A stretch of DNA of 64,000 nucleotides from positions 146,236 to 210,235 of the forward strand of contig CALHPK010000009.1 in the NCBI GenBank assembly GCA_938036315.1. The letters are read 5' to 3'. Position numbers and translations under genes: made by a program. Source of the stretch: an uncultured bacterium. Its GTDB lineage: Bacteria; Calescibacteriota; Calescibacteriia; Calescibacteriales; Calescibacteriaceae. Of the stretch, positions 1 through 64,000 are shown piece by piece (within the stretch, counting starts at the first letter, position 1; every line of letters begins with the position of its first letter). The notes below the pieces were generated by a model. It did no database searches, was not told where the DNA came from, and saw only the letters and a program-made list of their open reading frames with translations.

Positions 1-1537
1 TAAGGAGACTTTCAATTTTCTCCTTCAGATACGGTGAGTGAATTAAGTTAGTTAAAGATAAAGCAAATCTGTATTTTTCTGGGGTAAATGGATACCACCA
101 AGGAGATCTTATTTTTTGTCCCATTTTATTTATGTGAATGTGGCGGATCTGGACCATTTCTAAAAGTCCCTCCTTCCCATGGGTCCTCCCAATCCCAGAC
201 TGTTTCACTCCTCCCCAGGGAACCTGGGGTATCGCATGAGTAATCAAGTTATCATTTATCATAACTGTAGCATAAACTAACTTTTGGGCAATTCTCTTTG
301 CTCTTTGTATATTACGAGTCCAAACAGATGCAGTAAGACCGTATATTGAGTCATTTGCAAGCTGAATAGCTTCATCTTCAGTGTCGAACGGCATAACCGG
401 AAGAACTGGACCAAATGTCTCTTCACTTACAACCTTGAACCTACCATCAACATTTGCTATAATCACTGGTTCAACGAAAAGACTTTTAATTTTTCCACCC
501 GCAAGAATTTTTGCTCCTTTTTCTTTTGCATCTTCTATATGCTCTTTGATTTTTAAAAGTTGCTTTTCAGATATTACTGCTCCAACATCATACTCCCAAG
601 GTACAGCCGAATATCCACATCTTAGTTTTTTGGTTTTCTCAACAATCAGATCTACAAACTCGTTGAATATTTTTCTTTGGACGTAAATTCTCTCAACAGA
701 TGCGCAGACTTGTCCTGTGTTGAAAAACGAACCGAATATAGCTGCATCAGATGTTATATCTAAATCAACATCTTCAAAAACTATCATTGGATCTTTCCCG
801 CCAAGTTCCATAACTACAGGAGTTAGTTTTTCAGAGGCTATCTTGATTATTCTTTTCCCTGTAAATGTTGATCCTGTGAAAAATATCTTATCAACACCGG
901 CTTTCACAAGACACTCACCAGTGTACCCGTCCCCTGTGACAACCTCCACAACTCCCTGGGGTAATCTGATATTATCGAAAATTTCCTTTATCATAATCCC
1001 AGTTTTAGGAGTGAACTCCGATGGTTTGAGGACACAGGTATTTCCTGCCATAAGAGCTATTACAATCTGCCCAACTGGTATTGAGAAAGGGAAATTCCAT
1101 GGCGATATTATTCCAATTACTCCATATGGGAAATATTCTATGTAACTTTCTCGTCCTATAAATTCCCATATCCCAATCTTAACTTTCTCCTTTTTAAGAA
1201 TTTTTTCGGTGTTTTTTGCATAAAAGCTACATAGATCTAGAATCGGGAACACATCTGAGATGAGAGCTTCAAACTTTGAAACTCCCTTCTCCTTTGATAT
1301 GACATCTGCTATATTTTCAATATTTTTTCTTATGAATTCCTTGAACTTAAGTATCCATTCAGCTCTTTCTTCAAATGGTAAGAATCCCCAGCTTTTCTGG
1401 GCTTGCTTAGCTTTCATTACAGCTGACAGAACTTCTGTTTCGTTCATATTCTTGAACTCTCCCAGGACCTCACCAGTTGCTGGATTTACACTCCTCAAAA
1501 GGGGGGGTCTCTCAACTACTTCTGTTCTCGCTATCAT
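1..1537 (-). CDS. Aldehyde dehydrogenase family protein (C-terminus truncated by window start)
   Basis: Reverse-strand translation gives MIARTEVVERPPLLRSVNPATGEVLGEF...ISPWNFPFSIPVGQIVIALMAGNTCVLKPSEFTPKTG...FTGSTFTGKRI...VMELGGKDPMIVFEDVDLD...FFNTGQVCASVERIYV...EETFGPVLPV, with ALDH motifs and catalytic Cys. Absent from the ORF track because it runs off the edge; the + ORFs listed there are antisense to it. Confidence 0.95.
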   Translation of the reverse strand, partial: MIARTEVVERPPLLRSVNPATGEVLGEFKNMNETEVLSAVMKAKQAQKSWGFLPFEERAEWILKFKEFIRKNIENIADVISKEKGVSKFEALISDVFPILDLCSFYAKNTEKILKKEKVKIGIWEFIGRESYIEYFPYGVIGIISPWNFPFSIPVGQIVIALMAGNTCVLKPSEFTPKTGIMIKEIFDNIRLPQGVVEVVTGDGYTGECLVKAGVDKIFFTGSTFTGKRIIKIASEKLTPVVMELGGKDPMIVFEDVDLDITSDAAIFGSFFNTGQVCASVERIYVQRKIFNEFVDLIVEKTKKLRCGYSAVPWEYDVGAVISEKQLLKIKEHIEDAKEKGAKILAGGKIKSLFVEPVIIANVDGRFKVVSEETFGPVLPVMPFDTEDEAIQLANDSIYGLTASVWTRNIQRAKRIAQKLVYATVMINDNLITHAIPQVPWGGVKQSGIGRTHGKEGLLEMVQIRHIHINKMGQKIRSPWWYPFTPEKYRFALSLTNLIHSPYLKEKIESLL

Positions 1538-1684
1538 ATCGATAAATTTACAATTTGTGCTTATGAATTATCAAATAACAATAGTTTAGCTCCAAGCACA
1601 TTTGACACAAATTAATAATGCTCACACTTGCAAGTTACTCGAATTTTCTCATCATCTAACTCTCCATAGGTTCTGACTTACATT

Positions 1685-1798
1685 CTACCTTATCACATAT
1701 GAAGTAGTTTTCCTTGTACCCATGCTTATTCAATAGCAGAATAACTCTAAAGAATGCGATTATCTTACAAATGTGATAATCTGTAAGAATGAGCATTA
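1685..1798. promoter_or_regulatory. Cluster of inverted/direct repeats in the divergent ALDH/RNase intergenic region
   Basis: TTATCACAT (1690-1698) is the reverse complement of ATGTGATAA (1771-1779). GATTATC (1758-1764)/GATAATC (1775-1781) and TTACA (1765-1769)/TGTAA (1782-1786) are interleaved. Confidence 0.4.
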
Positions 1799-1854
1799 AT
1801 TATTATCCTTAAATCTTTTTACTATCATTTTTTGATTATAACTAACTGATCAAG

Positions 1855-3891
1855 ATGCTAAGATCAGAGTACGCTGAGAATGATCTCAAAAGAGGTAAAA
1901 TAGCATTGTTTTTCGATAGAGGGAAATTACATCTTGGTCTTATAAAAGATGAGTATAAAAATCAGAATAAACTCTTGATACTTAGCGAAACAAAAGAAGA
2001 AAAGATAATAAGAGAACTCCAGTTATACTTTATATCAAGTGTAGCAACCGATGAAAAATCTTTCTTTGCGCTTGCAGAGAGGATAAGAAACTTAGAAAAG
2101 GAAATAGATATTAGAACTTTATGGGAAATAGCAATATCAACACCAGATTTAAAGGAAATCACCGAAGATGAGATGCTTATGGCTCTTTTTCAAGAGAGTT
2201 CCGGAGAGCTTAAAATCGCTCTGAAACTGAAATTGCATTCTGATGAGAACATATTTTTCAAGAAAAAGATAAACGATCTATGGGAAATCATTCAAGAAGA
2301 AAAAGTAAAAAAAATCGAGCAAGAAAGGGAAATAAAAAGGCAAGAGGAGGAGAGGATTCTGAAGTTCAAAAAGTGGATACATTCAAATAAAGATTTCATA
2401 GAGAAGGTAAAAAATCTACCTATAACTGACTTTTTCTCTGGAAACTTCCCAACCTATCCAAATTCCGACTTAGATGATGATATAAGATTTTTTCTCGGTG
2501 AACTCAAAAATCTATTTCTTGGAAAAGATGTAAAGCAAACGATAAGGTCCGCACTATCTTACATCTCAGATATAAAAGAAAGCACCATATTCAAAATACT
2601 CTGTGCATTCTCAGTTATACATCCCTATGAAAACTTCTTTATAGAGAAATTTGGTTTGGATGTAAAAAAATTCAGCTCTGAAATAAAGATAGATATAGTT
2701 CAAAACATAACTGGAAGGGAAAAAATCGACATAGAAACTTACTCGCTTGACATTGAAGGTACAGAAATAAGAGATGATGCTGTATCAATTCCTGAAGAGG
2801 CTGATGATTGCTCCACAGAAATCTTTGTCCACATCATAGATATATCAGTGATTGATACGCCAGAAGTGATAGACAGGGTTTTGAAGATGGGAAAATCCTT
2901 CTACTTTCCTGAAGGGAAGATAGATATGCTATCAGAGAGCATAGCAAGAACTCTTTCGCTTGATTCTGGGATGATAAAGCCTGCTATTACATTCAAGATA
3001 AAAGTTAGCTTAAAAGAACATAGGATAGACGTTATCAAAGTTGACGTAGCAAAAACAGCAGTGAAGATACTCAAAAACTACGAATTTTCCAGTTGTGATG
3101 AAAAATTAGAGAAGATAAGGGATTTAGGGAAGAGGTTATACAAGATACGTGTGCTTGATAATGGGGGGGTAGACCTTATTTGTGAGGATCTGATAATTCT
3201 TATCAAGAACGGTAACAAAGAGGTGCTAAGATGGGGCGTAAATGACTACAGAATTGCTCTATCTGAAATAATGATGCTATGCGCCCACGCTATAGCAAAA
3301 TTCTGTAAAGAGAATAAAATACCAATATATTACAGAAGATCGAATATAACTCGTGAAGCTAAGGAAGAAATAAGGAAGTTTAACAACGAAGCAATAACTT
3401 TGAACCTTCCTCGACCCTACATTTTGTGGAGGAATATAAGAGCTGCAAGACATATCGAAACAACAATTGAACCATCAGGAGCTGAATCAATAGGATATGA
3501 TCTTTATGCTTGGGGAACATCTCCGATACGCAGAGCGTGGGATTTTATTAACATCTTACAAATTGGAAGGTTTCTTGATGGGAAGAAATTATTTTCTGAA
3601 GAAGAATTAGAAAAGATGAAAACAAAAATTGAGGTGGCTATAAGCAATGCCGAAACCGCAGAAGATAAAAGATATAAATACATTCTTTCAGCGCATATTC
3701 TTCAGGAGCTAAGAAATAAAGAATTTTCAGCTTTAGTTGTTGAAAGTGGGAAAATACACACATACTGGGTAGACGAAATCGCCTCTTTCGTAAAAGGAAA
3801 AAGCAAAAGTGGAGCCGATGTACTAAAATATGTTAAGGTAAAACTGGAAGCAGACCCCGTAGAACAAACAATAAAAGTAATAGAAATATAA
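1855..3891 (+). CDS. RNB-domain ribonuclease (RNase II/R family)
   Basis: RNB-domain signatures: DDAVSIPEEAD...VHIIDISVID, YRIALSEIMMLCAHAIAKFCKENKIPIYYRRSN; C-terminal region RRAWDFINILQIGRFLDG. Confidence 0.85.
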   Translation: MLRSEYAENDLKRGKIALFFDRGKLHLGLIKDEYKNQNKLLILSETKEEKIIRELQLYFISSVATDEKSFFALAERIRNLEKEIDIRTLWEIAISTPDLKEITEDEMLMALFQESSGELKIALKLKLHSDENIFFKKKINDLWEIIQEEKVKKIEQEREIKRQEEERILKFKKWIHSNKDFIEKVKNLPITDFFSGNFPTYPNSDLDDDIRFFLGELKNLFLGKDVKQTIRSALSYISDIKESTIFKILCAFSVIHPYENFFIEKFGLDVKKFSSEIKIDIVQNITGREKIDIETYSLDIEGTEIRDDAVSIPEEADDCSTEIFVHIIDISVIDTPEVIDRVLKMGKSFYFPEGKIDMLSESIARTLSLDSGMIKPAITFKIKVSLKEHRIDVIKVDVAKTAVKILKNYEFSSCDEKLEKIRDLGKRLYKIRVLDNGGVDLICEDLIILIKNGNKEVLRWGVNDYRIALSEIMMLCAHAIAKFCKENKIPIYYRRSNITREAKEEIRKFNNEAITLNLPRPYILWRNIRAARHIETTIEPSGAESIGYDLYAWGTSPIRRAWDFINILQIGRFLDGKKLFSEEELEKMKTKIEVAISNAETAEDKRYKYILSAHILQELRNKEFSALVVESGKIHTYWVDEIASFVKGKSKSGADVLKYVKVKLEADPVEQTIKVIEI

Positions 3892-3946
3892 TCAACTTAG
3901 TATATAGCATCACAAAGAAATCAAAAGATCAACATTCCCGAGCTCA

Positions 3947-5869
3947 CTAAGAAGATAGCATAAGCTCAAATAACTCTGTATTATTTTTTGTCTTTATCAT
4001 CCTTTCGTAGAGAAGTTCCATAGCCTCTACCGCTGTTATTGGTTGAAGGCTCTTTCTCAAAAGCCATACCTTCGGGAGAAATTCAGGTGGGATGAGAAGC
4101 TCCTCTTTTCTAGTTCCAGATCGATGAATATCTATTGCTGGGAAAATTCTCCGCTCAGAAATTCTTCTATCAAGGTAGATCTCCATATTTCCTGTTCCTT
4201 TGAACTCTTCGAAGATGACCTCATCCATTCGTGATCCTGTGTCAATAAGACAGGTAGCAAGAATGGTGAGAGAACCACCACCTTCTATCGCTCGTGCTGC
4301 TCCGAAGAATTTTTTCGGGAACTGTAAGGCAGCAGAATCTATCCCACCCGTTAGAACCTTTCCCGATGATGGAATGTATTGATTATATGCTCTGGTAAGT
4401 CTGGTTATAGAATCAAGAAATATAACAACATCGTGCTTGTACTCAACAAGGCGCTTGGCTTCCGATAGAACTATCTCAGCTACTCTTATGTGAGTTTCTG
4501 GCTTTTCATCAAAAGTTGCAGCGGCTACTTCAACTCTCCTTGATTTTGCATATTTCTCCACAATATTGCGTTTCCAATCGGTCACCTCTTCAGGTCTCTC
4601 ATCTATAAGAAGAATAATCATTATAACATCTGGATGATTTTCGAGTATAGCCCTTGCTATATTCTGCAAGAGCATAGTTTTGCCAGCCCGAGGTGGAGAA
4701 ACTATAAGCCCTCGCTGCCCCTTACCAATAGGAGCTATAATATCCACAACCCTACAAGATATATCCTTATCTATCTGAAAATCAAGCTCAAATTTCTTGG
4801 TAGGATAATAAGGAATAAGATTCTCAAACAGAGTTCTTTCTCTGGACTTTCTCGGATCTACGAAGTTTATCTTATCAACAGTGTGAAGTGAAAAGTATCT
4901 ATCCTTTTCGTCCCTTGGCGGCCTTATCTCACCAGCTACGATATCCCCTGTCCTAATCCCGTATTTTTTTATCAATGTTTTTGACACAAAGACGTCTTCA
5001 TTTGACGGGAGAAAATTGTTGTGCGAAAATCTTATGAATCCGGACCCGCTCTCTATCATCTGGAAAACTCCCTCAGCATAAAGGCGTATATCATAATCAG
5101 TATACGCTCCTGCAAGAATTGCAGAAATTAACTCTTGTCTCCTCATACCAGATGGATCCTCTATTCCAATGTCATAAGCTATCTTGATAAGCTCACCTAT
5201 AGTTTTCATACTAACCTTGTTCAGAAGGATATACTTACCTATCCTATGCGCCACATCATCATCTTCTATTATCAGCTCCCTCAATCTGTATGGAATAAAT
5301 TTTTTCTTCTGCGGTGGCCGAGAAACAGAGGCTTCTTCAGATTCTGGAGATTCTGGAGATCTCTCCACATAAGACACCTGCTCCAGCGTATGTGTAGATT
5401 CTTGAGCCTCCACTACTGGTATGGATTGCTCATATTTGGATTGCTCATATTTACCAGAAACTTCAATGCTCTCAGCTACCTCCTCTTCGCCATCTTCCCC
5501 CTTACGCTCAATCTCCCCCGATCTTTTTTCCCTCTCTCCTTCATCAACTCCCCCTTCCGACATACTCTCATCTACTTCATCCCTCATAGTCTCTATTTCG
5601 CTTACCTCTGCTTTTATCCTTTCTTCTATTCCTTCAACTGTACTGGTAGATTGTTCGACGAGCACTTCACGTTCTATTCCACTCTCTTGTGAGCCTTGTT
5701 GTGATGATACAGATTCACTCACAACATCCAGTCCTTCCATCCCCTCTACGGACTCTGAAATACTTGCTACACTTTCCCTTCTTTTCCTCCTATTTTTGGT
5801 TTTATCTGAATTACTCTCTGCCTGCGCTAATAATTCATTATCTCCTTTCTGTTGCTTTCTTTTTGGCAT
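3947..5869 (-). CDS. rho: Transcription termination factor Rho with long acidic N-terminal extension
   Basis: [116 protein letters not shown]. About 190 N-terminal residues are low-complexity E/S/K. Confidence 0.98.
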
Positions 5870-6059
5870 AACAAATATCCTTTTGCTCGAGTAAAAATCT
5901 TATTCGGCAGAACTTCGTCTACTAAGAAGCATAAATCTCTTTTTTACCACGACTAATGAAAAATTTGTGAATAAAATATTTTAAATAATTTTGACAGAAA
6001 ATTTCAAAATACCGAAAATTTAGAATATAGCCAGCGGATACCCAAATTATTAGATCGCA

Positions 6060-8432
6060 ATGCAAAGACCCAAAAGTGCAAATAGTAATAGAATAGGTCT
6101 TCTCAGAACTTTAATAATTTTAGCTACCCAACTTTGGACAATACCAGCATACCCCCAAACATCCACCCACTCCCAAGCCCAAATACAGGAGCTAGCACTT
6201 AGAAAAATCGAAGATAAAATACAATTCCTTCTCCCTGAACAACGAATACTATTGAATAATCTAATAAAAAAACTTTCTATAAATTATCAGGAGAAATTAA
6301 TCTCAATAATAAATAGTATAACTCCTCCCATAATCCCAGCTTTAGTAAATCTGCTGTCTCTTATGGATGAACTTGAAATCCAAAAGACCTTAGATGAAAT
6401 GGCTGGACTTCCCAGAATACTTCAGGAAGAATACATAAAAACCAAACTCAAAGTAAAAGAGAAGATCAAAGAATCTTCAGAAATAGAAAAATTTTATCTA
6501 TCAGGAGGAGATTTTAAAAAGTACTATGAGGAGGATGGGAGATTTCTCCGCCAAATCGGGTATGACATAGCTTGGCCAAAAGATAGTTATCTATTAAAGC
6601 CACAATTTGTGTCAGAAGGCTACATTTTAGGACCTGGGGATTCCCTCCTTGTTTACATCTGGGGGAAAGCAAGACTTCCCGATATATTAAACTTCCCATT
6701 ACAGGTTACAGTTCTTTCTGACGGAAGAATATTCATCCCTATGGTAGGTCCTATAAATGTTGGTGGACTCACAATCGAGCAAGCGTCTGAGATAATAAAA
6801 TTAGCTACAAAAAGAGTATTAGGAGATGTGGAAACTGCCACATCTTTGTCATCAATAAAGTCTATCCCAGTGATAGTGATGGGAGAAGTAGCCAATCCTG
6901 GGATCATAGCTCTTTCAGGGACACTATCTATATTTGATGCTATATCCTTAGCCGGGGGCATCAAAAAGTCCGGTTCACTGAGAAACATAGAAATAAAACG
7001 ACAAGGAAAAACCATAGGCAAAGTGGATCTGTACGAACTTATAGTCAAAGGAAATACAGAGGGGATCATAAGCGGGGTAAATCTGAGAGCATGGGATACA
7101 ATATTTGTACCGAAAATTGGCTCCACCTTTGCCATAAAAGGTTCAATAAAAACAGAAGGAATATACGAGATGGGAGGAAAAAGCATAAAACTTAAGGAAG
7201 CACTTGAGTATTCGGGAGGTACTTTACCAGAGTCAGGGAAATTCAGGGTCAGGATCTTGAGATATGAAGGTGAAAAAAGGGTATCCGTCTCTGATGAGAT
7301 AATAGAAATCAAAGAAGGAGAACCGCAAAAAGATTTTGAAATACAAAGTGGAGACGTTGTAGAAATCTTCCCAGCTGTCTTTATAGAAGAAGATAGAAAA
7401 ATTATGATATCCGGGTATGTCAGATCTCCCGGGATCATTCCATATTTCGAAGGGTTTACACTAAAAGATGCGGTAGCTTTGGCTGGCGGATTCAAAGATG
7501 CAATCCCACCGACAGGTTACGAACTCATAAGAAAAGTCGATAAGAACAATGAAGAAGCAAAAACCACAATCTTCCCAGACGGGAAAAGGGAAATGAAGAT
7601 AATTGTAGAAGAACTGGAAAAAATAAAGATTCTTCCATATGACAAAGTGACAATTCTTCCCCCACCGGAAACTGAAATTCCAAGATTTATAGAGGTTGAG
7701 ATCATAGGAGAGGTAAAATTTCCAAGCAGGTATATAGTTCAGAAAGGAGAAAGATTGTACGATGTTCTCAAAAGAGCTGGAGGTTTTACGGATAAGGCTT
7801 TCCCGGAAGGGATAGTTTTCCTGAGAGATTCCTTAGCTGTAGCGCAAAAAGAGAAGTTGGAGCTCGTATCCAACCTCCTGACAAAAGAGCTTTTAGGTGA
7901 AATATCTTATTACGCACCGCTCCAGCCTTTTTCTCAAACCCTCCCAGCGCAACGAACTCTTGCAGAAGACAGAATAAACTTGATAAAGTATCTTACAGAA
8001 AGAGCTCAAGCCAGGGGTAGAATAGTAGTGAAAGTAACAAAAGATCTTGAAGAGCTCCGCAGATCAGAACACAATATCGAGCTTGAAAACGGGGATAAAA
8101 TCTTTATTCCATCTACTCCTTCTTTTGTTGTAGTAGCTGGCGAGGTGAAAAATCCATCAACATTCTCATATGTCAGGGGGAAAAGTGGAAAGTTTTATAT
8201 AAACCAAGCAGGCGGTTTCACTAAATACGCAAATACTGATGAAACTTACATCATACGCGCAAGCGGGGAAACCTCAGATTCACTCTCAGATGTAAAACCT
8301 GGTGATACCATTGTCGTTCCCCCTAAAATAGTTTACCCATATCAGACCTGGTACATAGTAAGAGATGCTTTATCTCTCATTTTCCAGGGAGTCTCCGCAT
8401 CAGCACTTATGTACAACGCTATAAAACGATAA
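6060..8432 (+). CDS. Polysaccharide export (Wza-like) outer-membrane protein with multiple SLBB domains
   Basis: GYILGPGDSLLVYIWGKA (polysaccharide export domain) followed by five SLBB-like units (VMGEVANPGII..AGG, IKGSIKTEGIY..SGG, ISGYVRSPGII..AGGF, IIGEVKFPSRY..AGGF, VAGEVKNPSTF..AGGF). N-terminal signal-peptide-like segment. Confidence 0.9.
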   Translation: MQRPKSANSNRIGLLRTLIILATQLWTIPAYPQTSTHSQAQIQELALRKIEDKIQFLLPEQRILLNNLIKKLSINYQEKLISIINSITPPIIPALVNLLSLMDELEIQKTLDEMAGLPRILQEEYIKTKLKVKEKIKESSEIEKFYLSGGDFKKYYEEDGRFLRQIGYDIAWPKDSYLLKPQFVSEGYILGPGDSLLVYIWGKARLPDILNFPLQVTVLSDGRIFIPMVGPINVGGLTIEQASEIIKLATKRVLGDVETATSLSSIKSIPVIVMGEVANPGIIALSGTLSIFDAISLAGGIKKSGSLRNIEIKRQGKTIGKVDLYELIVKGNTEGIISGVNLRAWDTIFVPKIGSTFAIKGSIKTEGIYEMGGKSIKLKEALEYSGGTLPESGKFRVRILRYEGEKRVSVSDEIIEIKEGEPQKDFEIQSGDVVEIFPAVFIEEDRKIMISGYVRSPGIIPYFEGFTLKDAVALAGGFKDAIPPTGYELIRKVDKNNEEAKTTIFPDGKREMKIIVEELEKIKILPYDKVTILPPPETEIPRFIEVEIIGEVKFPSRYIVQKGERLYDVLKRAGGFTDKAFPEGIVFLRDSLAVAQKEKLELVSNLLTKELLGEISYYAPLQPFSQTLPAQRTLAEDRINLIKYLTERAQARGRIVVKVTKDLEELRRSEHNIELENGDKIFIPSTPSFVVVAGEVKNPSTFSYVRGKSGKFYINQAGGFTKYANTDETYIIRASGETSDSLSDVKPGDTIVVPPKIVYPYQTWYIVRDALSLIFQGVSASALMYNAIKR

Positions 8433-8594
8433 CCCTTTGAAACTTGCAGAGTACCAAAATCTCCGAAGAATCTAAACATTATGTGTTCTGAGTTTTTACT
8501 CAAAATAATCCTCAGACCTAAAATTTCATAATGCACAAATCATTATAATAAATGGACATAAATTAAATAAATTAATGGAGTTAGACCTAAAGAT

Positions 8595-9710
8595 ATGCAG
8601 AGTTTTTTGACAGTTGAAGAGTTTGGACCTGACAAAATATCTTACTTTCTGAACTCAATAGTCTACATAAGCAAGTTGCAGAATGTAGATGATATACTTT
8701 TCAAAATAGCCGATGTTCTCAGAAATATACTTGAATGTGATAGAGTATCTATCTTTGTCTGGGATAAAAGAAAAGATAAACTATGGACAAAAGTAGCACA
8801 CGGACTTGCTGGAAGAATAGAGGTAGACAAAGAAACCGGGATTGTGGGCTGGACATTCAGAAATCAAAAAAGCGTGATAATCAATGATCCTTACTCCAAT
8901 CCGTACTTCAATCCAGAAGTTGACAGAAAAACAGGATACAAAACTAAAAATATATTGGCTACTCCGCTCAGAACATATTCCGGAAATGTTATAGGAGTTG
9001 TTGAAGCAATAAACAAGTTAAGCGGTAACTTCTCTGAAAGAGATATAAAACTTGCAGAAATCATTTCTATATACATATCAAACTTTTTTGAGAACTCTTT
9101 ACTATATGAAGAGATAAAGAGGACTCAGGAGGAAATAGTCTACAGATTATCAATTGCTGCGGAATTCAGAGATAGTACAACATACAAACATCTTGTGCGA
9201 ATGTCTTTATATTCTTATCTTATAGCAGTGGAGATGGGGTTTGATGAAAGCTGGTGTGAAAAACTCAGGTTAGCAGCTCCGATGCATGATATAGGCAAAA
9301 TCGGAATAAAAGACAGCATACTTTTGAAACCAGCAAAACTCACAAAAGAGGAATTTGAGGAGATGAAAAATCATACAATATATGGATATGAAATTCTCAA
9401 GGATTCAGATATTGAGGTATTGCGTATGGCGTCTAACATAGCAGCCTGCCACCACGAGAAATACGACGGTTCAGGATATCCCCGCGGGCTAAAAGGAGAA
9501 GAGATTCCTCCCGAAGCGAGAATAGTCTCGGTAGCAGATGTATTTGATGCTCTCACATCGAAAAGACCTTACAAAGACCCCTTCCCGCCAGAAGAGGCAG
9601 TCGAATACATAAAGAAAGAAAGCGGCAAATCCTTCGATCCTAAAGTAGTCTCCGCATTTCTAAAAGCTCTCCCCAAAATCTTAGAAACTATGAATGAAAA
9701 CAAAGATTAA
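8595..9710 (+). CDS. GAF + HD-GYP domain protein (putative cyclic-di-GMP phosphodiesterase)
   Basis: GAF-like N-terminus (CDRVSIFVWDKRKDKLWT...GIVGWTFRNQKSVIINDPYSNPYF); HD-GYP motifs MHDIGKIGIKDSIL, ACHHEKYDGSGYPRGLKGEEIPPEARIVSVADVFDALTSKRPYK. Confidence 0.92.
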   Translation: MQSFLTVEEFGPDKISYFLNSIVYISKLQNVDDILFKIADVLRNILECDRVSIFVWDKRKDKLWTKVAHGLAGRIEVDKETGIVGWTFRNQKSVIINDPYSNPYFNPEVDRKTGYKTKNILATPLRTYSGNVIGVVEAINKLSGNFSERDIKLAEIISIYISNFFENSLLYEEIKRTQEEIVYRLSIAAEFRDSTTYKHLVRMSLYSYLIAVEMGFDESWCEKLRLAAPMHDIGKIGIKDSILLKPAKLTKEEFEEMKNHTIYGYEILKDSDIEVLRMASNIAACHHEKYDGSGYPRGLKGEEIPPEARIVSVADVFDALTSKRPYKDPFPPEEAVEYIKKESGKSFDPKVVSAFLKALPKILETMNENKD

Positions 9711-9769
9711 TAATAACAGTACTGCCCGATGTCTCCGCATAGCCAGAACAAAAAGTAAAATTTTATAAT

Positions 9770-10885
9770 GTGAGATACTCTGTAGTAAAGAAGTTCTCAG
9801 GAACAAACCTCCTCAAAATTTTCGAGAAAATAAAAGAAGATGCAGGGGGAAATTCTATCTTGCTCGGCTATGAAGAGAAAGATATAGGAGGGAAAAAACA
9901 TTATGAGATCATAGTTGGGATTCCAGATAAGAACTTAGTAACCTCAGATAACGGACAACTCAACAAAGACGTATTAGAGAAAGTCCTTGTCAACATAAAC
10001 GACATGAGGAATGAATTCAGAATGATAAAAGACAGTTTAGAATTTATTTCACGCAAAGTTTTATCTTCAGCGGAACTGAAGCTCAAAGATTCTGCCCTGT
10101 CCTTTTTCAAAAAACTTGTGTCCAGAGGAGTTGAAAAGAATACAGCACTATCCATTGTCCAGGAAATATACTCCCGATGTGGGGACGATCAGGCAAGATT
10201 TGAAAAGGCTTTCATAGATATTCTGTCTGACTACCTTCTTTTTGATGTTCCCAAAACAAAAGGCAAAATTCTGGCTCTGGTAGGACCCACAGGTGTCGGG
10301 AAGACCACAACTGCTGCAAAAATTGGAGCAGTATATATAGCATCAGGAATAAGGAATATAGCATTCTTAGGAACTGATAGATACAGAATTGCTTCCGTAG
10401 AACAGATAAAAAAATACGCCGATATTATGGGAGTGCCCCTTTTTGTTGCTACCACCCCAGAGGAAATAAAAAGAATCATATATAAACTTGACCAATTCGA
10501 TATAGTAATAGTCGATACTATGGGGAAAAGTCATTACGATATAAAAAGCATAAGGAAAATAGCCTCCTTAATAAAAGAGATCGGACTTTACAAAAAAATC
10601 GAGGTGTTCCTTCTTATATCATGCTCCCAAAGAGAAGAAGAAATGATAAGCGTGATCCGAAATTTTTCCGAAATCGGAATAGATTACCTGATATTCACAA
10701 AAATTGATGAAACTTTTTACTCTGGCTCAATAATAAACATAGGCTCTATGATTGAAAAACCCATAGCTTTTTTCACAACCGGTCAATCTGTCCCTGACGA
10801 TATAAAAATTGCCTCCCCTAAAAATCTAGCTGATATAATCCTTGGTCCTCCACCACTGACCAAATACCTCCTGAAGGAACACTAA
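9770..10885 (+). CDS. flhF: Flagellar SRP-family GTPase FlhF (GTG start)
   Basis: MRYSVVKKFSGTNLLKIFEKIKEDAGGNSILLGYEE N-terminus; GKILALVGPTGVGKTTTAAKIGAVYI, FLGTDRYRIASVEQIKKYADIMGVPLFV, DTMGKSHYD, FTKIDETFYSGS. Confidence 0.9.
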   Translation: MRYSVVKKFSGTNLLKIFEKIKEDAGGNSILLGYEEKDIGGKKHYEIIVGIPDKNLVTSDNGQLNKDVLEKVLVNINDMRNEFRMIKDSLEFISRKVLSSAELKLKDSALSFFKKLVSRGVEKNTALSIVQEIYSRCGDDQARFEKAFIDILSDYLLFDVPKTKGKILALVGPTGVGKTTTAAKIGAVYIASGIRNIAFLGTDRYRIASVEQIKKYADIMGVPLFVATTPEEIKRIIYKLDQFDIVIVDTMGKSHYDIKSIRKIASLIKEIGLYKKIEVFLLISCSQREEEMISVIRNFSEIGIDYLIFTKIDETFYSGSIINIGSMIEKPIAFFTTGQSVPDDIKIASPKNLADIILGPPPLTKYLLKEH

Positions 10886-11020
10886 AACCTGTTAAAGAAA
10901 TTCTTGTGGAGACCTAAGCATTGACAATTCATTATCAATTTTGTAAATTGGTAACCAATAGCTCTAAAATATTCTAAAAGTTCCAAATTATTTGCAAAAT
11001 TGGTCAATAATTAAAGTGCA

Positions 11021-11812
11021 ATGATAAAAATTGAAATAAAAGACGGAATAAAATGGATAGTGATATCAAATCCTGCACGTAAAAACGCCATAACAACATT
11101 CGATGCAAAAATGATATCAAAAGAGATATTCAGTTCAATAAGCGATCCAAATATAGATATAGTGGTTATATCTGGAGAGGGAGACTTTTTCTGCTCTGGA
11201 CTTGACCTTGTAGCATCTAAAGAGGATCTATCCAGAGAAGATATTCAGGATATATTTGAATGGCATGTTGAGGAATTTGTATCAATAATAAGGGCGTGTG
11301 TGGAGAGCCCAAAATTAGTAATAGGACGCATAAATGGTCCAGCTGTTGGATTTGGAGCGGAAATGGTGTACTGGTTTGATTACAAGATAGCAATCAAAAA
11401 TGCCTACTTTTACGAAGTCTTCTCCAAAAGGGGCTTGATTCCAGACGGCTGTGGAATTCCTTTTTTGGGAGAAACCATCGGAATATCACAAGCATCATCG
11501 ATCCTTAGCTTTGGTGAGAAGATAGAAGCCAAAAAAGCTTTGGAACTAGGGATAATAAACGAAGTAGCGGAAAATGAAAAAGAGCTAGATGAGAAAACAA
11601 ATCAAATCATAGAAAAGATAAGAAAAAGTCCCTCAGGTGCAATATCGAAAATAAAAAGGCTTATCATTGATTCGGTATTTCATAATTTGGAAAATCATAT
11701 AAGGAGATTGAGAGTTCTGCAAGCAAAACAAGTTCTGTCCGAAGAATTTGTGGAAGGAATAACTTCATTCTTTCAGAAGAAAGAGCCAAGCTACAAAAAG
11801 ATAAAGTTTTAA
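11021..11812 (+). CDS. Enoyl-CoA hydratase/isomerase family protein
   Basis: NPARKNAITTFDAKM, VVISGEGDFFCSGLDL, GPAVGFGAEMVYWFDYKIA, crotonase fold motifs. Confidence 0.9.
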   Translation: MIKIEIKDGIKWIVISNPARKNAITTFDAKMISKEIFSSISDPNIDIVVISGEGDFFCSGLDLVASKEDLSREDIQDIFEWHVEEFVSIIRACVESPKLVIGRINGPAVGFGAEMVYWFDYKIAIKNAYFYEVFSKRGLIPDGCGIPFLGETIGISQASSILSFGEKIEAKKALELGIINEVAENEKELDEKTNQIIEKIRKSPSGAISKIKRLIIDSVFHNLENHIRRLRVLQAKQVLSEEFVEGITSFFQKKEPSYKKIKF

Positions 11813-11834
11813 ACACTTAAAGTTTTAAACACTC
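11803..11834. repeat. 16-bp tandem duplication overlapping the stop codon of the enoyl-CoA hydratase gene
   Basis: AAAGTTTTAAACACTT (11803-11818) followed by AAAGTTTTAAACACTC (11819-11834). Confidence 0.85.
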
Positions 11835-11839
11835 AGAAA

Positions 11840-13183
11840 TCAGAAATAAACTCTCACTATGTCTCCTTTGTATGAGACATAAGTGCAAACCTTACCCGAT
11901 TTCCTTGCTCGCTCGCGCTTGATTCTATCTCTGATCTTAGGATCGATATCTTTGCCCACCTTAGGCAAGACAGAAATACGATAACAATAAATCTGATTTT
12001 CGACGACTTGCTCCGAAAAACTTGTCACTGAAACTGGAAATAGTGATACAGGAGTAAAGCTCGAGCAATTGTATCCAAGACATCGCTCAACTTCAACCTC
12101 TACATAATCCTCAGAAGGCGGAATTTTCCAGGAAAGAGAAAGGACTCCATCTTTATAGGAATCAATAGAGATTACCGATGATGGCAACAATAATTCCTCT
12201 TTTATACTTGGGGTCTGAGGTGAATGAGGTAAAGTAGCCACCTTCTCTTCTTCTTTAGCAATCTGCTTCTGGGGTTGTTCTTTCTCCGGTTTCTCTCTTG
12301 CTTTCTCTTCCCCCACCTCCTGCTTCTTTGCTAATTCGGCTTCTTCTTGAAGTTTTTTTTCGAGTTCCGCCAATTTTTTTTCGAGTTCGGCAACCCTTCT
12401 TTTAGCCTCTTCGGACTCATACGCAAATTTTTCAGCCTCCTTTTCTTCCCTGTATACTATCTTCGTTATGTAGTAACTTGGGAGCCCAAATCCTACAGAA
12501 AAATCGACGAAAAATGCAATACCATACCGGCTATTATATTCCTCACCTACTATTTTCTTGCTCCCCGACTGCTGATAATTCATTATAGCCAATGACTCCT
12601 GCTGAGTTAAGGAAGGGACATTCAGCGAATAAGTTCTGAAACCAAACTTGATATCGAATTCGAAAGTCTCAGCAATGCTCCGGACCCCTGCGGAGATCTC
12701 AAAATGTGGATAAGGTCCAGGAGTAAACAATCTTTTTGTAAAAAGAGTAGGATTGAAAACCTCAATAAGTATGAGATCGGAAATAGGGATAATCTGAAAC
12801 CTTAAATTTGGTAAGATTTTCATTTCATACTCTTCTATATAAGTAGAGAATGCAAGGCTTGGGCTATATATAAACAAAGATATAGGGAGAACTCCTCCTC
12901 CAGGTAAATATACAAGTTCTCTTACAAATTCAAATGTTCTATCTTCTCTGTTAAGATATAGCTGTGGGAAAAGTTTTGCTCCCGCAATGTACAGTCCAAA
13001 ACCAAAGTAATCCTTCCATGACGGGATAATTTTGTAGTCTTGAAACTCTCCAACGTTAACTTCCAGTATAGATAGAGCTGGTTTTTCTTTAGGGCTCAGG
13101 TATCCTCCCCCAATATTGACCACGGTAAATCTGTTTTGCAATTCTACAGAAAAGATAAGCAGAGCTAACTTCAAAACCATCAT
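11840..13183 (-). CDS. Hypothetical envelope protein with coiled-coil and fibronectin-like C-terminal segment
   Basis: N-terminal signal-like segment, beta-rich region, coiled coil EEAKRRVAELEKKLAELEKKLQEEAELAKKQ, C-terminal ISIDSYKDGVLSLSWKIPPSEDYVEVEVERC. Confidence 0.7.
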   Translation of the reverse strand: MMVLKLALLIFSVELQNRFTVVNIGGGYLSPKEKPALSILEVNVGEFQDYKIIPSWKDYFGFGLYIAGAKLFPQLYLNREDRTFEFVRELVYLPGGGVLPISLFIYSPSLAFSTYIEEYEMKILPNLRFQIIPISDLILIEVFNPTLFTKRLFTPGPYPHFEISAGVRSIAETFEFDIKFGFRTYSLNVPSLTQQESLAIMNYQQSGSKKIVGEEYNSRYGIAFFVDFSVGFGLPSYYITKIVYREEKEAEKFAYESEEAKRRVAELEKKLAELEKKLQEEAELAKKQEVGEEKAREKPEKEQPQKQIAKEEEKVATLPHSPQTPSIKEELLLPSSVISIDSYKDGVLSLSWKIPPSEDYVEVEVERCLGYNCSSFTPVSLFPVSVTSFSEQVVENQIYCYRISVLPKVGKDIDPKIRDRIKRERARKSGKVCTYVSYKGDIVRVYF

Positions 13184-13484
13184 AATTCTACAGAACTAAT
13201 TTATAATTTTCATATACAAAAAGAATAATTCTAAAAAAAGTGAAAAAATAAAATTTAAACATAAACTAACTCCCCTCTTTTTTATTTAATTTATGCTTAC
13301 ACTTTCTATGAAAAATCGTATATATCCTGATAATTCTTAACACTCCCATAGATGGGATGGTATAGATAACTCCAATATCTTAACTTAACTAAATTCTTAG
13401 TCTATGTAGCCAATTTTCCTACATCCAGATATTTTCCCGAAAAGCAATCGACAGGGCTATCTACTAAAGACATAACCAAGATAA

Positions 13485-13510
13485 AAATTTGACCACATGT
13501 TCAAATTTTC
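13485..13510. promoter_or_regulatory. Perfect 9-bp-arm inverted repeat upstream of acyl-CoA dehydrogenase gene
   Basis: AAAATTTGA-CCACATGT-TCAAATTTT, about 75 bp upstream of the ATG at 13586. Confidence 0.55.
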
Positions 13511-13585
13511 AGAAAAAGCGAAAATTTCAAACTCAAAAGCTAAACTTACAGAGGAAACAAAAGGGAAACAAAAGGAGGTACTTCT

Positions 13586-14773
13586 ATGAACTTTGGAGAT
13601 AGCCAAGAATTACAGATGGTAAGGGAAACAGCTGAAAAGATATACAAGAAACTTGAAGGGAAAAGGCATGAAATCTTCCAGAAAATAAAAAGAAATGAAT
13701 TTGTGCAAGAGATATGGGATGAAATAGCTGAAGCTGGTTTACTTGGGGCTATTATCCCTCCACAGTACGGTGGTACAGGAATGGGGCTTTTGAGCACTGC
13801 CATAGCAGTGGAAGAGCTTGCAAAATACGGAATAGGAAATGCACTCTTTGTTCTCACAGTGGTTGCTGAATCATGCATTGTGAGAAACGGAAGCGAGGAA
13901 CTTAAAAAGAAATTCTTGCCAGATATGGCAAGTGGCAAAGTAAAATGTGCCCTTGGAGTGACAGAAGCAGATGCTGGAACAAATACCTTCAGAATAAAAA
14001 CACACGCGATCGGCAAAAACGGAAGATATATAATAAATGGAGAAAAGACGTACATCACTGGGGCAGATGTTGCTGACTACATCCTTCTTATCGCTCGCAC
14101 AACTCCATACTCCGAGGTGGCAAAAAAAGGATTACCTAAAATGTTTGGCCTATCAGTATTTATGGTCGATCTCAAGTCAAAAGGTATAAAAATAACAAAG
14201 CTGGGCACTCGAGGAATAGAAGGTATGAATCAATGTACCGTCGTATTTGAAGATGTTGAAGTCCCTGCAGAAAACCTTATAGGACAAGAAGATCAGGGCG
14301 TATGGGTTATGTTCAACGGATTAAATCCCGAAAGAATATTAGCCGGAGCAGGAGCTGTTGGACTTAGCGAATTCTGCCTCCGCAAAGCAGTGGAATATGC
14401 AAAAGAGAGAAAAGTTTTCGGGGAAAAACCAATAGGAGCATATCAAGCAATCCAACACCCACTTGCAGATGTCAAAATAAGACAGGAAAGCACAAGACTT
14501 GTTGTCTACAAATCAGCCTGGGCTTACGATATGGAACTTCCTCCACAGGAAATAATGTTCCTTGCAAACTGTGCAAAATACCTTTCAGCTGAGCTCCTAC
14601 TTTACGCAGTAGACAGAGCTATCCAAACCCTCGGAGGTGCAGGATTTATGGAGGATAACTTCCTTATAATCCTGTGGGACTCAGCTAGACTCCTGAAAAC
14701 AGCTCCAGTATCAAATGAAATGATTTTAAACCTTACTGCAGAACATATCCTGGGACTTCCAAGATCGTACTGA
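13586..14773 (+). CDS. Acyl-CoA dehydrogenase family protein
   Basis: CALGVTEADAGTNTFRIKTHA, YIINGEKTYITGADVADYILLIARTT, RILAGAGAVGLSEFCLRKAVEYAKERKVFG, AIQTLGGAGFMEDN. Confidence 0.93.
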   Translation: MNFGDSQELQMVRETAEKIYKKLEGKRHEIFQKIKRNEFVQEIWDEIAEAGLLGAIIPPQYGGTGMGLLSTAIAVEELAKYGIGNALFVLTVVAESCIVRNGSEELKKKFLPDMASGKVKCALGVTEADAGTNTFRIKTHAIGKNGRYIINGEKTYITGADVADYILLIARTTPYSEVAKKGLPKMFGLSVFMVDLKSKGIKITKLGTRGIEGMNQCTVVFEDVEVPAENLIGQEDQGVWVMFNGLNPERILAGAGAVGLSEFCLRKAVEYAKERKVFGEKPIGAYQAIQHPLADVKIRQESTRLVVYKSAWAYDMELPPQEIMFLANCAKYLSAELLLYAVDRAIQTLGGAGFMEDNFLIILWDSARLLKTAPVSNEMILNLTAEHILGLPRSY

Positions 14774-14815
14774 AAGCTTACCTACTTGATCTCAAGATCT
14801 ATTGATAAAGTCCAA

Positions 14816-15394
14816 CTACTCAGAAAGACCGTTCGCTCTATGATGTTTATCTATAGCTAATGCAAAATACCCTTTCATAATAAATTCCGTCTTGTTACCA
14901 CCTACAGTGTCAAACCTTACTATCTCCGAATGTACTATAAAATCTCCGGTTTTTTTATTCAATCTGCGTGAAAAATTGTAAATATTTCGTGGATTATCAG
15001 CCTTACCATATATGACAAAATCCAATTTTCTTTCGGTGGGAATAATTTCCATCCTATCTATCTTGATACTTTTTGAAATTACGTTAGAAAGCCTAATAAG
15101 GAAAAGATAAACTCCCTGACTTTGGGTCTTTGATAATCTCCAAAGCGATAAAATTTGCTCCAAATTCTCCACCTCTCTCTTTACATCCCGGACTACAATT
15201 TCCTTCTGTATAATACTTATCTTACGCTCAAGCTCACCTGCCTGCTCCTTATATTTCCCCCCCGAAAATCTCAGGGATAGAAAAATGAAAAAAGACGCAA
15301 ATGTCAAAAAAATGAAAAATCTGATAGCTCTTCTCCCGTAATAAGTTCTGAAAAATATATACTTTACCTCCTCAAATTCCCCTTTCAAACCCAT
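14816..15394 (-). CDS. Hypothetical single-TM PilN/GspL-like protein
   Basis: Short cytoplasmic N-terminus, one TM, coiled coil, then SNVISKSIKIDRMEIIPTERKLDFVIYGKADNPRNIYNFSRRL resembling PilN-type periplasmic domains. Confidence 0.5.
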   Translation of the reverse strand: MGLKGEFEEVKYIFFRTYYGRRAIRFFIFLTFASFFIFLSLRFSGGKYKEQAGELERKISIIQKEIVVRDVKREVENLEQILSLWRLSKTQSQGVYLFLIRLSNVISKSIKIDRMEIIPTERKLDFVIYGKADNPRNIYNFSRRLNKKTGDFIVHSEIVRFDTVGGNKTEFIMKGYFALAIDKHHRANGLSE

Positions 15395-15455
15395 ATCTAT
15401 ATTATAGATTTAGAGAAGTTTACACAAATAGAGAGCAGTTAGAAATTTCTTTGCA

Positions 15456-16214
15456 TTGCATCTAACATATAATATTATGTTGGTCGGTATCTCTTTGGTT
15501 TCATTTCTACTCCAAAATCACCTTGAACTCTGTTACAAAGCGTATATCTTGACCTTTATTGAAGTCGGGAAAGTTTGCATAACCTATATTGAAAAAGAAA
15601 AAGATCTTGAAATAATGAGTTCTGCTAAAACAATGGGATTAGGGAAAATATTAAAAAAAATTTCCAATGTAGGAAAAGCAGTAATAGATAAAAATTCTCT
15701 TCTTCCAAAATCATTCATCTACTACCAGCAAGAAATAGGATATATCAGACTGCAGGAGTATAAATTTCAAAACGGTAAAATAATGACCAAGATAATAAGA
15801 TATAAAGATATGAATGATAAAATCGGAGAGAAAGAGGAGAATGAATATGAATGGACAGAAGAATTTGAACCATATTCAGCTTTCCTATCTTTACTAAAAA
15901 ATAGCTCATCAGGGGGTACAATAAAAGTATTCTATGAGAATAAAGTCCATATAATAAATCATCGTTTCTTGGCAGAAGATGAGGTAAGACTTAGGACTGT
16001 TAGTTTTAAAGCCAACTTAGTGGAGATAGAAGCAGAAGTCGAGACACAAGCTCCTTTGAAGCCACACGGTAAATGGTACTTATGGGTGGATTCAGGAAAT
16101 CTTCTTCCCCTAAAATTAAGGGTAAACTCAACAATTGGTAGTGCATCTATAATTCTCGAAAAGGTAAAAGGTGATCCAGCACTTCTTACCAATGTAATGA
16201 AAAATAACCAATAG
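15456..16214 (+). CDS. DUF3108-like periplasmic protein
   Basis: Signal-like N-terminus; late segment HGKWYLWVDSGNLLPLKLRVNSTIGSASIILEKVKGD resembles the DUF3108 C-terminus. Confidence 0.5.
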   Translation: MHLTYNIMLVGISLVSFLLQNHLELCYKAYILTFIEVGKVCITYIEKEKDLEIMSSAKTMGLGKILKKISNVGKAVIDKNSLLPKSFIYYQQEIGYIRLQEYKFQNGKIMTKIIRYKDMNDKIGEKEENEYEWTEEFEPYSAFLSLLKNSSSGGTIKVFYENKVHIINHRFLAEDEVRLRTVSFKANLVEIEAEVETQAPLKPHGKWYLWVDSGNLLPLKLRVNSTIGSASIILEKVKGDPALLTNVMKNNQ

Positions 16215-16929
16215 CCCAAATCAACTCTGAAATTTCACAAATTGCCCCGAGAACATCTCCAGTAACCCCCCCAATTTTTCTCCTTATATACCACGACAAT
16301 AAGAAGGTAAAAAATAGCGAGGAAAAAGTCTCAATAGGATAAAAATACAAAGGCAAGATAATAAAAGCTAAAGGTACAAAAAGTCTATTTCTACCGATTG
16401 AGATAAAAATATGTCCCAGTCCCTTATCCTTTGCTGGATATGGTACCAAAAAAGCGGAAAAGATGAATGATAGCCTCCCGATAAGGAAAATGAAAATTAT
16501 GATTTCTGGTGATTTAGCTAGAATCTGGGAGTATAAAAATAATTTTGAGGATATATAAATCGATCCGAAAAGGACAGCAAAAGATCCGACTTGGGTATCC
16601 TCCATTATTCTAAGAATTTCGGTCTTATTTTTTCCCCCTAGGAAACCGTCGATGGAATCTAAAAATCCATCAAAGTGGAAATAATTGAAAAGAAAATACT
16701 GCAGTGTAAAGATCAGAATTTGAGGCAAAGGAGAGGGTAAAAAAAAGTCAGCTACCTTCAGGAGACAGAAAAGAAGTCCACCTGATATTAGAGAGAAAAT
16801 AGGAATGTATTTTACTGAATTTGGGAACTCTTCAAAATTTTCGGCTTTTATGATACTTATTCGTGAGAAGAATGAGAAGGTGAGAGAAAAGGCTATAAAT
16901 TCTTTCTTTAATATCTCTATAATGCGCAA
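16186..16929 (-). CDS. cobS: Adenosylcobinamide-GDP ribazoletransferase (cobalamin synthase)
   Basis: FSFFSRI start, FNYFHFDGFLDSIDGFLGGKNKTEILRIMEDTQVGSFAVLFG, C-terminal GGVTGDVLGAICEISELIW. Confidence 0.93.
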   Translation of the reverse strand: MRIIEILKKEFIAFSLTFSFFSRISIIKAENFEEFPNSVKYIPIFSLISGGLLFCLLKVADFFLPSPLPQILIFTLQYFLFNYFHFDGFLDSIDGFLGGKNKTEILRIMEDTQVGSFAVLFGSIYISSKLFLYSQILAKSPEIIIFIFLIGRLSFIFSAFLVPYPAKDKGLGHIFISIGRNRLFVPLAFIILPLYFYPIETFSSLFFTFLLSWYIRRKIGGVTGDVLGAICEISELIWAIGYFSLHW

Positions 16930-16938
16930 CAGTATTTG

Positions 16939-17733
16939 TTAATTTACTTTCTCTTCTGCCTTTTCTTTTTGCTGAATATTTTCGTTTTCAAATTTCTGCT
17001 TTCCTGCCTTTATAGCTTCTGAAATCTTTGTGCAATAATATTTTATCACTCTTATACCATCATCATTTCCTGGGAAATGGAAGAGGATAAGATCTGGATC
17101 GCAGTTGGTGTCAACTGGAGCGATTATGGGTATTCTCATTGCAATAGCTTCTGCAACAGCGACTTTTTCTTCTGCGACCCCAATAACAAATAAGGCATCA
17201 GGGAGCTTCTTCAGATCCTTTATGCCTTCATAAAATTTTCCCATCTTCTCTATTTTTCTTTTTATACTATTTGCTTCTTTTTTGGTGTATAATTTGTAAA
17301 TCTCTCCTGACTCTATCAGGGCGGAATATTGATTATATCTTTCAATACCATTGAGAATAGTTTGAAAATTTGTGAGGGTTCCGCCAAGCCATCTTGTGAC
17401 AACGTAAGGCATACCACATTCAACAGCAGCGGATTTGACAATATCCCTTCCTATATTCTTTGTACCGACAAAAAGAATAATCCCCCCTTGAGATGCAACA
17501 TAATAGGCAAATTTACAAGCCCTAGCCATCAACTCCACAGTTTTTTGTACATTTATTATATGAATACCGTTTCGTTCTCCAAAGATATACTTTGCCATCT
17601 TAGGATGCCACTTTGAAGTATCGTGTCCAAAATGAACCCCCATCTCAAGCAAATCTTTCACACTTATTCCCGCATCATACTGAATCTCATTGATAAAATC
17701 ATAATATGAATCTTGGAATCTTAGCTCGACCAT
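16939..17733 (-). CDS. rpsB: 30S ribosomal protein S2
   Basis: VKDLLEMGVHFGHDTSKWHPKMAKYIFGERNGIHIINVQKTVELM, VTRWLGGTLTNFQTI, PDALFVIGVAEEKVAVAEAIAMRIPIIAPVDTNCDPDLI. Confidence 0.98.
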   Translation of the reverse strand: MVELRFQDSYYDFINEIQYDAGISVKDLLEMGVHFGHDTSKWHPKMAKYIFGERNGIHIINVQKTVELMARACKFAYYVASQGGIILFVGTKNIGRDIVKSAAVECGMPYVVTRWLGGTLTNFQTILNGIERYNQYSALIESGEIYKLYTKKEANSIKRKIEKMGKFYEGIKDLKKLPDALFVIGVAEEKVAVAEAIAMRIPIIAPVDTNCDPDLILFHFPGNDDGIRVIKYYCTKISEAIKAGKQKFENENIQQKEKAEEKVN

Positions 17734-17906
17734 CTAAAGAACTGATAGTATTTACAGATTGATTTACCAAAAATTCAACAATTTATACCAGATGCTTGAA
17801 AATATCTGAAACGCTCGGGGAACAATTTCTTTAGGATGACTTTACACACGGACCATACCTGCATAGAGCAAAAAGATCTGCTATCAAATGAAAAAAACTA
17901 CATCGA

Positions 17907-18872
17907 TTATGTTATTGATACAAAAACAAGTGGGAATGTTATGGTTATCTCGCTCCCTGTTGCTGGGAACTTCCATCTTTTTACCATTCTCAAGACGCAA
18001 GATACCATTTCCTGATCATCTATAGTTGACTGTTCAAGGCTGATATCCGAAACATTGCCTTCTCCATCAATTGTCAACTTAACAACTATCTTACCCTGAA
18101 GATTTGGATTTCTCATCTGAGCTTTCTGGAAGCAATACTTCAGGGATACTTGATTTTTCAGAGCTATTTTCCTTACTGTTTCTTCATCTAAGTTACCTTC
18201 TATATTTGGTGCCTCAGCTGTGATCTGAGATCTGACTTGAGCAACTTTTTTCTCTCCAAGCCCAACCTCTTTTCCTCCCTTTGCTGCAAGGTCTCCTACA
18301 TCTGCACCTCTTCTTCCTATCCCTCCTCCTACACCCCCAGCTAGTTCTAGTGGCTTGAGATCTTCTCCTCCACTTCCAACCCTGACCCCTCCTATACTTC
18401 CTAAAATCTCATCAAGGCTTTGAGCAACTGATCCGCCTAATATTTCAGCTATTGGGCTACCACTCTCTCCTTTTGCAGTAAGTAGGGCTAAAACTCCAAC
18501 ACTCCTTACTTTCTCTCTTATAATTTCTCTTTTCTGCTGTGATCCAGCAGGGGGAGCTCCCCCTTCCCCTTGTGCTCTCTCTACTTTCTTCTCCACTTTC
18601 TTCTCCTCTATCTTAGCGGTGGCTTCGGCTTTTTTCTCCTCTATAAGCTGGGGAACTACTACTTGAGCAAATCTTTCTGGTAGCTGCTCGACTTCAACTT
18701 CCTCTTCTGGACTGACCTTAACTTGCGAAGAAAAAATTACAAATCCAATCCAGAATAAAATGAAAATCAGAAATATAAATATCCTTTTCCTTTCTTTCCC
18801 CTCTTCTGAAGGGATAAATATTTCGGCTAATCTCCTGTATACTTGATCACTCTGCAAAACTTGATCTTGCAT
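17907..18872 (-). CDS. AgmX/PglI C-terminal-like (TonB-like) energy transduction or adventurous-motility type protein
   Basis: N-terminal TM, charged E/K linker, Gly-rich segment, C-terminal VSLKYCFQKAQMRNPNLQGKIVVKLTIDGEGNVSDISLEQSTIDDQEMVSCVLRMVKRWKFPATG typical of AgmX/TonB C-terminal domains. Confidence 0.75.
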   Translation of the reverse strand: MQDQVLQSDQVYRRLAEIFIPSEEGKERKRIFIFLIFILFWIGFVIFSSQVKVSPEEEVEVEQLPERFAQVVVPQLIEEKKAEATAKIEEKKVEKKVERAQGEGGAPPAGSQQKREIIREKVRSVGVLALLTAKGESGSPIAEILGGSVAQSLDEILGSIGGVRVGSGGEDLKPLELAGGVGGGIGRRGADVGDLAAKGGKEVGLGEKKVAQVRSQITAEAPNIEGNLDEETVRKIALKNQVSLKYCFQKAQMRNPNLQGKIVVKLTIDGEGNVSDISLEQSTIDDQEMVSCVLRMVKRWKFPATGSEITITFPLVFVSIT

Positions 18873-19002
18873 AATTTATAAATATAAACAAATTCTTCGA
18901 AAATTCCTCTTTTTATGAAAACTTTTATCATCTGAAAATATTCAATTTTATAATCGATGGGGATAATAAACATTAAAACATTAAAGAGTGAATCGAATAA
19001 AT

Positions 19003-20376
19003 ATGCTAATCCTGTCAACAAAAGATGAAGACTTTAAAGAAGTCCAAAAGAAGATCTTGATGAGGAATGCATATTTTGATTCGGATGTAGAAAGTAGGGT
19101 AAGGAGAATTCTATCGGATATAAAAGATAGAAGAGATAAAGCTCTGCTTGATTATACAAGAAAGTTTGACGGCTGGAATCCAAAAAGCCCCTCAGCTCTG
19201 GTTATGACAGAAAAGGAGTTAAGGGAAGCAGAAAAATATGTGACAAAGGAAGATAAAAAGGCAATAGAAGTCGCTATAAAAAGGGTGGAAAAGTATCACA
19301 GAACAACATTTCCAGGAAACATAATATACAAGGAAAACGGGGGCAGAATTCAAAGGGTAGTATTACCTATCGACAGAGTTGGAATATACTGTCCTGGCGG
19401 CAAGGCTGGGTACCCATCAACTGTGATTATGACCGGAGTTCCGGCAATAGTAGCCGGAGTAAAAGAGATCTATCTGGCAACACCTGCGATTCAAGGAAAA
19501 CTCAACCCATATACAATCTTTACCTCAAAAGTATTAGGCATAAACAAAATATTCAAAATTGGAGGGGCACAAGCAATAGGAGCTTTAGCTTACGGGACAG
19601 AAACTGTACCTGCGGTAGATAAAATTGTGGGTCCTGGCAATATATATGTAGCAACAGCTAAAAGACTCGTACAAGGGACAGTAGGAGTAGACTTGATAGC
19701 TGGTCCATCTGAACTTGTAGTGGTAGCTGACGGGAGCGTAAACCCTCTCATTCCTGCAATAGATGTAATAGCCCAAGCAGAACATGATGAGCAAGCATTC
19801 TGCGTCGTGATCTGTCACCTCGAATCCTATCTCGTCCAGGTAAAAAGCATCATACATATACTTATGAAAATTATGCCAAGAAAAGAAATAATTCAGCAAG
19901 CCCTCAGAACAAACTCGTTCCTTATAGTGACAAAAAATTTGGAAGAATCAATTGAACTTGCTAACAAAATAGGAGCAGAACATGTAAGCATCCTTACAAG
20001 GAATCCAATGAAAATCTCCAAAATGATAAAAAATGCAGGAACAATTTATGTGGGGAAAAATTCTCCCCCAGCTATTGGAGACTACGTAGCAGGTCCAAGC
20101 CATGTTCTTCCCACAGGAGGAACCGCAAGGTTTGCCTCAGGACTATCTGTAGATGACTTTATCAAAAAAACCAATATAATCTTCTTCACAAAAAGGAGAA
20201 TGCTCCAAATTGCTGATTACTCAATAAAATTAGCTAATATAGAAGGACTATATGGACACGCTTTCTCAGTTGAAAAAAGATTCTCCTCAATCAAATCAAT
20301 AGATTACATAATAAAAATAGCAGAAACTGAAACCACAAAAAATAATAAAAACAGGAAACAATCAATACAGAAGTGA
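19003..20376 (+). CDS. hisD: Histidinol dehydrogenase
   Basis: VDKIVGPGNIYVATAKRLVQGTVGVDLIAGPSELVVVAD, QAEHDEQAFCVVI, AGPSHVLPTGGTARFASGLSVDDFIKKTN. Confidence 0.97.
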   Translation: MLILSTKDEDFKEVQKKILMRNAYFDSDVESRVRRILSDIKDRRDKALLDYTRKFDGWNPKSPSALVMTEKELREAEKYVTKEDKKAIEVAIKRVEKYHRTTFPGNIIYKENGGRIQRVVLPIDRVGIYCPGGKAGYPSTVIMTGVPAIVAGVKEIYLATPAIQGKLNPYTIFTSKVLGINKIFKIGGAQAIGALAYGTETVPAVDKIVGPGNIYVATAKRLVQGTVGVDLIAGPSELVVVADGSVNPLIPAIDVIAQAEHDEQAFCVVICHLESYLVQVKSIIHILMKIMPRKEIIQQALRTNSFLIVTKNLEESIELANKIGAEHVSILTRNPMKISKMIKNAGTIYVGKNSPPAIGDYVAGPSHVLPTGGTARFASGLSVDDFIKKTNIIFFTKRRMLQIADYSIKLANIEGLYGHAFSVEKRFSSIKSIDYIIKIAETETTKNNKNRKQSIQK

Positions 20377-21590
20377 AATGGGATAAATACTCCGATATAA
20401 TTTTTCTTACCTTAAGGTATTCAAAAGGAAGATCCGCCTTCCTCAGATTCATGTCACTCCTTTCAACAATAGGTATAACTATAGGAGTAGCAGCTCTTAT
20501 AGTGGTTCTTTCTGTTATGTCAGGAGTAAGAGAAGTTCTCCGAGATAAAATTCTTGGAATAACACCTCACATAATCGTTATGAAGTCAGGAGGTTCCATA
20601 GAAAACTGGGAAGAAGTAACTGAAAAGATAAGAGAACTAAAAAGAGAGATAAAGTGGGTTTTTCCGCTTCTTGTGGCTAATGCCATACTCAAAAAAGGAG
20701 AACTCACCTCTCCTGTTGTAATCCAGTGTATACCAGAAAAGTTCGTCTCCGATACTGAATTTAAAAAATTCATTAAAAATGGTGAAATATTCAGAGAAGA
20801 AAAAATAAATGTCGGAAAAGTCCTCTCAAAAAACCTTGCTCTTGACATAGGTGATGAAGTTACGATAATATCCCCTTACGGTGAAACAACCCTTTTTGGA
20901 TTTGTTCCAAACATTTTAACTTTAAAAGTGGGAGGAATAACCGAAGTTGGTATCTTTGACTGGGATTCTGTCTTTGTATTTATGGATTGGGGAAAATGTC
21001 AACAACTCTTTGATACACAAAACTGGGTATCTTCTATAGCAGTAATGCTTCAAAACCCAGATGAAGCTGAGCCAGTAGCGCACAAAATCACAACAGTACT
21101 AAAACACCCATTTTTTGCTATCCCCTGGACAAAAACTCAAAAAAATCTCTTCGCTGCACTAAAGCTTGAAAAACTTGGTATGACAACAATACTGGCACTT
21201 ATAATAATAGTAGCATCTTTCAATATACTATCAACGGTAAGCATTCTGGTTAAAGATAAGTCAAAAGATATAGCGGTAATGAAGGTGTTTGGAATCCCAA
21301 CTAAAAAAATAAGAAATATCTTTTTGGGAGTCGGAATGTGGATAGGAATAAAGGGGATCTTTTGGGGAACCATAATAGCCATCCTGTTAGTTGCCGTGAT
21401 ATCAAAATATGGTATCGTATCGCTTCCGGAGGATGTATACTTTATCTCGAACCTACCAGCGAAAATTGAGATTCAAAACATAGCTGTAAGCTGGGGAATA
21501 GCTATATTCGCTTCATTGATGGCCTCCTTTATACCTGCAGACAGAGCAACCAAGAGAGAACCATTTGAGATCTTGAGAAAAGAAGTATGA
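20373..21590 (+). CDS. LolC/LolE-type lipoprotein-releasing ABC transporter permease
   Basis: RYSKGRSAFLRFMSLLSTIGITIGVAALIVVLSVMSGVREVLRDKILGITPHI; four TM segments; C-terminal LPAKIEIQNIAVSWGIAIFASLMASFIPADRATKREPFEILRKE. Confidence 0.88.
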   Translation: MKWDKYSDIIFLTLRYSKGRSAFLRFMSLLSTIGITIGVAALIVVLSVMSGVREVLRDKILGITPHIIVMKSGGSIENWEEVTEKIRELKREIKWVFPLLVANAILKKGELTSPVVIQCIPEKFVSDTEFKKFIKNGEIFREEKINVGKVLSKNLALDIGDEVTIISPYGETTLFGFVPNILTLKVGGITEVGIFDWDSVFVFMDWGKCQQLFDTQNWVSSIAVMLQNPDEAEPVAHKITTVLKHPFFAIPWTKTQKNLFAALKLEKLGMTTILALIIIVASFNILSTVSILVKDKSKDIAVMKVFGIPTKKIRNIFLGVGMWIGIKGIFWGTIIAILLVAVISKYGIVSLPEDVYFISNLPAKIEIQNIAVSWGIAIFASLMASFIPADRATKREPFEILRKEV

Positions 21591-22748
21591 TCAGATTTTT
21601 CTGTAAAATTTCATTATAAAAAATGGTATGCACAGAGCAAGATACAAAAATGAAATTTCCTCCCTTATATGCTCTATGAAGAACTGAATAAAAAACAAAG
21701 AAGCAAGAGATAGCGCTTCTGCTAGAGAAAATTTTCTGTCATAAATGATAAAAAAAGCAAATAGAGACTGGGATGCAGTAAGAAATACCTCCCACTGCTG
21801 GCGGTGATCCATAGGCATACCAGAAAAAACATTCGGTACAGCATGAATAAATTTTGATATTGAAAAAGCAACGGGAATTGTAGCGATAAGTAGTGTCCAC
21901 TGATTCACCTTAGAGGAAATCAAAGCCCGTAAGGCATCAGAGCCTCTACCCATTACAGCCCATATCAACGTAACGACAAACTCTGGAGATTCTGAAGCTA
22001 AAGGAGCTATCCACTGAATAAGTAGGAATTCGCTTATTTCCAATTTTCTACCTATATGTATCAGTGACTCAGCAAACGGTTCTGCAGAAAAGAGTATACC
22101 TATACCTGCCCAGACGAACATAAATACAATCAACGTAATAGATATTCTTTTCGGCAATCTAACTATAGTTTTGACAGGTTCAAACTCCTCCTCTAGCTCT
22201 TCCTTCATTTCTTTTGAGGCGCGATAAATATACACAGCAAATAAAACACCAAGCAATGCAGTGTCAAGTAAACTTATTGATTTCTTGAAGAATATATTGA
22301 AACTCCATAATGTAGCAGCCAAAAGCACAAATAAATCACTCTGAATACTTTCCTCAAACTCAATGAACTCTCTTAATCTAACTTTTTTCACTCGTATAAG
22401 ATATACAACAAGAATTGCTGGCCATCCAACTCCGATGAGCAACCTATTAGCTCCGGTCATATTTGCAACCGCATAATGAGTGTACTCGGGATCAATCCCG
22501 GCTTTATACGATAAATAAATATCCACAGCGTATTCTGGAAGGACCGCAAGCAACGCTACAAAAGATATAGCAAGAGCCCCAGATATATACTTCCTTGAAG
22601 AATCTGAAGCCCATGTCAAAATAAAACCGCTCGAAACAATACACAAAGCCGATGAAAATGCCTGAACATAGTCATTGTGAGGAATACCTGCAAACCTAAT
22701 CACTAACCATGGAACTGTACCACCAAAAGCTAAAAGTAAATACAACAT
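21591..22748 (-). CDS. Sodium/calcium exchanger family membrane protein
   Basis: Two alpha-repeat-like motifs: SFVALLAVLPEYAVDIYLS...ANMTGANRLLIGVGWPAI and IQWIAPLASESPEFVVTLIWA...ISSKVNQWTLLIATIPVAFS. Confidence 0.85.
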   Translation of the reverse strand: MLYLLLAFGGTVPWLVIRFAGIPHNDYVQAFSSALCIVSSGFILTWASDSSRKYISGALAISFVALLAVLPEYAVDIYLSYKAGIDPEYTHYAVANMTGANRLLIGVGWPAILVVYLIRVKKVRLREFIEFEESIQSDLFVLLAATLWSFNIFFKKSISLLDTALLGVLFAVYIYRASKEMKEELEEEFEPVKTIVRLPKRISITLIVFMFVWAGIGILFSAEPFAESLIHIGRKLEISEFLLIQWIAPLASESPEFVVTLIWAVMGRGSDALRALISSKVNQWTLLIATIPVAFSISKFIHAVPNVFSGMPMDHRQQWEVFLTASQSLFAFFIIYDRKFSLAEALSLASLFFIQFFIEHIREEISFLYLALCIPFFIMKFYRKI

Positions 22749-22823
22749 CGGCTAAATCATTTCTGAATTTACACACAAAAACATAGTTAACAATTTTCCT
22801 GAAAATTTTAAGAACCAAAACCG

Positions 22824-24431
22824 TCATTTCTTATCATTTATAAACTTGAATTCATACCTTCTGAACGAGAATACGTACACATCCTGTCCATAAAGGAGAA
22901 ATAACTTGTCCCCAAGAAAAACCGCAGAGCAATCCGATGAAATGTAAGGAAACTTAAACTCCTGATCTCTAAAAGTAGGCTTTAACCCAACAAGAACATC
23001 CTTCTGACCATCATAAAAAATGCCGATCATACCAGAAAATTCTATCTCACCTCTTCTGAACCTTCCAACAATAAAGTATTTAGTTATGCTTAGCTCATCC
23101 TCAACCAAAACTACTTTCCCCTTGTAAAGATATCTCTGCTTGAGCTGAACCTCTTTGACATTTTCTATATCCTGAAGTGGAAGTTCCTCTTCTCGATCAC
23201 CTTCTTTCTCTTCTTTCAGGTAAATAATTTTTGTTGTCCCCTCCGCCTCGCATGAATTTACAATTGATAATAATCTCCCGGAGAAGACCTGATAACCGCT
23301 CCAAGTTGCTTTCTCTCCGATTCTGAGAGAAAAAAGATCAGCAGTTGGAGAACCAAACTCTTCAGATCTTCTCCCCCCAAAAATTAAAATCTCCCTTTGC
23401 TCTCTAGGAAAAACCGCAACCGCAGGGCTTACGACTGCAATAGGAGTTGTTGTTCCCTCAGTGTAAATCACATCCCAAATTAATCTATCACCCTGAACTT
23501 TAAATGTTGCAATACTTTCCAACCCTACTCTTGCATACTTTTTTGAGTTGACAGCAACATCTAAATTTTGATCAAAATACTTTACCCCTCCGACTATAGC
23601 AAACCCATCCCCAAATTTAACTATCTTATGCCCCAGAATACCGTATCCGAAAAATCCGTTGGGACCAAAAGGGACTAAATTCCCCTCATTTTTTAAAATT
23701 GCCACCTTACCATCTCTGTATACCGCTATGATTTGATCTGCAAGTCTTCCTTCAATATGACCGCCTATTGAGATAAATTTTTCTCCATCCCATACTACCC
23801 TACTTCCGGAGATCTTTGGAATATTCGGATTTATATTAGTGAGGACGTAAGTATTCCCCTTAATTTCAAGGCTTTTCAGACCTGGGAAAAGTATATATAA
23901 TTTCTCTCCATCTCCCGCCAGTGCAGATGTATCAACTCCAAGTTCTATCCTTCCTTCGACACTCCCAGATGTGCCCGGAACATCGGATGTGATAACCTCT
24001 ACAACATTTGAGACATTTGAAAAATTTCCGGCTTTGTCGTAAACCCGCAAAGCGGCATAATACCTTGTTTTAGGTTCAAGATTTTTTACAAAAAAGCTAA
24101 CCCTGCTCCCGGCTGATTTAACATCTGGAACATCAGCAACTGGAATTCCCAAAAATTCAAAATTCCTCTCAGGAGCCTCAGCGAAAGCTGGATTTTCAGA
24201 ATATCTAATCTCATATCTGAACGGCGTTCCAAAATAAAGATCATCTCCGGGTGATGTGAACTGAATTTCAAAACCAAAATAGTCAGAGTTAACTACCTGA
24301 AGATCTGTGACATTACCAGGAGGAATTCTATCTTCCTGTTGGACTCCGGCACAGAAAATTCCCACTACTAAAAGGAATATAGAGAAGGCAAGAAAAATCA
24401 ATAATCTATTCATTAATGTCATTATATTCAT
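22824..24431 (-). CDS. Secreted/lipoprotein-like protein with fibronectin type III-like domain and beta-rich (propeller-like) body
   Basis: Signal segment LLIFLAFSIFLLVVGIFCAGVQQ; DRIPPGNVTDLQVVNSD...FRYEIRYSENP...LEPKTRYYAALRVYDKAGNFSNVSNVVEVIT. Confidence 0.7.
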   Translation of the reverse strand: MNIMTLMNRLLIFLAFSIFLLVVGIFCAGVQQEDRIPPGNVTDLQVVNSDYFGFEIQFTSPGDDLYFGTPFRYEIRYSENPAFAEAPERNFEFLGIPVADVPDVKSAGSRVSFFVKNLEPKTRYYAALRVYDKAGNFSNVSNVVEVITSDVPGTSGSVEGRIELGVDTSALAGDGEKLYILFPGLKSLEIKGNTYVLTNINPNIPKISGSRVVWDGEKFISIGGHIEGRLADQIIAVYRDGKVAILKNEGNLVPFGPNGFFGYGILGHKIVKFGDGFAIVGGVKYFDQNLDVAVNSKKYARVGLESIATFKVQGDRLIWDVIYTEGTTTPIAVVSPAVAVFPREQREILIFGGRRSEEFGSPTADLFSLRIGEKATWSGYQVFSGRLLSIVNSCEAEGTTKIIYLKEEKEGDREEELPLQDIENVKEVQLKQRYLYKGKVVLVEDELSITKYFIVGRFRRGEIEFSGMIGIFYDGQKDVLVGLKPTFRDQEFKFPYISSDCSAVFLGDKLFLLYGQDVYVFSFRRYEFKFINDKK

Positions 24432-24536
24432 ATATATATTGCTATTGCAGACTTCGTAACCCAGATGATTCCCTTTTTGATAAAAAATTAGTCAGAATCT
24501 CTGAATTTTGCTTTACCATAAAATAAATTTTCAGAT

Positions 24537-25292
24537 ATGAATGACGGGCAAACTCAACCTGAAAAAATCATCTTCGTAGCACACGGTAGCCCAAAAAAAA
24601 TTAACCATGACGATTTTTTCTCTTTTTTCAATAAACTGAAAACACATTTTCCTACCTCTGAATTTTGCTTTATAGAGCATGGCGAACCAAATTTCAAGGA
24701 TAAATTTACAGAAATTGAAAAAAATGAATCTCTCACAAAAGTTATAGTGCAACCACTTTTACTTTTCAGAGCTGGTCACCTTGCAGATATTGAAAAGCAT
24801 ATCCCATCACAAAAATTTGAAGTAAAAAAAGCGATATCAGAGGCGGATGATTTTCCAGATTTCTACGCTGGATGTCTACTTGATTGGATCAGAACAAAAA
24901 ATATAGATTCAGATAACCCTCTATTTATTTTTGTTGGAAGAGGTAGCTCAAATCAAACTGCAAACTCTGAGTTTTACAAAATCTGTCGTCTTGTATGGGA
25001 GAAGATAAAGAAAGGATATATTATGATAGCTTTCGCAGAGGTGACGCGCCCATCCGTTCAAGAAGTGCTCACAAACACTATAACTGATAATTTTGAGAAA
25101 ATCTTCATAGTACCTGTTATTCTGTTCAGAGGGTATGTTATCGAAAAAATAACAAAAGATATTTCAGATTTTATTCAGAAGAGGAAGCCCAGAATCTATA
25201 TAGCTCCACCAGTAGCAAGAATCTCTGAGGAAAAGTTTTCCACCTGGATTGCAAATTCAATAAAGCAAACACCTCGTCACAAGTCCGCTTAG
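24537..25292 (+). CDS. cbiX: Sirohydrochlorin cobaltochelatase-like protein (CbiX, two-half form)
   Basis: IFVAHGSPKK, LLLFRAGHLADIEKHI, second half FVGRGSSNQTANSEFYKICRLVWE, FAEVTRPSVQEVL. Confidence 0.85.
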   Translation: MNDGQTQPEKIIFVAHGSPKKINHDDFFSFFNKLKTHFPTSEFCFIEHGEPNFKDKFTEIEKNESLTKVIVQPLLLFRAGHLADIEKHIPSQKFEVKKAISEADDFPDFYAGCLLDWIRTKNIDSDNPLFIFVGRGSSNQTANSEFYKICRLVWEKIKKGYIMIAFAEVTRPSVQEVLTNTITDNFEKIFIVPVILFRGYVIEKITKDISDFIQKRKPRIYIAPPVARISEEKFSTWIANSIKQTPRHKSA

Positions 25293-25295
25293 GTG

Positions 25296-25362
25296 TAATA
25301 GAATCTCATAATAGAATCCCACAGATGCTGTCTTGCTCATAGATGCTGTTTTGTGTCCCATC
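25296..25362. repeat. Adjacent short tandem duplications in intergenic DNA after cbiX
   Basis: TAATAGAATCTCA/TAATAGAATCCCA (25296-25321) followed by AGATGCTGTCTTG/AGATGCTGTTTTG repeated at 18-bp spacing (25323, 25341). Confidence 0.7.
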
Positions 25363-25530
25363 AGCATCGTAACTAATCATCTATCCTACCTATAACATTA
25401 TAAAGCCCAAACTTAGATCCCCTTGATTTTGTTCCGTTTATCCGTTTATAATATATTTCTGATTCACTAATGCGGTTATAAGAAAAATTCTGGAGATGCC
25501 CTTACCGAGATCATTGATCTACTCAGGTAC

Positions 25531-26634
25531 TCATTCATATATGAATGTTTTCAATTCATAGTCAAGAGGAGTTCTTGCTCCGAACTCTGTGTGGAATGTT
25601 CCAGGACAGTTAAGTCTCAATCTTTTTCCGTTAAGCTCAAACTCAATGATACTACTTTCAATTTCACTATTATGGCAAAATGCAAGATCCCCATCTGGAT
25701 CAGTATAAGTTGCCATAATGAAGTTCCCAGGATCACCCTCCATTCTCATAAAAAAGTTCATATATTTTGACTTCAATTCCCAGAGGGACTTTTCTTTTGA
25801 GAACTCCCAACTTTCACTATTGGTGATAATGTTTTTAAAATCGTTGAACTTGATTAATCTCCCTTTATATTTCAGATAAAACAGACTGATTGGTGGGAGC
25901 TGAAGTGGTCCTCTTTTTACTACTACTGTTAGCCCTTCAAAAAATGTATCCTCGAGGAGTTCTCCGTTTTCGTCATAAATTGAGTTGCAGTGTCCCCATA
26001 CCCATTTGTAAGCATGTTTTTTACCCCATATGTGAGTTTGATACCCTCTACCACTAAGCGGAGATATATCGCATATGATCTCTCCTGTATCTATATTTTT
26101 AAGCTTTATGTATCCTGTGAATTTTAAATCTGGATTTGGCGAGAGAACCGAAGTTTCTATTGGGAGGTAGTATGCGGCATCTGGTAAGTGTTTGAGGATA
26201 TAATTATTAGGAGAGAACTCGAGTTTCCACTCTGCCTTCACGTTTTTGACAACTATGGAGCCTGAACAGTGTCCTTCTCCGAGTTCGTTTTTCTCTCCGA
26301 TTCTTATGATGAACTCTTTACTGTCGCATCTAAATTCGCTGAGCGGAAATTTTCTGCAGAGCCCTAAGGGAGGTTGCCCCTTTTTGAATATGCTAATCCA
26401 CACACCAGCCCAGTCGTTGAAACCATCCTCAGCCACATTTATTGTATACCTTATCCAGAACCCATATTCCTGGGCATTTCCCGTGATATACCAGACTTCA
26501 TAGTGTCCTCTGGACTTTCCTGCCCACCTTGGTAAATTCTCTATAACCGATACATTACTTTTCTTTTTTTTACTGCTTGCAAGTTGCATCAATTTGAAAA
26601 TTAGCGACCGCATTTTTGATGAAAGATTTAGCAA
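25531..26634 (-). CDS. CrtC/AttH lipocalin-like (tocopherol-cyclase-like) protein
   Basis: GHYEVWYITGNAQEYGFWIRYTINV..., SPLSGRGYQTHIWGKKHAYKWVWGHCNSI, beta-rich throughout; resembles CrtC-type lipocalin proteins. Confidence 0.5.
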   Translation of the reverse strand: MLNLSSKMRSLIFKLMQLASSKKKKSNVSVIENLPRWAGKSRGHYEVWYITGNAQEYGFWIRYTINVAEDGFNDWAGVWISIFKKGQPPLGLCRKFPLSEFRCDSKEFIIRIGEKNELGEGHCSGSIVVKNVKAEWKLEFSPNNYILKHLPDAAYYLPIETSVLSPNPDLKFTGYIKLKNIDTGEIICDISPLSGRGYQTHIWGKKHAYKWVWGHCNSIYDENGELLEDTFFEGLTVVVKRGPLQLPPISLFYLKYKGRLIKFNDFKNIITNSESWEFSKEKSLWELKSKYMNFFMRMEGDPGNFIMATYTDPDGDLAFCHNSEIESSIIEFELNGKRLRLNCPGTFHTEFGARTPLDYELKTFIYE

Positions 26635-26644
26635 AAAATATTAT

Positions 26645-29600
26645 TTATGCAAAAAATTTAAGTAATTTTGTATCGAACGAAGGATATTTGCTTAGTATAG
26701 CGTTTAGCTCTGTTTCCATATTCTCCTCCTCTTCTTTATACATCAAGAAATCTATTTTTGTATTTGAAACTATTTTGAGCATATTCAGAAGAGCGATTAT
26801 CTTTTCTATGTCCTTTTTTGCCTGATCCAGAACTGCCTTACCTTCCCTTTTTGCCTCATCTACTATCCCATCTATAAGGAGAAGTTGACTCCGTGCGATT
26901 TTATATTCAAAATCATCCTTAACAGGCTCAGCTTTCTGAAGGTATTGTTTGGCTTTATCGTAATTTTTCTTCCCTAAGTATGCCAAAGCATATAAAAGAT
27001 TGAATCTTGCCATCTTTGATTCCACAGGATTTTCTCTGACAAGCTCGTCCAGCGTATCTAATGCTGATTCATAGTTCCCAAGGAAGATATCTATAAGAGC
27101 ATACGTGCTGAGCGATTCTATAAGACTGTATTTATCGCCTATCTTTCTGAAAATTTCTATTGCTGACTTTGCCATCTCCTGTGATTCACTAAATTTTCCA
27201 GTTTCGAACAAAATTTGCGCCATATTGATCATAGCTATGGCTTCACCTCTGGTATCAGAGATAGTTTTTGCCATTTCAAGATACTCTTTCATATATGTAA
27301 GTGAAACTTCCAGATCTCCTAAAGCATAAAGCACAGCAGCATAATTTGATATAGCCACACCTTTCAACCTCAGGTTATTTATTTTTTGCGTTACCTCATA
27401 AAACATGGAAAAGAAGCCCCTTGCTTTTTGGTAATCTCCAAGTGAGAAATAACATCTACCTATAGCATTTGCTGCATCTGCATATATTTCTGGATAAATT
27501 TTTTTAATCTCATCTGATGCAAGAGATAGGGCTTTCTCGCCAAACTTTATCCCATCCTTTGGTTCGCCTTTTTCCACAAATAGATGGCACATCAGAGTTA
27601 ATGCTTTCACCAATTCTGCTCTAAATTGTATGTCATCTTCTTTAGTTGACTCCTCTATTATCTGCTCATATATTTTCTGAGCTGACGAAAAGTTCCCGAG
27701 AATTTGTTCACAATCCCCAACCCATCTTTTAGCTCTGATCAGATCTATCTTTCTTTCTGCACAGCTTACAGCTCTGTTGAAAATCTCACATGCTTTCCCT
27801 ATTTCTCCAATATTGTATAAAAGTCCCCCGTAATCCATAAGTACTCCATATAGTTTCTGAGGGTCGGTTAATTCTGTCTTTGATTTAGAAAGGTTCTGAA
27901 GAGCTTTTTCAAATAAGCTCTTTGAAAGAGGGATATTAAGCTTTGATTTTGCAATTCTTGCAGCTTCTGAATAAGCTTCAAAAGCTGATAGAAATTTTTC
28001 TGATCTTTCTGCTTGGAATCCAGCTGCGGATAAAAACTTTATATCATCTCCTGAAATTTCAGCCGTGACGTTGTAAAGTTTGGAGTGCAATTCAAGCTTC
28101 TTGCTCTTCAAGAGCATATCATATAAAACTTCTTTGAATATTTTCTGCCTTAAGTTGATGATTTCTCCATCATCAACTATTATATTTTTATCTTCAAGAT
28201 CTTTCAGAATTCTTCCTAATTCTATTCTCTCTTTTTCGAAAAATCTGATCAGAATTTCTTTGTAAGGAATTTCAAGGCAGGATATAACCTGTAAAACATA
28301 CTTTGAAAGTTCTGGGAGAGAGTCTATAATAGATAGAGCAATCTGCCTTGCACCTATAGCTTTGGGTATGGCTGATGTATCCTTTATTCTGGCTTTACCA
28401 TCTTCTATTGTTATAGCTCCTTTTTCCTTAAGCAAGTTCACAAACTCAAAAATGAACAACGGGTTACCTTCAGTTTTCTCCCATATAAACTCAAGTGTTC
28501 CGCGCTCAATTTCTGCTCCCTCATCCAGAATATATCTAACAAATTTCTCAGTTTTCTCCAAATCAAGGCTCTCAAGCTTGACTATCTCCCAATCACTAAA
28601 TTTTTTCAAGTCTATACCAGCGTAAGACAAACCAATTATTACAGAAAAATTTGGCCTTCTCAAAGGTAGATTAATAAAGAACTTCTGAGAATAATTATCT
28701 ATACTGTCAAAGTCATCTATTGCTATTATTTTGCTATGATGGATCTTTGATAATATCCCATATATAGCCTCCTCTATTTTATCTTCAAGAACATCGGGGG
28801 ACAGATACCTAAGCGGAGAATCAGGGAAAATAACCCCGAATATATAACCAAGAAGATGATAAGAAATACTTAATTTTTCGGATAGGTTTATGATATCTCT
28901 TTCAAGCGAAGTTGAGTGCACGGGGATTAACCTTTTAATCGTGCTATATGGTTCATCTTTTGAGCCCTTTGTAGCTTTTACTACCCCGTCTACCTCCTGA
29001 GATATGAATTCGATAAAGCTCGAGATTCCCATACCCGGATCTCCAACTACTACGACAAAATTAGGATGTGGTCTCGAAAGGATTTCTTTTGTTTGCTCTA
29101 TTTCCTCATCCCTTCCAATGAGAACTTTGACTTGTTTCTTCCCCTTGATTTGAAAAATTCTTACAGGCTTTTCCTTACCTTTGAGTTTTATATCCCCCCA
29201 CGGTAGAAAATCAAAAATATGGGATGTAAGAAGGTAAGTATTCTCATCAACCAAAAATTGCCAACTTTGCGATTCTTCCTCCAATCTTTTTGCTATATTC
29301 ACTGTATCTCCCATTGCTGTGTAGTCTCTTGGGTTATCAGAGATAGAACCGACTACAACCTCGCCCGTTGCAATACCTCCGTGTATAGATATATCTGAAT
29401 AATTCTGCCTTATAAACTCCGATATTTCCAAAGCTGTTTGGACTGCCCTTTTGGTGTCATCACCATAAGCTCGGGGAGCGCCAAACAGAGCCATAATTTC
29501 ATCTCCTATGAATTTATCCACATATCCACCGTTTTTTTGAACTATCTTAGCAAGATTATTAAGAACCTCTCCTATAAAGGCTCTCAGCTCCTCTGGGTCA

Positions 29601-29956
29601 AGCTTTTCCGATAGTGATGTGAATCCCGATATATCCGCAAAAAGTATAGATATTGGTCTTCTTTCACTTTCTAATTTCTGCCTCTCCCCAGATAGCTTTT
29701 CAACTTGCCTTTGTTTTTCGGGTTCCTGCTTTTGGAATTGCTCAAGTTCCCTTGCTTTATAAATCTCCTCTGTTGTGTACTGTTGGGCTTTCTCTACCTG
29801 CTCTGGTTTTTCTTCCTTTTCAGCATCGGATTTCTCAGCAGTAGTTGGTTTTGCTTCTTTTGGAGTAGAAGTAAGTTTGGTTCCACACTCACCGCAGAAT
29901 TTAAAATTTGGGGGATTCTCAAACCCACAGCTCGGACACTTTTTGGGCTCCTCCAT
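26645..29956 (-). CDS. Zinc-ribbon + class III nucleotidyl cyclase + AAA/NACHT-like ATPase + TPR protein (soluble adenylyl cyclase-like)
   Basis: CPSCGFENPPNFKFCGECG; cyclase ISILFADISGFTSLSEKLDPEELRAFIGEVLNNLAKIVQKNGGYVDKFIGDEIMALFGAP...DYTAMGDTVNIAKRLEEES; degenerate P-loop VVVVGDPGMGISSFIEF; Walker B-like KIIAIDDFDSID; C-terminal TPR repeats. Confidence 0.92.
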   Translation of the reverse strand: MEEPKKCPSCGFENPPNFKFCGECGTKLTSTPKEAKPTTAEKSDAEKEEKPEQVEKAQQYTTEEIYKARELEQFQKQEPEKQRQVEKLSGERQKLESERRPISILFADISGFTSLSEKLDPEELRAFIGEVLNNLAKIVQKNGGYVDKFIGDEIMALFGAPRAYGDDTKRAVQTALEISEFIRQNYSDISIHGGIATGEVVVGSISDNPRDYTAMGDTVNIAKRLEEESQSWQFLVDENTYLLTSHIFDFLPWGDIKLKGKEKPVRIFQIKGKKQVKVLIGRDEEIEQTKEILSRPHPNFVVVVGDPGMGISSFIEFISQEVDGVVKATKGSKDEPYSTIKRLIPVHSTSLERDIINLSEKLSISYHLLGYIFGVIFPDSPLRYLSPDVLEDKIEEAIYGILSKIHHSKIIAIDDFDSIDNYSQKFFINLPLRRPNFSVIIGLSYAGIDLKKFSDWEIVKLESLDLEKTEKFVRYILDEGAEIERGTLEFIWEKTEGNPLFIFEFVNLLKEKGAITIEDGKARIKDTSAIPKAIGARQIALSIIDSLPELSKYVLQVISCLEIPYKEILIRFFEKERIELGRILKDLEDKNIIVDDGEIINLRQKIFKEVLYDMLLKSKKLELHSKLYNVTAEISGDDIKFLSAAGFQAERSEKFLSAFEAYSEAARIAKSKLNIPLSKSLFEKALQNLSKSKTELTDPQKLYGVLMDYGGLLYNIGEIGKACEIFNRAVSCAERKIDLIRAKRWVGDCEQILGNFSSAQKIYEQIIEESTKEDDIQFRAELVKALTLMCHLFVEKGEPKDGIKFGEKALSLASDEIKKIYPEIYADAANAIGRCYFSLGDYQKARGFFSMFYEVTQKINNLRLKGVAISNYAAVLYALGDLEVSLTYMKEYLEMAKTISDTRGEAIAMINMAQILFETGKFSESQEMAKSAIEIFRKIGDKYSLIESLSTYALIDIFLGNYESALDTLDELVRENPVESKMARFNLLYALAYLGKKNYDKAKQYLQKAEPVKDDFEYKIARSQLLLIDGIVDEAKREGKAVLDQAKKDIEKIIALLNMLKIVSNTKIDFLMYKEEEENMETELNAILSKYPSFDTKLLKFFA

Positions 29957-30130
29957 CTTTTATGCAATTGCCGAAAATTGAGCAAAGTTTAAAGTTAAAA
30001 AGATTAACAGAAAAAAATAAAAATGTATAAAGTTGAGGGGAAGCAGTATTCAGGAAAATAAATTGTTAGAATATATTTGAGCAGAATTTTGTCTGAAAAT
30101 ATAACTTTGAAGAAAGGGGGGAACTGGGAT

Positions 30131-30187
30131 ATGAAGTGCAATTGGAGACCGGCGCCAGTGCCGAAAAAGAAAAAGGGCAAAAAATAG
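30131..30187 (+). CDS. Candidate small ORF, MKCNWRPAPVPKKKKGKK
   Basis: ATG AAG TGC AAT TGG AGA CCG GCG CCA GTG CCG AAA AAG AAA AAG GGC AAA AAA TAG, with AAAGGGGGGAACTGGG upstream; locally GC-richer than flanking DNA. Confidence 0.25.
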   Translation: MKCNWRPAPVPKKKKGKK

Positions 30188-30192
30188 AACAA

Positions 30193-30834
30193 TCAATATA
30201 CACTAAAGCTAATTTGAGTCTTTTCGTCGGGTGTCTTGATATATACCCTACTGTTCAGAATTTGGATCTTACCTTCTCCGACAAAAAATTTCGCTCGGTA
30301 ACTAGCTCCATACCTTGAAACTTCTCTATATATTCTTTTACCTTCGCTATACCACCTTACCTTAAAAAGGTCGCTAAAGGCTATTTTACCAACAATGGTT
30401 TCATCGCACCTTTGAAGCAAAACTTCGTAAATTTTTCCCGCCAGTTTCCTTTTTGATAATACAAAGAGATTTTCTATCTCTCCCGATACATTATCCCAGA
30501 TGAGGATATTCTTCTGCGGGTTGAGATTATATACGATAGCCTTACCGATATCTTGGTAACAATCTAAAATTATCCCCCAACCATCAGCGTTTTCATCGTC
30601 GGAAAGTGACATAAGAAAACCCTGAAGTTCCAAGATACTTCCTTGTTCTATTATATCTATAACTTTGGCCTTCATTATATCCTCCTTTAGCATATTGAAT
30701 ATATAAAGAATCTCTGCAGAACTCCTCTGGATCCTTATAGTCTCAATAAACTTTGAAGAAAAAACCTTCACATAGTAGATGCAAAGGAAAATCAAAGAAG
30801 ATGAGAAAATAATCCCAACAATATTTCCAAACAT
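30193..30834 (-). CDS. Prepilin-like (PilW/GspJ-type) hypothetical protein
   Basis: Single N-terminal hydrophobic helix then QRSSAEILYIFNMLKEDIMKAKVID...; adjacent to second short pseudopilin-like ORF. Confidence 0.4.
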   Translation of the reverse strand: MFGNIVGIIFSSSLIFLCIYYVKVFSSKFIETIRIQRSSAEILYIFNMLKEDIMKAKVIDIIEQGSILELQGFLMSLSDDENADGWGIILDCYQDIGKAIVYNLNPQKNILIWDNVSGEIENLFVLSKRKLAGKIYEVLLQRCDETIVGKIAFSDLFKVRWYSEGKRIYREVSRYGASYRAKFFVGEGKIQILNSRVYIKTPDEKTQISFSVY

Positions 30835-30835
30835 A

Positions 30836-31081
30836 TCAATTTCTCATTTTCTCAATTTTTCCGAATCCGCACATATATCTTTGATCGTCAAAGCTCACCT
30901 CAACTTTCTTATCTTCATAGCACTTGAATTTCAGGAATATCTCAAATCTTACTCCAGTTTCATAAAGTAGCTCTTTCATTATCTTTTCTCTATCTTTTGC
31001 AAGCTTTATGGAAAGTGAAAACAGCAACAGAAATACTGTAGATATTACGATTGCTGTTAGTGTTTCAAGTAGGCTAAGCAT
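30836..31081 (-). CDS. Short pseudopilin-like protein
   Basis: MLSLLETLTAIVISTVFLLLFSLSIKLA resembles the type IV pilin/pseudopilin N-terminal helix with a Glu near position 5. Confidence 0.45.
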   Translation of the reverse strand: MLSLLETLTAIVISTVFLLLFSLSIKLAKDREKIMKELLYETGVRFEIFLKFKCYEDKKVEVSFDDQRYMCGFGKIEKMRN

Positions 31082-31199
31082 ATATAGATTTTAGCCACCT
31101 GCTCAGATCAAAATTCGTTTCTGCACATATAAAAAAATTGAAAAAGCAGAATACAATAAAACCCGCAATAAAATGATAATGTGGGAGGTGTAGATAAAA

Positions 31200-32456
31200 A
31201 TGGAATTTGAAATACCCGAGCATCTCAGACAAATTGTCGAGCTAATAAAGTGGTTTGCCAAAGAGAAATTAAGACCTTTAGGTATTGAATATGACAAAAA
31301 ACAAGAGCCCATCCCACCTGATCACCCATTTTTCAAAGAAGTAAAACAAATGGGGCTAGAGATTGGAACCATAGGAGGAGGTAAAGAAGATGGAGGGACA
31401 GAGTCTGGGAGGATAGCTGAAAGGTTTGGGATACCAAAAGATAAAAGTACTATGTTTGCGACATTATCTATTATAGGAGCCGAGATTCTGGCGTGGGGAG
31501 ACCAGGGCGTTACTATGTCTTTTCCGGGGCCTGGACTTGCCGCTCCTCCTGTGAGAGTTATGGGGACTCCAGAACAGAAAAAGATGTTCTTTGATTTTTT
31601 TAGATCTTCTGAAAGTCCTGCATGGGGAGCATTTGCCCTGACAGAACCCGGAGCTGGTTCTGATGTTGCAAGAATAAGAACAACAGCTAGGAAAGAAGGT
31701 AAGTACTACATACTCAATGGTGAGAAAATGTATATAACAAATGGAGCAAGAGCAGAATGGGTTGTGGTGTTTGCCACTGTTGATCCAAAACTAGGAAGAG
31801 CAGGACACAGGGCATTTCTTGTCAGGAAAGGAACTCCTGGTTTCCGCGTCTCAAGAATAGAAAAGAAGATGGGATTACACGCTTCGGAAACTGCGGGTCT
31901 TGTTTTTGAGGATTGTAAAATTCCAGAAGAACAACTGCTCGGGGGAGAATCTTACTACTCATCAAAGGAAGGATTCAAAGGAGCTATGGAAACTTTCAAT
32001 ATGACGCGCCCAGCTGTTGCCGCAATGGCAATAGGTATAGCTCGCTGTGCATATGAATACACAAGAGATTACTTTTCGGAAAACTACCTCCTGAATAAAG
32101 TATCTATTCTTTCTGCCAAAATAAAAGCTGAACTTGAGAGGATGAAAAGGAAGCTAGACATCGCACGACTGATGTGTCTTCGCGCCGCATACCTTATGGA
32201 TATGAAACAGCCAAACGCCAAAGAAGCCTCCCAGGCTAAAGCTTACGCACCACCGATCGCCCTCGATGTAATTACAAAATGTCTGGACCTACTCGGCGAA
32301 GAAGGAAGTTTAGAATACCATCATCTGGTTCACAAAGCCTACAGAGACATCAAAGTCTTCGACATATTTGAAGGAACCGGACAAGCTCAAAGAATAGTCA
32401 TATCAAAAAGATTGTTCGCAAACAAAGGAAGACCTCCAGAGTGGCTTCATTCATAA
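31200..32456 (+). CDS. Acyl-CoA dehydrogenase
   Basis: WGAFALTEPGAGSDVARIRTTA, YILNGEKMYITNGARAEWVVVFAT, YRDIKVFDIFEGTGQAQRIVISKRLF. Confidence 0.95.
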   Translation: MEFEIPEHLRQIVELIKWFAKEKLRPLGIEYDKKQEPIPPDHPFFKEVKQMGLEIGTIGGGKEDGGTESGRIAERFGIPKDKSTMFATLSIIGAEILAWGDQGVTMSFPGPGLAAPPVRVMGTPEQKKMFFDFFRSSESPAWGAFALTEPGAGSDVARIRTTARKEGKYYILNGEKMYITNGARAEWVVVFATVDPKLGRAGHRAFLVRKGTPGFRVSRIEKKMGLHASETAGLVFEDCKIPEEQLLGGESYYSSKEGFKGAMETFNMTRPAVAAMAIGIARCAYEYTRDYFSENYLLNKVSILSAKIKAELERMKRKLDIARLMCLRAAYLMDMKQPNAKEASQAKAYAPPIALDVITKCLDLLGEEGSLEYHHLVHKAYRDIKVFDIFEGTGQAQRIVISKRLFANKGRPPEWLHS

Positions 32457-32699
32457 ACAATCAAACTTAGATAAAAAAACACCCTTAACCAGCAAATCTA
32501 GTCCACTACAAATAAGGTCAAATCCAAAGTTGTTATCCATTCCATCATATCTACAAAAGCTAAAAGTAAATTCTCAAACAAATAAATTACCTAAAATATC
32601 ACCAACCTAATCAAATTTGGTAAAATAGATGTTAAGAAAAAATAAGTAATAAGTAAACTACTATATTAGAGATTCAGTTAAGGAAAAGGAGGAATACAG

Positions 32700-34319
32700 A
32701 TGACCGAAACATTAGGATTGATCTTTACTTTAATAGAAAAGGATATTAATATCAGCGAAGTCAGTAGAGTAAACCACAAAGAGGTAGGAGTATATCTACT
32801 CCTTGCCCAGTCAAGCGAGGAAGAACAAGGTGAAGAAGATGTCGAAGATATAATCAGGGAACTTGAAAAAGAACAAGAAGGAGGTGGGAAGGGTGAAGAA
32901 GAACAGTTAGAAGAAGAGCAAATGTACCTGCCATATGACTTTGCCGAAAGAGAAGAAAAAATCGACATATTCAAGCTTAGTGGTTACTATAGAGCAAGAA
33001 TCTTTCTCTTCTCCGGGCTCCCGTGGAAATTCGTAAATAATAATCTGCAATACCTAAACCCAAGCTTCGTGCAGTCAAGATTGAGATTAGATCCAACCAT
33101 AAACATCTCACCTTCTCTGAGAATCAGAGGAACAGCAGATCTCCTTGATGATATAATTTGGGGAACAAAAATCTTGGGCTCAACAGGAATGGGAGAGGAG
33201 GTATGTCCAACCTACAGCAATGGTGAAAATATATTCTGCGAATTCCCCCCAGAACCTCGCCCATCAAGAAGTATTGTGATAAAAAGATTCTGGGGAGAAA
33301 TTAATAACCTTTTAGCTTTGCCTGTGAGTTTCAAGATCGGAAGACAACCAGTCCACTATGGGCTGGGAATTTTCTTCAACGATGGAAACGGCTTTAGGAA
33401 TATCTGGGGAGACTCACACTTTGAATCAACAAGGGATAGAGTTTCAGTCAGTCTGAAGATATCTGACAGAGTCGAAGGAGAAATAGGTCTTGATTTCTTA
33501 CTATCTGAGCTTGACAGAGGTGAAAACTATGTAAGCCCATTCTTACTTCCAAAATTTGGCACAGATCTCATAGAGATCTCCGCATATCTGGGAGCAATGT
33601 ATACAACCTCACGAAGAACTGAAATATACTTTATTCTCCCTTATGTAAGCGTAACCCCCCTGCATGACCTGAAACTTGAGCTTGAAGGAAACGTCATAAC
33701 TGGAAATACAGATATGCCCCCAGTATTTGGAGACTTCCTGAGATATAGGATATTTGCTTGGAACCTGGCAGGGAGAATAAAGTGGGAACCCGGACTCGTT
33801 CGGCTCATACTTGACGGGGGATTTGCAAGCGGAGACGATAACCCTCAGGACCAGAAAATAACCTCAATACCTATGAATCCAGATTATAACGTGGGATTCA
33901 TCTTGTACGAAGATGTCCTGGCAAGACACACACTTTTTATCGCTAAAGAAATAGAAACTTCGCTACCTGGAAAGGGAAAGTACTATCTTTCCAAAGGTGG
34001 AGTTGCAGGTTCGTACTACATTATGCCAACGGTGGGATTGTTCCCATTCGAATCAGTTGGAACGTACCTTAGTGTTCTTGTAGCATTCTCAAATCAGAAA
34101 ATGCTTATTAACCCTGCTACCGGTCAAAGCCTGTACGGCAAAGAAGCTAAAAAAGGGCTTGAAGGAGTTGAAATAGACTGGGGAATTAAAGTTGGTACTG
34201 AAAACTTTGATTTTGGTGTCCAGCTTGGCTACTTAATTCTTGGGGATGCTTTAAGATCGGCACTACCATCAGCTAAAAATACTTTCAAGACCCAGTTGAG
34301 GTTCACATATATGTTCTGA
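32700..34319 (+). CDS. Outer-membrane beta-barrel-like protein (TIGR04551-like)
   Basis: FKLSGYYRARIFLFSGLPW...RLRLDPTINISPSLRIRGTADLLDDIIWG...VSFKIGRQPVHYGLGIFFNDGNG...; alternating beta-strand pattern; terminal Phe (LRFTYMF). Confidence 0.6.
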   Translation: MTETLGLIFTLIEKDINISEVSRVNHKEVGVYLLLAQSSEEEQGEEDVEDIIRELEKEQEGGGKGEEEQLEEEQMYLPYDFAEREEKIDIFKLSGYYRARIFLFSGLPWKFVNNNLQYLNPSFVQSRLRLDPTINISPSLRIRGTADLLDDIIWGTKILGSTGMGEEVCPTYSNGENIFCEFPPEPRPSRSIVIKRFWGEINNLLALPVSFKIGRQPVHYGLGIFFNDGNGFRNIWGDSHFESTRDRVSVSLKISDRVEGEIGLDFLLSELDRGENYVSPFLLPKFGTDLIEISAYLGAMYTTSRRTEIYFILPYVSVTPLHDLKLELEGNVITGNTDMPPVFGDFLRYRIFAWNLAGRIKWEPGLVRLILDGGFASGDDNPQDQKITSIPMNPDYNVGFILYEDVLARHTLFIAKEIETSLPGKGKYYLSKGGVAGSYYIMPTVGLFPFESVGTYLSVLVAFSNQKMLINPATGQSLYGKEAKKGLEGVEIDWGIKVGTENFDFGVQLGYLILGDALRSALPSAKNTFKTQLRFTYMF

Positions 34320-34741
34320 TGCAGAAGAAAGAAAGGACAGTAAAGGTCAAATCTATTTTCCTTTATGATATCGATGGTATCTTCAAATCAGTTCCATTGT
34401 CTAGATTCCAATCTATTTTTTCAAATTTTTTAAATAAAAATGAAAAATTAGACTTTCTCTTATTTGGCAGACCTCCTGTAAAAGTATTGAAGCTCTTGGA
34501 TGAACAGAAGACTTTTAATCTAAGATCCGAGATAAATTATTTAGGATTAGATATTTATATAACTCTAGAAGATATTGGGGCAGAAACTTACGATGATTAC
34601 ATGCTTTCCTTGCCCAAAAAAGAATATATTCCACTTCTTGTCTTTGTGAGAACTTTTGATCAGACAAAAGCAATTCTCTTTACCGAAGACGGAGTATTCG
34701 GGGATAAAAGCTATCTGAAATTCTTTGTGCGAAAAGACTAA
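34319..34741 (+). CDS. Hypothetical protein, overlapping start with preceding barrel gene
   Basis: 140-aa ORF; TGATG stop/start overlap. Confidence 0.6.
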   Translation: MQKKERTVKVKSIFLYDIDGIFKSVPLSRFQSIFSNFLNKNEKLDFLLFGRPPVKVLKLLDEQKTFNLRSEINYLGLDIYITLEDIGAETYDDYMLSLPKKEYIPLLVFVRTFDQTKAILFTEDGVFGDKSYLKFFVRKD

Positions 34742-35934
34742 TCTAATTTACACTCAGTAAACATAGAAAAATCCTCATTTAAAAATGCGATAATCTCCTC
34801 CTCGTCTACAATACCAAGTATTTTTCCTATAAATTTCCCTTTGTGGAAAAAGAGAGTTTCGGGGAGTCCATCTGGATCATAGTCAAAGCCTATATCTGAA
34901 AGCATAAAAACTGGAAAACTAACCTTGATTTCTTTTTCTAAGAATTTTAGGATCTCAGAAACTTCTGCGTCACTGTAAGCTATCCCTATTATGGTAAGCT
35001 GAGGATATTTTTTGATCATTTGATTGAAATCTACAAGTTCTTTCTTACAAGGTGGACAGTATATCGAGAAAAAGTTTACTATCATGAAATCGCCGTAGGA
35101 TGGCATAAGACCATTTATTGGATCTGCCTTTAGCAGATTAGGTACAATCTCTTCAAGGTTAGGAACTTTTGCAGATTGTGCAGCATGATAGAGTTTTTTC
35201 TTGCTCATCAAAAAATCTTCTATGGGAGAGATGGAAATTGAAAAGGAGTTAAGTACAGATATTCTTTGAGTTATGAAAAGAATGGCGATCAGAATTAGTA
35301 GAATTCCAGATACTAATTCAAAAGCTCTTAGATGTTTTTTAACCTTTGCGAAGAGAGAAAGGAATTGGGCAATAAAGACTGAAGATATGAGGAATGGGAC
35401 TCCAAGCCCTATAGAAAACACAAAAAGGAGCACTGCCCCCTCAAGCAGGGTTTCCTCAGAAGCAGCAAGGGTCAAGATTCCAGCAAGAATCGGTCCTATG
35501 CAAGGTGACCAACCAAAAGCAAAGAAAAAACCTAACAGGAAAATGATGAATTCCCTCGGAAATTTCTCAGTCTCCCCAAGCTTCATCCTAAACTCTCGAG
35601 TTAGGAAAGGAATTTTCAAAATTCCTGTGAGGTGTAACCCAAGGAAAAGAAGAATGATTCCTGCAGCTATCGAGAATTCCTTTTTAAAAGATTTTAAAAC
35701 TGTACCTATAAAGCTTGCAGAAACTCCAAGTGACGTGAAAGCTATCGAGAATCCAAGAATAAAAAATAAAGATTTAAAGAGACCTGACAGAACAATTCCA
35801 CTTTTCCCCCCACTCTTAAATTCATCAATAGAAACTCCAGTTATGAGAATAAGATATGAAGGTATTAAAGGGAAAAAGCATGGAGAGAAGAAACTCAAAA
35901 GTCCACCTAAAAACGCCAATGCTAAATTCCCCAT
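34738..35934 (-). CDS. CcdA-type cytochrome c biogenesis membrane domain fused to thioredoxin-like domain (DsbD-like)
   Basis: LLSFFSPCFFPLIPSYLILITG, FAFGWSPCIGPILAGILTLA; C-terminal VNFFSIYCPPCKKELVDFNQMIKKY...GLPETLFFHKGKFIGK. Confidence 0.9.
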   Translation of the reverse strand: MGNLALAFLGGLLSFFSPCFFPLIPSYLILITGVSIDEFKSGGKSGIVLSGLFKSLFFILGFSIAFTSLGVSASFIGTVLKSFKKEFSIAAGIILLFLGLHLTGILKIPFLTREFRMKLGETEKFPREFIIFLLGFFFAFGWSPCIGPILAGILTLAASEETLLEGAVLLFVFSIGLGVPFLISSVFIAQFLSLFAKVKKHLRAFELVSGILLILIAILFITQRISVLNSFSISISPIEDFLMSKKKLYHAAQSAKVPNLEEIVPNLLKADPINGLMPSYGDFMIVNFFSIYCPPCKKELVDFNQMIKKYPQLTIIGIAYSDAEVSEILKFLEKEIKVSFPVFMLSDIGFDYDPDGLPETLFFHKGKFIGKILGIVDEEEIIAFLNEDFSMFTECKLD

Positions 35935-35992
35935 AAATAACTATTTTATACACCAAAAGCATTGAATCTAATATTTACGTAAAGTTGAAAAA

Positions 35993-36082
35993 ATGTGTCC
36001 GAATTGTGAGAAGAAAGATTGTGTATACTTCATCTTTGCAATCTTTACGACCTCTGATCTATTATTTATTTATTTTATCTAA
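35993..36082 (+). CDS. Candidate small ORF, MCPNCEKKDCVYFIFAIFTTSDLLFIYFI
   Basis: ATG TGT CCG AAT TGT GAG AAG AAA GAT TGT ... ATC TAA; three Cys then hydrophobic tail; no strong RBS. Confidence 0.2.
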   Translation: MCPNCEKKDCVYFIFAIFTTSDLLFIYFI

Positions 36083-36236
36083 AACATTACGTTTAAAAAT
36101 GTCAGTGAAATGTAATAATAAAATCTTGATCGCTTTTAGCGATAGGTAGATATAGTTTAGCAGGTGAAAATATCGGGGATTATCCATCACATCCTTTTCA
36201 AGAAGAACAAATAGCAATTAATTAAATTATTCAAGA

Positions 36237-36338
36237 ATGAGGAAAAGATTAAGAGAGAAGATAGAAAGGAAGGCAATAAAAGAAGAGATGATAAAAATAA
36301 AAAAAGAAAAGAAAACAAAAGAGAAAAGCTGGAAATGA
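36237..36338 (+). CDS. Candidate small Lys/Arg/Glu-rich ORF, MRKRLREKIERKAIKEEMIKIKKEKKTKEKSWK, immediately upstream of the radical SAM gene
   Basis: ATG at 36237, TGA at 36336-36338; the radical SAM GTG start is at 36342. Confidence 0.3.
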   Translation: MRKRLREKIERKAIKEEMIKIKKEKKTKEKSWK

Positions 36339-36341
36339 TAT

Positions 36342-37436
36342 GTGAAAGAAAATATACACTTTAAAGGTGGGAGGAAAAACCAGATGAAGAATATCTCTTA
36401 TTCTATTGAATTTAGGAGGAGGATGTTTGTTCTCCGTAGACTTTTACCCTTTGATTCGCCTTCTCTTCTGTTGAAGAGATTTAAAAATTTATTGACGTCC
36501 TTTATGGCTTGGAAGTATGGCATACACATTGGGGTAGCTAAACCTTGTACCTTGCAGATTGAACCTGTCCGAGGTTGTAATCTAAATTGTATAACGTGCA
36601 GAGCTGGAGAGCTCGAGAAAAAATTCCTATCATTTGAGGATTTCAAAAGAATTCTAAACTTTTTTCAAGAAGCTTTCATTGTGTTCCTTAACTACGGCGG
36701 AGAGCCTTTTCTATCAAGGGATATTCTGGATATGGTAAAATATGCAAGCTACGAAAGAAAAATGATAGTACACCTTTTTTCAAACTTTACAATCTTACCC
36801 GAGCCAAGAGATGTTATAAACTCAGGAATATACGAAATACACGCTTCGATAGATACATTTAATCCAGAGAAATTTTCAAAGATAAGAATTAACGGCGACT
36901 TGAACAAAGTCACCTCTAACCTCAAAAAACTTGTAGAAGAAAGACGAAAGCAAGGAAAAGTTTTACCCATAATAAGCATAAATGTTGTCACTATGAAGGA
37001 AACTATTGAAGATGCTGAAGATATAATTGAGAACGCGACAAAAATAGGAGTCGATAGAGTTGAGTTTAGCAGAGCTTTCCTCAGATACGGGATCAATCCA
37101 GAAATCAACTTGCCAGATAAAAGAGATATAGGTCAGTACATTAGACTTAAGCAGAAATACTCTGACAGAATCGAAGTTTTACTTCACAATTTCGAATTTG
37201 GTGATAAACACACCCCCGGATTCTGTCACTACGCATATTTTATGGGAATGATTAGCATAGAGGGATATTTTTTCCCGTGCTGTATGATGTATGCCTTTTT
37301 TGACCCTAACTCAAGGTTTGGGAACGTATTTGAGGATACATCTGAAATACTTGAGAGGCGAAGGGACTTCATTATGAACTTTAGAAAAACGAAACCATCT
37401 CCTTGTTTATCCTGCCACTTATATTACAGACCTTAG
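36342..37436 (+). CDS. Radical SAM protein with SPASM-like C-terminal domain
   Basis: EPVRGCNLNCITCRAG (CxxxCxxC), LNYGGEPFLS, C-terminal FCHYAYFMGMISIEGYFFPCCMMY...GNVFEDTSEILE...PSPCLSCHLYYRP. Confidence 0.9.
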   Translation: MKENIHFKGGRKNQMKNISYSIEFRRRMFVLRRLLPFDSPSLLLKRFKNLLTSFMAWKYGIHIGVAKPCTLQIEPVRGCNLNCITCRAGELEKKFLSFEDFKRILNFFQEAFIVFLNYGGEPFLSRDILDMVKYASYERKMIVHLFSNFTILPEPRDVINSGIYEIHASIDTFNPEKFSKIRINGDLNKVTSNLKKLVEERRKQGKVLPIISINVVTMKETIEDAEDIIENATKIGVDRVEFSRAFLRYGINPEINLPDKRDIGQYIRLKQKYSDRIEVLLHNFEFGDKHTPGFCHYAYFMGMISIEGYFFPCCMMYAFFDPNSRFGNVFEDTSEILERRRDFIMNFRKTKPSPCLSCHLYYRP

Positions 37437-37503
37437 AATTTTAAGACCTTTACTATTCAAAACTTCGGAGTTTTCCGAATAGAAATTTTAAAATTAAATT
37501 ATT

Positions 37504-37839
37504 ATGAAAATAGAAGCAAGTATTGATAAATTCCCAAGTTCTGAAATTGTCGATAAGATTTTCCAAGATAAAACAAAGGAGATAATAAGTGGGGTTAGGC
37601 TTCCGGAGAAGGTAGAAAAAGTAAGTTTCTGGGCAGAACTCGGTAAAGCCCTAAAAACTGTCTCGGAGGCTCGAAGGGAAGCCAACGAAAAGTCAATAAA
37701 AATGATTCTCGGAGAGACTCAGGATATCCACGATGTGATGATAGCAAGAGAAAAAGCAGAAACTCTATTCCAACTCTTCCTTGAGGTAAGAAATAGAGTA
37801 GTTCAGGCCTTTGAAAACATAATGAGGATGCAGTTTTAA
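37504..37839 (+). CDS. fliE: Flagellar hook-basal body complex protein FliE
   Basis: GETQDIHDVMIAREKAETLFQLFLEVRNRVVQAFENIMRMQF C-terminal FliE signature; immediately upstream of fliF. Confidence 0.93.
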   Translation: MKIEASIDKFPSSEIVDKIFQDKTKEIISGVRLPEKVEKVSFWAELGKALKTVSEARREANEKSIKMILGETQDIHDVMIAREKAETLFQLFLEVRNRVVQAFENIMRMQF

Positions 37840-37841
37840 CT

Positions 37842-39833
37842 ATGAGAGGAGTTGACATAATAGAGAGAATAAGTTCTTATGTGAGAAGGATTCCACTTCC
37901 GATACTAATTGGGGCTGCTGTAGTCTTTCTAATAACAGCAGTAGCTCTCACCGCATTTCAGTTTGCCAGGGGGAAAAAACAGGAAATAAAGTGGGGGATC
38001 TTATACACTGATCTGAAACCCGTGGACTTATCAAAAATAGTAGATGAACTTGAAAGAATGAAAATTCCTTATAGAGTTTCGGAAAGCGCCGACACCATCT
38101 TTGTACCTCAGGAGCTTATCCCGGATATAAGGAATTCACTTGCTGTCAAAGGGCTACCTCAAGAGAGAGCTGGCTTGGAAATCTTCGAAAAACCAAAATT
38201 CGGACTTACTGACTTTATGCAAAGAGTAAATTACCAAAGAGCAGTTCAAGGGGAAATAGAAAGAACAATATCAAAAATAGATTGTGTAGAAAATGCAAGG
38301 GTTCACATTGCGTTCCCTGAAAAAAAGCTTTTTACGGAGCAAGAGAAAGAACCAACTGCATCTGTTATGCTATGGCTTACCCCAGGATGTTCAGTCTCTC
38401 CAGCTGCTATCAAGGGAATAGTCCACTTAGTTTCATTTGCTGTTGAAGGTCTCAGGCTAGAAAATATTACCGTGGTAGACCAGAGAGGGAGAATACTAAA
38501 CAGAAGGCCTGAAGAGGAAGAAAAACTCTCCGCTGTTGAAGTGAGCCAGGCACAAATTGAGATCAAAAAAAGCTTTGAAAAAACCCTTGAACAGAGGATT
38601 ACAGAACTTCTTGAGAAGAGTGTCGGTAATGGTAAGGTCGGAGTGAAAGTGGATGCAGAATTTGACTTCACTAAGGTCAAGAGAGTGTCGGAAAGATACG
38701 ATCCATATGAGACCGCTGTAAGAAGCGAACAGCTGATAAACGAAAGATTCAAGGGAGTCGGAGCAGTACCTGTTGGTCCGCCTGGTACAAGGCCAAATGT
38801 TCCCCCAGAGATTGGTATAGAACCGCTCCCAGGAAAATCTGAATATGAGAGAGAGGAGAGAATAAGAAACTATGAGATATCAAAGGTTGTAGAACATGTT
38901 GAAGAACAGGTAGGAGATTTGAAGAGGATTTCAGTTGCGGTTATGGTAGATGGGCAGTATCGGGTTGAGTGGCATAACGGGAAGCCTTTTATAAAATTCA
39001 TACCAATGCCTGAAGATCAGCTTGAAAAGTTGAGGCAATTTGTTGTTTCAGCGGTTGGGCTTTTACCTCAGAGAGGGGATCAGGTTTCAGTAGTTTCTGT
39101 CCCATTCGAAGCTTCGCTGAGATATGCTGAGAGACTTGCTATGTTTGAGCTTCATGAATTAGGGAAAGAGCGGGCAAGTATGTACAAGTGGATTGCCATA
39201 GCAGCGATAGGCCTCTTCGTATCTATGTATCTGATATTTAAAAAGCTCTTTGAGAGAAGATTGCCACAGGAAGTCGAAGTAGTCATTCCGAAATTTGAAA
39301 AAGCACCGCCCGAGAAATATGAAATTCCAGTTGCTGTCGAGGTAGTTTCTCCGCCGGCATTAACAGTTGAGGCTCCCGCTCAACCACCCCCAGCAATTGA
39401 AATCATCTCCCCACCAGTAATTGAAGTTCCAGCTCCTCCACCTCCTATAGAGATAGTTCCCCCACCACCAGCAGAAGTAGTAGCTCCATCCCCGCCAGTT
39501 GAGGAGAGAATACCGGTTATAGAAAAACCTCCAGTTGAGGAAAGAATACCAGAAGAAGTAGTTGAAGTTCCTCCGCCTCCTGTTCCGGAAAAGCCACCTT
39601 TTATAGAAGTTCCACCGCCTGCACCTGAAAAGCCCATAGTTATTGAAGAAAAGCCACCACAAATCGAGTTGGCTCCACCACCTACCTTTGAAATACCCAA
39701 GATAGAAATTGCTGCTCCCCCACCGCTTCCAGAGGAAGATGTAGAAACAGTCGCTACCGTATCACGTGAAATTGTATCATCAAATATAGATATTGCTTTA
39801 TCTGTGATAAAAAAGTGGCTATCTGAGAAGTAA
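37842..39833 (+). CDS. fliF: Flagellar MS-ring protein FliF with extended Pro-rich linker
   Basis: WGILYTDLKPVDLSKIVDELERMKIPYRVSESADTIFVPQE...GLPQERAGLEIFEKPKFGLTDFMQRVNYQRAVQGEIERTIS...RISVAVMVDG; second TM; Pro-rich segment; terminal helix VSREIVSSNIDIALSVIKKWLSEK. Confidence 0.96.
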   Translation: MRGVDIIERISSYVRRIPLPILIGAAVVFLITAVALTAFQFARGKKQEIKWGILYTDLKPVDLSKIVDELERMKIPYRVSESADTIFVPQELIPDIRNSLAVKGLPQERAGLEIFEKPKFGLTDFMQRVNYQRAVQGEIERTISKIDCVENARVHIAFPEKKLFTEQEKEPTASVMLWLTPGCSVSPAAIKGIVHLVSFAVEGLRLENITVVDQRGRILNRRPEEEEKLSAVEVSQAQIEIKKSFEKTLEQRITELLEKSVGNGKVGVKVDAEFDFTKVKRVSERYDPYETAVRSEQLINERFKGVGAVPVGPPGTRPNVPPEIGIEPLPGKSEYEREERIRNYEISKVVEHVEEQVGDLKRISVAVMVDGQYRVEWHNGKPFIKFIPMPEDQLEKLRQFVVSAVGLLPQRGDQVSVVSVPFEASLRYAERLAMFELHELGKERASMYKWIAIAAIGLFVSMYLIFKKLFERRLPQEVEVVIPKFEKAPPEKYEIPVAVEVVSPPALTVEAPAQPPPAIEIISPPVIEVPAPPPPIEIVPPPPAEVVAPSPPVEERIPVIEKPPVEERIPEEVVEVPPPPVPEKPPFIEVPPPAPEKPIVIEEKPPQIELAPPPTFEIPKIEIAAPPPLPEEDVETVATVSREIVSSNIDIALSVIKKWLSEK

Positions 39834-40478
39834 GGATTTGATCTCCTTTGCGGTTAAATCTGGTCTTTGTGAGTAAACTATAGGTCTTCCCACAACTATC
39901 ATATCCACTTTATGCTCGATAGCTTTCTGAGGAGTAAAACTATCACGATGCTCCTCACCTTCAGATTCGGATTTATCTATCCTTATCCCCGGAGAAATTA
40001 TCCGTATATCACCTAATTTATCTTTTATAATGATAGAAAATTTCGGGTGGGATACTATCCAATCTGCTCCCCATTTACAGGCTTTCTCTGCGAGTTCCAA
40101 AACAGCATTTTTATCAGCATCGTGTGATGTCAGAATCGTAACCCCGGCTATTTCCGCGGAGCAGGATTTCGCAGTCTCAACAGCGGTTTTGAAAATATGC
40201 TCCCCAGCCAGAATGTGAACAGTAAATATTCTACACCCAAACTTTGAAAAATTTTGGATTGCTCTCCGAACTACTGATGGAATATCAAAAAATTTCAAAT
40301 CTATAAATATTTGTTTTGTCATCTGTGCAACATATTCCACCGAGTAAAGTCCTATTGATGAGAGGGCAACCGGACCAATTTTGTAAAAGTCTGCAAATTC
40401 AATAGTTTTGTTGATGATCGTTTCGAATTTACCTTTTTCTTCTACGTCGAGTGCGATACAAAGTTGGATATTATGCAT
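39819..40478 (-). CDS. pyrF: Orotidine 5'-phosphate decarboxylase
   Basis: LCIALDVEE, FYKIGPVALSSIG, QIFIDLKFFDIPSVVRRAI, GVTILTSHD, RIISPGIRIDKSE, HKVDMIVVGRPIVYSQRP. Confidence 0.93.
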   Translation of the reverse strand: MHNIQLCIALDVEEKGKFETIINKTIEFADFYKIGPVALSSIGLYSVEYVAQMTKQIFIDLKFFDIPSVVRRAIQNFSKFGCRIFTVHILAGEHIFKTAVETAKSCSAEIAGVTILTSHDADKNAVLELAEKACKWGADWIVSHPKFSIIIKDKLGDIRIISPGIRIDKSESEGEEHRDSFTPQKAIEHKVDMIVVGRPIVYSQRPDLTAKEIKSLLLR

Positions 40479-40494
40479 TACCGATATTATGTCT

Positions 40495-40860
40495 TTACTT
40501 TTCCTGATCTGCTGCGTAGTTTCCCTGAGATTGAATTATCTCAGTCTGCTCATCTTTTCTTCTCTTTTCTTCCTCGTTTCTTCTCCTTTCCTCTTCAAGT
40601 TGTTTTTCGAGTTCTTCAATCTTCTTTAAGAGTTTGGAGAGTTCTCGAGATTTTGAGAATTCTTTCACCTTCGCTGGAACAGCTCCAAAGTAGCCTATAA
40701 CATAACCTGCTGCAAAGATTATGATCATCCATACACCTACTGGCAGTGGAGGGGTTCTAAGGTAGAAGAAAGCTAAGGGTGCTTGGTATGAGAAAAATGG
40801 GTAGTTCTGCAGTATAATTATCAAGATTGCTGTAAATATTGCAAAGTATATTATGCCCAT
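40495..40860 (-). CDS. LapA-like two-TM membrane protein with C-terminal coiled coil (start reassigned to MGIIYF)
   Basis: MGIIYFAIFTAILIIILQNYPFFSYQAPLAFFYLRTPPLPVGVWMIIIFAAGYVIGYF... then KKIEELEKQLEEERRRNEEEKRR. The upstream part of the ORF-track call is translated tRNA. Confidence 0.65.
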   Translation of the reverse strand: MGIIYFAIFTAILIIILQNYPFFSYQAPLAFFYLRTPPLPVGVWMIIIFAAGYVIGYFGAVPAKVKEFSKSRELSKLLKKIEELEKQLEEERRRNEEEKRRKDEQTEIIQSQGNYAADQEK

Positions 40861-40865
40861 ATATT

Positions 40866-40941
40866 TGGTCGGGACGACCGGACTTGAACCGGCGACCTCC
40901 GGCTCCCGAAGCCGGCGCACTACCACCTGTGCTACGTCCCG
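40866..40941 (-). tRNA. tRNA-Pro (anticodon CGG), CCA encoded
   Basis: CGGGACGTAGCACAGGTGGTAGTGCGCCGGCTTCGGGAGCCGGAGGTCGCCGGTTCAAGTCCGGTCGTCCCGACCA folds as a cloverleaf; anticodon loop TTCGGGA. Confidence 0.97.
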
Positions 40942-41022
40942 ATCCCAAAAACAATTTATACCACCACAGACTTATTTTAGCTATTTCTAACTTTCTTTAT
41001 CTACCACACCAGTTAATAAAGG

Positions 41023-41092
41023 GATCTACCTTACTAGAAAATTTGCCCGATAGAAAATTTGCCCAATAGAAAATTTGCCTTGATCTACTTAC
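41023..41092. repeat. 16-bp tandem repeat (about 2.8 copies) flanked by near-identical direct repeats
   Basis: TAGAAAATTTGCCCGA / TAGAAAATTTGCCCAA / TAGAAAATTTGCC (41035-41079), flanked by GATCTACCTTAC (41023-41034) and GATCTACTTAC (41082-41092). Confidence 0.9.
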
Positions 41093-42444
41093 TGTTCGTC
41101 GATCAGAGGTGATGTCAACTTAAAGAGAAAATTCTTACTTTTGGAGTTAATTATAAACTCTGACAATTTATTGAGAAGCTCGCTAAACTTCTCTTGGTTT
41201 ACCATTTCTTGGTTCTCTACATTTTGTGGAATATAGAGTAATTCAAACCTTGGCAGAGTTGTTTTCCCTGTATAATTGTAATACATAAGTTTATATTCTC
41301 CGTCTGATACGGCATATATTCTTTTCCACATCTCATCTTTCTTGCACTGCCATCCACATGGCGATGACGAAGCAAAAATGTATCTTCTTTTGGGAATACC
41401 TCTTTTGAGCCTAACCTTACCACCCTCAAACCTAATCGGAGAAAATCCGTCATATATCCTCTGAGTATCGACCGGAATTTCTATCCCAATAATTTCAAAA
41501 AGTATTGGCATAATATCAACCTGCATCACAGGGTAATCTATTACCTTCTTCCTGAATCCGGGGATTCTCACTATAAGCGGTATCTTTAATATTTCCAAAT
41601 ACAGAGGCGAATCAAGGGATGTGGAAGCATGACCAATCCACCCATGCTCAAATAACTCCTCTCCGTGATCTGCAGTAATAACAATTATAGTCCTTTCCCA
41701 AAGATCTAATTCCTTTAGCTTCGAAATTATACCCCCAATCTCTTCATCTTGCAATCTAACCTCTGCTTCATACAGAGCGTGGATAAAACTTATCTCCTCG
41801 GCAGAAAGCTGAAACTCATACTTATTTCTCTCAATTATTTTCTTTTCAAGTATTGGTCTTACTCTTTCCAAACCCACGGTGAGATTCTGTGCAAATTCTC
41901 TAACGTATTCCTCAGGAGGATTGTAAGGGAGATGTGGTCCACGAAGATGAAACCAGGCAAAGAAATTCTCCTGTTTATGCTTTTCGAGAAATTCTATAAC
42001 ACTCGTTCCCCCAAATTGGAATCCCAAATTGCCAATAGTGTCTCCTGTCCAGTGCTCCGCATAAGTGTTATATTTGTACTTCTGAAGTATTTCAACAGGT
42101 GTTATGAAACTTTCAGAAATAACAAATCCCCTCGTTTCCACTCCATGTGAAGTTGGGAACAGTGCAGAAAAAATTGAAACAAGCGATGGAGATGTCCATC
42201 CTGAGTTAGCCCAAGCATTAGTGAAAACTATTCCTTCCTCAGCAAGAGAATCTATGTTCGGACTCGTTTTCTTACTTGATCCGTAGCAAGAAAGCTTATC
42301 AGGTCTCAAGCTATCTATTGTAATAAAAAGAATGTTGAAATTTCTTATTCTTCCTTCCCTTTTCTTTGTCTTAGCTTCTGTTTGTATACTCCACAGGATT
42401 ATGGTAGACGATAGAACCAAAAGGGTAAATTTAGCTATGCTCAT
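41089..42444 (-). CDS. Sulfatase/alkaline phosphatase superfamily hydrolase
   Basis: NILFITIDSLRPDKLSCYGSSKKTSPNIDSLAEEGIVFTNAWANSGWTSPSLVSIFSALFPTSHGV, TIIVITADHGEELFEHGWIGHASTSLDSPLYLEILKIPLIVRIPG. Confidence 0.9.
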   Translation of the reverse strand: MSIAKFTLLVLSSTIILWSIQTEAKTKKREGRIRNFNILFITIDSLRPDKLSCYGSSKKTSPNIDSLAEEGIVFTNAWANSGWTSPSLVSIFSALFPTSHGVETRGFVISESFITPVEILQKYKYNTYAEHWTGDTIGNLGFQFGGTSVIEFLEKHKQENFFAWFHLRGPHLPYNPPEEYVREFAQNLTVGLERVRPILEKKIIERNKYEFQLSAEEISFIHALYEAEVRLQDEEIGGIISKLKELDLWERTIIVITADHGEELFEHGWIGHASTSLDSPLYLEILKIPLIVRIPGFRKKVIDYPVMQVDIMPILFEIIGIEIPVDTQRIYDGFSPIRFEGGKVRLKRGIPKRRYIFASSSPCGWQCKKDEMWKRIYAVSDGEYKLMYYNYTGKTTLPRFELLYIPQNVENQEMVNQEKFSELLNKLSEFIINSKSKNFLFKLTSPLIDEQ

Positions 42445-42481
42445 ATATTACATTCACTTTCTCATCTACTCTTTTACTCAT

Positions 42482-42979
42482 TTATTTTCTTACTTCAATA
42501 TATTCACTTTCTTTTGGAAGATCTAATCCTTTATCTGTTTCTACAAGCTCTTTAAGCCACGCTTTTACTTGAGATTCTGGGATCTTACTTTTGAGATTTG
42601 ATACAAACTCTGCAATTTCGTCAAGTTTGTCGTCTGGCCCTTTCCAGTAAGCTGGATGACGCTTTCCTCTATGCCTAACTTCCTGCTTCAGCCACTTTTT
42701 TATCCACTCCTTATCGTGATGCCCGCCACTACTTGATAGATCCCTTATTTTCTTTCCCTCCCTTAATGTTGATCTTAGCGGTTCTACGCCTTCTGACATT
42801 ATCGAGTGACACCTTACACACCGAGCCTCAATAAAAAGCTCTTTTGAAGCCTGTAGACTCCCACTCAATACTAAAAATGTATACAATCCAACTGCAGATA
42901 TCTTCGCAATCCGAAAAGTTATACTCCTTCTTATTTTTATCATCTTTACAATTTTTTCCATAATTGTTAGCATATCCAT
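42482..42979 (-). CDS. Monoheme cytochrome c-like protein
   Basis: Signal/TM segment then ARCVRCHSIMSEG (CXXCH). Confidence 0.8.
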   Translation of the reverse strand: MDMLTIMEKIVKMIKIRRSITFRIAKISAVGLYTFLVLSGSLQASKELFIEARCVRCHSIMSEGVEPLRSTLREGKKIRDLSSSGGHHDKEWIKKWLKQEVRHRGKRHPAYWKGPDDKLDEIAEFVSNLKSKIPESQVKAWLKELVETDKGLDLPKESEYIEVRK

Positions 42980-42982
42980 ATC

Positions 42983-43014
42983 ATAATAATTCTGTAATGT
43001 ATTAGAATTATTAT
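42983..43014. promoter_or_regulatory. Perfect 11-bp-arm inverted repeat between divergent cytochrome c and fliI genes
   Basis: ATAATAATTCT-gtaatgtatt-AGAATTATTAT. Confidence 0.6.
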
Positions 43015-43145
43015 TTGCTATATTTTTGCAACTGAGTAGATGCGCTACCGTTTACTATTTATCGTCTCTTTGAGGGTAGATAGGCGCAAAAAATTTGAAT
43101 GGTAAAAGACTACAAATTCATCAGCAATTTTTAATCTTTTTATAG

Positions 43146-44486
43146 ATGGAGGTAGCTCAGAACTCAAAACCCAGCAAAAATATATATAGAAATATTGAAG
43201 AGAAAATAATATCCGTTGCAAAAAAATCTGGCAAAATCTACGGGAAAGTAGAAAGTATTTCAAGCGTATATGTAACATGTTACCTACCAGAAGCCAACGT
43301 CGGGGACTATGTCGTTATATACACAAATAGTGGAGAAGAAAGAGGTGGAGAGGTTATCGGATTCAAAGATGGCAAAGCTATCGTTATCCCATATGAAGGG
43401 ACATCCGGCCTCTCAACTGGTCTCAGAGTAGAAACTCTAATACCAAGAAATACCCAGAAAGTTGGATTTGATCTGATAGGGAGAATAGTAGATGGACTTG
43501 GGAATCCTTTAGATGGTAAAGATCCTCTGCATCTTAAAGAAGAGCTTTCAATATTTGGGAAACCCACAAATCCACTCAAGAGAAAAATAATAAGTACGCC
43601 TTTGGATGTTGGAGTCAGAATAATCAATGGTGTTTTCTCGGTAGGTGAAGGGCAAAGAATGGGAATCTTTGGGGGCTCAGGAGTAGGTAAAAGCACATTA
43701 CTAGGTATGATCGCTCGCAGTTCAACCGCAGATGTAAATGTAATAGCACTAATAGGAGAGCGAGGGAGAGAAGTCAAAGAATTTATCGAAAAAATTTTGG
43801 GAGATGAAGGTATGAAAAAATCTGTAGTAGTCGTGGCTACTTCTGATAACCCTCCACTCCTGAGAGTAAGAGCTGCATTTCTGGCTCATACATATGCCGA
43901 ATATTTCATAAGACAAGGGATGAAAGTCTCACTCATTATGGATTCTATCACACGCTTTTGTATGGCTATAAGGGAAGTAGGACTCGCAGTGGGAGAACCT
44001 CCAACAGCTAGGGGGTACACACCATCGGTATTCTCGACCCTGCCCAAACTCCTTGAGAGGGCTGGAAACTTCGAACAAGGAAGCATTACCGCTTTCTATA
44101 CCATCTTGGTTGAAGGTGACGATACATCAGAACCTATATCAGATAATGTGAGAGCCATCATAGACGGACATATCGTACTCTCCCGCCAAATTTTTACAAG
44201 GCGCGTTCTACCAGCTGTTGATGTTATGCACTCTATATCCCGGGTGATGCCAGATATAGTCTCCGACGAACACCTTGAACTTGCTTTCAAATTCGTCAGA
44301 ACACTGTCCGACTACATCGAAGCCGAAGAACTAATAACAATAGGAGCATACAAGGGAGGGGATAAAAGATTAGACTATGCTATATCCAAAGCCAGTAAAA
44401 TTTTCGAATACATATCACAGAAGATCAACGAAAGGATAAGCATTACTGAATCAATAGAAAAACTATACGATATACTTAAGGATTAA
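43146..44486 (+). CDS. fliI: Flagellum-specific ATPase FliI
   Basis: GIFGGSGVGKSTLLGMIARSSTADVNVIALIGERGREVKEFIEKILGDEGMKKSVVVVATSDNPPLLRVRAAFLA, SLIMDSITRFCMAIREVGLAVGEPPTARGYTPSVFSTLPKLLERAGNFEQGSITAFYTILVEGDD. Confidence 0.95.
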   Translation: MEVAQNSKPSKNIYRNIEEKIISVAKKSGKIYGKVESISSVYVTCYLPEANVGDYVVIYTNSGEERGGEVIGFKDGKAIVIPYEGTSGLSTGLRVETLIPRNTQKVGFDLIGRIVDGLGNPLDGKDPLHLKEELSIFGKPTNPLKRKIISTPLDVGVRIINGVFSVGEGQRMGIFGGSGVGKSTLLGMIARSSTADVNVIALIGERGREVKEFIEKILGDEGMKKSVVVVATSDNPPLLRVRAAFLAHTYAEYFIRQGMKVSLIMDSITRFCMAIREVGLAVGEPPTARGYTPSVFSTLPKLLERAGNFEQGSITAFYTILVEGDDTSEPISDNVRAIIDGHIVLSRQIFTRRVLPAVDVMHSISRVMPDIVSDEHLELAFKFVRTLSDYIEAEELITIGAYKGGDKRLDYAISKASKIFEYISQKINERISITESIEKLYDILKD

Positions 44487-44487
44487 T

Positions 44488-46020
44488 TTGCTGGAATTTC
44501 AAAATCTCCAAATGCGCAAAATGTGGAAACTTCCCTTTTACTACAATATGGGGAAAGATATGATTTACACCAAAGACCAGGATAAAATAGCCTTTCTCTA
44601 CTACGATTCAAAGAATACCAAGTCATTCACCTTTGGAGAAATACATAAAATCTCCTCAAGGCTCTCAGGCTTTATAAAAGAAAAGACACAAAGGGGTGAT
44701 AGAGTAGCGATTATATCGAGGGTTATACCAGAAATTTTATTCATTCATATCTCTATATACTTGCAGGGAAGAATAGCCATGCCCATAGCTCCAGTTCTTG
44801 GTAGCTCAGCTATAAAATTGAGAATTGAAAAAGCATACCCAAAGATAATCTTCTCAGATAACCAAAACTACGAAAGAGTGGTTGAGATAGCAAAAGATTA
44901 CAACATAGAAATTATCAATATCGAAAGAGAGTTGGAAGAGATATACCTGAAATCGAGAGAAGTCGAACCTGAGGAGACATACTTTGACGATCCAGCTATC
45001 CTGATTTTCACATCTGGGAGTGAAGGTGAGCAAAAAGGTGTCCTGCACGCTCACAAAATACTAATAGGGAGAACTGAAATTTTCAAATTTATGTGCTGGA
45101 GGATAGATGAAAAAGAGCTCATCTGGAATATAGCTGACTGGGGATGGATGGCTGGAATGTTTTATGGTCCATTTCCAGCATTGAAACTTAAAATTCCATT
45201 CCTTATGTTTAGACCTCAGAGATTTGATCCAGAACTGTTTATCAAAACCATTGAGAACTTCAAAATAACAGGTGTATTCGCAACTCCCACTGCGTTGCGT
45301 ATGGTCAAGAATTCAGGGGTAAAGCTAAAAAAGAAACTTGAAATAAAAAGAATCCTGACCGCCGGCGAGCAGGCCGGAGAAGATCTCCATAACTGGACAC
45401 ATCAGTTTTTCAATCTCCAGCTCACAGAATTTTACAGCCAAACCGAAGCTGGTCCATTAATTACGAACTCGCCCAATCTTTTCAAAGTGAAACCCGGTTC
45501 GGTGGGAAAAGTTCCACCTGGATTACAGATCACCCTACTAGATGATCAAATGAATGAAACAGAAGATGAAGGAGAACTTGCAGTCAGAGCAGGTGCCCCT
45601 ATAATTATGCTCGGATACTGGAATGAAGGCTTCGGCTCAAAACTCTGGAATGGTTGGTTCAGAACAGGAGATATACTGAGAAAAGATCAAGACGGATATT
45701 TTTACTTCATCGGGAGGAAAGACAACATCATAAAAACATCCGGATATAGAATTTCAGCAGAAGAAATAGAAAAAGTTATCATAGGATGCGATTTTGTTGA
45801 TATGTGCGCAGTAATCCCACAAAAAGACGATATACGGGGATATGTAATAAAAGCCCTTGTAAAACTCAAGGTAGGAATACACGAAAAAGATGCAGAGAAA
45901 CTCAAATCTGAAATAAGGGAGAGAGTTGAAAAAACCTTAGGTCCACATGTGAAACCTAAGGAAATAGAGTTTGTGGATAGTATACCGCTAACGCCGACGG
46001 GTAAAATAAAGAGAAAGTAG
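44488..46020 (+). CDS. AMP-dependent (acyl-CoA/acetyl-CoA) synthetase; TTG start or ATG at 44512
   Basis: ILIFTSGSEGEQKGVLHAHKI, TAGEQAGEDLHNWTHQFFNLQLTEFYSQTEAGPL, WFRTGDILRKDQDGYFYFIGRKDNIIKTSGYRISAEEIEKVI, TPTGKIKRK. Confidence 0.93.
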   Translation: MLEFQNLQMRKMWKLPFYYNMGKDMIYTKDQDKIAFLYYDSKNTKSFTFGEIHKISSRLSGFIKEKTQRGDRVAIISRVIPEILFIHISIYLQGRIAMPIAPVLGSSAIKLRIEKAYPKIIFSDNQNYERVVEIAKDYNIEIINIERELEEIYLKSREVEPEETYFDDPAILIFTSGSEGEQKGVLHAHKILIGRTEIFKFMCWRIDEKELIWNIADWGWMAGMFYGPFPALKLKIPFLMFRPQRFDPELFIKTIENFKITGVFATPTALRMVKNSGVKLKKKLEIKRILTAGEQAGEDLHNWTHQFFNLQLTEFYSQTEAGPLITNSPNLFKVKPGSVGKVPPGLQITLLDDQMNETEDEGELAVRAGAPIIMLGYWNEGFGSKLWNGWFRTGDILRKDQDGYFYFIGRKDNIIKTSGYRISAEEIEKVIIGCDFVDMCAVIPQKDDIRGYVIKALVKLKVGIHEKDAEKLKSEIRERVEKTLGPHVKPKEIEFVDSIPLTPTGKIKRK

Positions 46021-46150
46021 AAAATAGAGTGTATAGAAAACAGAAATATCTTTTAAATAAACAGAAGCAGAAATGAAGCCGGAACATAAAGTTGTAAACT
46101 TTCAATTTCTATAGATGCTTGACTTAAGATTATAGGTGTGTTAATAAGCA

Positions 46151-46241
46151 GGAGAGGTGCCCGAGCGGACGAAGGGGACGGACTTGAAATCCGTTGGGGG
46201 TTAAAACCCCTGCGTGGGTTCAAATCCCACCCTCTCCGCCA
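46151..46241 (+). tRNA. tRNA-Ser (anticodon TGA), CCA encoded
   Basis: GGAGAGGTGCCCGAGCGGACGAAGGGGACGGACTTGAAATCCGTTGGGGGTTAAAACCCCTGCGTGGGTTCAAATCCCACCCTCTCCGCCA; long variable arm, anticodon loop CTTGAAA. Confidence 0.98.
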
Positions 46242-46246
46242 TAAAA

Positions 46247-47353
46247 ATGAATAAGCAAAAATCAAAACTAACATATGTAATTGCCATCATATCGATGTGT
46301 TACCTATACTCCTTCCCTAACACATCAAAGGCAGATTACCCAGAAATTTTCCCCTCGCTAATAGTACTGCTCGGCAAAGAGCCGAGACTTTCAGATTCTT
46401 TCACAATAGGTCCCGCCTTTTCCTTCTCAATGTGGGAAAAAAAAATCAACAAATCAGACCTAATTGAAATGACAAACATAGAACCAAGAGAACTCCTCAC
46501 AATTCAGAAATCCTCAAACTACGTACTAGGAACAATCATAAACAATTCCGGCGGGAAAATATCAGTGAAAAATTTAGATATACTATTAAGCGGAGAATAT
46601 TCATTCTCAAAAAATTTCTTCATAAATTTCGGATTCTTCCTGAGAAACAGAACATTAGGTGAAATTACATCTTCCTTCGGACTTGGTGACATAAACCTCA
46701 ACCTCACAGGAAGGATATTGACAACACCCATTGAAATCTATCTGTCAGGCGGAGGAGTTATCCCACTAACAGGAGATCCCGATGAAAAACTTCTCTTTCT
46801 TGAAAGGATAAATACATCTTCGTTTGCAGTTGATGTCCCTCTATACACACTTGCCAGGAAAAACTTTGATATCGAAGCCTACTCCCTATCCATCTTCTTA
46901 AGTGGTGGATATATATACAGAGCACCTTATAATTTCTTTGGAATAACAGTATCTCCCGGAGATCTTGCAACACTCTCAGCTGGAACCTCGATTACAGTGA
47001 AAAATTTCTTCCCTACCTCAGAAAATTTATTGCACGACATCATCTTCTCATTTTCACCATACCTAATACATGGATTCCCAGAACTGCAAGATGCAGGAGT
47101 ATACAAAATATCTGGTAGGCCCTGGGATATAGTCAAACTAAAACTATCCTCAACAGCAGTTATAAGGAAAAGGACAGAAAAACTTGGCGAAATCGTAACT
47201 AAGGAGTGGTTATTCATTGATCTATCGTTCCATTTCCCATTACTTGAAAGAAATTTCTTATATTTTAATCGCTACGGAATTCTCCGATTCCCATTCTTAG
47301 ATAGAGTCAACTCTGGCTTCTCATCGACAATATCCTTAAACTTTACTTTGTGA
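46247..47353 (+). CDS. Hypothetical outer-membrane beta-barrel-like protein (start reassigned downstream of tRNA)
   Basis: MNKQKSKLTYVIAIISMCYLYSFPNTSKADYPEIF signal-like N-terminus; beta-rich; ends SGFSSTISLNFTL. Confidence 0.65.
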   Translation: MNKQKSKLTYVIAIISMCYLYSFPNTSKADYPEIFPSLIVLLGKEPRLSDSFTIGPAFSFSMWEKKINKSDLIEMTNIEPRELLTIQKSSNYVLGTIINNSGGKISVKNLDILLSGEYSFSKNFFINFGFFLRNRTLGEITSSFGLGDINLNLTGRILTTPIEIYLSGGGVIPLTGDPDEKLLFLERINTSSFAVDVPLYTLARKNFDIEAYSLSIFLSGGYIYRAPYNFFGITVSPGDLATLSAGTSITVKNFFPTSENLLHDIIFSFSPYLIHGFPELQDAGVYKISGRPWDIVKLKLSSTAVIRKRTEKLGEIVTKEWLFIDLSFHFPLLERNFLYFNRYGILRFPFLDRVNSGFSSTISLNFTL

Positions 47354-47452
47354 AACTTTATAAAGTAGACCCAGGGTATTATCACTTCTTTTTATCCTAA
47401 ATCTCATCTGCAAAAGCTTTTACTCCTCACCCTCCTGATCTATATTGACAAA

Positions 47453-47806
47453 CTACACTCTTATGTCTATTTTTGGCTGTTTCAGAGATGACTCTTTTTC
47501 TCCTTGATTTTCTCCTTCTTTGTAACCTCCCGACTCTCCTTTTCCTTCATCCTCGCTCTCTTCACCTTCTTCTCGCTTACCTCCTCTTGTAAGCAGAGCC
47601 TTCCTTTTTCTACTCTCATCTTTCACCTCATCCACTTTCCCAGATTCGGACAAATCAGCAACGCTTTCAGACTTTTTTTGGGCTTCCTTCTGCTCGGCTA
47701 CATTCTGACTATGTCTTATAGATTCCGCTACTTGAACAGTACTTATATTCTGGAACCTGTCAACATTCGCCATCTGTGAAACAACCTGTTGAAAATCTAC
47801 TCTCAT
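47453..47806 (-). CDS. Small hypothetical protein with highly charged disordered C-terminal half
   Basis: MRVDFQQVVSQMANVDRFQNISTVQVAESIRHSQNVAEQKEAQKKSES...RGGKREEGEESEDEGKGESGGYKEGENQGEKE; 117 aa ORF with no competing ORF. Confidence 0.55.
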   Translation of the reverse strand: MRVDFQQVVSQMANVDRFQNISTVQVAESIRHSQNVAEQKEAQKKSESVADLSESGKVDEVKDESRKRKALLTRGGKREEGEESEDEGKGESGGYKEGENQGEKESSLKQPKIDIRV

Positions 47807-48004
47807 ACTTAAATATTTTAATCAGAATTTTAACCTAAATAGATTTTAATCAAAGCTCTTGGAACTAATGGTATTTTCATACCAACACTTACTTCACAAA
47901 CTATTAGCCTTCAAAAACGGAATTCGGTATATCTGATAAATTTATCACCTTGAAATGATTAGTTAGGATTTGATATCCGCAAAAAGCCAACCACAAATGA
48001 AAAA

Positions 48005-50158
48005 TCAATTACGACCACAATGCCTTACCCTAAGGCGCATAAAATAGTAAACGAGAAATATCAAAACAAAATACATCAAGGATGCAACGTAAGAACTATC
48101 TCCAGAAACAAAGCAACCACATCCCCCAAATCCTTGAGGGGATATATTCTGCGAGATAGAATATCCGTTTAAGAATTCAATATCGATTGTCTCTGGAGAC
48201 TTTCTGAGTAAAAAATTTTTCCTTGTACTCCAACCGAAGTCGTAAAAGTCCTTCCCATAGACTCTAAATGGTAACGATGACTCAACAGTTAAGGTTACAA
48301 AAAGTTCATCTTTGAATCGTTCTTCACCTAAATAGTATTTTACATTGTGTGCTACCAGGGTAGAAGACTGAGGATACTGCGGAATCTGGGATAAAAATTT
48401 ATATACATCTAATTTACCACAACCCCATCTACTATTAGGCGTTATCCCTGTGAATTCATCTTGCCTTGCACTCTCACATAAAAACTTAATCACATCGTAG
48501 GGAGTAAGGGATGGGTTTCTCTCCAGGGCAAGAGCTACAGCCCCAGAAACCTGCGGTGTTGAATGGGACGTCCCACTGCCGGGACAAAGTGCTTCATCGG
48601 TAGAAAGACAAACCGAATATACAACCTCACCAGGAGCAACTATATTTGGCTTTGAAGGATCTATTCCAACGGATGAAAACTTCGAAATCCCTCCATTATG
48701 AATGGAATAAGATCCAACAGCTACAATGTCCGGGGCTGTTCCTGGAACAGAAATCGTTCCCTCTGAAACGGGATTCAAAAAATATTCTGAGTCCACTGAT
48801 TCAAAATAACAATCTTTATCATCAGAGGAAATCCAGGCGTCAAAAATAATTTCCCTCGATGAGGTTACCTTGAATTCCGCCTTTTCCCCTGAAAACCCTA
48901 AGACTGAAAATACAGCACCGTCTTTTATCTTCTCAGGTGGGAAAGAATATTTCAAGTTTCCGGGGAGATCTATACCGTCTCCGAAATATAAGGCAGAGAC
49001 CTTCTTGTTACTTGAAGAGAGATAGACAATCTGGCCTTTTGCTACCTCTCCGATTTTCCCAGCAAAGGCTACTCTAATTGACACAACAGAATCTTGAGGA
49101 AACCACATCTGAACCTCACATTCATCGCCAACAACCTTCACGGAGAAATATCTTTCCCCAAAAAACCTTCCTCTCACATGTATTGGCTTATTTCCCTCAT
49201 TACCTGCTGCAGCAACTATTATCCTCCCTGGACCAAGCTCCTGCCGGAGCAATGCCTCAAATAAACTTGTTCCATCATGGGGTCCGAAATGCCCACCTAA
49301 ACTTATATTTACAACAGCAGGAAGTTCAAACTTGCGGGCAACTGAAAATATGTATCTTACCGCATCCACAACATCTGGCTCTACCATAGTTGACCTTACG
49401 ACTATCATTGGAGAATCAGGAGCTATCCCCTCTGCGTCCTCCCCACCAAAAGAAATGATTCCAGCAATCTGAGTCCCGTGCCCAGAATTATCTTTTGATG
49501 GACAAGTTTGTTCAGCAAGAACTGATGGTTCTTTACACTCAACCCCGTATGTAAACCCTTCCGGATATGTTAGAGAAGATAAGAATGAAGGAGCAATTTC
49601 TTGATCCCAAATTCTTATAGCCTTTGAAAAATTGTGCTTTACATCTTCTCTTGCATCTTTGAATTTATGCAGAAGATACTTAGATCTCCATTCTATCCCG
49701 GTATCAACTACACCCACCACCACTTTCTTTCCTGATACTCTAAAAAATCTCTTAGCCTCTGAAAACCTTATCTCTTTGTCGATCTCGGCTATCTTGGGGA
49801 ATAAATGCCCTGGATAGGTGTTGATGGGTATCAACTTACGAGGATACCTAATGTATACTTCACCTTCATTCAGACACTTTGATGGGTAATAAAGATTTTG
49901 CAATACACATCTTAAAAATTCGCTTCCCACACGTTTGGTATATACTACAGGAATTGTTGAAACTGAGATATAAGGCTGTAGGATTTGATAGTACCCTGGA
50001 GACAGCTTAAAATTAATTTCTTTCATTTCGACTATCCAAATCTTCTCATCCAAATTGATATCGCCTGCCATAGCTTTGACGATAATGTATGGGTCTACAT
50101 ATCTTTGATGATTAATAAAAAAAATAAGCGAACATAAAAGAAAAGCCGGGATATTCAT
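48005..50158 (-). CDS. Subtilisin-like (S8) serine protease with C-terminal Cys/TM/Arg tail
   Basis: VVGVVDTGIEWR (Asp), DNSGHGTQIAGIISFGG (His), SGTSHSTPQVSGAVALALE (Ser); C-terminus GFGGCGCFVSGDSSYVASLMYFVLIFLVYYFMRLRVRHCGRN. Confidence 0.93.
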   Translation of the reverse strand: MNIPAFLLCSLIFFINHQRYVDPYIIVKAMAGDINLDEKIWIVEMKEINFKLSPGYYQILQPYISVSTIPVVYTKRVGSEFLRCVLQNLYYPSKCLNEGEVYIRYPRKLIPINTYPGHLFPKIAEIDKEIRFSEAKRFFRVSGKKVVVGVVDTGIEWRSKYLLHKFKDAREDVKHNFSKAIRIWDQEIAPSFLSSLTYPEGFTYGVECKEPSVLAEQTCPSKDNSGHGTQIAGIISFGGEDAEGIAPDSPMIVVRSTMVEPDVVDAVRYIFSVARKFELPAVVNISLGGHFGPHDGTSLFEALLRQELGPGRIIVAAAGNEGNKPIHVRGRFFGERYFSVKVVGDECEVQMWFPQDSVVSIRVAFAGKIGEVAKGQIVYLSSSNKKVSALYFGDGIDLPGNLKYSFPPEKIKDGAVFSVLGFSGEKAEFKVTSSREIIFDAWISSDDKDCYFESVDSEYFLNPVSEGTISVPGTAPDIVAVGSYSIHNGGISKFSSVGIDPSKPNIVAPGEVVYSVCLSTDEALCPGSGTSHSTPQVSGAVALALERNPSLTPYDVIKFLCESARQDEFTGITPNSRWGCGKLDVYKFLSQIPQYPQSSTLVAHNVKYYLGEERFKDELFVTLTVESSLPFRVYGKDFYDFGWSTRKNFLLRKSPETIDIEFLNGYSISQNISPQGFGGCGCFVSGDSSYVASLMYFVLIFLVYYFMRLRVRHCGRN

Positions 50159-50388
50159 CTTAAAGATGATTAAGCTTATGACTTTACTTTTGCAAAAAGT
50201 TGGTAGTTTTTACTACAAAATCTTTTATCGCAGAGGACGATATCGCACTCTTCCTATTCTCACATTCTTTACTCGGTCACACTCTGAGGATTATCAGAGA
50301 AAATGCTCATAATATGTATAATTATTCCAGAAAGGTAGAAAATGTAATAGTTACAATGTAAAAAAATCACAATTATAATATACAAAAT

Positions 50389-52134
50389 ATGAAAGTAAGC
50401 GAATATTTTATCTTTTCATTAAGAGAACCTCCTCGCGATGCGGAATCCAAAAGCCACATTCTTATGATGAGAGGCGGATTCATAAAGAGAATAGCAGCAG
50501 GCATATACAGTTTTACTCCCATAGGATTCAAAATCATAAAAAACATTGAAAAGATAATCAGAGAAGAGATGGAGCGGATAAACTGCTACGAGGTTCAGCT
50601 CCCGCTACTTACACCGGCAGAATTGTGGCAGGAAACAGGAAGATGGGACACATATGGAAAAGAACTATTCAGGCTGAAGGATAGAAACGAAAGAAACTTT
50701 TGTCTTGCTCCAACTCATGAAGAAATAATAACAGATCTTGTAAGATTTGCCGTAAAATCCTGGAAACAGCTTCCTTTCTCACTCTTCCAGATAGGACAAA
50801 AATACAGAGACGAAGCCAGACCAAGATTCGGAATAATAAGAGCCAAAGAATTCATAATGAAAGACGCATATTCATTCGATAGAACAGAAGAAGAAGCGAA
50901 AAACACATATAAAAAATTCTTTGATGCTTATTGCAGAATCTTTGATAGACTAAAACTGGATGTCATTCCAGTAGAAGCTGCAGTAGGAGCAATAGGCGGA
51001 AAATTTTCCCACGAATTCATCTTCTTTACTGACTACGGAGAAGACAAAGTTATGATTTGCAATTCTTGCTCGTTCATCTCAAAAAAAGAAATCTCAAGCT
51101 TCTTCTTAGACACAGATAAACTCCTCAATGAGATCAAATCAAAAATGGAAACCATTCCATCAAAACAAAAAGTTTACACTCCATCAACAACTACAGTCGA
51201 ATCGCTCAGCGAATATCTAAAAGTACCAATATCACAGATAATAAAATCATTTTTTGTTGAAACCCAAAGCGGTAAGCACATTCTAGCACTTATAAGAGGG
51301 GACAGGCAAATATCAGAAGACAAACTTAAATTAGTGATAAAAGAAGATTTCAAATTAGCCGATGAAATCAAAGTAAGAGAAATCTTTGGTGCTGGAAAAG
51401 GCTTCATAGGACCCCTAAACTTCAAAGGAAGAATAATAGCTGATAAAACCATACTAACATGCACAAATGGAATTGTGGGAGCAGATGAAGACGATTATCA
51501 CTTTATAAACATTATCCCAGGGAGAGATTTCGAAATCTCTGAAATCCACGATATAGCCTTGGCCGAAGAAGGTGATATATGTCCAAATTGCAAAAAAGGA
51601 ACTCTCAAAGAAAGGGTAGGTCTTGAGCTTGGACATATCTTCTACCTTGGTGAAAAATACTCATCTCCTATGAGATTGGAGTTCACAGATAAAGATAAAA
51701 ACAAAAGGTATGTCATCATGGGTTGCTACGGAATAGGAATATCGCGAACGGCCTCTGCAATATTCGAAAAATATGGTGAAGGAGAAAACTCAGTTGTACT
51801 TCCATATGAGATCGCTCCGTTCAAAGTTCATATAATCCCAATAAACACAAAGGATGATGTAATTTTTTCTACTGCAATGAAGATATATTCTGAACTCAAA
51901 GATGTAGCAATAATTGATGACAGAGATGATACGAGTCCCGGAGAAAAATTTGCAGATTGCGACCTGTGGGGTGCACCAATAAAAATAGTTGTCGGGAAAC
52001 TTCTAAAAGAAAAGGGGAAAGTTGAAATTATATATAGGCACGAAAGAAAGAGAGAAGAAATGAGACCAGAAGAAATTAATGAAAAGATTCTTCCCTATAT
52101 CCTTTCTCAACCAGCTCCAAAAGGATCCCCATAA
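50389..52134 (+). CDS. proS: Prolyl-tRNA synthetase
   Basis: ESKSHILMMRGGFIKRIAAGIYSFTPIGFKIIKNIEKIIREEM, LPLLTPAELWQETGRWDTYGKELFRLKDRNERNFCLAPTHEEIITDLVR, GIIRAKEFIMKDAYSFD, VMGCYGIGISRTASAIFE, IDDRDDTSPGEKFADCDLWGAPIKIVVG. Confidence 0.98.
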   Translation: MKVSEYFIFSLREPPRDAESKSHILMMRGGFIKRIAAGIYSFTPIGFKIIKNIEKIIREEMERINCYEVQLPLLTPAELWQETGRWDTYGKELFRLKDRNERNFCLAPTHEEIITDLVRFAVKSWKQLPFSLFQIGQKYRDEARPRFGIIRAKEFIMKDAYSFDRTEEEAKNTYKKFFDAYCRIFDRLKLDVIPVEAAVGAIGGKFSHEFIFFTDYGEDKVMICNSCSFISKKEISSFFLDTDKLLNEIKSKMETIPSKQKVYTPSTTTVESLSEYLKVPISQIIKSFFVETQSGKHILALIRGDRQISEDKLKLVIKEDFKLADEIKVREIFGAGKGFIGPLNFKGRIIADKTILTCTNGIVGADEDDYHFINIIPGRDFEISEIHDIALAEEGDICPNCKKGTLKERVGLELGHIFYLGEKYSSPMRLEFTDKDKNKRYVIMGCYGIGISRTASAIFEKYGEGENSVVLPYEIAPFKVHIIPINTKDDVIFSTAMKIYSELKDVAIIDDRDDTSPGEKFADCDLWGAPIKIVVGKLLKEKGKVEIIYRHERKREEMRPEEINEKILPYILSQPAPKGSP

Positions 52135-52828
52135 AATCCTTTGGATGAACAAATGCCACCTTTCTTCCTGTTGCTCCAATTTTCGGGCCGATAATCCTAT
52201 ATCCCTTCTCCCTTAGCTCATTAACCCTCTTGTCAAAATCATCAACTTGAACCGCAATATGATGAATCCCCTCCCCTCTTTTCTCAAGAAAGGATTTTAC
52301 AGCTGAATCCGAAGAGAAAGGTTCAAGTAGCTCAATCCTTGTCGACCCAAGCCATATGAACGATGCTGTAAGTCCCTCGGATTCTACTCTATGCCTCCCT
52401 GCCGGCTTTACTCCTAAAACTTCTTCAAACTTCTTTTCAGCTTCCCTAAGATCGCTCACAGCAATACCTACGTGCTCCGAAAATGGAAGATATCCTACAG
52501 TCATATTGCCAACATCAATTGGAGAAAGTAATTCAACCTTGACATCAAAACCCTTATCTCTGAGTGATTCTTCGAGTAACATCTTCCAACCTTCAATTTG
52601 AGATACAATAACTACTCGTGATGGCTTAAGATTAACCACCTTCACAGCAAGGATTTCAACCGCCGGCTGAGTAGGAGAATGAATCTTAACAACATACAAA
52701 TCTAAAATGTCATTACTCCTTGCCAAAATCATATCTCCATCTTGATGAATCTGGCAGTAAGGGGATAAGATCACCTTGATAAGATTTACCACCCTCTCAA
52801 GCTCAGATAATGGTACACGATCAGACAT
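52076..52828 (-). CDS. Methylmalonyl-CoA epimerase-like (glyoxalase/VOC) domain with extra N-terminal domain; start reassigned to 52828
   Basis: C-terminal half SEHVGIAVSDLREAEKKFEEVLGVKPAGRHRVESEGLTASFIWLGSTRIELLEPFSSDSAVKSFLEKRGEGIHHIAVQVDDFDKRVNELREKGYRIIGPKIGATGRKVAFVHPKDFMGILLELVEK. Confidence 0.85.
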   Translation of the reverse strand: MSDRVPLSELERVVNLIKVILSPYCQIHQDGDMILARSNDILDLYVVKIHSPTQPAVEILAVKVVNLKPSRVVIVSQIEGWKMLLEESLRDKGFDVKVELLSPIDVGNMTVGYLPFSEHVGIAVSDLREAEKKFEEVLGVKPAGRHRVESEGLTASFIWLGSTRIELLEPFSSDSAVKSFLEKRGEGIHHIAVQVDDFDKRVNELREKGYRIIGPKIGATGRKVAFVHPKDFMGILLELVEKGYREESFH

Positions 52829-52895
52829 ACCTAAAATTATAATACACCAATCTATACAAAGCTTAGTTCTTGAAAATTTAAAATTATTATATGAT

Positions 52896-54350
52896 ATGAT
52901 AAAAAGTAGTATTCTTTTGGTTGAAGATGATTTGCAAGTAGCTGAATCTTTGAAGCAGATTTTATCTTCATATTTTGATGTTGAAATATCCACATCAGCC
53001 GAGCAGGCATACCAAATTCTGCAGGATAAAGATTTCTCTATCATTTTATCTGATCTGAAACTACCGGGGATCTCAGGGCTTGAGCTTCTGAAGAAAATAC
53101 GTGGCATCGGGCTTACAACACCATTCGTTATGATAACTGCCTTTGGAGATATCCCTACTGCTGTAGAGGCAACAAAACTCGGAGCTACTGATTTCCTACG
53201 CAAAGGAGATCTTGACCCGAAAGAACTTATCAATAAACTTCTCAACCTCCTTGAAGATTCAGATTTCGAATTCGTTTGCGGAAGTGAAAAAACTAAAAAC
53301 CTTCTTGCTATATCAAGACGTGTAGCAAAAACCGATTCGACAGTCCTGATACTTGGAGAATCCGGAGTAGGGAAAGAAGTCCTTGCAAGGTATATTCATA
53401 AAGTCAGTCCCAGAGCATCGCGACCATTCGTAGCAGTAAATATGGCAGCAATACCCGATACTCTCGTAGAGGCAGAACTTTTCGGATACGAAAAGGGAGC
53501 CTTCACCGGAGCGGAAAGAAGAAAACCAGGAAAATTTGAAATAGCATCCGGAGGAACGCTCCTACTAGATGAAATAGGAGATATGCCACTTCACCTTCAG
53601 CCCAAAGTTCTCAGGGTAATACAAGAAAAAAAAGTAGAAAGAATAGGCCAATCCTCATCAGCACCAATAAAAATCGATGTCAGAATAATATCCACAACGA
53701 ATAAAAATATAGAAAAAATGGTAAAAGACGGAACATTCAGAGAAGATCTGTTTTATAGATTGTCGGTAGTGCCATTAAAGATACCTCCACTAAGAGAGAG
53801 AAAAGAAGACATCCCCCCCCTCGTCAACTACTTTATTTCAAAATTATCACGAAAGTATGAGGTTAACATCTCCATCGAAGATAAAGCTCTAAAAAAAATT
53901 AAGGAGTATGATTGGCCTGGGAATGTCAGAGAACTTCAGAATGTTGTAGAAAGGGCTTTTATACTATCTTGGAGCGGAACAAAATATGTAACGATAACCT
54001 CGGATGCGATTGTAACTTCTGCTGATGAGATCAACCTGCAAACAGCAGGACATAATCAAGAAGCAAATGATAATCAAAACAGCATAACACCTGAAAATAA
54101 AAGAACTGACTTTACAAAAGCAATCCCAGAAGAACAACAGGAATTAAAATCTTGCATTCAGACTCTCAGTATAGATAACTTAAATATCAAAAATATGGAA
54201 AAGATCTTTATTATAAAAGCACTTGAGAGGACTGGCGGAAACAAAAGCAAAGCAGCACAACTTCTCGGTATAACTGTAAGAACCCTCCGAAACAAACTCA
54301 AAGAATTGAAATTAGAAGACAAAAATTCCCATCTCCCATCTTCTGAATAA
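52896..54350 (+). CDS. Sigma-54-dependent NtrC-family response regulator (start reassigned to 52896)
   Basis: [23 protein letters not shown]...[14 protein letters not shown] receiver; [69 protein letters not shown]; Fis-type [28 protein letters not shown]. Confidence 0.96.
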
Positions 54351-54413
54351 TTCAGATTCTCTTGTGCTTACTTTATCTCAAAACTCAGAAACCTCAGAGG
54401 TTAGGTCTTCTTT

Positions 54414-55271
54414 TCAAATTTCAAAGATCTGATTCACTTTTGATTTAATGTCCTGAGGTGTCCACATTTCTCCCCTGTTCGTGATTCCCTCGTTTGCTAT
54501 CACATGATATGTAAAAAGCTTTGTTCCATATACAGCTATCAATGAGCCATTTATGTTACGGGAGAGATCTGAGAGCAAGAAGGCAACCACTGGAGCTACG
54601 TGCTTGGGATGTAATTTCTCTTCGTCGCCTAAAGGTACACTTTTTGTCATTCTTGTTCTTGCTGTAGGAGCCACCAGATTTGCCCTTATGCCATATTTTG
54701 CAAATTCAACAGCCCAAGTTTTTGTAAGACCTATAAGACCAGCTTTTGCAGAAGCAAAGGCACACTGTCCCCAACCCCCTAATATCCCAGAAACAGAAGT
54801 CATATTAATTATCGAACCTCCTTCATTTTGCTCCACCATAACGCTTAAACACTCTTTGCCAATAAGAAATGCACCTATTAGATTCACCTTTATCACACTT
54901 TCAAAATCTTCATAGCTCATATCAAGCGTAAAGTTATCTTTCATATTCCCAGCACAATTTACAAGCCCATGAACTTTACCGAAGTTCTCAAGAGCTGTTC
55001 TGACCACATTTCTTGCCCCCTCCTCTGATGTTATAGAATTGTAATCTGCCACAGCTTCATAATTTTCGTTCCTGAGCATTTCAACAACTAAATCTGCAAC
55101 CGATGGATCTCGCCCTTTACCCTCCAGATCCGCCCCTATATCATTCACAACAACCTTAGCTCCAAGGCGAGCTATATATTTGCATATCTCCGAACCTATC
55201 CCTCCTCCTCCTCCCGTGACTATCACAACCTTTCCATCAAGTATCTTCTCTACTTTCCCGTTGTCAGGCAT
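54414..55271 (-). CDS. Short-chain dehydrogenase/reductase family protein with YxxxK Tyr replaced by Phe
   Basis: KVVIVTGGGGGIGSEICKYIARLGAKVVVNDIG, GLVNCAGNMKDN, IINMTSVSGILGGWGQCAFASAKAGLIGLTKTWAVEFAKYGIRANLVAP. Confidence 0.93.
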   Translation of the reverse strand: MPDNGKVEKILDGKVVIVTGGGGGIGSEICKYIARLGAKVVVNDIGADLEGKGRDPSVADLVVEMLRNENYEAVADYNSITSEEGARNVVRTALENFGKVHGLVNCAGNMKDNFTLDMSYEDFESVIKVNLIGAFLIGKECLSVMVEQNEGGSIINMTSVSGILGGWGQCAFASAKAGLIGLTKTWAVEFAKYGIRANLVAPTARTRMTKSVPLGDEEKLHPKHVAPVVAFLLSDLSRNINGSLIAVYGTKLFTYHVIANEGITNRGEMWTPQDIKSKVNQIFEI

Positions 55272-55340
55272 ATTCTGTTATTAGCGAACTTATATTATAA
55301 AAAATTTTATCAAAAATCCACAAAATTTTTTGTGATACAA

Positions 55341-56489
55341 TTACAAATTTTCTCCATCGTGGTTCAAAAGCTTTATTAGTTTATCCCTTGCTCTTTCTAT
55401 GGAGAATTCCTCTTCTGCCGTTTCCCGGGCCATCTTCCCGACAGCCTCAATATCATAATCCGAGATTATTTTTAACATTTTCAATGAAAAAAGCTCTGGA
55501 ATATAGGGCTTTTCTACTACAAACCCATTTTTTCCATCCTCAAGAACTTCTGACACTCCATTGAACATAGATACCAAAACTGGAAGCCCCATACTCATTG
55601 ATTCGGCGCAAGTTGTTGAGAATGTATTATATATGCTTGGTCTGACAAAAAGATCAGCCACAGAGAAAAAGGGTCTAAGGTCATCTTGAGGTCCAACTTC
55701 AAGTACTTCAAACGGAGAATTTTTCAAATTTCTCAATACGAATTTGTAGTATCCGAAAGGTCTTTTGCCCGCTATCAAAATCTTCACATTTTTGTTTATC
55801 TTGTAATTTTTCATGTATTGCAAAGCTTTTACAAACCATAGAAACCCCTCACGAGCAAGTTTTGTTCCAGCTGAAAACATCATAATAAAATCATCTTTGC
55901 CAAACCCGAATCTTTCTCTCCACTCCTTCCTTATACTTCTTCTTAATTTAGGATTGTACTCCTTCAGATCCACCCAGTTTCTTATTATCTTGACTTGGTA
56001 CTTTGGTTTAAAGTACTTTTCTATCTCATTTTTTGCCATAACCGAATTTGCAACCACACATCCCACAAGACCATTATGAATAATATATCTTTCAATTTCT
56101 TCTGAGATAAATGTATACGGAGAGAATAAAGATAACTTTTTGAAAAACGGATAATATTTGAGAAGATGAAAAAAGACAGCCCTACAGGAACCTTCACCTG
56201 TAACATAAATATCGGAATCTCCTACAGGTCTCAAAAATGTTATAATTTTGTATCCTCTCTTTCGTAAATCCTTAGCTAACTTTTTTGTTGTAAGAAAATA
56301 AATGATGGGTGCAAGTGTTTTTGGTTTGTCCGGTGTTCTAAAATAATTTACCTTTATGTCAGCATCACAACTTTTCCTCGCAAAAATTTCAACCTCATAC
56401 CGCTGAGATAAAACTTTATACATATCATAAGTTATCTTCTCCATTCCACCAAATTTCCTAATCGACTCACATATGAACGCCAACTTCAT
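55341..56489 (-). CDS. Glycosyltransferase family 4-like (GT1 group) protein
   Basis: FICESIRKFGGMEKITYDMYKVLS...; LREGFLWFVKALQYM; LIAGKRP; DLFVRPSIYNTFSTTCAESMSMGLPVLVSMFNGVSEVLEDGKNGFVVE. Confidence 0.9.
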   Translation of the reverse strand: MKLAFICESIRKFGGMEKITYDMYKVLSQRYEVEIFARKSCDADIKVNYFRTPDKPKTLAPIIYFLTTKKLAKDLRKRGYKIITFLRPVGDSDIYVTGEGSCRAVFFHLLKYYPFFKKLSLFSPYTFISEEIERYIIHNGLVGCVVANSVMAKNEIEKYFKPKYQVKIIRNWVDLKEYNPKLRRSIRKEWRERFGFGKDDFIMMFSAGTKLAREGFLWFVKALQYMKNYKINKNVKILIAGKRPFGYYKFVLRNLKNSPFEVLEVGPQDDLRPFFSVADLFVRPSIYNTFSTTCAESMSMGLPVLVSMFNGVSEVLEDGKNGFVVEKPYIPELFSLKMLKIISDYDIEAVGKMARETAEEEFSIERARDKLIKLLNHDGENL

Positions 56490-56551
56490 AACACCTTCAT
56501 AAAAATTTTTGAAAATTTTTCACTTTTGCACAAAATACTAAAATTACAACT

Positions 56552-56980
56552 ATGAGCAGGGAAAGGTTTCCAAAACTTTTGTCAGAAAGCTTATCTAGGG
56601 AAATAGAAAGGGTATTTGAGGACTTTTTCCCTACATTCTCAGAAGAAAAAGGCTTCTATCCCCACCTTGATATAGCAGAAAGCGAAAATGAAATCGTGAT
56701 AAAAGCTGATGTCCCTGGTATGACCCAAAAAGATATCTCAATCGAAATACATAATGATCAACTTATAATAAGAGGAGAGAAAAAGGAAGAAGAAGAGGTT
56801 AAGAAAAAGAATATATACATATCAGAAAGAAGATATGGCAAATTCGCAAGAAGAATAACTTTGCCTGACTACGTTGACCCTGAAAAGACAAAAGCAAAAA
56901 TAAAAGATGGAGTACTTACCATAACTATACCCAAAAAAGAGGAAGTGAAACCTAAGAAAATCTCTGTCCAAATCGAGTAG
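56552..56980 (+). CDS. Small heat shock protein Hsp20/alpha-crystallin
   Basis: FYPHLDIAESENEIVIKADVPGMTQKDISIEIHNDQLIIRGEKKEEEE...ISERRYGKFARRITLPDYVDPEKTKAKIKDGVLTITIPKKEE. Confidence 0.97.
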   Translation: MSRERFPKLLSESLSREIERVFEDFFPTFSEEKGFYPHLDIAESENEIVIKADVPGMTQKDISIEIHNDQLIIRGEKKEEEEVKKKNIYISERRYGKFARRITLPDYVDPEKTKAKIKDGVLTITIPKKEEVKPKKISVQIE

Positions 56981-56990
56981 AAATAGCAAA

Positions 56991-57191
56991 ATGCCAGAAA
57001 AACAAAAAACTTCAAAAACTTTAGCAAAAAGAATAAGTATCACCAAGAATAAAAAAATAAAGTTCTGGCATTCAAATTGGAACCATTACAAAACTGGAAA
57101 ACCTTCAAACTGGAAAAGGAAAATAAGAAAACCAAGTATAATAGATAAAAAAGGAATATACAAAACTGTTCTTGAGTCCTTTATCAGATAA
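56991..57191 (+). CDS. rpmI: Divergent 50S ribosomal protein L35-like protein
   Basis: MPEKQKTSKTLAKRISITKNKKIKFWHSNWNHYKTGKPSNWKRKIRKPSIIDKKGIYKTVLESFI matches the L35 pattern KT....AKR...T..GKIK....H..H..TKK....KRK.RK with identical spacing. Confidence 0.75.
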   Translation: MPEKQKTSKTLAKRISITKNKKIKFWHSNWNHYKTGKPSNWKRKIRKPSIIDKKGIYKTVLESFIR

Positions 57192-57352
57192 CAGCAGGAA
57201 GAGATAACTTATTCTCACTATCTTATTGAATTTTCACATTGAGTTTATTGTTTTTTGTGTCGTAGTTGATTTTGGCAAGCAGACTGATCAGATTTATTCA
57301 CTAGCGAAGATTAAAATTATCTTAAAGTATAAATTATCTTTAAATTTGATCT

Positions 57353-57865
57353 ATGAGACAGCTTGGCTCAGGCGATGTAGTAGTACCAAATGACTTTATA
57401 TGTATAAGAGTTGGAGGTGAAACATATGCAGTAGAAATCGAATCTGTTGAAGGAGTGATAAGACTAAAAGAAGAAAAATCTATTCTGCCCTCTTCATCTC
57501 CACATGTAAAGGGGATTATATCACTGCGCGGAGAGGTTATACCACTTATCGACCTCGGATTGATGTTCAGCCAGAAAGATTCAGGAGATATAATAGGGAA
57601 GAAAGGGGTTCTTGTTAAAGTCTACCAGGATAAACCTCCGATATGCATACTAGGAGATGATGCTTTCATAATCTCCGGTGTTTCAAAACAGGCAGAATCT
57701 CAACCACCAAAAGTTGGAGTTAAATTCAGACAAGTCATAAAAGGAATAATAAGGGATGAAAAAAGCGGAGAAAATTTAATAATGATATTAAATCCAATTA
57801 AGGTATTTGAAATCCATCAAGAACTTTCTGGAATTAGATCAAAGCGCTCTGCTCAAGAATCTTAG
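57353..57865 (+). CDS. cheW: CheW-like chemotaxis coupling protein
   Basis: DFICIRVGGETYAVEIESVEGVIRLKEEKSILPSSSPHVKGIISLRGEVIPLIDLGLMFSQ. Confidence 0.9.
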   Translation: MRQLGSGDVVVPNDFICIRVGGETYAVEIESVEGVIRLKEEKSILPSSSPHVKGIISLRGEVIPLIDLGLMFSQKDSGDIIGKKGVLVKVYQDKPPICILGDDAFIISGVSKQAESQPPKVGVKFRQVIKGIIRDEKSGENLIMILNPIKVFEIHQELSGIRSKRSAQES

Positions 57866-58060
57866 AAATACTCAAAAATCCAAAAACCCACACTCAAAAA
57901 CCTATAAAAACTTATCATATTACCTCCGTAAATATGATCAATTATCCAATCACCTGACACAACCAACTTTCTATCTATTATTTAAAAATATATAAAAATA
58001 TAATATTCTAAATTTTCGTATCAGGACTCTTTTTTACTAATTTTGTATACAAAGCTAAGT

Positions 58061-61000
58061 ATGCTTCCGCTGAGACTTGAGATAGAAGGTTTCCTATCTT
58101 ATGGAGATAAACAAATTATAGATTTTGACAAACTCCTTAGCACATATGTATTTATAATACAGGGGAAAACGGGAGCTGGAAAATCATCAATACTAGATGG
58201 TATAACCTTCGCTTTATATGGAAAAATCCCCCGCTTTGGAAGAGAAAAAGTAGGAGAACTCGCTATAAACCATGGATGCAAAAGAGCAACGGTCTCACTT
58301 GAGATAGAAACAGAAGACACATCAGGCAGACAGAGAGTATACAAGATAACCAGAACTATCGAAAAGTATTCCCAAACCAAAAAAATCTCAGAATTGGAAA
58401 TAAAGTACAGATACCCTGAAGATAGCAACTGGTATAATGTCAGGGCAGGAAGTATAAACGAAAAGGAGAAAATCATAGAGGAAAAGATCATAGGGATACC
58501 ATATGACATATTTATCAAAACGGTGATTCTCCCACAGGGCAGATTTGCTGAATTCCTCCTTTCAACTCCTACAGAAAGAACCTTAATTATTCTAAAACTA
58601 ACTGGACTTGACGATAAAATAGAAACAATAAAAAAACATATCTCAGAAAAAATCAAAATTTGCAAGCTAGATTATGAAAAATATGAACTAAAAATTAAGG
58701 AACTAAAAGATATAACGCAAGATCTTGTAGCTAAAATCCAAGATGAAATCGACAAAATCCTACTACATCTCCATACAGAAGAAGATAAGATGCAAAAAAT
58801 AGAAACAGAACTAAGACAAAAGCAAATTCTTCATAACAATATCGAAGGTCTTATCAGTCTATTAGAAAAAGCTCTGAAAATCTTAAACAATATAGAAAGT
58901 AATAAAAAATTGATAACAAAAATCGAAGACGAACTCAAAAGAATTCATCTTGATCTTGATAAAACAAAAAATCTGAGAGACTTTCTCAGATCTTTTTTGA
59001 ACAGAATCGAAAACTCTAATATAGAGCAGATTAGAACCTGCACTGATGATCTTATTCAAATACTAAATAAACTTAGAGAGATCAACACCTCATTCATCAT
59101 AGAAGCTAAAAATCTGAAAGAAAAGATACTACGTATCTTGAACATAAATAATGAAAGATCAAAAATAGAAAATGATATAAAAAAAATCGAGAAAGAATTA
59201 CCAGCCATTACAATCGGGGAATCGGAACTACAAACCATCTCAAAAGCTTTGAGCACCTTGAAATCTATTCTCAGAGAGGAGGAAATGATCTTAGATGAAA
59301 AAACAAAAATTAACAATGACCTAGAAACTGCAATAAGTAAAAAATCAACATTAGAAAAGATAGTAGCAGAAAAGCGCTACGAATCTTTAAAAATACAGGA
59401 AGAGATTAATTCCCTTGAAAAGCAGATAGAACAAGCTTCTATAGAAGATATGGCCAACTCGATTAGATCAAAATTAAAAGACGAAGATATATGTCCTGTA
59501 TGTGAAAATACTTTCAGAATCAAAGAAAAATGGAAAAGAATTATGAATGGAAAATCAATTATGGAAAAGCTCAAAAATGAATACAGAGAAAAAAGTAAAA
59601 TACAAAGAGACATAGAAAACGAAATCAACTCAAAAGAAGGACAGATCAAAACATACATAGAAAGAATAAACGATCTGAAAATAAGAAAAGATGAATTACA
59701 AAAAAAATACGATAGAATATCAACTGAAAAAGAACAAACAATAAAGATAATATCACAATATACCGAAAATTCAAAAATTGAAGCTCTCCAAAAGTTCCTT
59801 ATAACAATCGAAGATCTTTTCATCGATCATAAAATCAAGGAGAATATGTTAAGCTCACTCATAGAAGAATTTGATCGATTAATCAAACTCAAAAGAAACC
59901 AAGAAACTCTCTACACAAAGCTAAAAGAAATTGAAAAACAAAATGAAGAATTCCATTCTGATATAAAAAATTCTTACATAAAACTTGGCAACATTCAAAA
60001 CCTTCTCGACTCTTTATTCACAACCGAAATAAATAAAATATTTCAGAGATTTACCTCAGCCCTGAACCAAATATCATCAGAAATCGAATCTTATATAAAG
60101 CTAATTCCACAGTTTGATGATGTTAAAGAGTACCTTCAAAATATCTCCGAAATCATCAATCAAATTGAACTCAATATTTCAGATGAAAAAATTTCATCTA
60201 TCAAAGATAGATTCGACTTATATTTTGAAGAAATCAAAAACTTGTGGAGAATTCCAGATTTCGAAAACATAGAAAAGCAGATCAATATAATAGAAACAAA
60301 AATACTTCAAGAAGTAGATCTCTTTGAAAGTTTTCCTAAAAATACAAAAAAAATAATCAATATTTTCTATGAGCTACGAAAACTCATAAATAATAAAGTT
60401 AGAGACTTTGAAAATCGATTTGAGACCTTAAACGAAAATTATCAAAATTTACACCTGAGAAGAAGTAATCTGGAATCAGAAGTAAAAATAGGGATAAAAA
60501 ACCTAAAAGAGCTGATTGATGCAATAGCAAAACAAAAAAGCAACATAGTTGGAGAAAATGAAATTATACCTGAAGATATAGAGAGACTATCAGACATACT
60601 CTCGAAGGCTAAAAATTCTCTGAACTCAGAAAAAGAAATTTTACTCAATACTATATCGGCAATTGAAAAGGAGAAAAATTCAATACTGAAAAAAATTGAA
60701 GAACTAAACATAGCAAAGGGGAAGAAACTATCTGAACTTGAGTTCTGTAAGGAGAAGCTTAAGGAAAAAGAAGAAGCTGAAAAAATACTTCCAAGCATAA
60801 CAAAAGAAATAGAAATATTGGATACAATCCTTTCAGATTTTACAGATGCAAGAGGCAAATTAGAATTGGACTTCAGAAATTACATCACAAGTTTCATAAT
60901 TGAGCAAATAGTAAGCTATGCCTCTGAAATTTTCGAGAAGTTATCCGGAGGCAGATATTCTTTTGAGCTTGTAAACAAAGAAATAAAAATAAGAGATTCC

Positions 61001-61315
61001 TATTTTAATGTTCTAAGAGAAACAAAAAGTTTAAGTGGTGGAGAAACATTCATAGCGTCTCTGTCACTATCATTAGGTCTTGCACAGTATATGATCGGTT
61101 CGGCAAAATTCAGATGCTTCTTTATTGATGAAGGATTCGGCTCACTCGATGATGAATCAATCGAATTAGTATCGGTAGCGCTAGAAAAATTAGCATCCGA
61201 AGGTTTCAGACTCGGAATAATAACTCATGTTGACAGCATGAAAAAGCTCGACTTCTTCTCAAAAATTCACGTTGAAAAAATAAATGGGAAATCTGTAATA
61301 AATTTACAACAATAG
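58061..61315 (+). CDS. sbcC: SbcC/Rad50-like SMC-family exonuclease ATPase subunit (ATG at 58061; ORF opens at TTG 58043)
   Basis: MLPLRLEIEGFLSYGDKQIIDFDKL...GKTGAGKSSILDGITFALYGKIPRFGREKVGELAINHGCKRATVSLE; zinc-hook CPVC; C-terminal LSGGETFIASLSLSLGLAQYM...CFFIDEGFGSLDDESIELVSVALEKL. Confidence 0.92.
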   Translation: MLPLRLEIEGFLSYGDKQIIDFDKLLSTYVFIIQGKTGAGKSSILDGITFALYGKIPRFGREKVGELAINHGCKRATVSLEIETEDTSGRQRVYKITRTIEKYSQTKKISELEIKYRYPEDSNWYNVRAGSINEKEKIIEEKIIGIPYDIFIKTVILPQGRFAEFLLSTPTERTLIILKLTGLDDKIETIKKHISEKIKICKLDYEKYELKIKELKDITQDLVAKIQDEIDKILLHLHTEEDKMQKIETELRQKQILHNNIEGLISLLEKALKILNNIESNKKLITKIEDELKRIHLDLDKTKNLRDFLRSFLNRIENSNIEQIRTCTDDLIQILNKLREINTSFIIEAKNLKEKILRILNINNERSKIENDIKKIEKELPAITIGESELQTISKALSTLKSILREEEMILDEKTKINNDLETAISKKSTLEKIVAEKRYESLKIQEEINSLEKQIEQASIEDMANSIRSKLKDEDICPVCENTFRIKEKWKRIMNGKSIMEKLKNEYREKSKIQRDIENEINSKEGQIKTYIERINDLKIRKDELQKKYDRISTEKEQTIKIISQYTENSKIEALQKFLITIEDLFIDHKIKENMLSSLIEEFDRLIKLKRNQETLYTKLKEIEKQNEEFHSDIKNSYIKLGNIQNLLDSLFTTEINKIFQRFTSALNQISSEIESYIKLIPQFDDVKEYLQNISEIINQIELNISDEKISSIKDRFDLYFEEIKNLWRIPDFENIEKQINIIETKILQEVDLFESFPKNTKKIINIFYELRKLINNKVRDFENRFETLNENYQNLHLRRSNLESEVKIGIKNLKELIDAIAKQKSNIVGENEIIPEDIERLSDILSKAKNSLNSEKEILLNTISAIEKEKNSILKKIEELNIAKGKKLSELEFCKEKLKEKEEAEKILPSITKEIEILDTILSDFTDARGKLELDFRNYITSFIIEQIVSYASEIFEKLSGGRYSFELVNKEIKIRDSYFNVLRETKSLSGGETFIASLSLSLGLAQYMIGSAKFRCFFIDEGFGSLDDESIELVSVALEKLASEGFRLGIITHVDSMKKLDFFSKIHVEKINGKSVINLQQ

Positions 61316-61323
61316 CAAGAACA

Positions 61324-62685
61324 TCAAAATCTCGAGGCAAAAAACAAAGATAAAGATACGTTAAAAAACCTCCCTCTTAAAAATCTCGGAACGAATGGAT
61401 CAGGTGATATATCTGGATTTATCATCAGGTAACCCGTCAGAGATAATCCCAAGGTTTTTGATCCGCCGTCAAAATCGAAAGCCACTTGAGGTCCAAATTC
61501 ATAAATTTTCTCCTGCAAGTCGTATCCTTCACCAGCCCATCTTCTCACGTAATGAAACCTCAGAGCTAAATACCAGCCTTCAAAATTTCTTATAAACTTC
61601 ACCCACAAATCATCCGAAAATGGACCGGCATGCTCCCCTGTGTAGTATTCAAGAACTCTCATGGGATACCCATGATGATCATAAAATGGTCTTATTTTAT
61701 TCGTCCAGGTATATTCCGCTACAAAACCAAATTTCCTTGTTCTACCTATTAAACCAACAATCCAGGCAACATCGGTAAATGACCAAGGTATAGGTAAACA
61801 TCTTTTGAGACTGACATCTTCAACCTGCCAACATGTAATTATATCATCTGCTCCATACTCAAAATAACCCCTCAGTTCATCAAAGTAGCCAACGCCGAAG
61901 TAGTTCAGTAAATCAGAGAAATTCACAACTCCAAAAACTTCTGCCATCTGATTTGTGTCTCTGGATAACCAGTAGTCAACACACTTTCGTTTCTCCAACT
62001 CATCTAGACCCTCACACAAGGCAGTAGCATTTTCGTATTTCGCAGTGAATAGATCGATATAATTTCTCAAACTCTTCGGGGAATAACCACCCTCTCCATT
62101 AAACATTATGGTTCTTGAAGCTCCAAATTTCAGAAAATATATTTCCCAGTCGAACCTCATAGGAATTATCTTGGGATTCCGGAAAGGATGTGTTCTATCA
62201 TTTACAAAAATAAGACCTGTCAGGAGATAAATACTTCCAAAACAAAAATCCCCCAAACAGGGAAGCTCCAGTTCTTTTATCTCAAATGATACAAAATCCT
62301 GCGGAGGGATATTATGTGATATAAGTAAAGAATTATGAATTCCGGGTCCAAGCTGAATCGTATCTCTCCCACCTGATACAGAGATAAATCTATATCTGAA
62401 CTGCGAGAGGAATCTATGAAGGTATAATGATTCTCTCTCGGGAGGATATGATATAAAAGGCTCGGAGATAATTCTTGTTCCAATTTTTTCATCGCCCAAT
62501 TCAATACCCACAAGGACAGAATTCTTGAAGTTAAATCCCTTTCTTATAGAAAAACCTTCAAACTCTGGAAACAGAATTTGATCCTGTATCCCAAGTCTAT
62601 CTTTGCCATTTCCTGAATAAAAAGTTACATTATTCCTCAGCTCAACGCTCACCTGCGAAATCAAGACAATAGCTATAGCTATCAT
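61324..62685 (-). CDS. Wzi-like capsule-assembly/outer-membrane beta-barrel protein (tentative)
   Basis: SGGRDTIQLGPGIHNSLLISHNIPPQDFVSFEIKELE...PMRFDWEIYFLKFGASRTIMFNGEGGYSPKSLRNYIDLF...NQMAEVFGVVNFSDLL...FEYGADD; terminal Phe-rich strand. Confidence 0.5.
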   Translation of the reverse strand: MIAIAIVLISQVSVELRNNVTFYSGNGKDRLGIQDQILFPEFEGFSIRKGFNFKNSVLVGIELGDEKIGTRIISEPFISYPPERESLYLHRFLSQFRYRFISVSGGRDTIQLGPGIHNSLLISHNIPPQDFVSFEIKELELPCLGDFCFGSIYLLTGLIFVNDRTHPFRNPKIIPMRFDWEIYFLKFGASRTIMFNGEGGYSPKSLRNYIDLFTAKYENATALCEGLDELEKRKCVDYWLSRDTNQMAEVFGVVNFSDLLNYFGVGYFDELRGYFEYGADDIITCWQVEDVSLKRCLPIPWSFTDVAWIVGLIGRTRKFGFVAEYTWTNKIRPFYDHHGYPMRVLEYYTGEHAGPFSDDLWVKFIRNFEGWYLALRFHYVRRWAGEGYDLQEKIYEFGPQVAFDFDGGSKTLGLSLTGYLMINPDISPDPFVPRFLRGRFFNVSLSLFFASRF

Positions 62686-62708
62686 ATTTGAATTACTTTA
62701 CTATTTAA

Positions 62709-63308
62709 TCAGAAGTTTATTTTTATAGTTTCCATCTTGGTAAAATTTTGGGGGAACACATAATCAGGTTCAAGTTTAGATATTTCAGACGGATGGAAAA
62801 ATTTTCCATCTTTTATTCTCGATATCAGATACAAATATTTAGCCCCCAGTTCATATTCATATAATGGAATGACCAAATTTCTCACCCGCTCAACATAAAT
62901 TTTACAAAAATATAAATCTGAATATTCAGCTACATAGTACACATCTTTCACACCGGTAGGTATATATATTTTAGAATTGGGAATGCCTCTTTCTTTGAGA
63001 TATAGATATAGCCAATCAAAAGTCGAATACGTAAAAACGGGAATCTTCAGAGAATATGATATACCCTTGATATATGATACAAGAACTCTCAGGGATGTAA
63101 ATGAACCTGGGCCAGATCCTATGACTATTTTTTTCAAATCCGCAAAATTAATTTGCGATAAGCTCAACGCTCTTCCGACAAGATCTGGCAAAATTCTAGA
63201 AGCTGGAACCTTCCCCGCATAAGATAAAAAAATCTCTAAATTCCTCTCATCTCCCAAAGCTACAGATAGCGCCCCAGGATAGCTAAACTCTACAAATAGA
63301 TTCCCCAC
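62709..63308 (-). CDS. tsaB: tRNA threonylcarbamoyladenosine biosynthesis protein TsaB
   Basis: RILPDLVGRALSLSQINFADLKKIVIGSGPGSFTSLRVLVSYIKGISYSLKIPVFTYSTFDWL. Confidence 0.88.
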   Translation of the reverse strand: MGNLFVEFSYPGALSVALGDERNLEIFLSYAGKVPASRILPDLVGRALSLSQINFADLKKIVIGSGPGSFTSLRVLVSYIKGISYSLKIPVFTYSTFDWLYLYLKERGIPNSKIYIPTGVKDVYYVAEYSDLYFCKIYVERVRNLVIPLYEYELGAKYLYLISRIKDGKFFHPSEISKLEPDYVFPQNFTKMETIKINF

Positions 63309-63339
63309 AAATTATTATATATATGATGAAATTTATAAG

Positions 63340-63405
63340 GATCATCAAAATCATAATTCTTCGATCATCAAAATCATAATTCTTCTATGAAAATCACAAT
63401 TCTTC
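63340..63405. repeat. 23-bp tandem repeat, two exact copies plus a degenerate third
   Basis: GATCATCAAAATCATAATTCTTC (63340-63362 and 63363-63385), then TATGAAAATCACAATTCTTC (63386-63405). Confidence 0.9.
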
Positions 63406-63572
63406 TATGCCTCTTACATCCCATAAAATTTCCCTGAAAGACAACTGACGGAACTTATTCACCAAAGCTGAGTTAGTTAATTTCATAAGGTACAAAATTT
63501 TTACCAAATACAAAACAAATACAAAACAGAAAATACTAAAGTTTTATCCCGAAGTGATAAATCTCACTATCT

Positions 63573-64000
63573 ATGAAGTTTATTTTCTTTTTGGGACCTG
63601 GCGGAGTTGGCAAAACGACAATATCAGCTGGAGCCGGCCTCTCCCTGAGCAGACTAGGGAAGACACTAGTTATAACCGTAGATCCAGCTAAAAGATTAAG
63701 CTCAGCTCTTGGTATACCACTTGACACAATAAGTAAAATTTCAGAAAATCTCTGGGCTACTCAGATTGATAAAAAAAAATATTTTGAAGAGTTTTTAGAA
63801 GAAAAGGGATTGACAACATTATCACAAACAAACCTTTTCAAAATTGCAGCCGATCTTCTCCCATCAGACGAGTATTCAGCCTTCCTCAAAATAGTGAAAA
63901 TATATGAAAACGAAGATTTTGATTTTGTTGTTGTTGATACTCCACCATCTACAAAATTCATCTTATTCATAGACGCTCCACAGAAAGTTCTAAATCTGTT
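63573..64000 (+). CDS. ArsA/GET3-family ATPase (C-terminus truncated by window end)
   Basis: MKFIFFLGPGGVGKTTISAGAGLSLSRLGKTLVITVDPAKRLSSALGIPLDTI...DFVVVDTPPSTKFILFIDAPQKVLNL. Confidence 0.9.
   Translation, partial: MKFIFFLGPGGVGKTTISAGAGLSLSRLGKTLVITVDPAKRLSSALGIPLDTISKISENLWATQIDKKKYFEEFLEEKGLTTLSQTNLFKIAADLLPSDEYSAFLKIVKIYENEDFDFVVVDTPPSTKFILFIDAPQKVLNL

Follow-up and report, generated by a model that had tools for sequence, protein, structure and literature searches.

A conserved STAND module without the Walker A lysine in class IIIb-type nucleotide cyclases of an uncultured bacterial phylum

STAND proteins, among them Apaf-1, plant NLRs, MalT, and full-length sAC, are regarded as nucleotide-driven switches, and canonical STANDs of the MalT/Apaf-1 type bind ADP or ATP through the lysine of the Walker A motif. 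The open reading frame at positions 26645 to 29956 of the window (the whole 64,000-nucleotide stretch of DNA analyzed here) raises the question of what such a module does when it is joined to a nucleotide cyclase and this lysine is gone. The first-pass annotation, made from the letters alone, had read the product as a zinc ribbon, class III cyclase, STAND/AAA ATPase, and TPR protein with intact cyclase residues and an isoleucine in place of the P-loop lysine. The reading frame, its coordinates, and all of the motifs quoted at that stage are present in the window sequence.

The open reading frame lies on the minus strand, as do all features of the protein given below, and encodes 1,103 amino acids from an ATG that is directly preceded by an in-frame stop. 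Pfam searches and the ortholog alignment returned the same domain order as the annotation, with the ATPase region now refined to a STAND NOD. A single zinc ribbon (Pfam Zn_Ribbon_1; residues 6 to 28, positions 29873 to 29941) opens the protein, while the four orthologs of the protein carry two in tandem. It is followed by a charged, fast-evolving linker (residues 30 to 97, positions 29666 to 29869) with a mean pairwise identity of 28% and by a class III (IIIb-type) cyclase domain (residues 98 to 272, positions 29141 to 29665), which was delimited by alignment, PDB sequence matches, and a Pfam Guanylate_cyc match at residues 100 to 270 (E value, 3.6e-25). The STAND NTPase module, comprising nucleotide-binding (NBD), helical, and winged-helix parts (residues 279 to 660, positions 27977 to 29122), was assigned with AF2 and Foldseek; its Pfam match, AAA_16 at residues 279 to 430 (E value, 8e-6), is weak and falls under the curated cutoff. 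The remainder is a TPR solenoid (residues 661 to 1103, positions 26648 to 27976) with Pfam TPR_12 and TPR_MalT matches at about residues 830 to 1027 and helical hairpins in the predicted model. The full-length AF2 model was built from five rows, and the cyclase is poorly modeled in it. An NCBIfam search of the window protein gave no match near the cutoff.

The Walker A motif is degenerate (GDPGMGIS, residues 305 to 312, positions 29021 to 29044), and the annotated lysine replacement was confirmed as Ile311, encoded by ATC at positions 29026 to 29024. Each of the five genomes that make up the phylum sample, all of one family and all incomplete (82 to 86%), encodes one ortholog of the whole protein, 44 to 50% identical to the window protein; that of G001 is split across two contigs. 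The lysine position is occupied by isoleucine in the window's genome (G000) and in G002 and by valine in G003 and G001, while the G004 codon is NTA, which specifies Ile, Leu, or Val and cannot encode Lys. The phylum orthologs thus include no close homolog with GKS or GKT at this site. Lysine is found in 0/5 phylum members versus 67/68 STAND domains of other phyla, the latter being the top-scoring matches of an NTPase-region profile rather than a random sample. Only one outside domain in the survey departs from Lys in its Walker A, locus L304 (G239:C20), which reads GELGVGRSRL and has Arg instead. In a maximum likelihood tree of 73 rows, the five phylum sequences group as a single clade (support, 100/100) with a long stem branch, so that one ancestral loss of the lysine suffices. 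The loss is a family-wide trait of this phylum's cyclase-STAND protein. A scan of the named-genome contigs did not find further orthologs and returned only distant STANDs and many short ClpB-like matches, and in a scan of viral contigs, the matches were confined to short stretches around the P-loop.

Other nucleotide-contacting positions are in part retained. The glycines of GxxGxG, Ser312, Asp414, and the GxP-like GNP motif (residues 497 to 499, positions 28460 to 28468) are invariant in the alignment of the five orthologs. The annotation had also described the Walker B-like segment (IIAIDD, residues 410 to 415, positions 28712 to 28729) as kept, and this stands for the invariant Asp414 but not for the second acid, which is Asp in the window protein only (S/N/N/N in the other orthologs) and Asp in 53/68 outside domains. 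Two further differences were assigned by motif position and analogy, not from a solved complex. The end of the sensor-1 strand (SVIIGLSY, residues 438 to 445, positions 28622 to 28645) has an arginine in 0/5 family members versus 54/68 outside STANDs, and the MHD-like position of the winged-helix domain (WHD) is Gln604 (positions 28145 to 28147), with Gln in 5/5 of the family and mostly His (44/68) or Ser (18/68) outside. The loss of the lysine is the strongest signal; the losses of Arg and His are weaker, because each of them is also seen in some outside STANDs that have the Lys.

An AF2 model of residues 275 to 665, computed from 54 alignment rows, has a mean pLDDT of 93.1 and places strand beta1 (residues 300 to 305), a loop, and a helix starting at residue 311 in canonical P-loop geometry, which rules out a P-loop located elsewhere in the domain. 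A Foldseek search with this model ranked Apaf-1 (3sfz) first (E value, 1.3e-10) and also matched MalT (8bob). On the strength of the model and these matches, the NTPase region is a STAND NOD by fold, and its membership appears to be one of fold and descent rather than of a working P-loop. dN/dS was estimated from a single close pair (G003/G001) that does not include the window sequence; the cyclase has a value of 0.054 and the linker one of 0.58, while the NTPase core (0.105) and the lid/WHD (0.102) lie between them. Values of about 0.10 in the core and lid/WHD indicate that the STAND domain is maintained and is not decaying.

The cyclase domain looks catalytically complete. As the annotation had proposed for its metal and catalytic residues, Asp108, Lys148, Asp152, Thr213, Asn220, and Arg224 are all present in the window protein, and none of them varies within the family. 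In an alignment of 19 homologs, the two metal-binding aspartates (Asp108 and Asp152) do not vary, and Thr213, which makes up the substrate-recognition pair with Lys148, is the same in all 19 rows; the transition-state Asn220 and Arg224 are likewise invariant. Thr213 assigns the domain, by residue type, to class IIIb, and its best PDB sequence match is CyaB (3r5g). PADLOC matches to Pycsar cyclases were put down to the shared cyclase domain.

Taken as a whole, the protein is best read as an active class IIIb cyclase under the control of a STAND module conserved as a pseudo-NTPase, a reading to which we assign a probability of roughly 0.7. The enzyme would be cytoplasmic, probably an adenylate cyclase working as a homodimer, and would be regulated through a TPR solenoid to which a ligand or partner binds. 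The STAND core would act as a folded hinge or scaffold and relay the state of the TPR region mechanically to the cyclase, without the ADP/ATP exchange and hydrolysis of canonical STAND proteins, and the product, cAMP, would pass to cyclic-nucleotide-binding proteins of the same genome. The annotation's view of an ATPase converted to a non-hydrolyzing sensor or scaffold holds as far as a family-wide, Lys-less form under purifying selection is concerned; that the module does not hydrolyze nucleotide we strongly infer. A lysine lost once, purifying selection on the module that lost it, and an apparently intact cyclase together amount to a natural experiment on whether a STAND core can serve as a relay in the absence of nucleotide. 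The more far-reaching proposal that these proteins are phylum-wide cyclases whose STAND switches purely by TPR ligand or partner binding, independently of nucleotide and with a second-messenger output, is tentative, and we hold it to be somewhat less probable than its opposite.

The main rival of the pseudo-NTPase reading is a lysine-free nucleotide sensor, in which the STAND domain would bind ADP or ATP without being able to hydrolyze it and would remain a ligand-dependent switch. The GxxGxG glycines with the serine, the Walker B Asp, and GNP could then hold the nucleotide, and a basic residue from elsewhere might assist; one candidate is Lys341, which is invariant in the family and uncommon outside (6/49). 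The retention of the glycines, the serine, and GNP would also fit such residual binding and counts against the pseudo-NTPase reading. However, a hydrophobic residue at the lysine position in all five orthologs, the missing sensor-1 Arg, and the MHD-like Gln all speak against phosphate binding, and we consider the lysine-free sensor unlikely. Much less probable is a relaxed module, in which the cyclase alone would matter and the NTPase domain would drift as a part that the protein can do without. The long stem branch and the lower mean pairwise identities of the NTPase core (46%) and TPR region (41%) relative to the cyclase (79%) would agree with drift, but the dN/dS values disfavor neutral decay, the fold-defining motifs are kept, and the reading frames are intact in the window protein and in three full-length orthologs. 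A misread or misassembled P-loop codon might be suspected in a window drawn from an incomplete, multi-contig assembly; the probability of such an error is negligible, as five genomes agree on a non-Lys residue by different codons (ATC, GTA, and NTA), which refutes it for the whole family.

A separate alternative concerns the input of the cyclase, which the annotation had linked to bicarbonate through the threonine. The class assignment survives, but the bicarbonate response is not supported: Thr213 is common to nearly all of the homologs compared and therefore carries no special bicarbonate message. Bicarbonate binding by human sAC depends on Lys95 and Arg176, and loss of either charge strongly lowers the response, while many animal sACs without one of these residues, such as those of sea urchin and salmon, respond to pH instead (PMC12867704). 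By manual alignment only, Lys148 falls at the Lys95 position and Lys223 at the Arg176 position. The window protein has a single cyclase domain according to Pfam. At position 223, all five orthologs have the lysine, in contrast to the Ala, Ser, Asp, or Glu of other class III cyclases. Lys223 may be a lead on a bicarbonate site; it belongs to the family-specific stretch NIAKRLEEES (residues 219 to 224 at positions 29285 to 29302). Together with Thr213, these residues would favor a cyclase that responds to bicarbonate as ADCY10 does. Set against them are the near ubiquity of the threonine, the position of the sAC site between unlike C1 and C2 domains where the window protein has a single cyclase domain, and the need of human sAC for both charges. 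We regard a bicarbonate response of the ADCY10 kind as improbable, more so than a lysine-free sensor.

Comparison with known systems places the protein between several of them. Full-length sAC (ADCY10) likewise combines a class III cyclase with a following STAND/P-loop region in one soluble protein, but it has two unlike cyclase domains where the window protein has one, and the window protein lacks the P-loop lysine. sAC is not known to have an N-terminal zinc ribbon. What the P-loop does in cyclases of the sAC type is itself unsettled, as no effect of any tested nucleotide specific to the P-loop region was seen in the full-length human enzyme (PMC12802110). Two bacterial cyclase-STAND (AAA_16)-TPR proteins, L006 (G007) and L007 (G038), have the same domain order and are 25 to 26% identical to the window protein over the full length, and L007 also resembles it in zinc-ribbon-like motifs at the N terminus; unlike the window protein, both have an intact GKT/GKS Walker A. 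The predicted NTPase fold resembles those of MalT and Apaf-1 by Foldseek, whereas the output is a cyclase and not DNA binding or an apoptosome, and the cyclase domain resembles those of CyaB (3r5g) and CyaC (2w01), whose regulatory domains differ. In MoxR-vWA ternary systems, one conserved component is the iSTAND, a STAND domain without catalytic activity (PMC7159879). The window STAND differs in being fused to a cyclase and TPRs, which are not reported iSTAND partners, and no adjacent MoxR or vWA gene was found among the neighbors tested with Pfam. The sAC/STAND cyclase architecture and inactive STANDs elsewhere are already known. No cyclase whose conserved STAND is Lys-less came up in the literature search, which was limited to open-access sources and so is only weak evidence that none has been described.

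No conserved operon partner of the cyclase gene was found among the neighbors compared in the five phylum genomes. The neighbors in sister genomes include an acyltransferase (G002 and G004) and AcrB (G003 and G001), and among all of those tested, the ones with a Pfam match encode an acyl-CoA dehydrogenase, CbiX, acyltransferases, AcrB, AIRS, and an aminotransferase; the others match nothing in Pfam. The downstream gene in the window (positions 25531 to 26634, minus strand) has no Pfam match and a listed start about 10 bases past the cyclase stop. Orthologs about 60% identical to it occur in all five phylum genomes, located elsewhere, on other contigs; they align only from residue 10 to 29, so the true start probably lies 3' of the listed TTG.

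Candidates for the downstream output are available in that all five phylum genomes encode proteins with cyclic-nucleotide-binding domains. One such protein, whose sequence was read in two genomes (L268:1021-1740, minus strand, and L311, G000:C16:48400-49900), has the canonical phosphate-binding cassette GEIxAILxxxRTATCIA and is a possible cAMP effector, as judged from its motifs. The region after its cyclic-nucleotide-binding domain matches Pfam FliG_C in the G001 copy (E value, 1.4e-7), an unusual combination. The window's genome also contains two more class III cyclase-like genes, L314 (G000:C6:48600-51200) and L315 (G000:C14:3600-5400), of which one has an N-terminal region that is transmembrane and sensor-like and the other is followed by hydrophobic segments. 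Outside the phylum, another phylum represented by four genomes of 2 to 3 Mb (G034, G057, G058, and G059; loci L231 to L260) has 25 to 42 STAND-profile matches per genome, an apparent large expansion.
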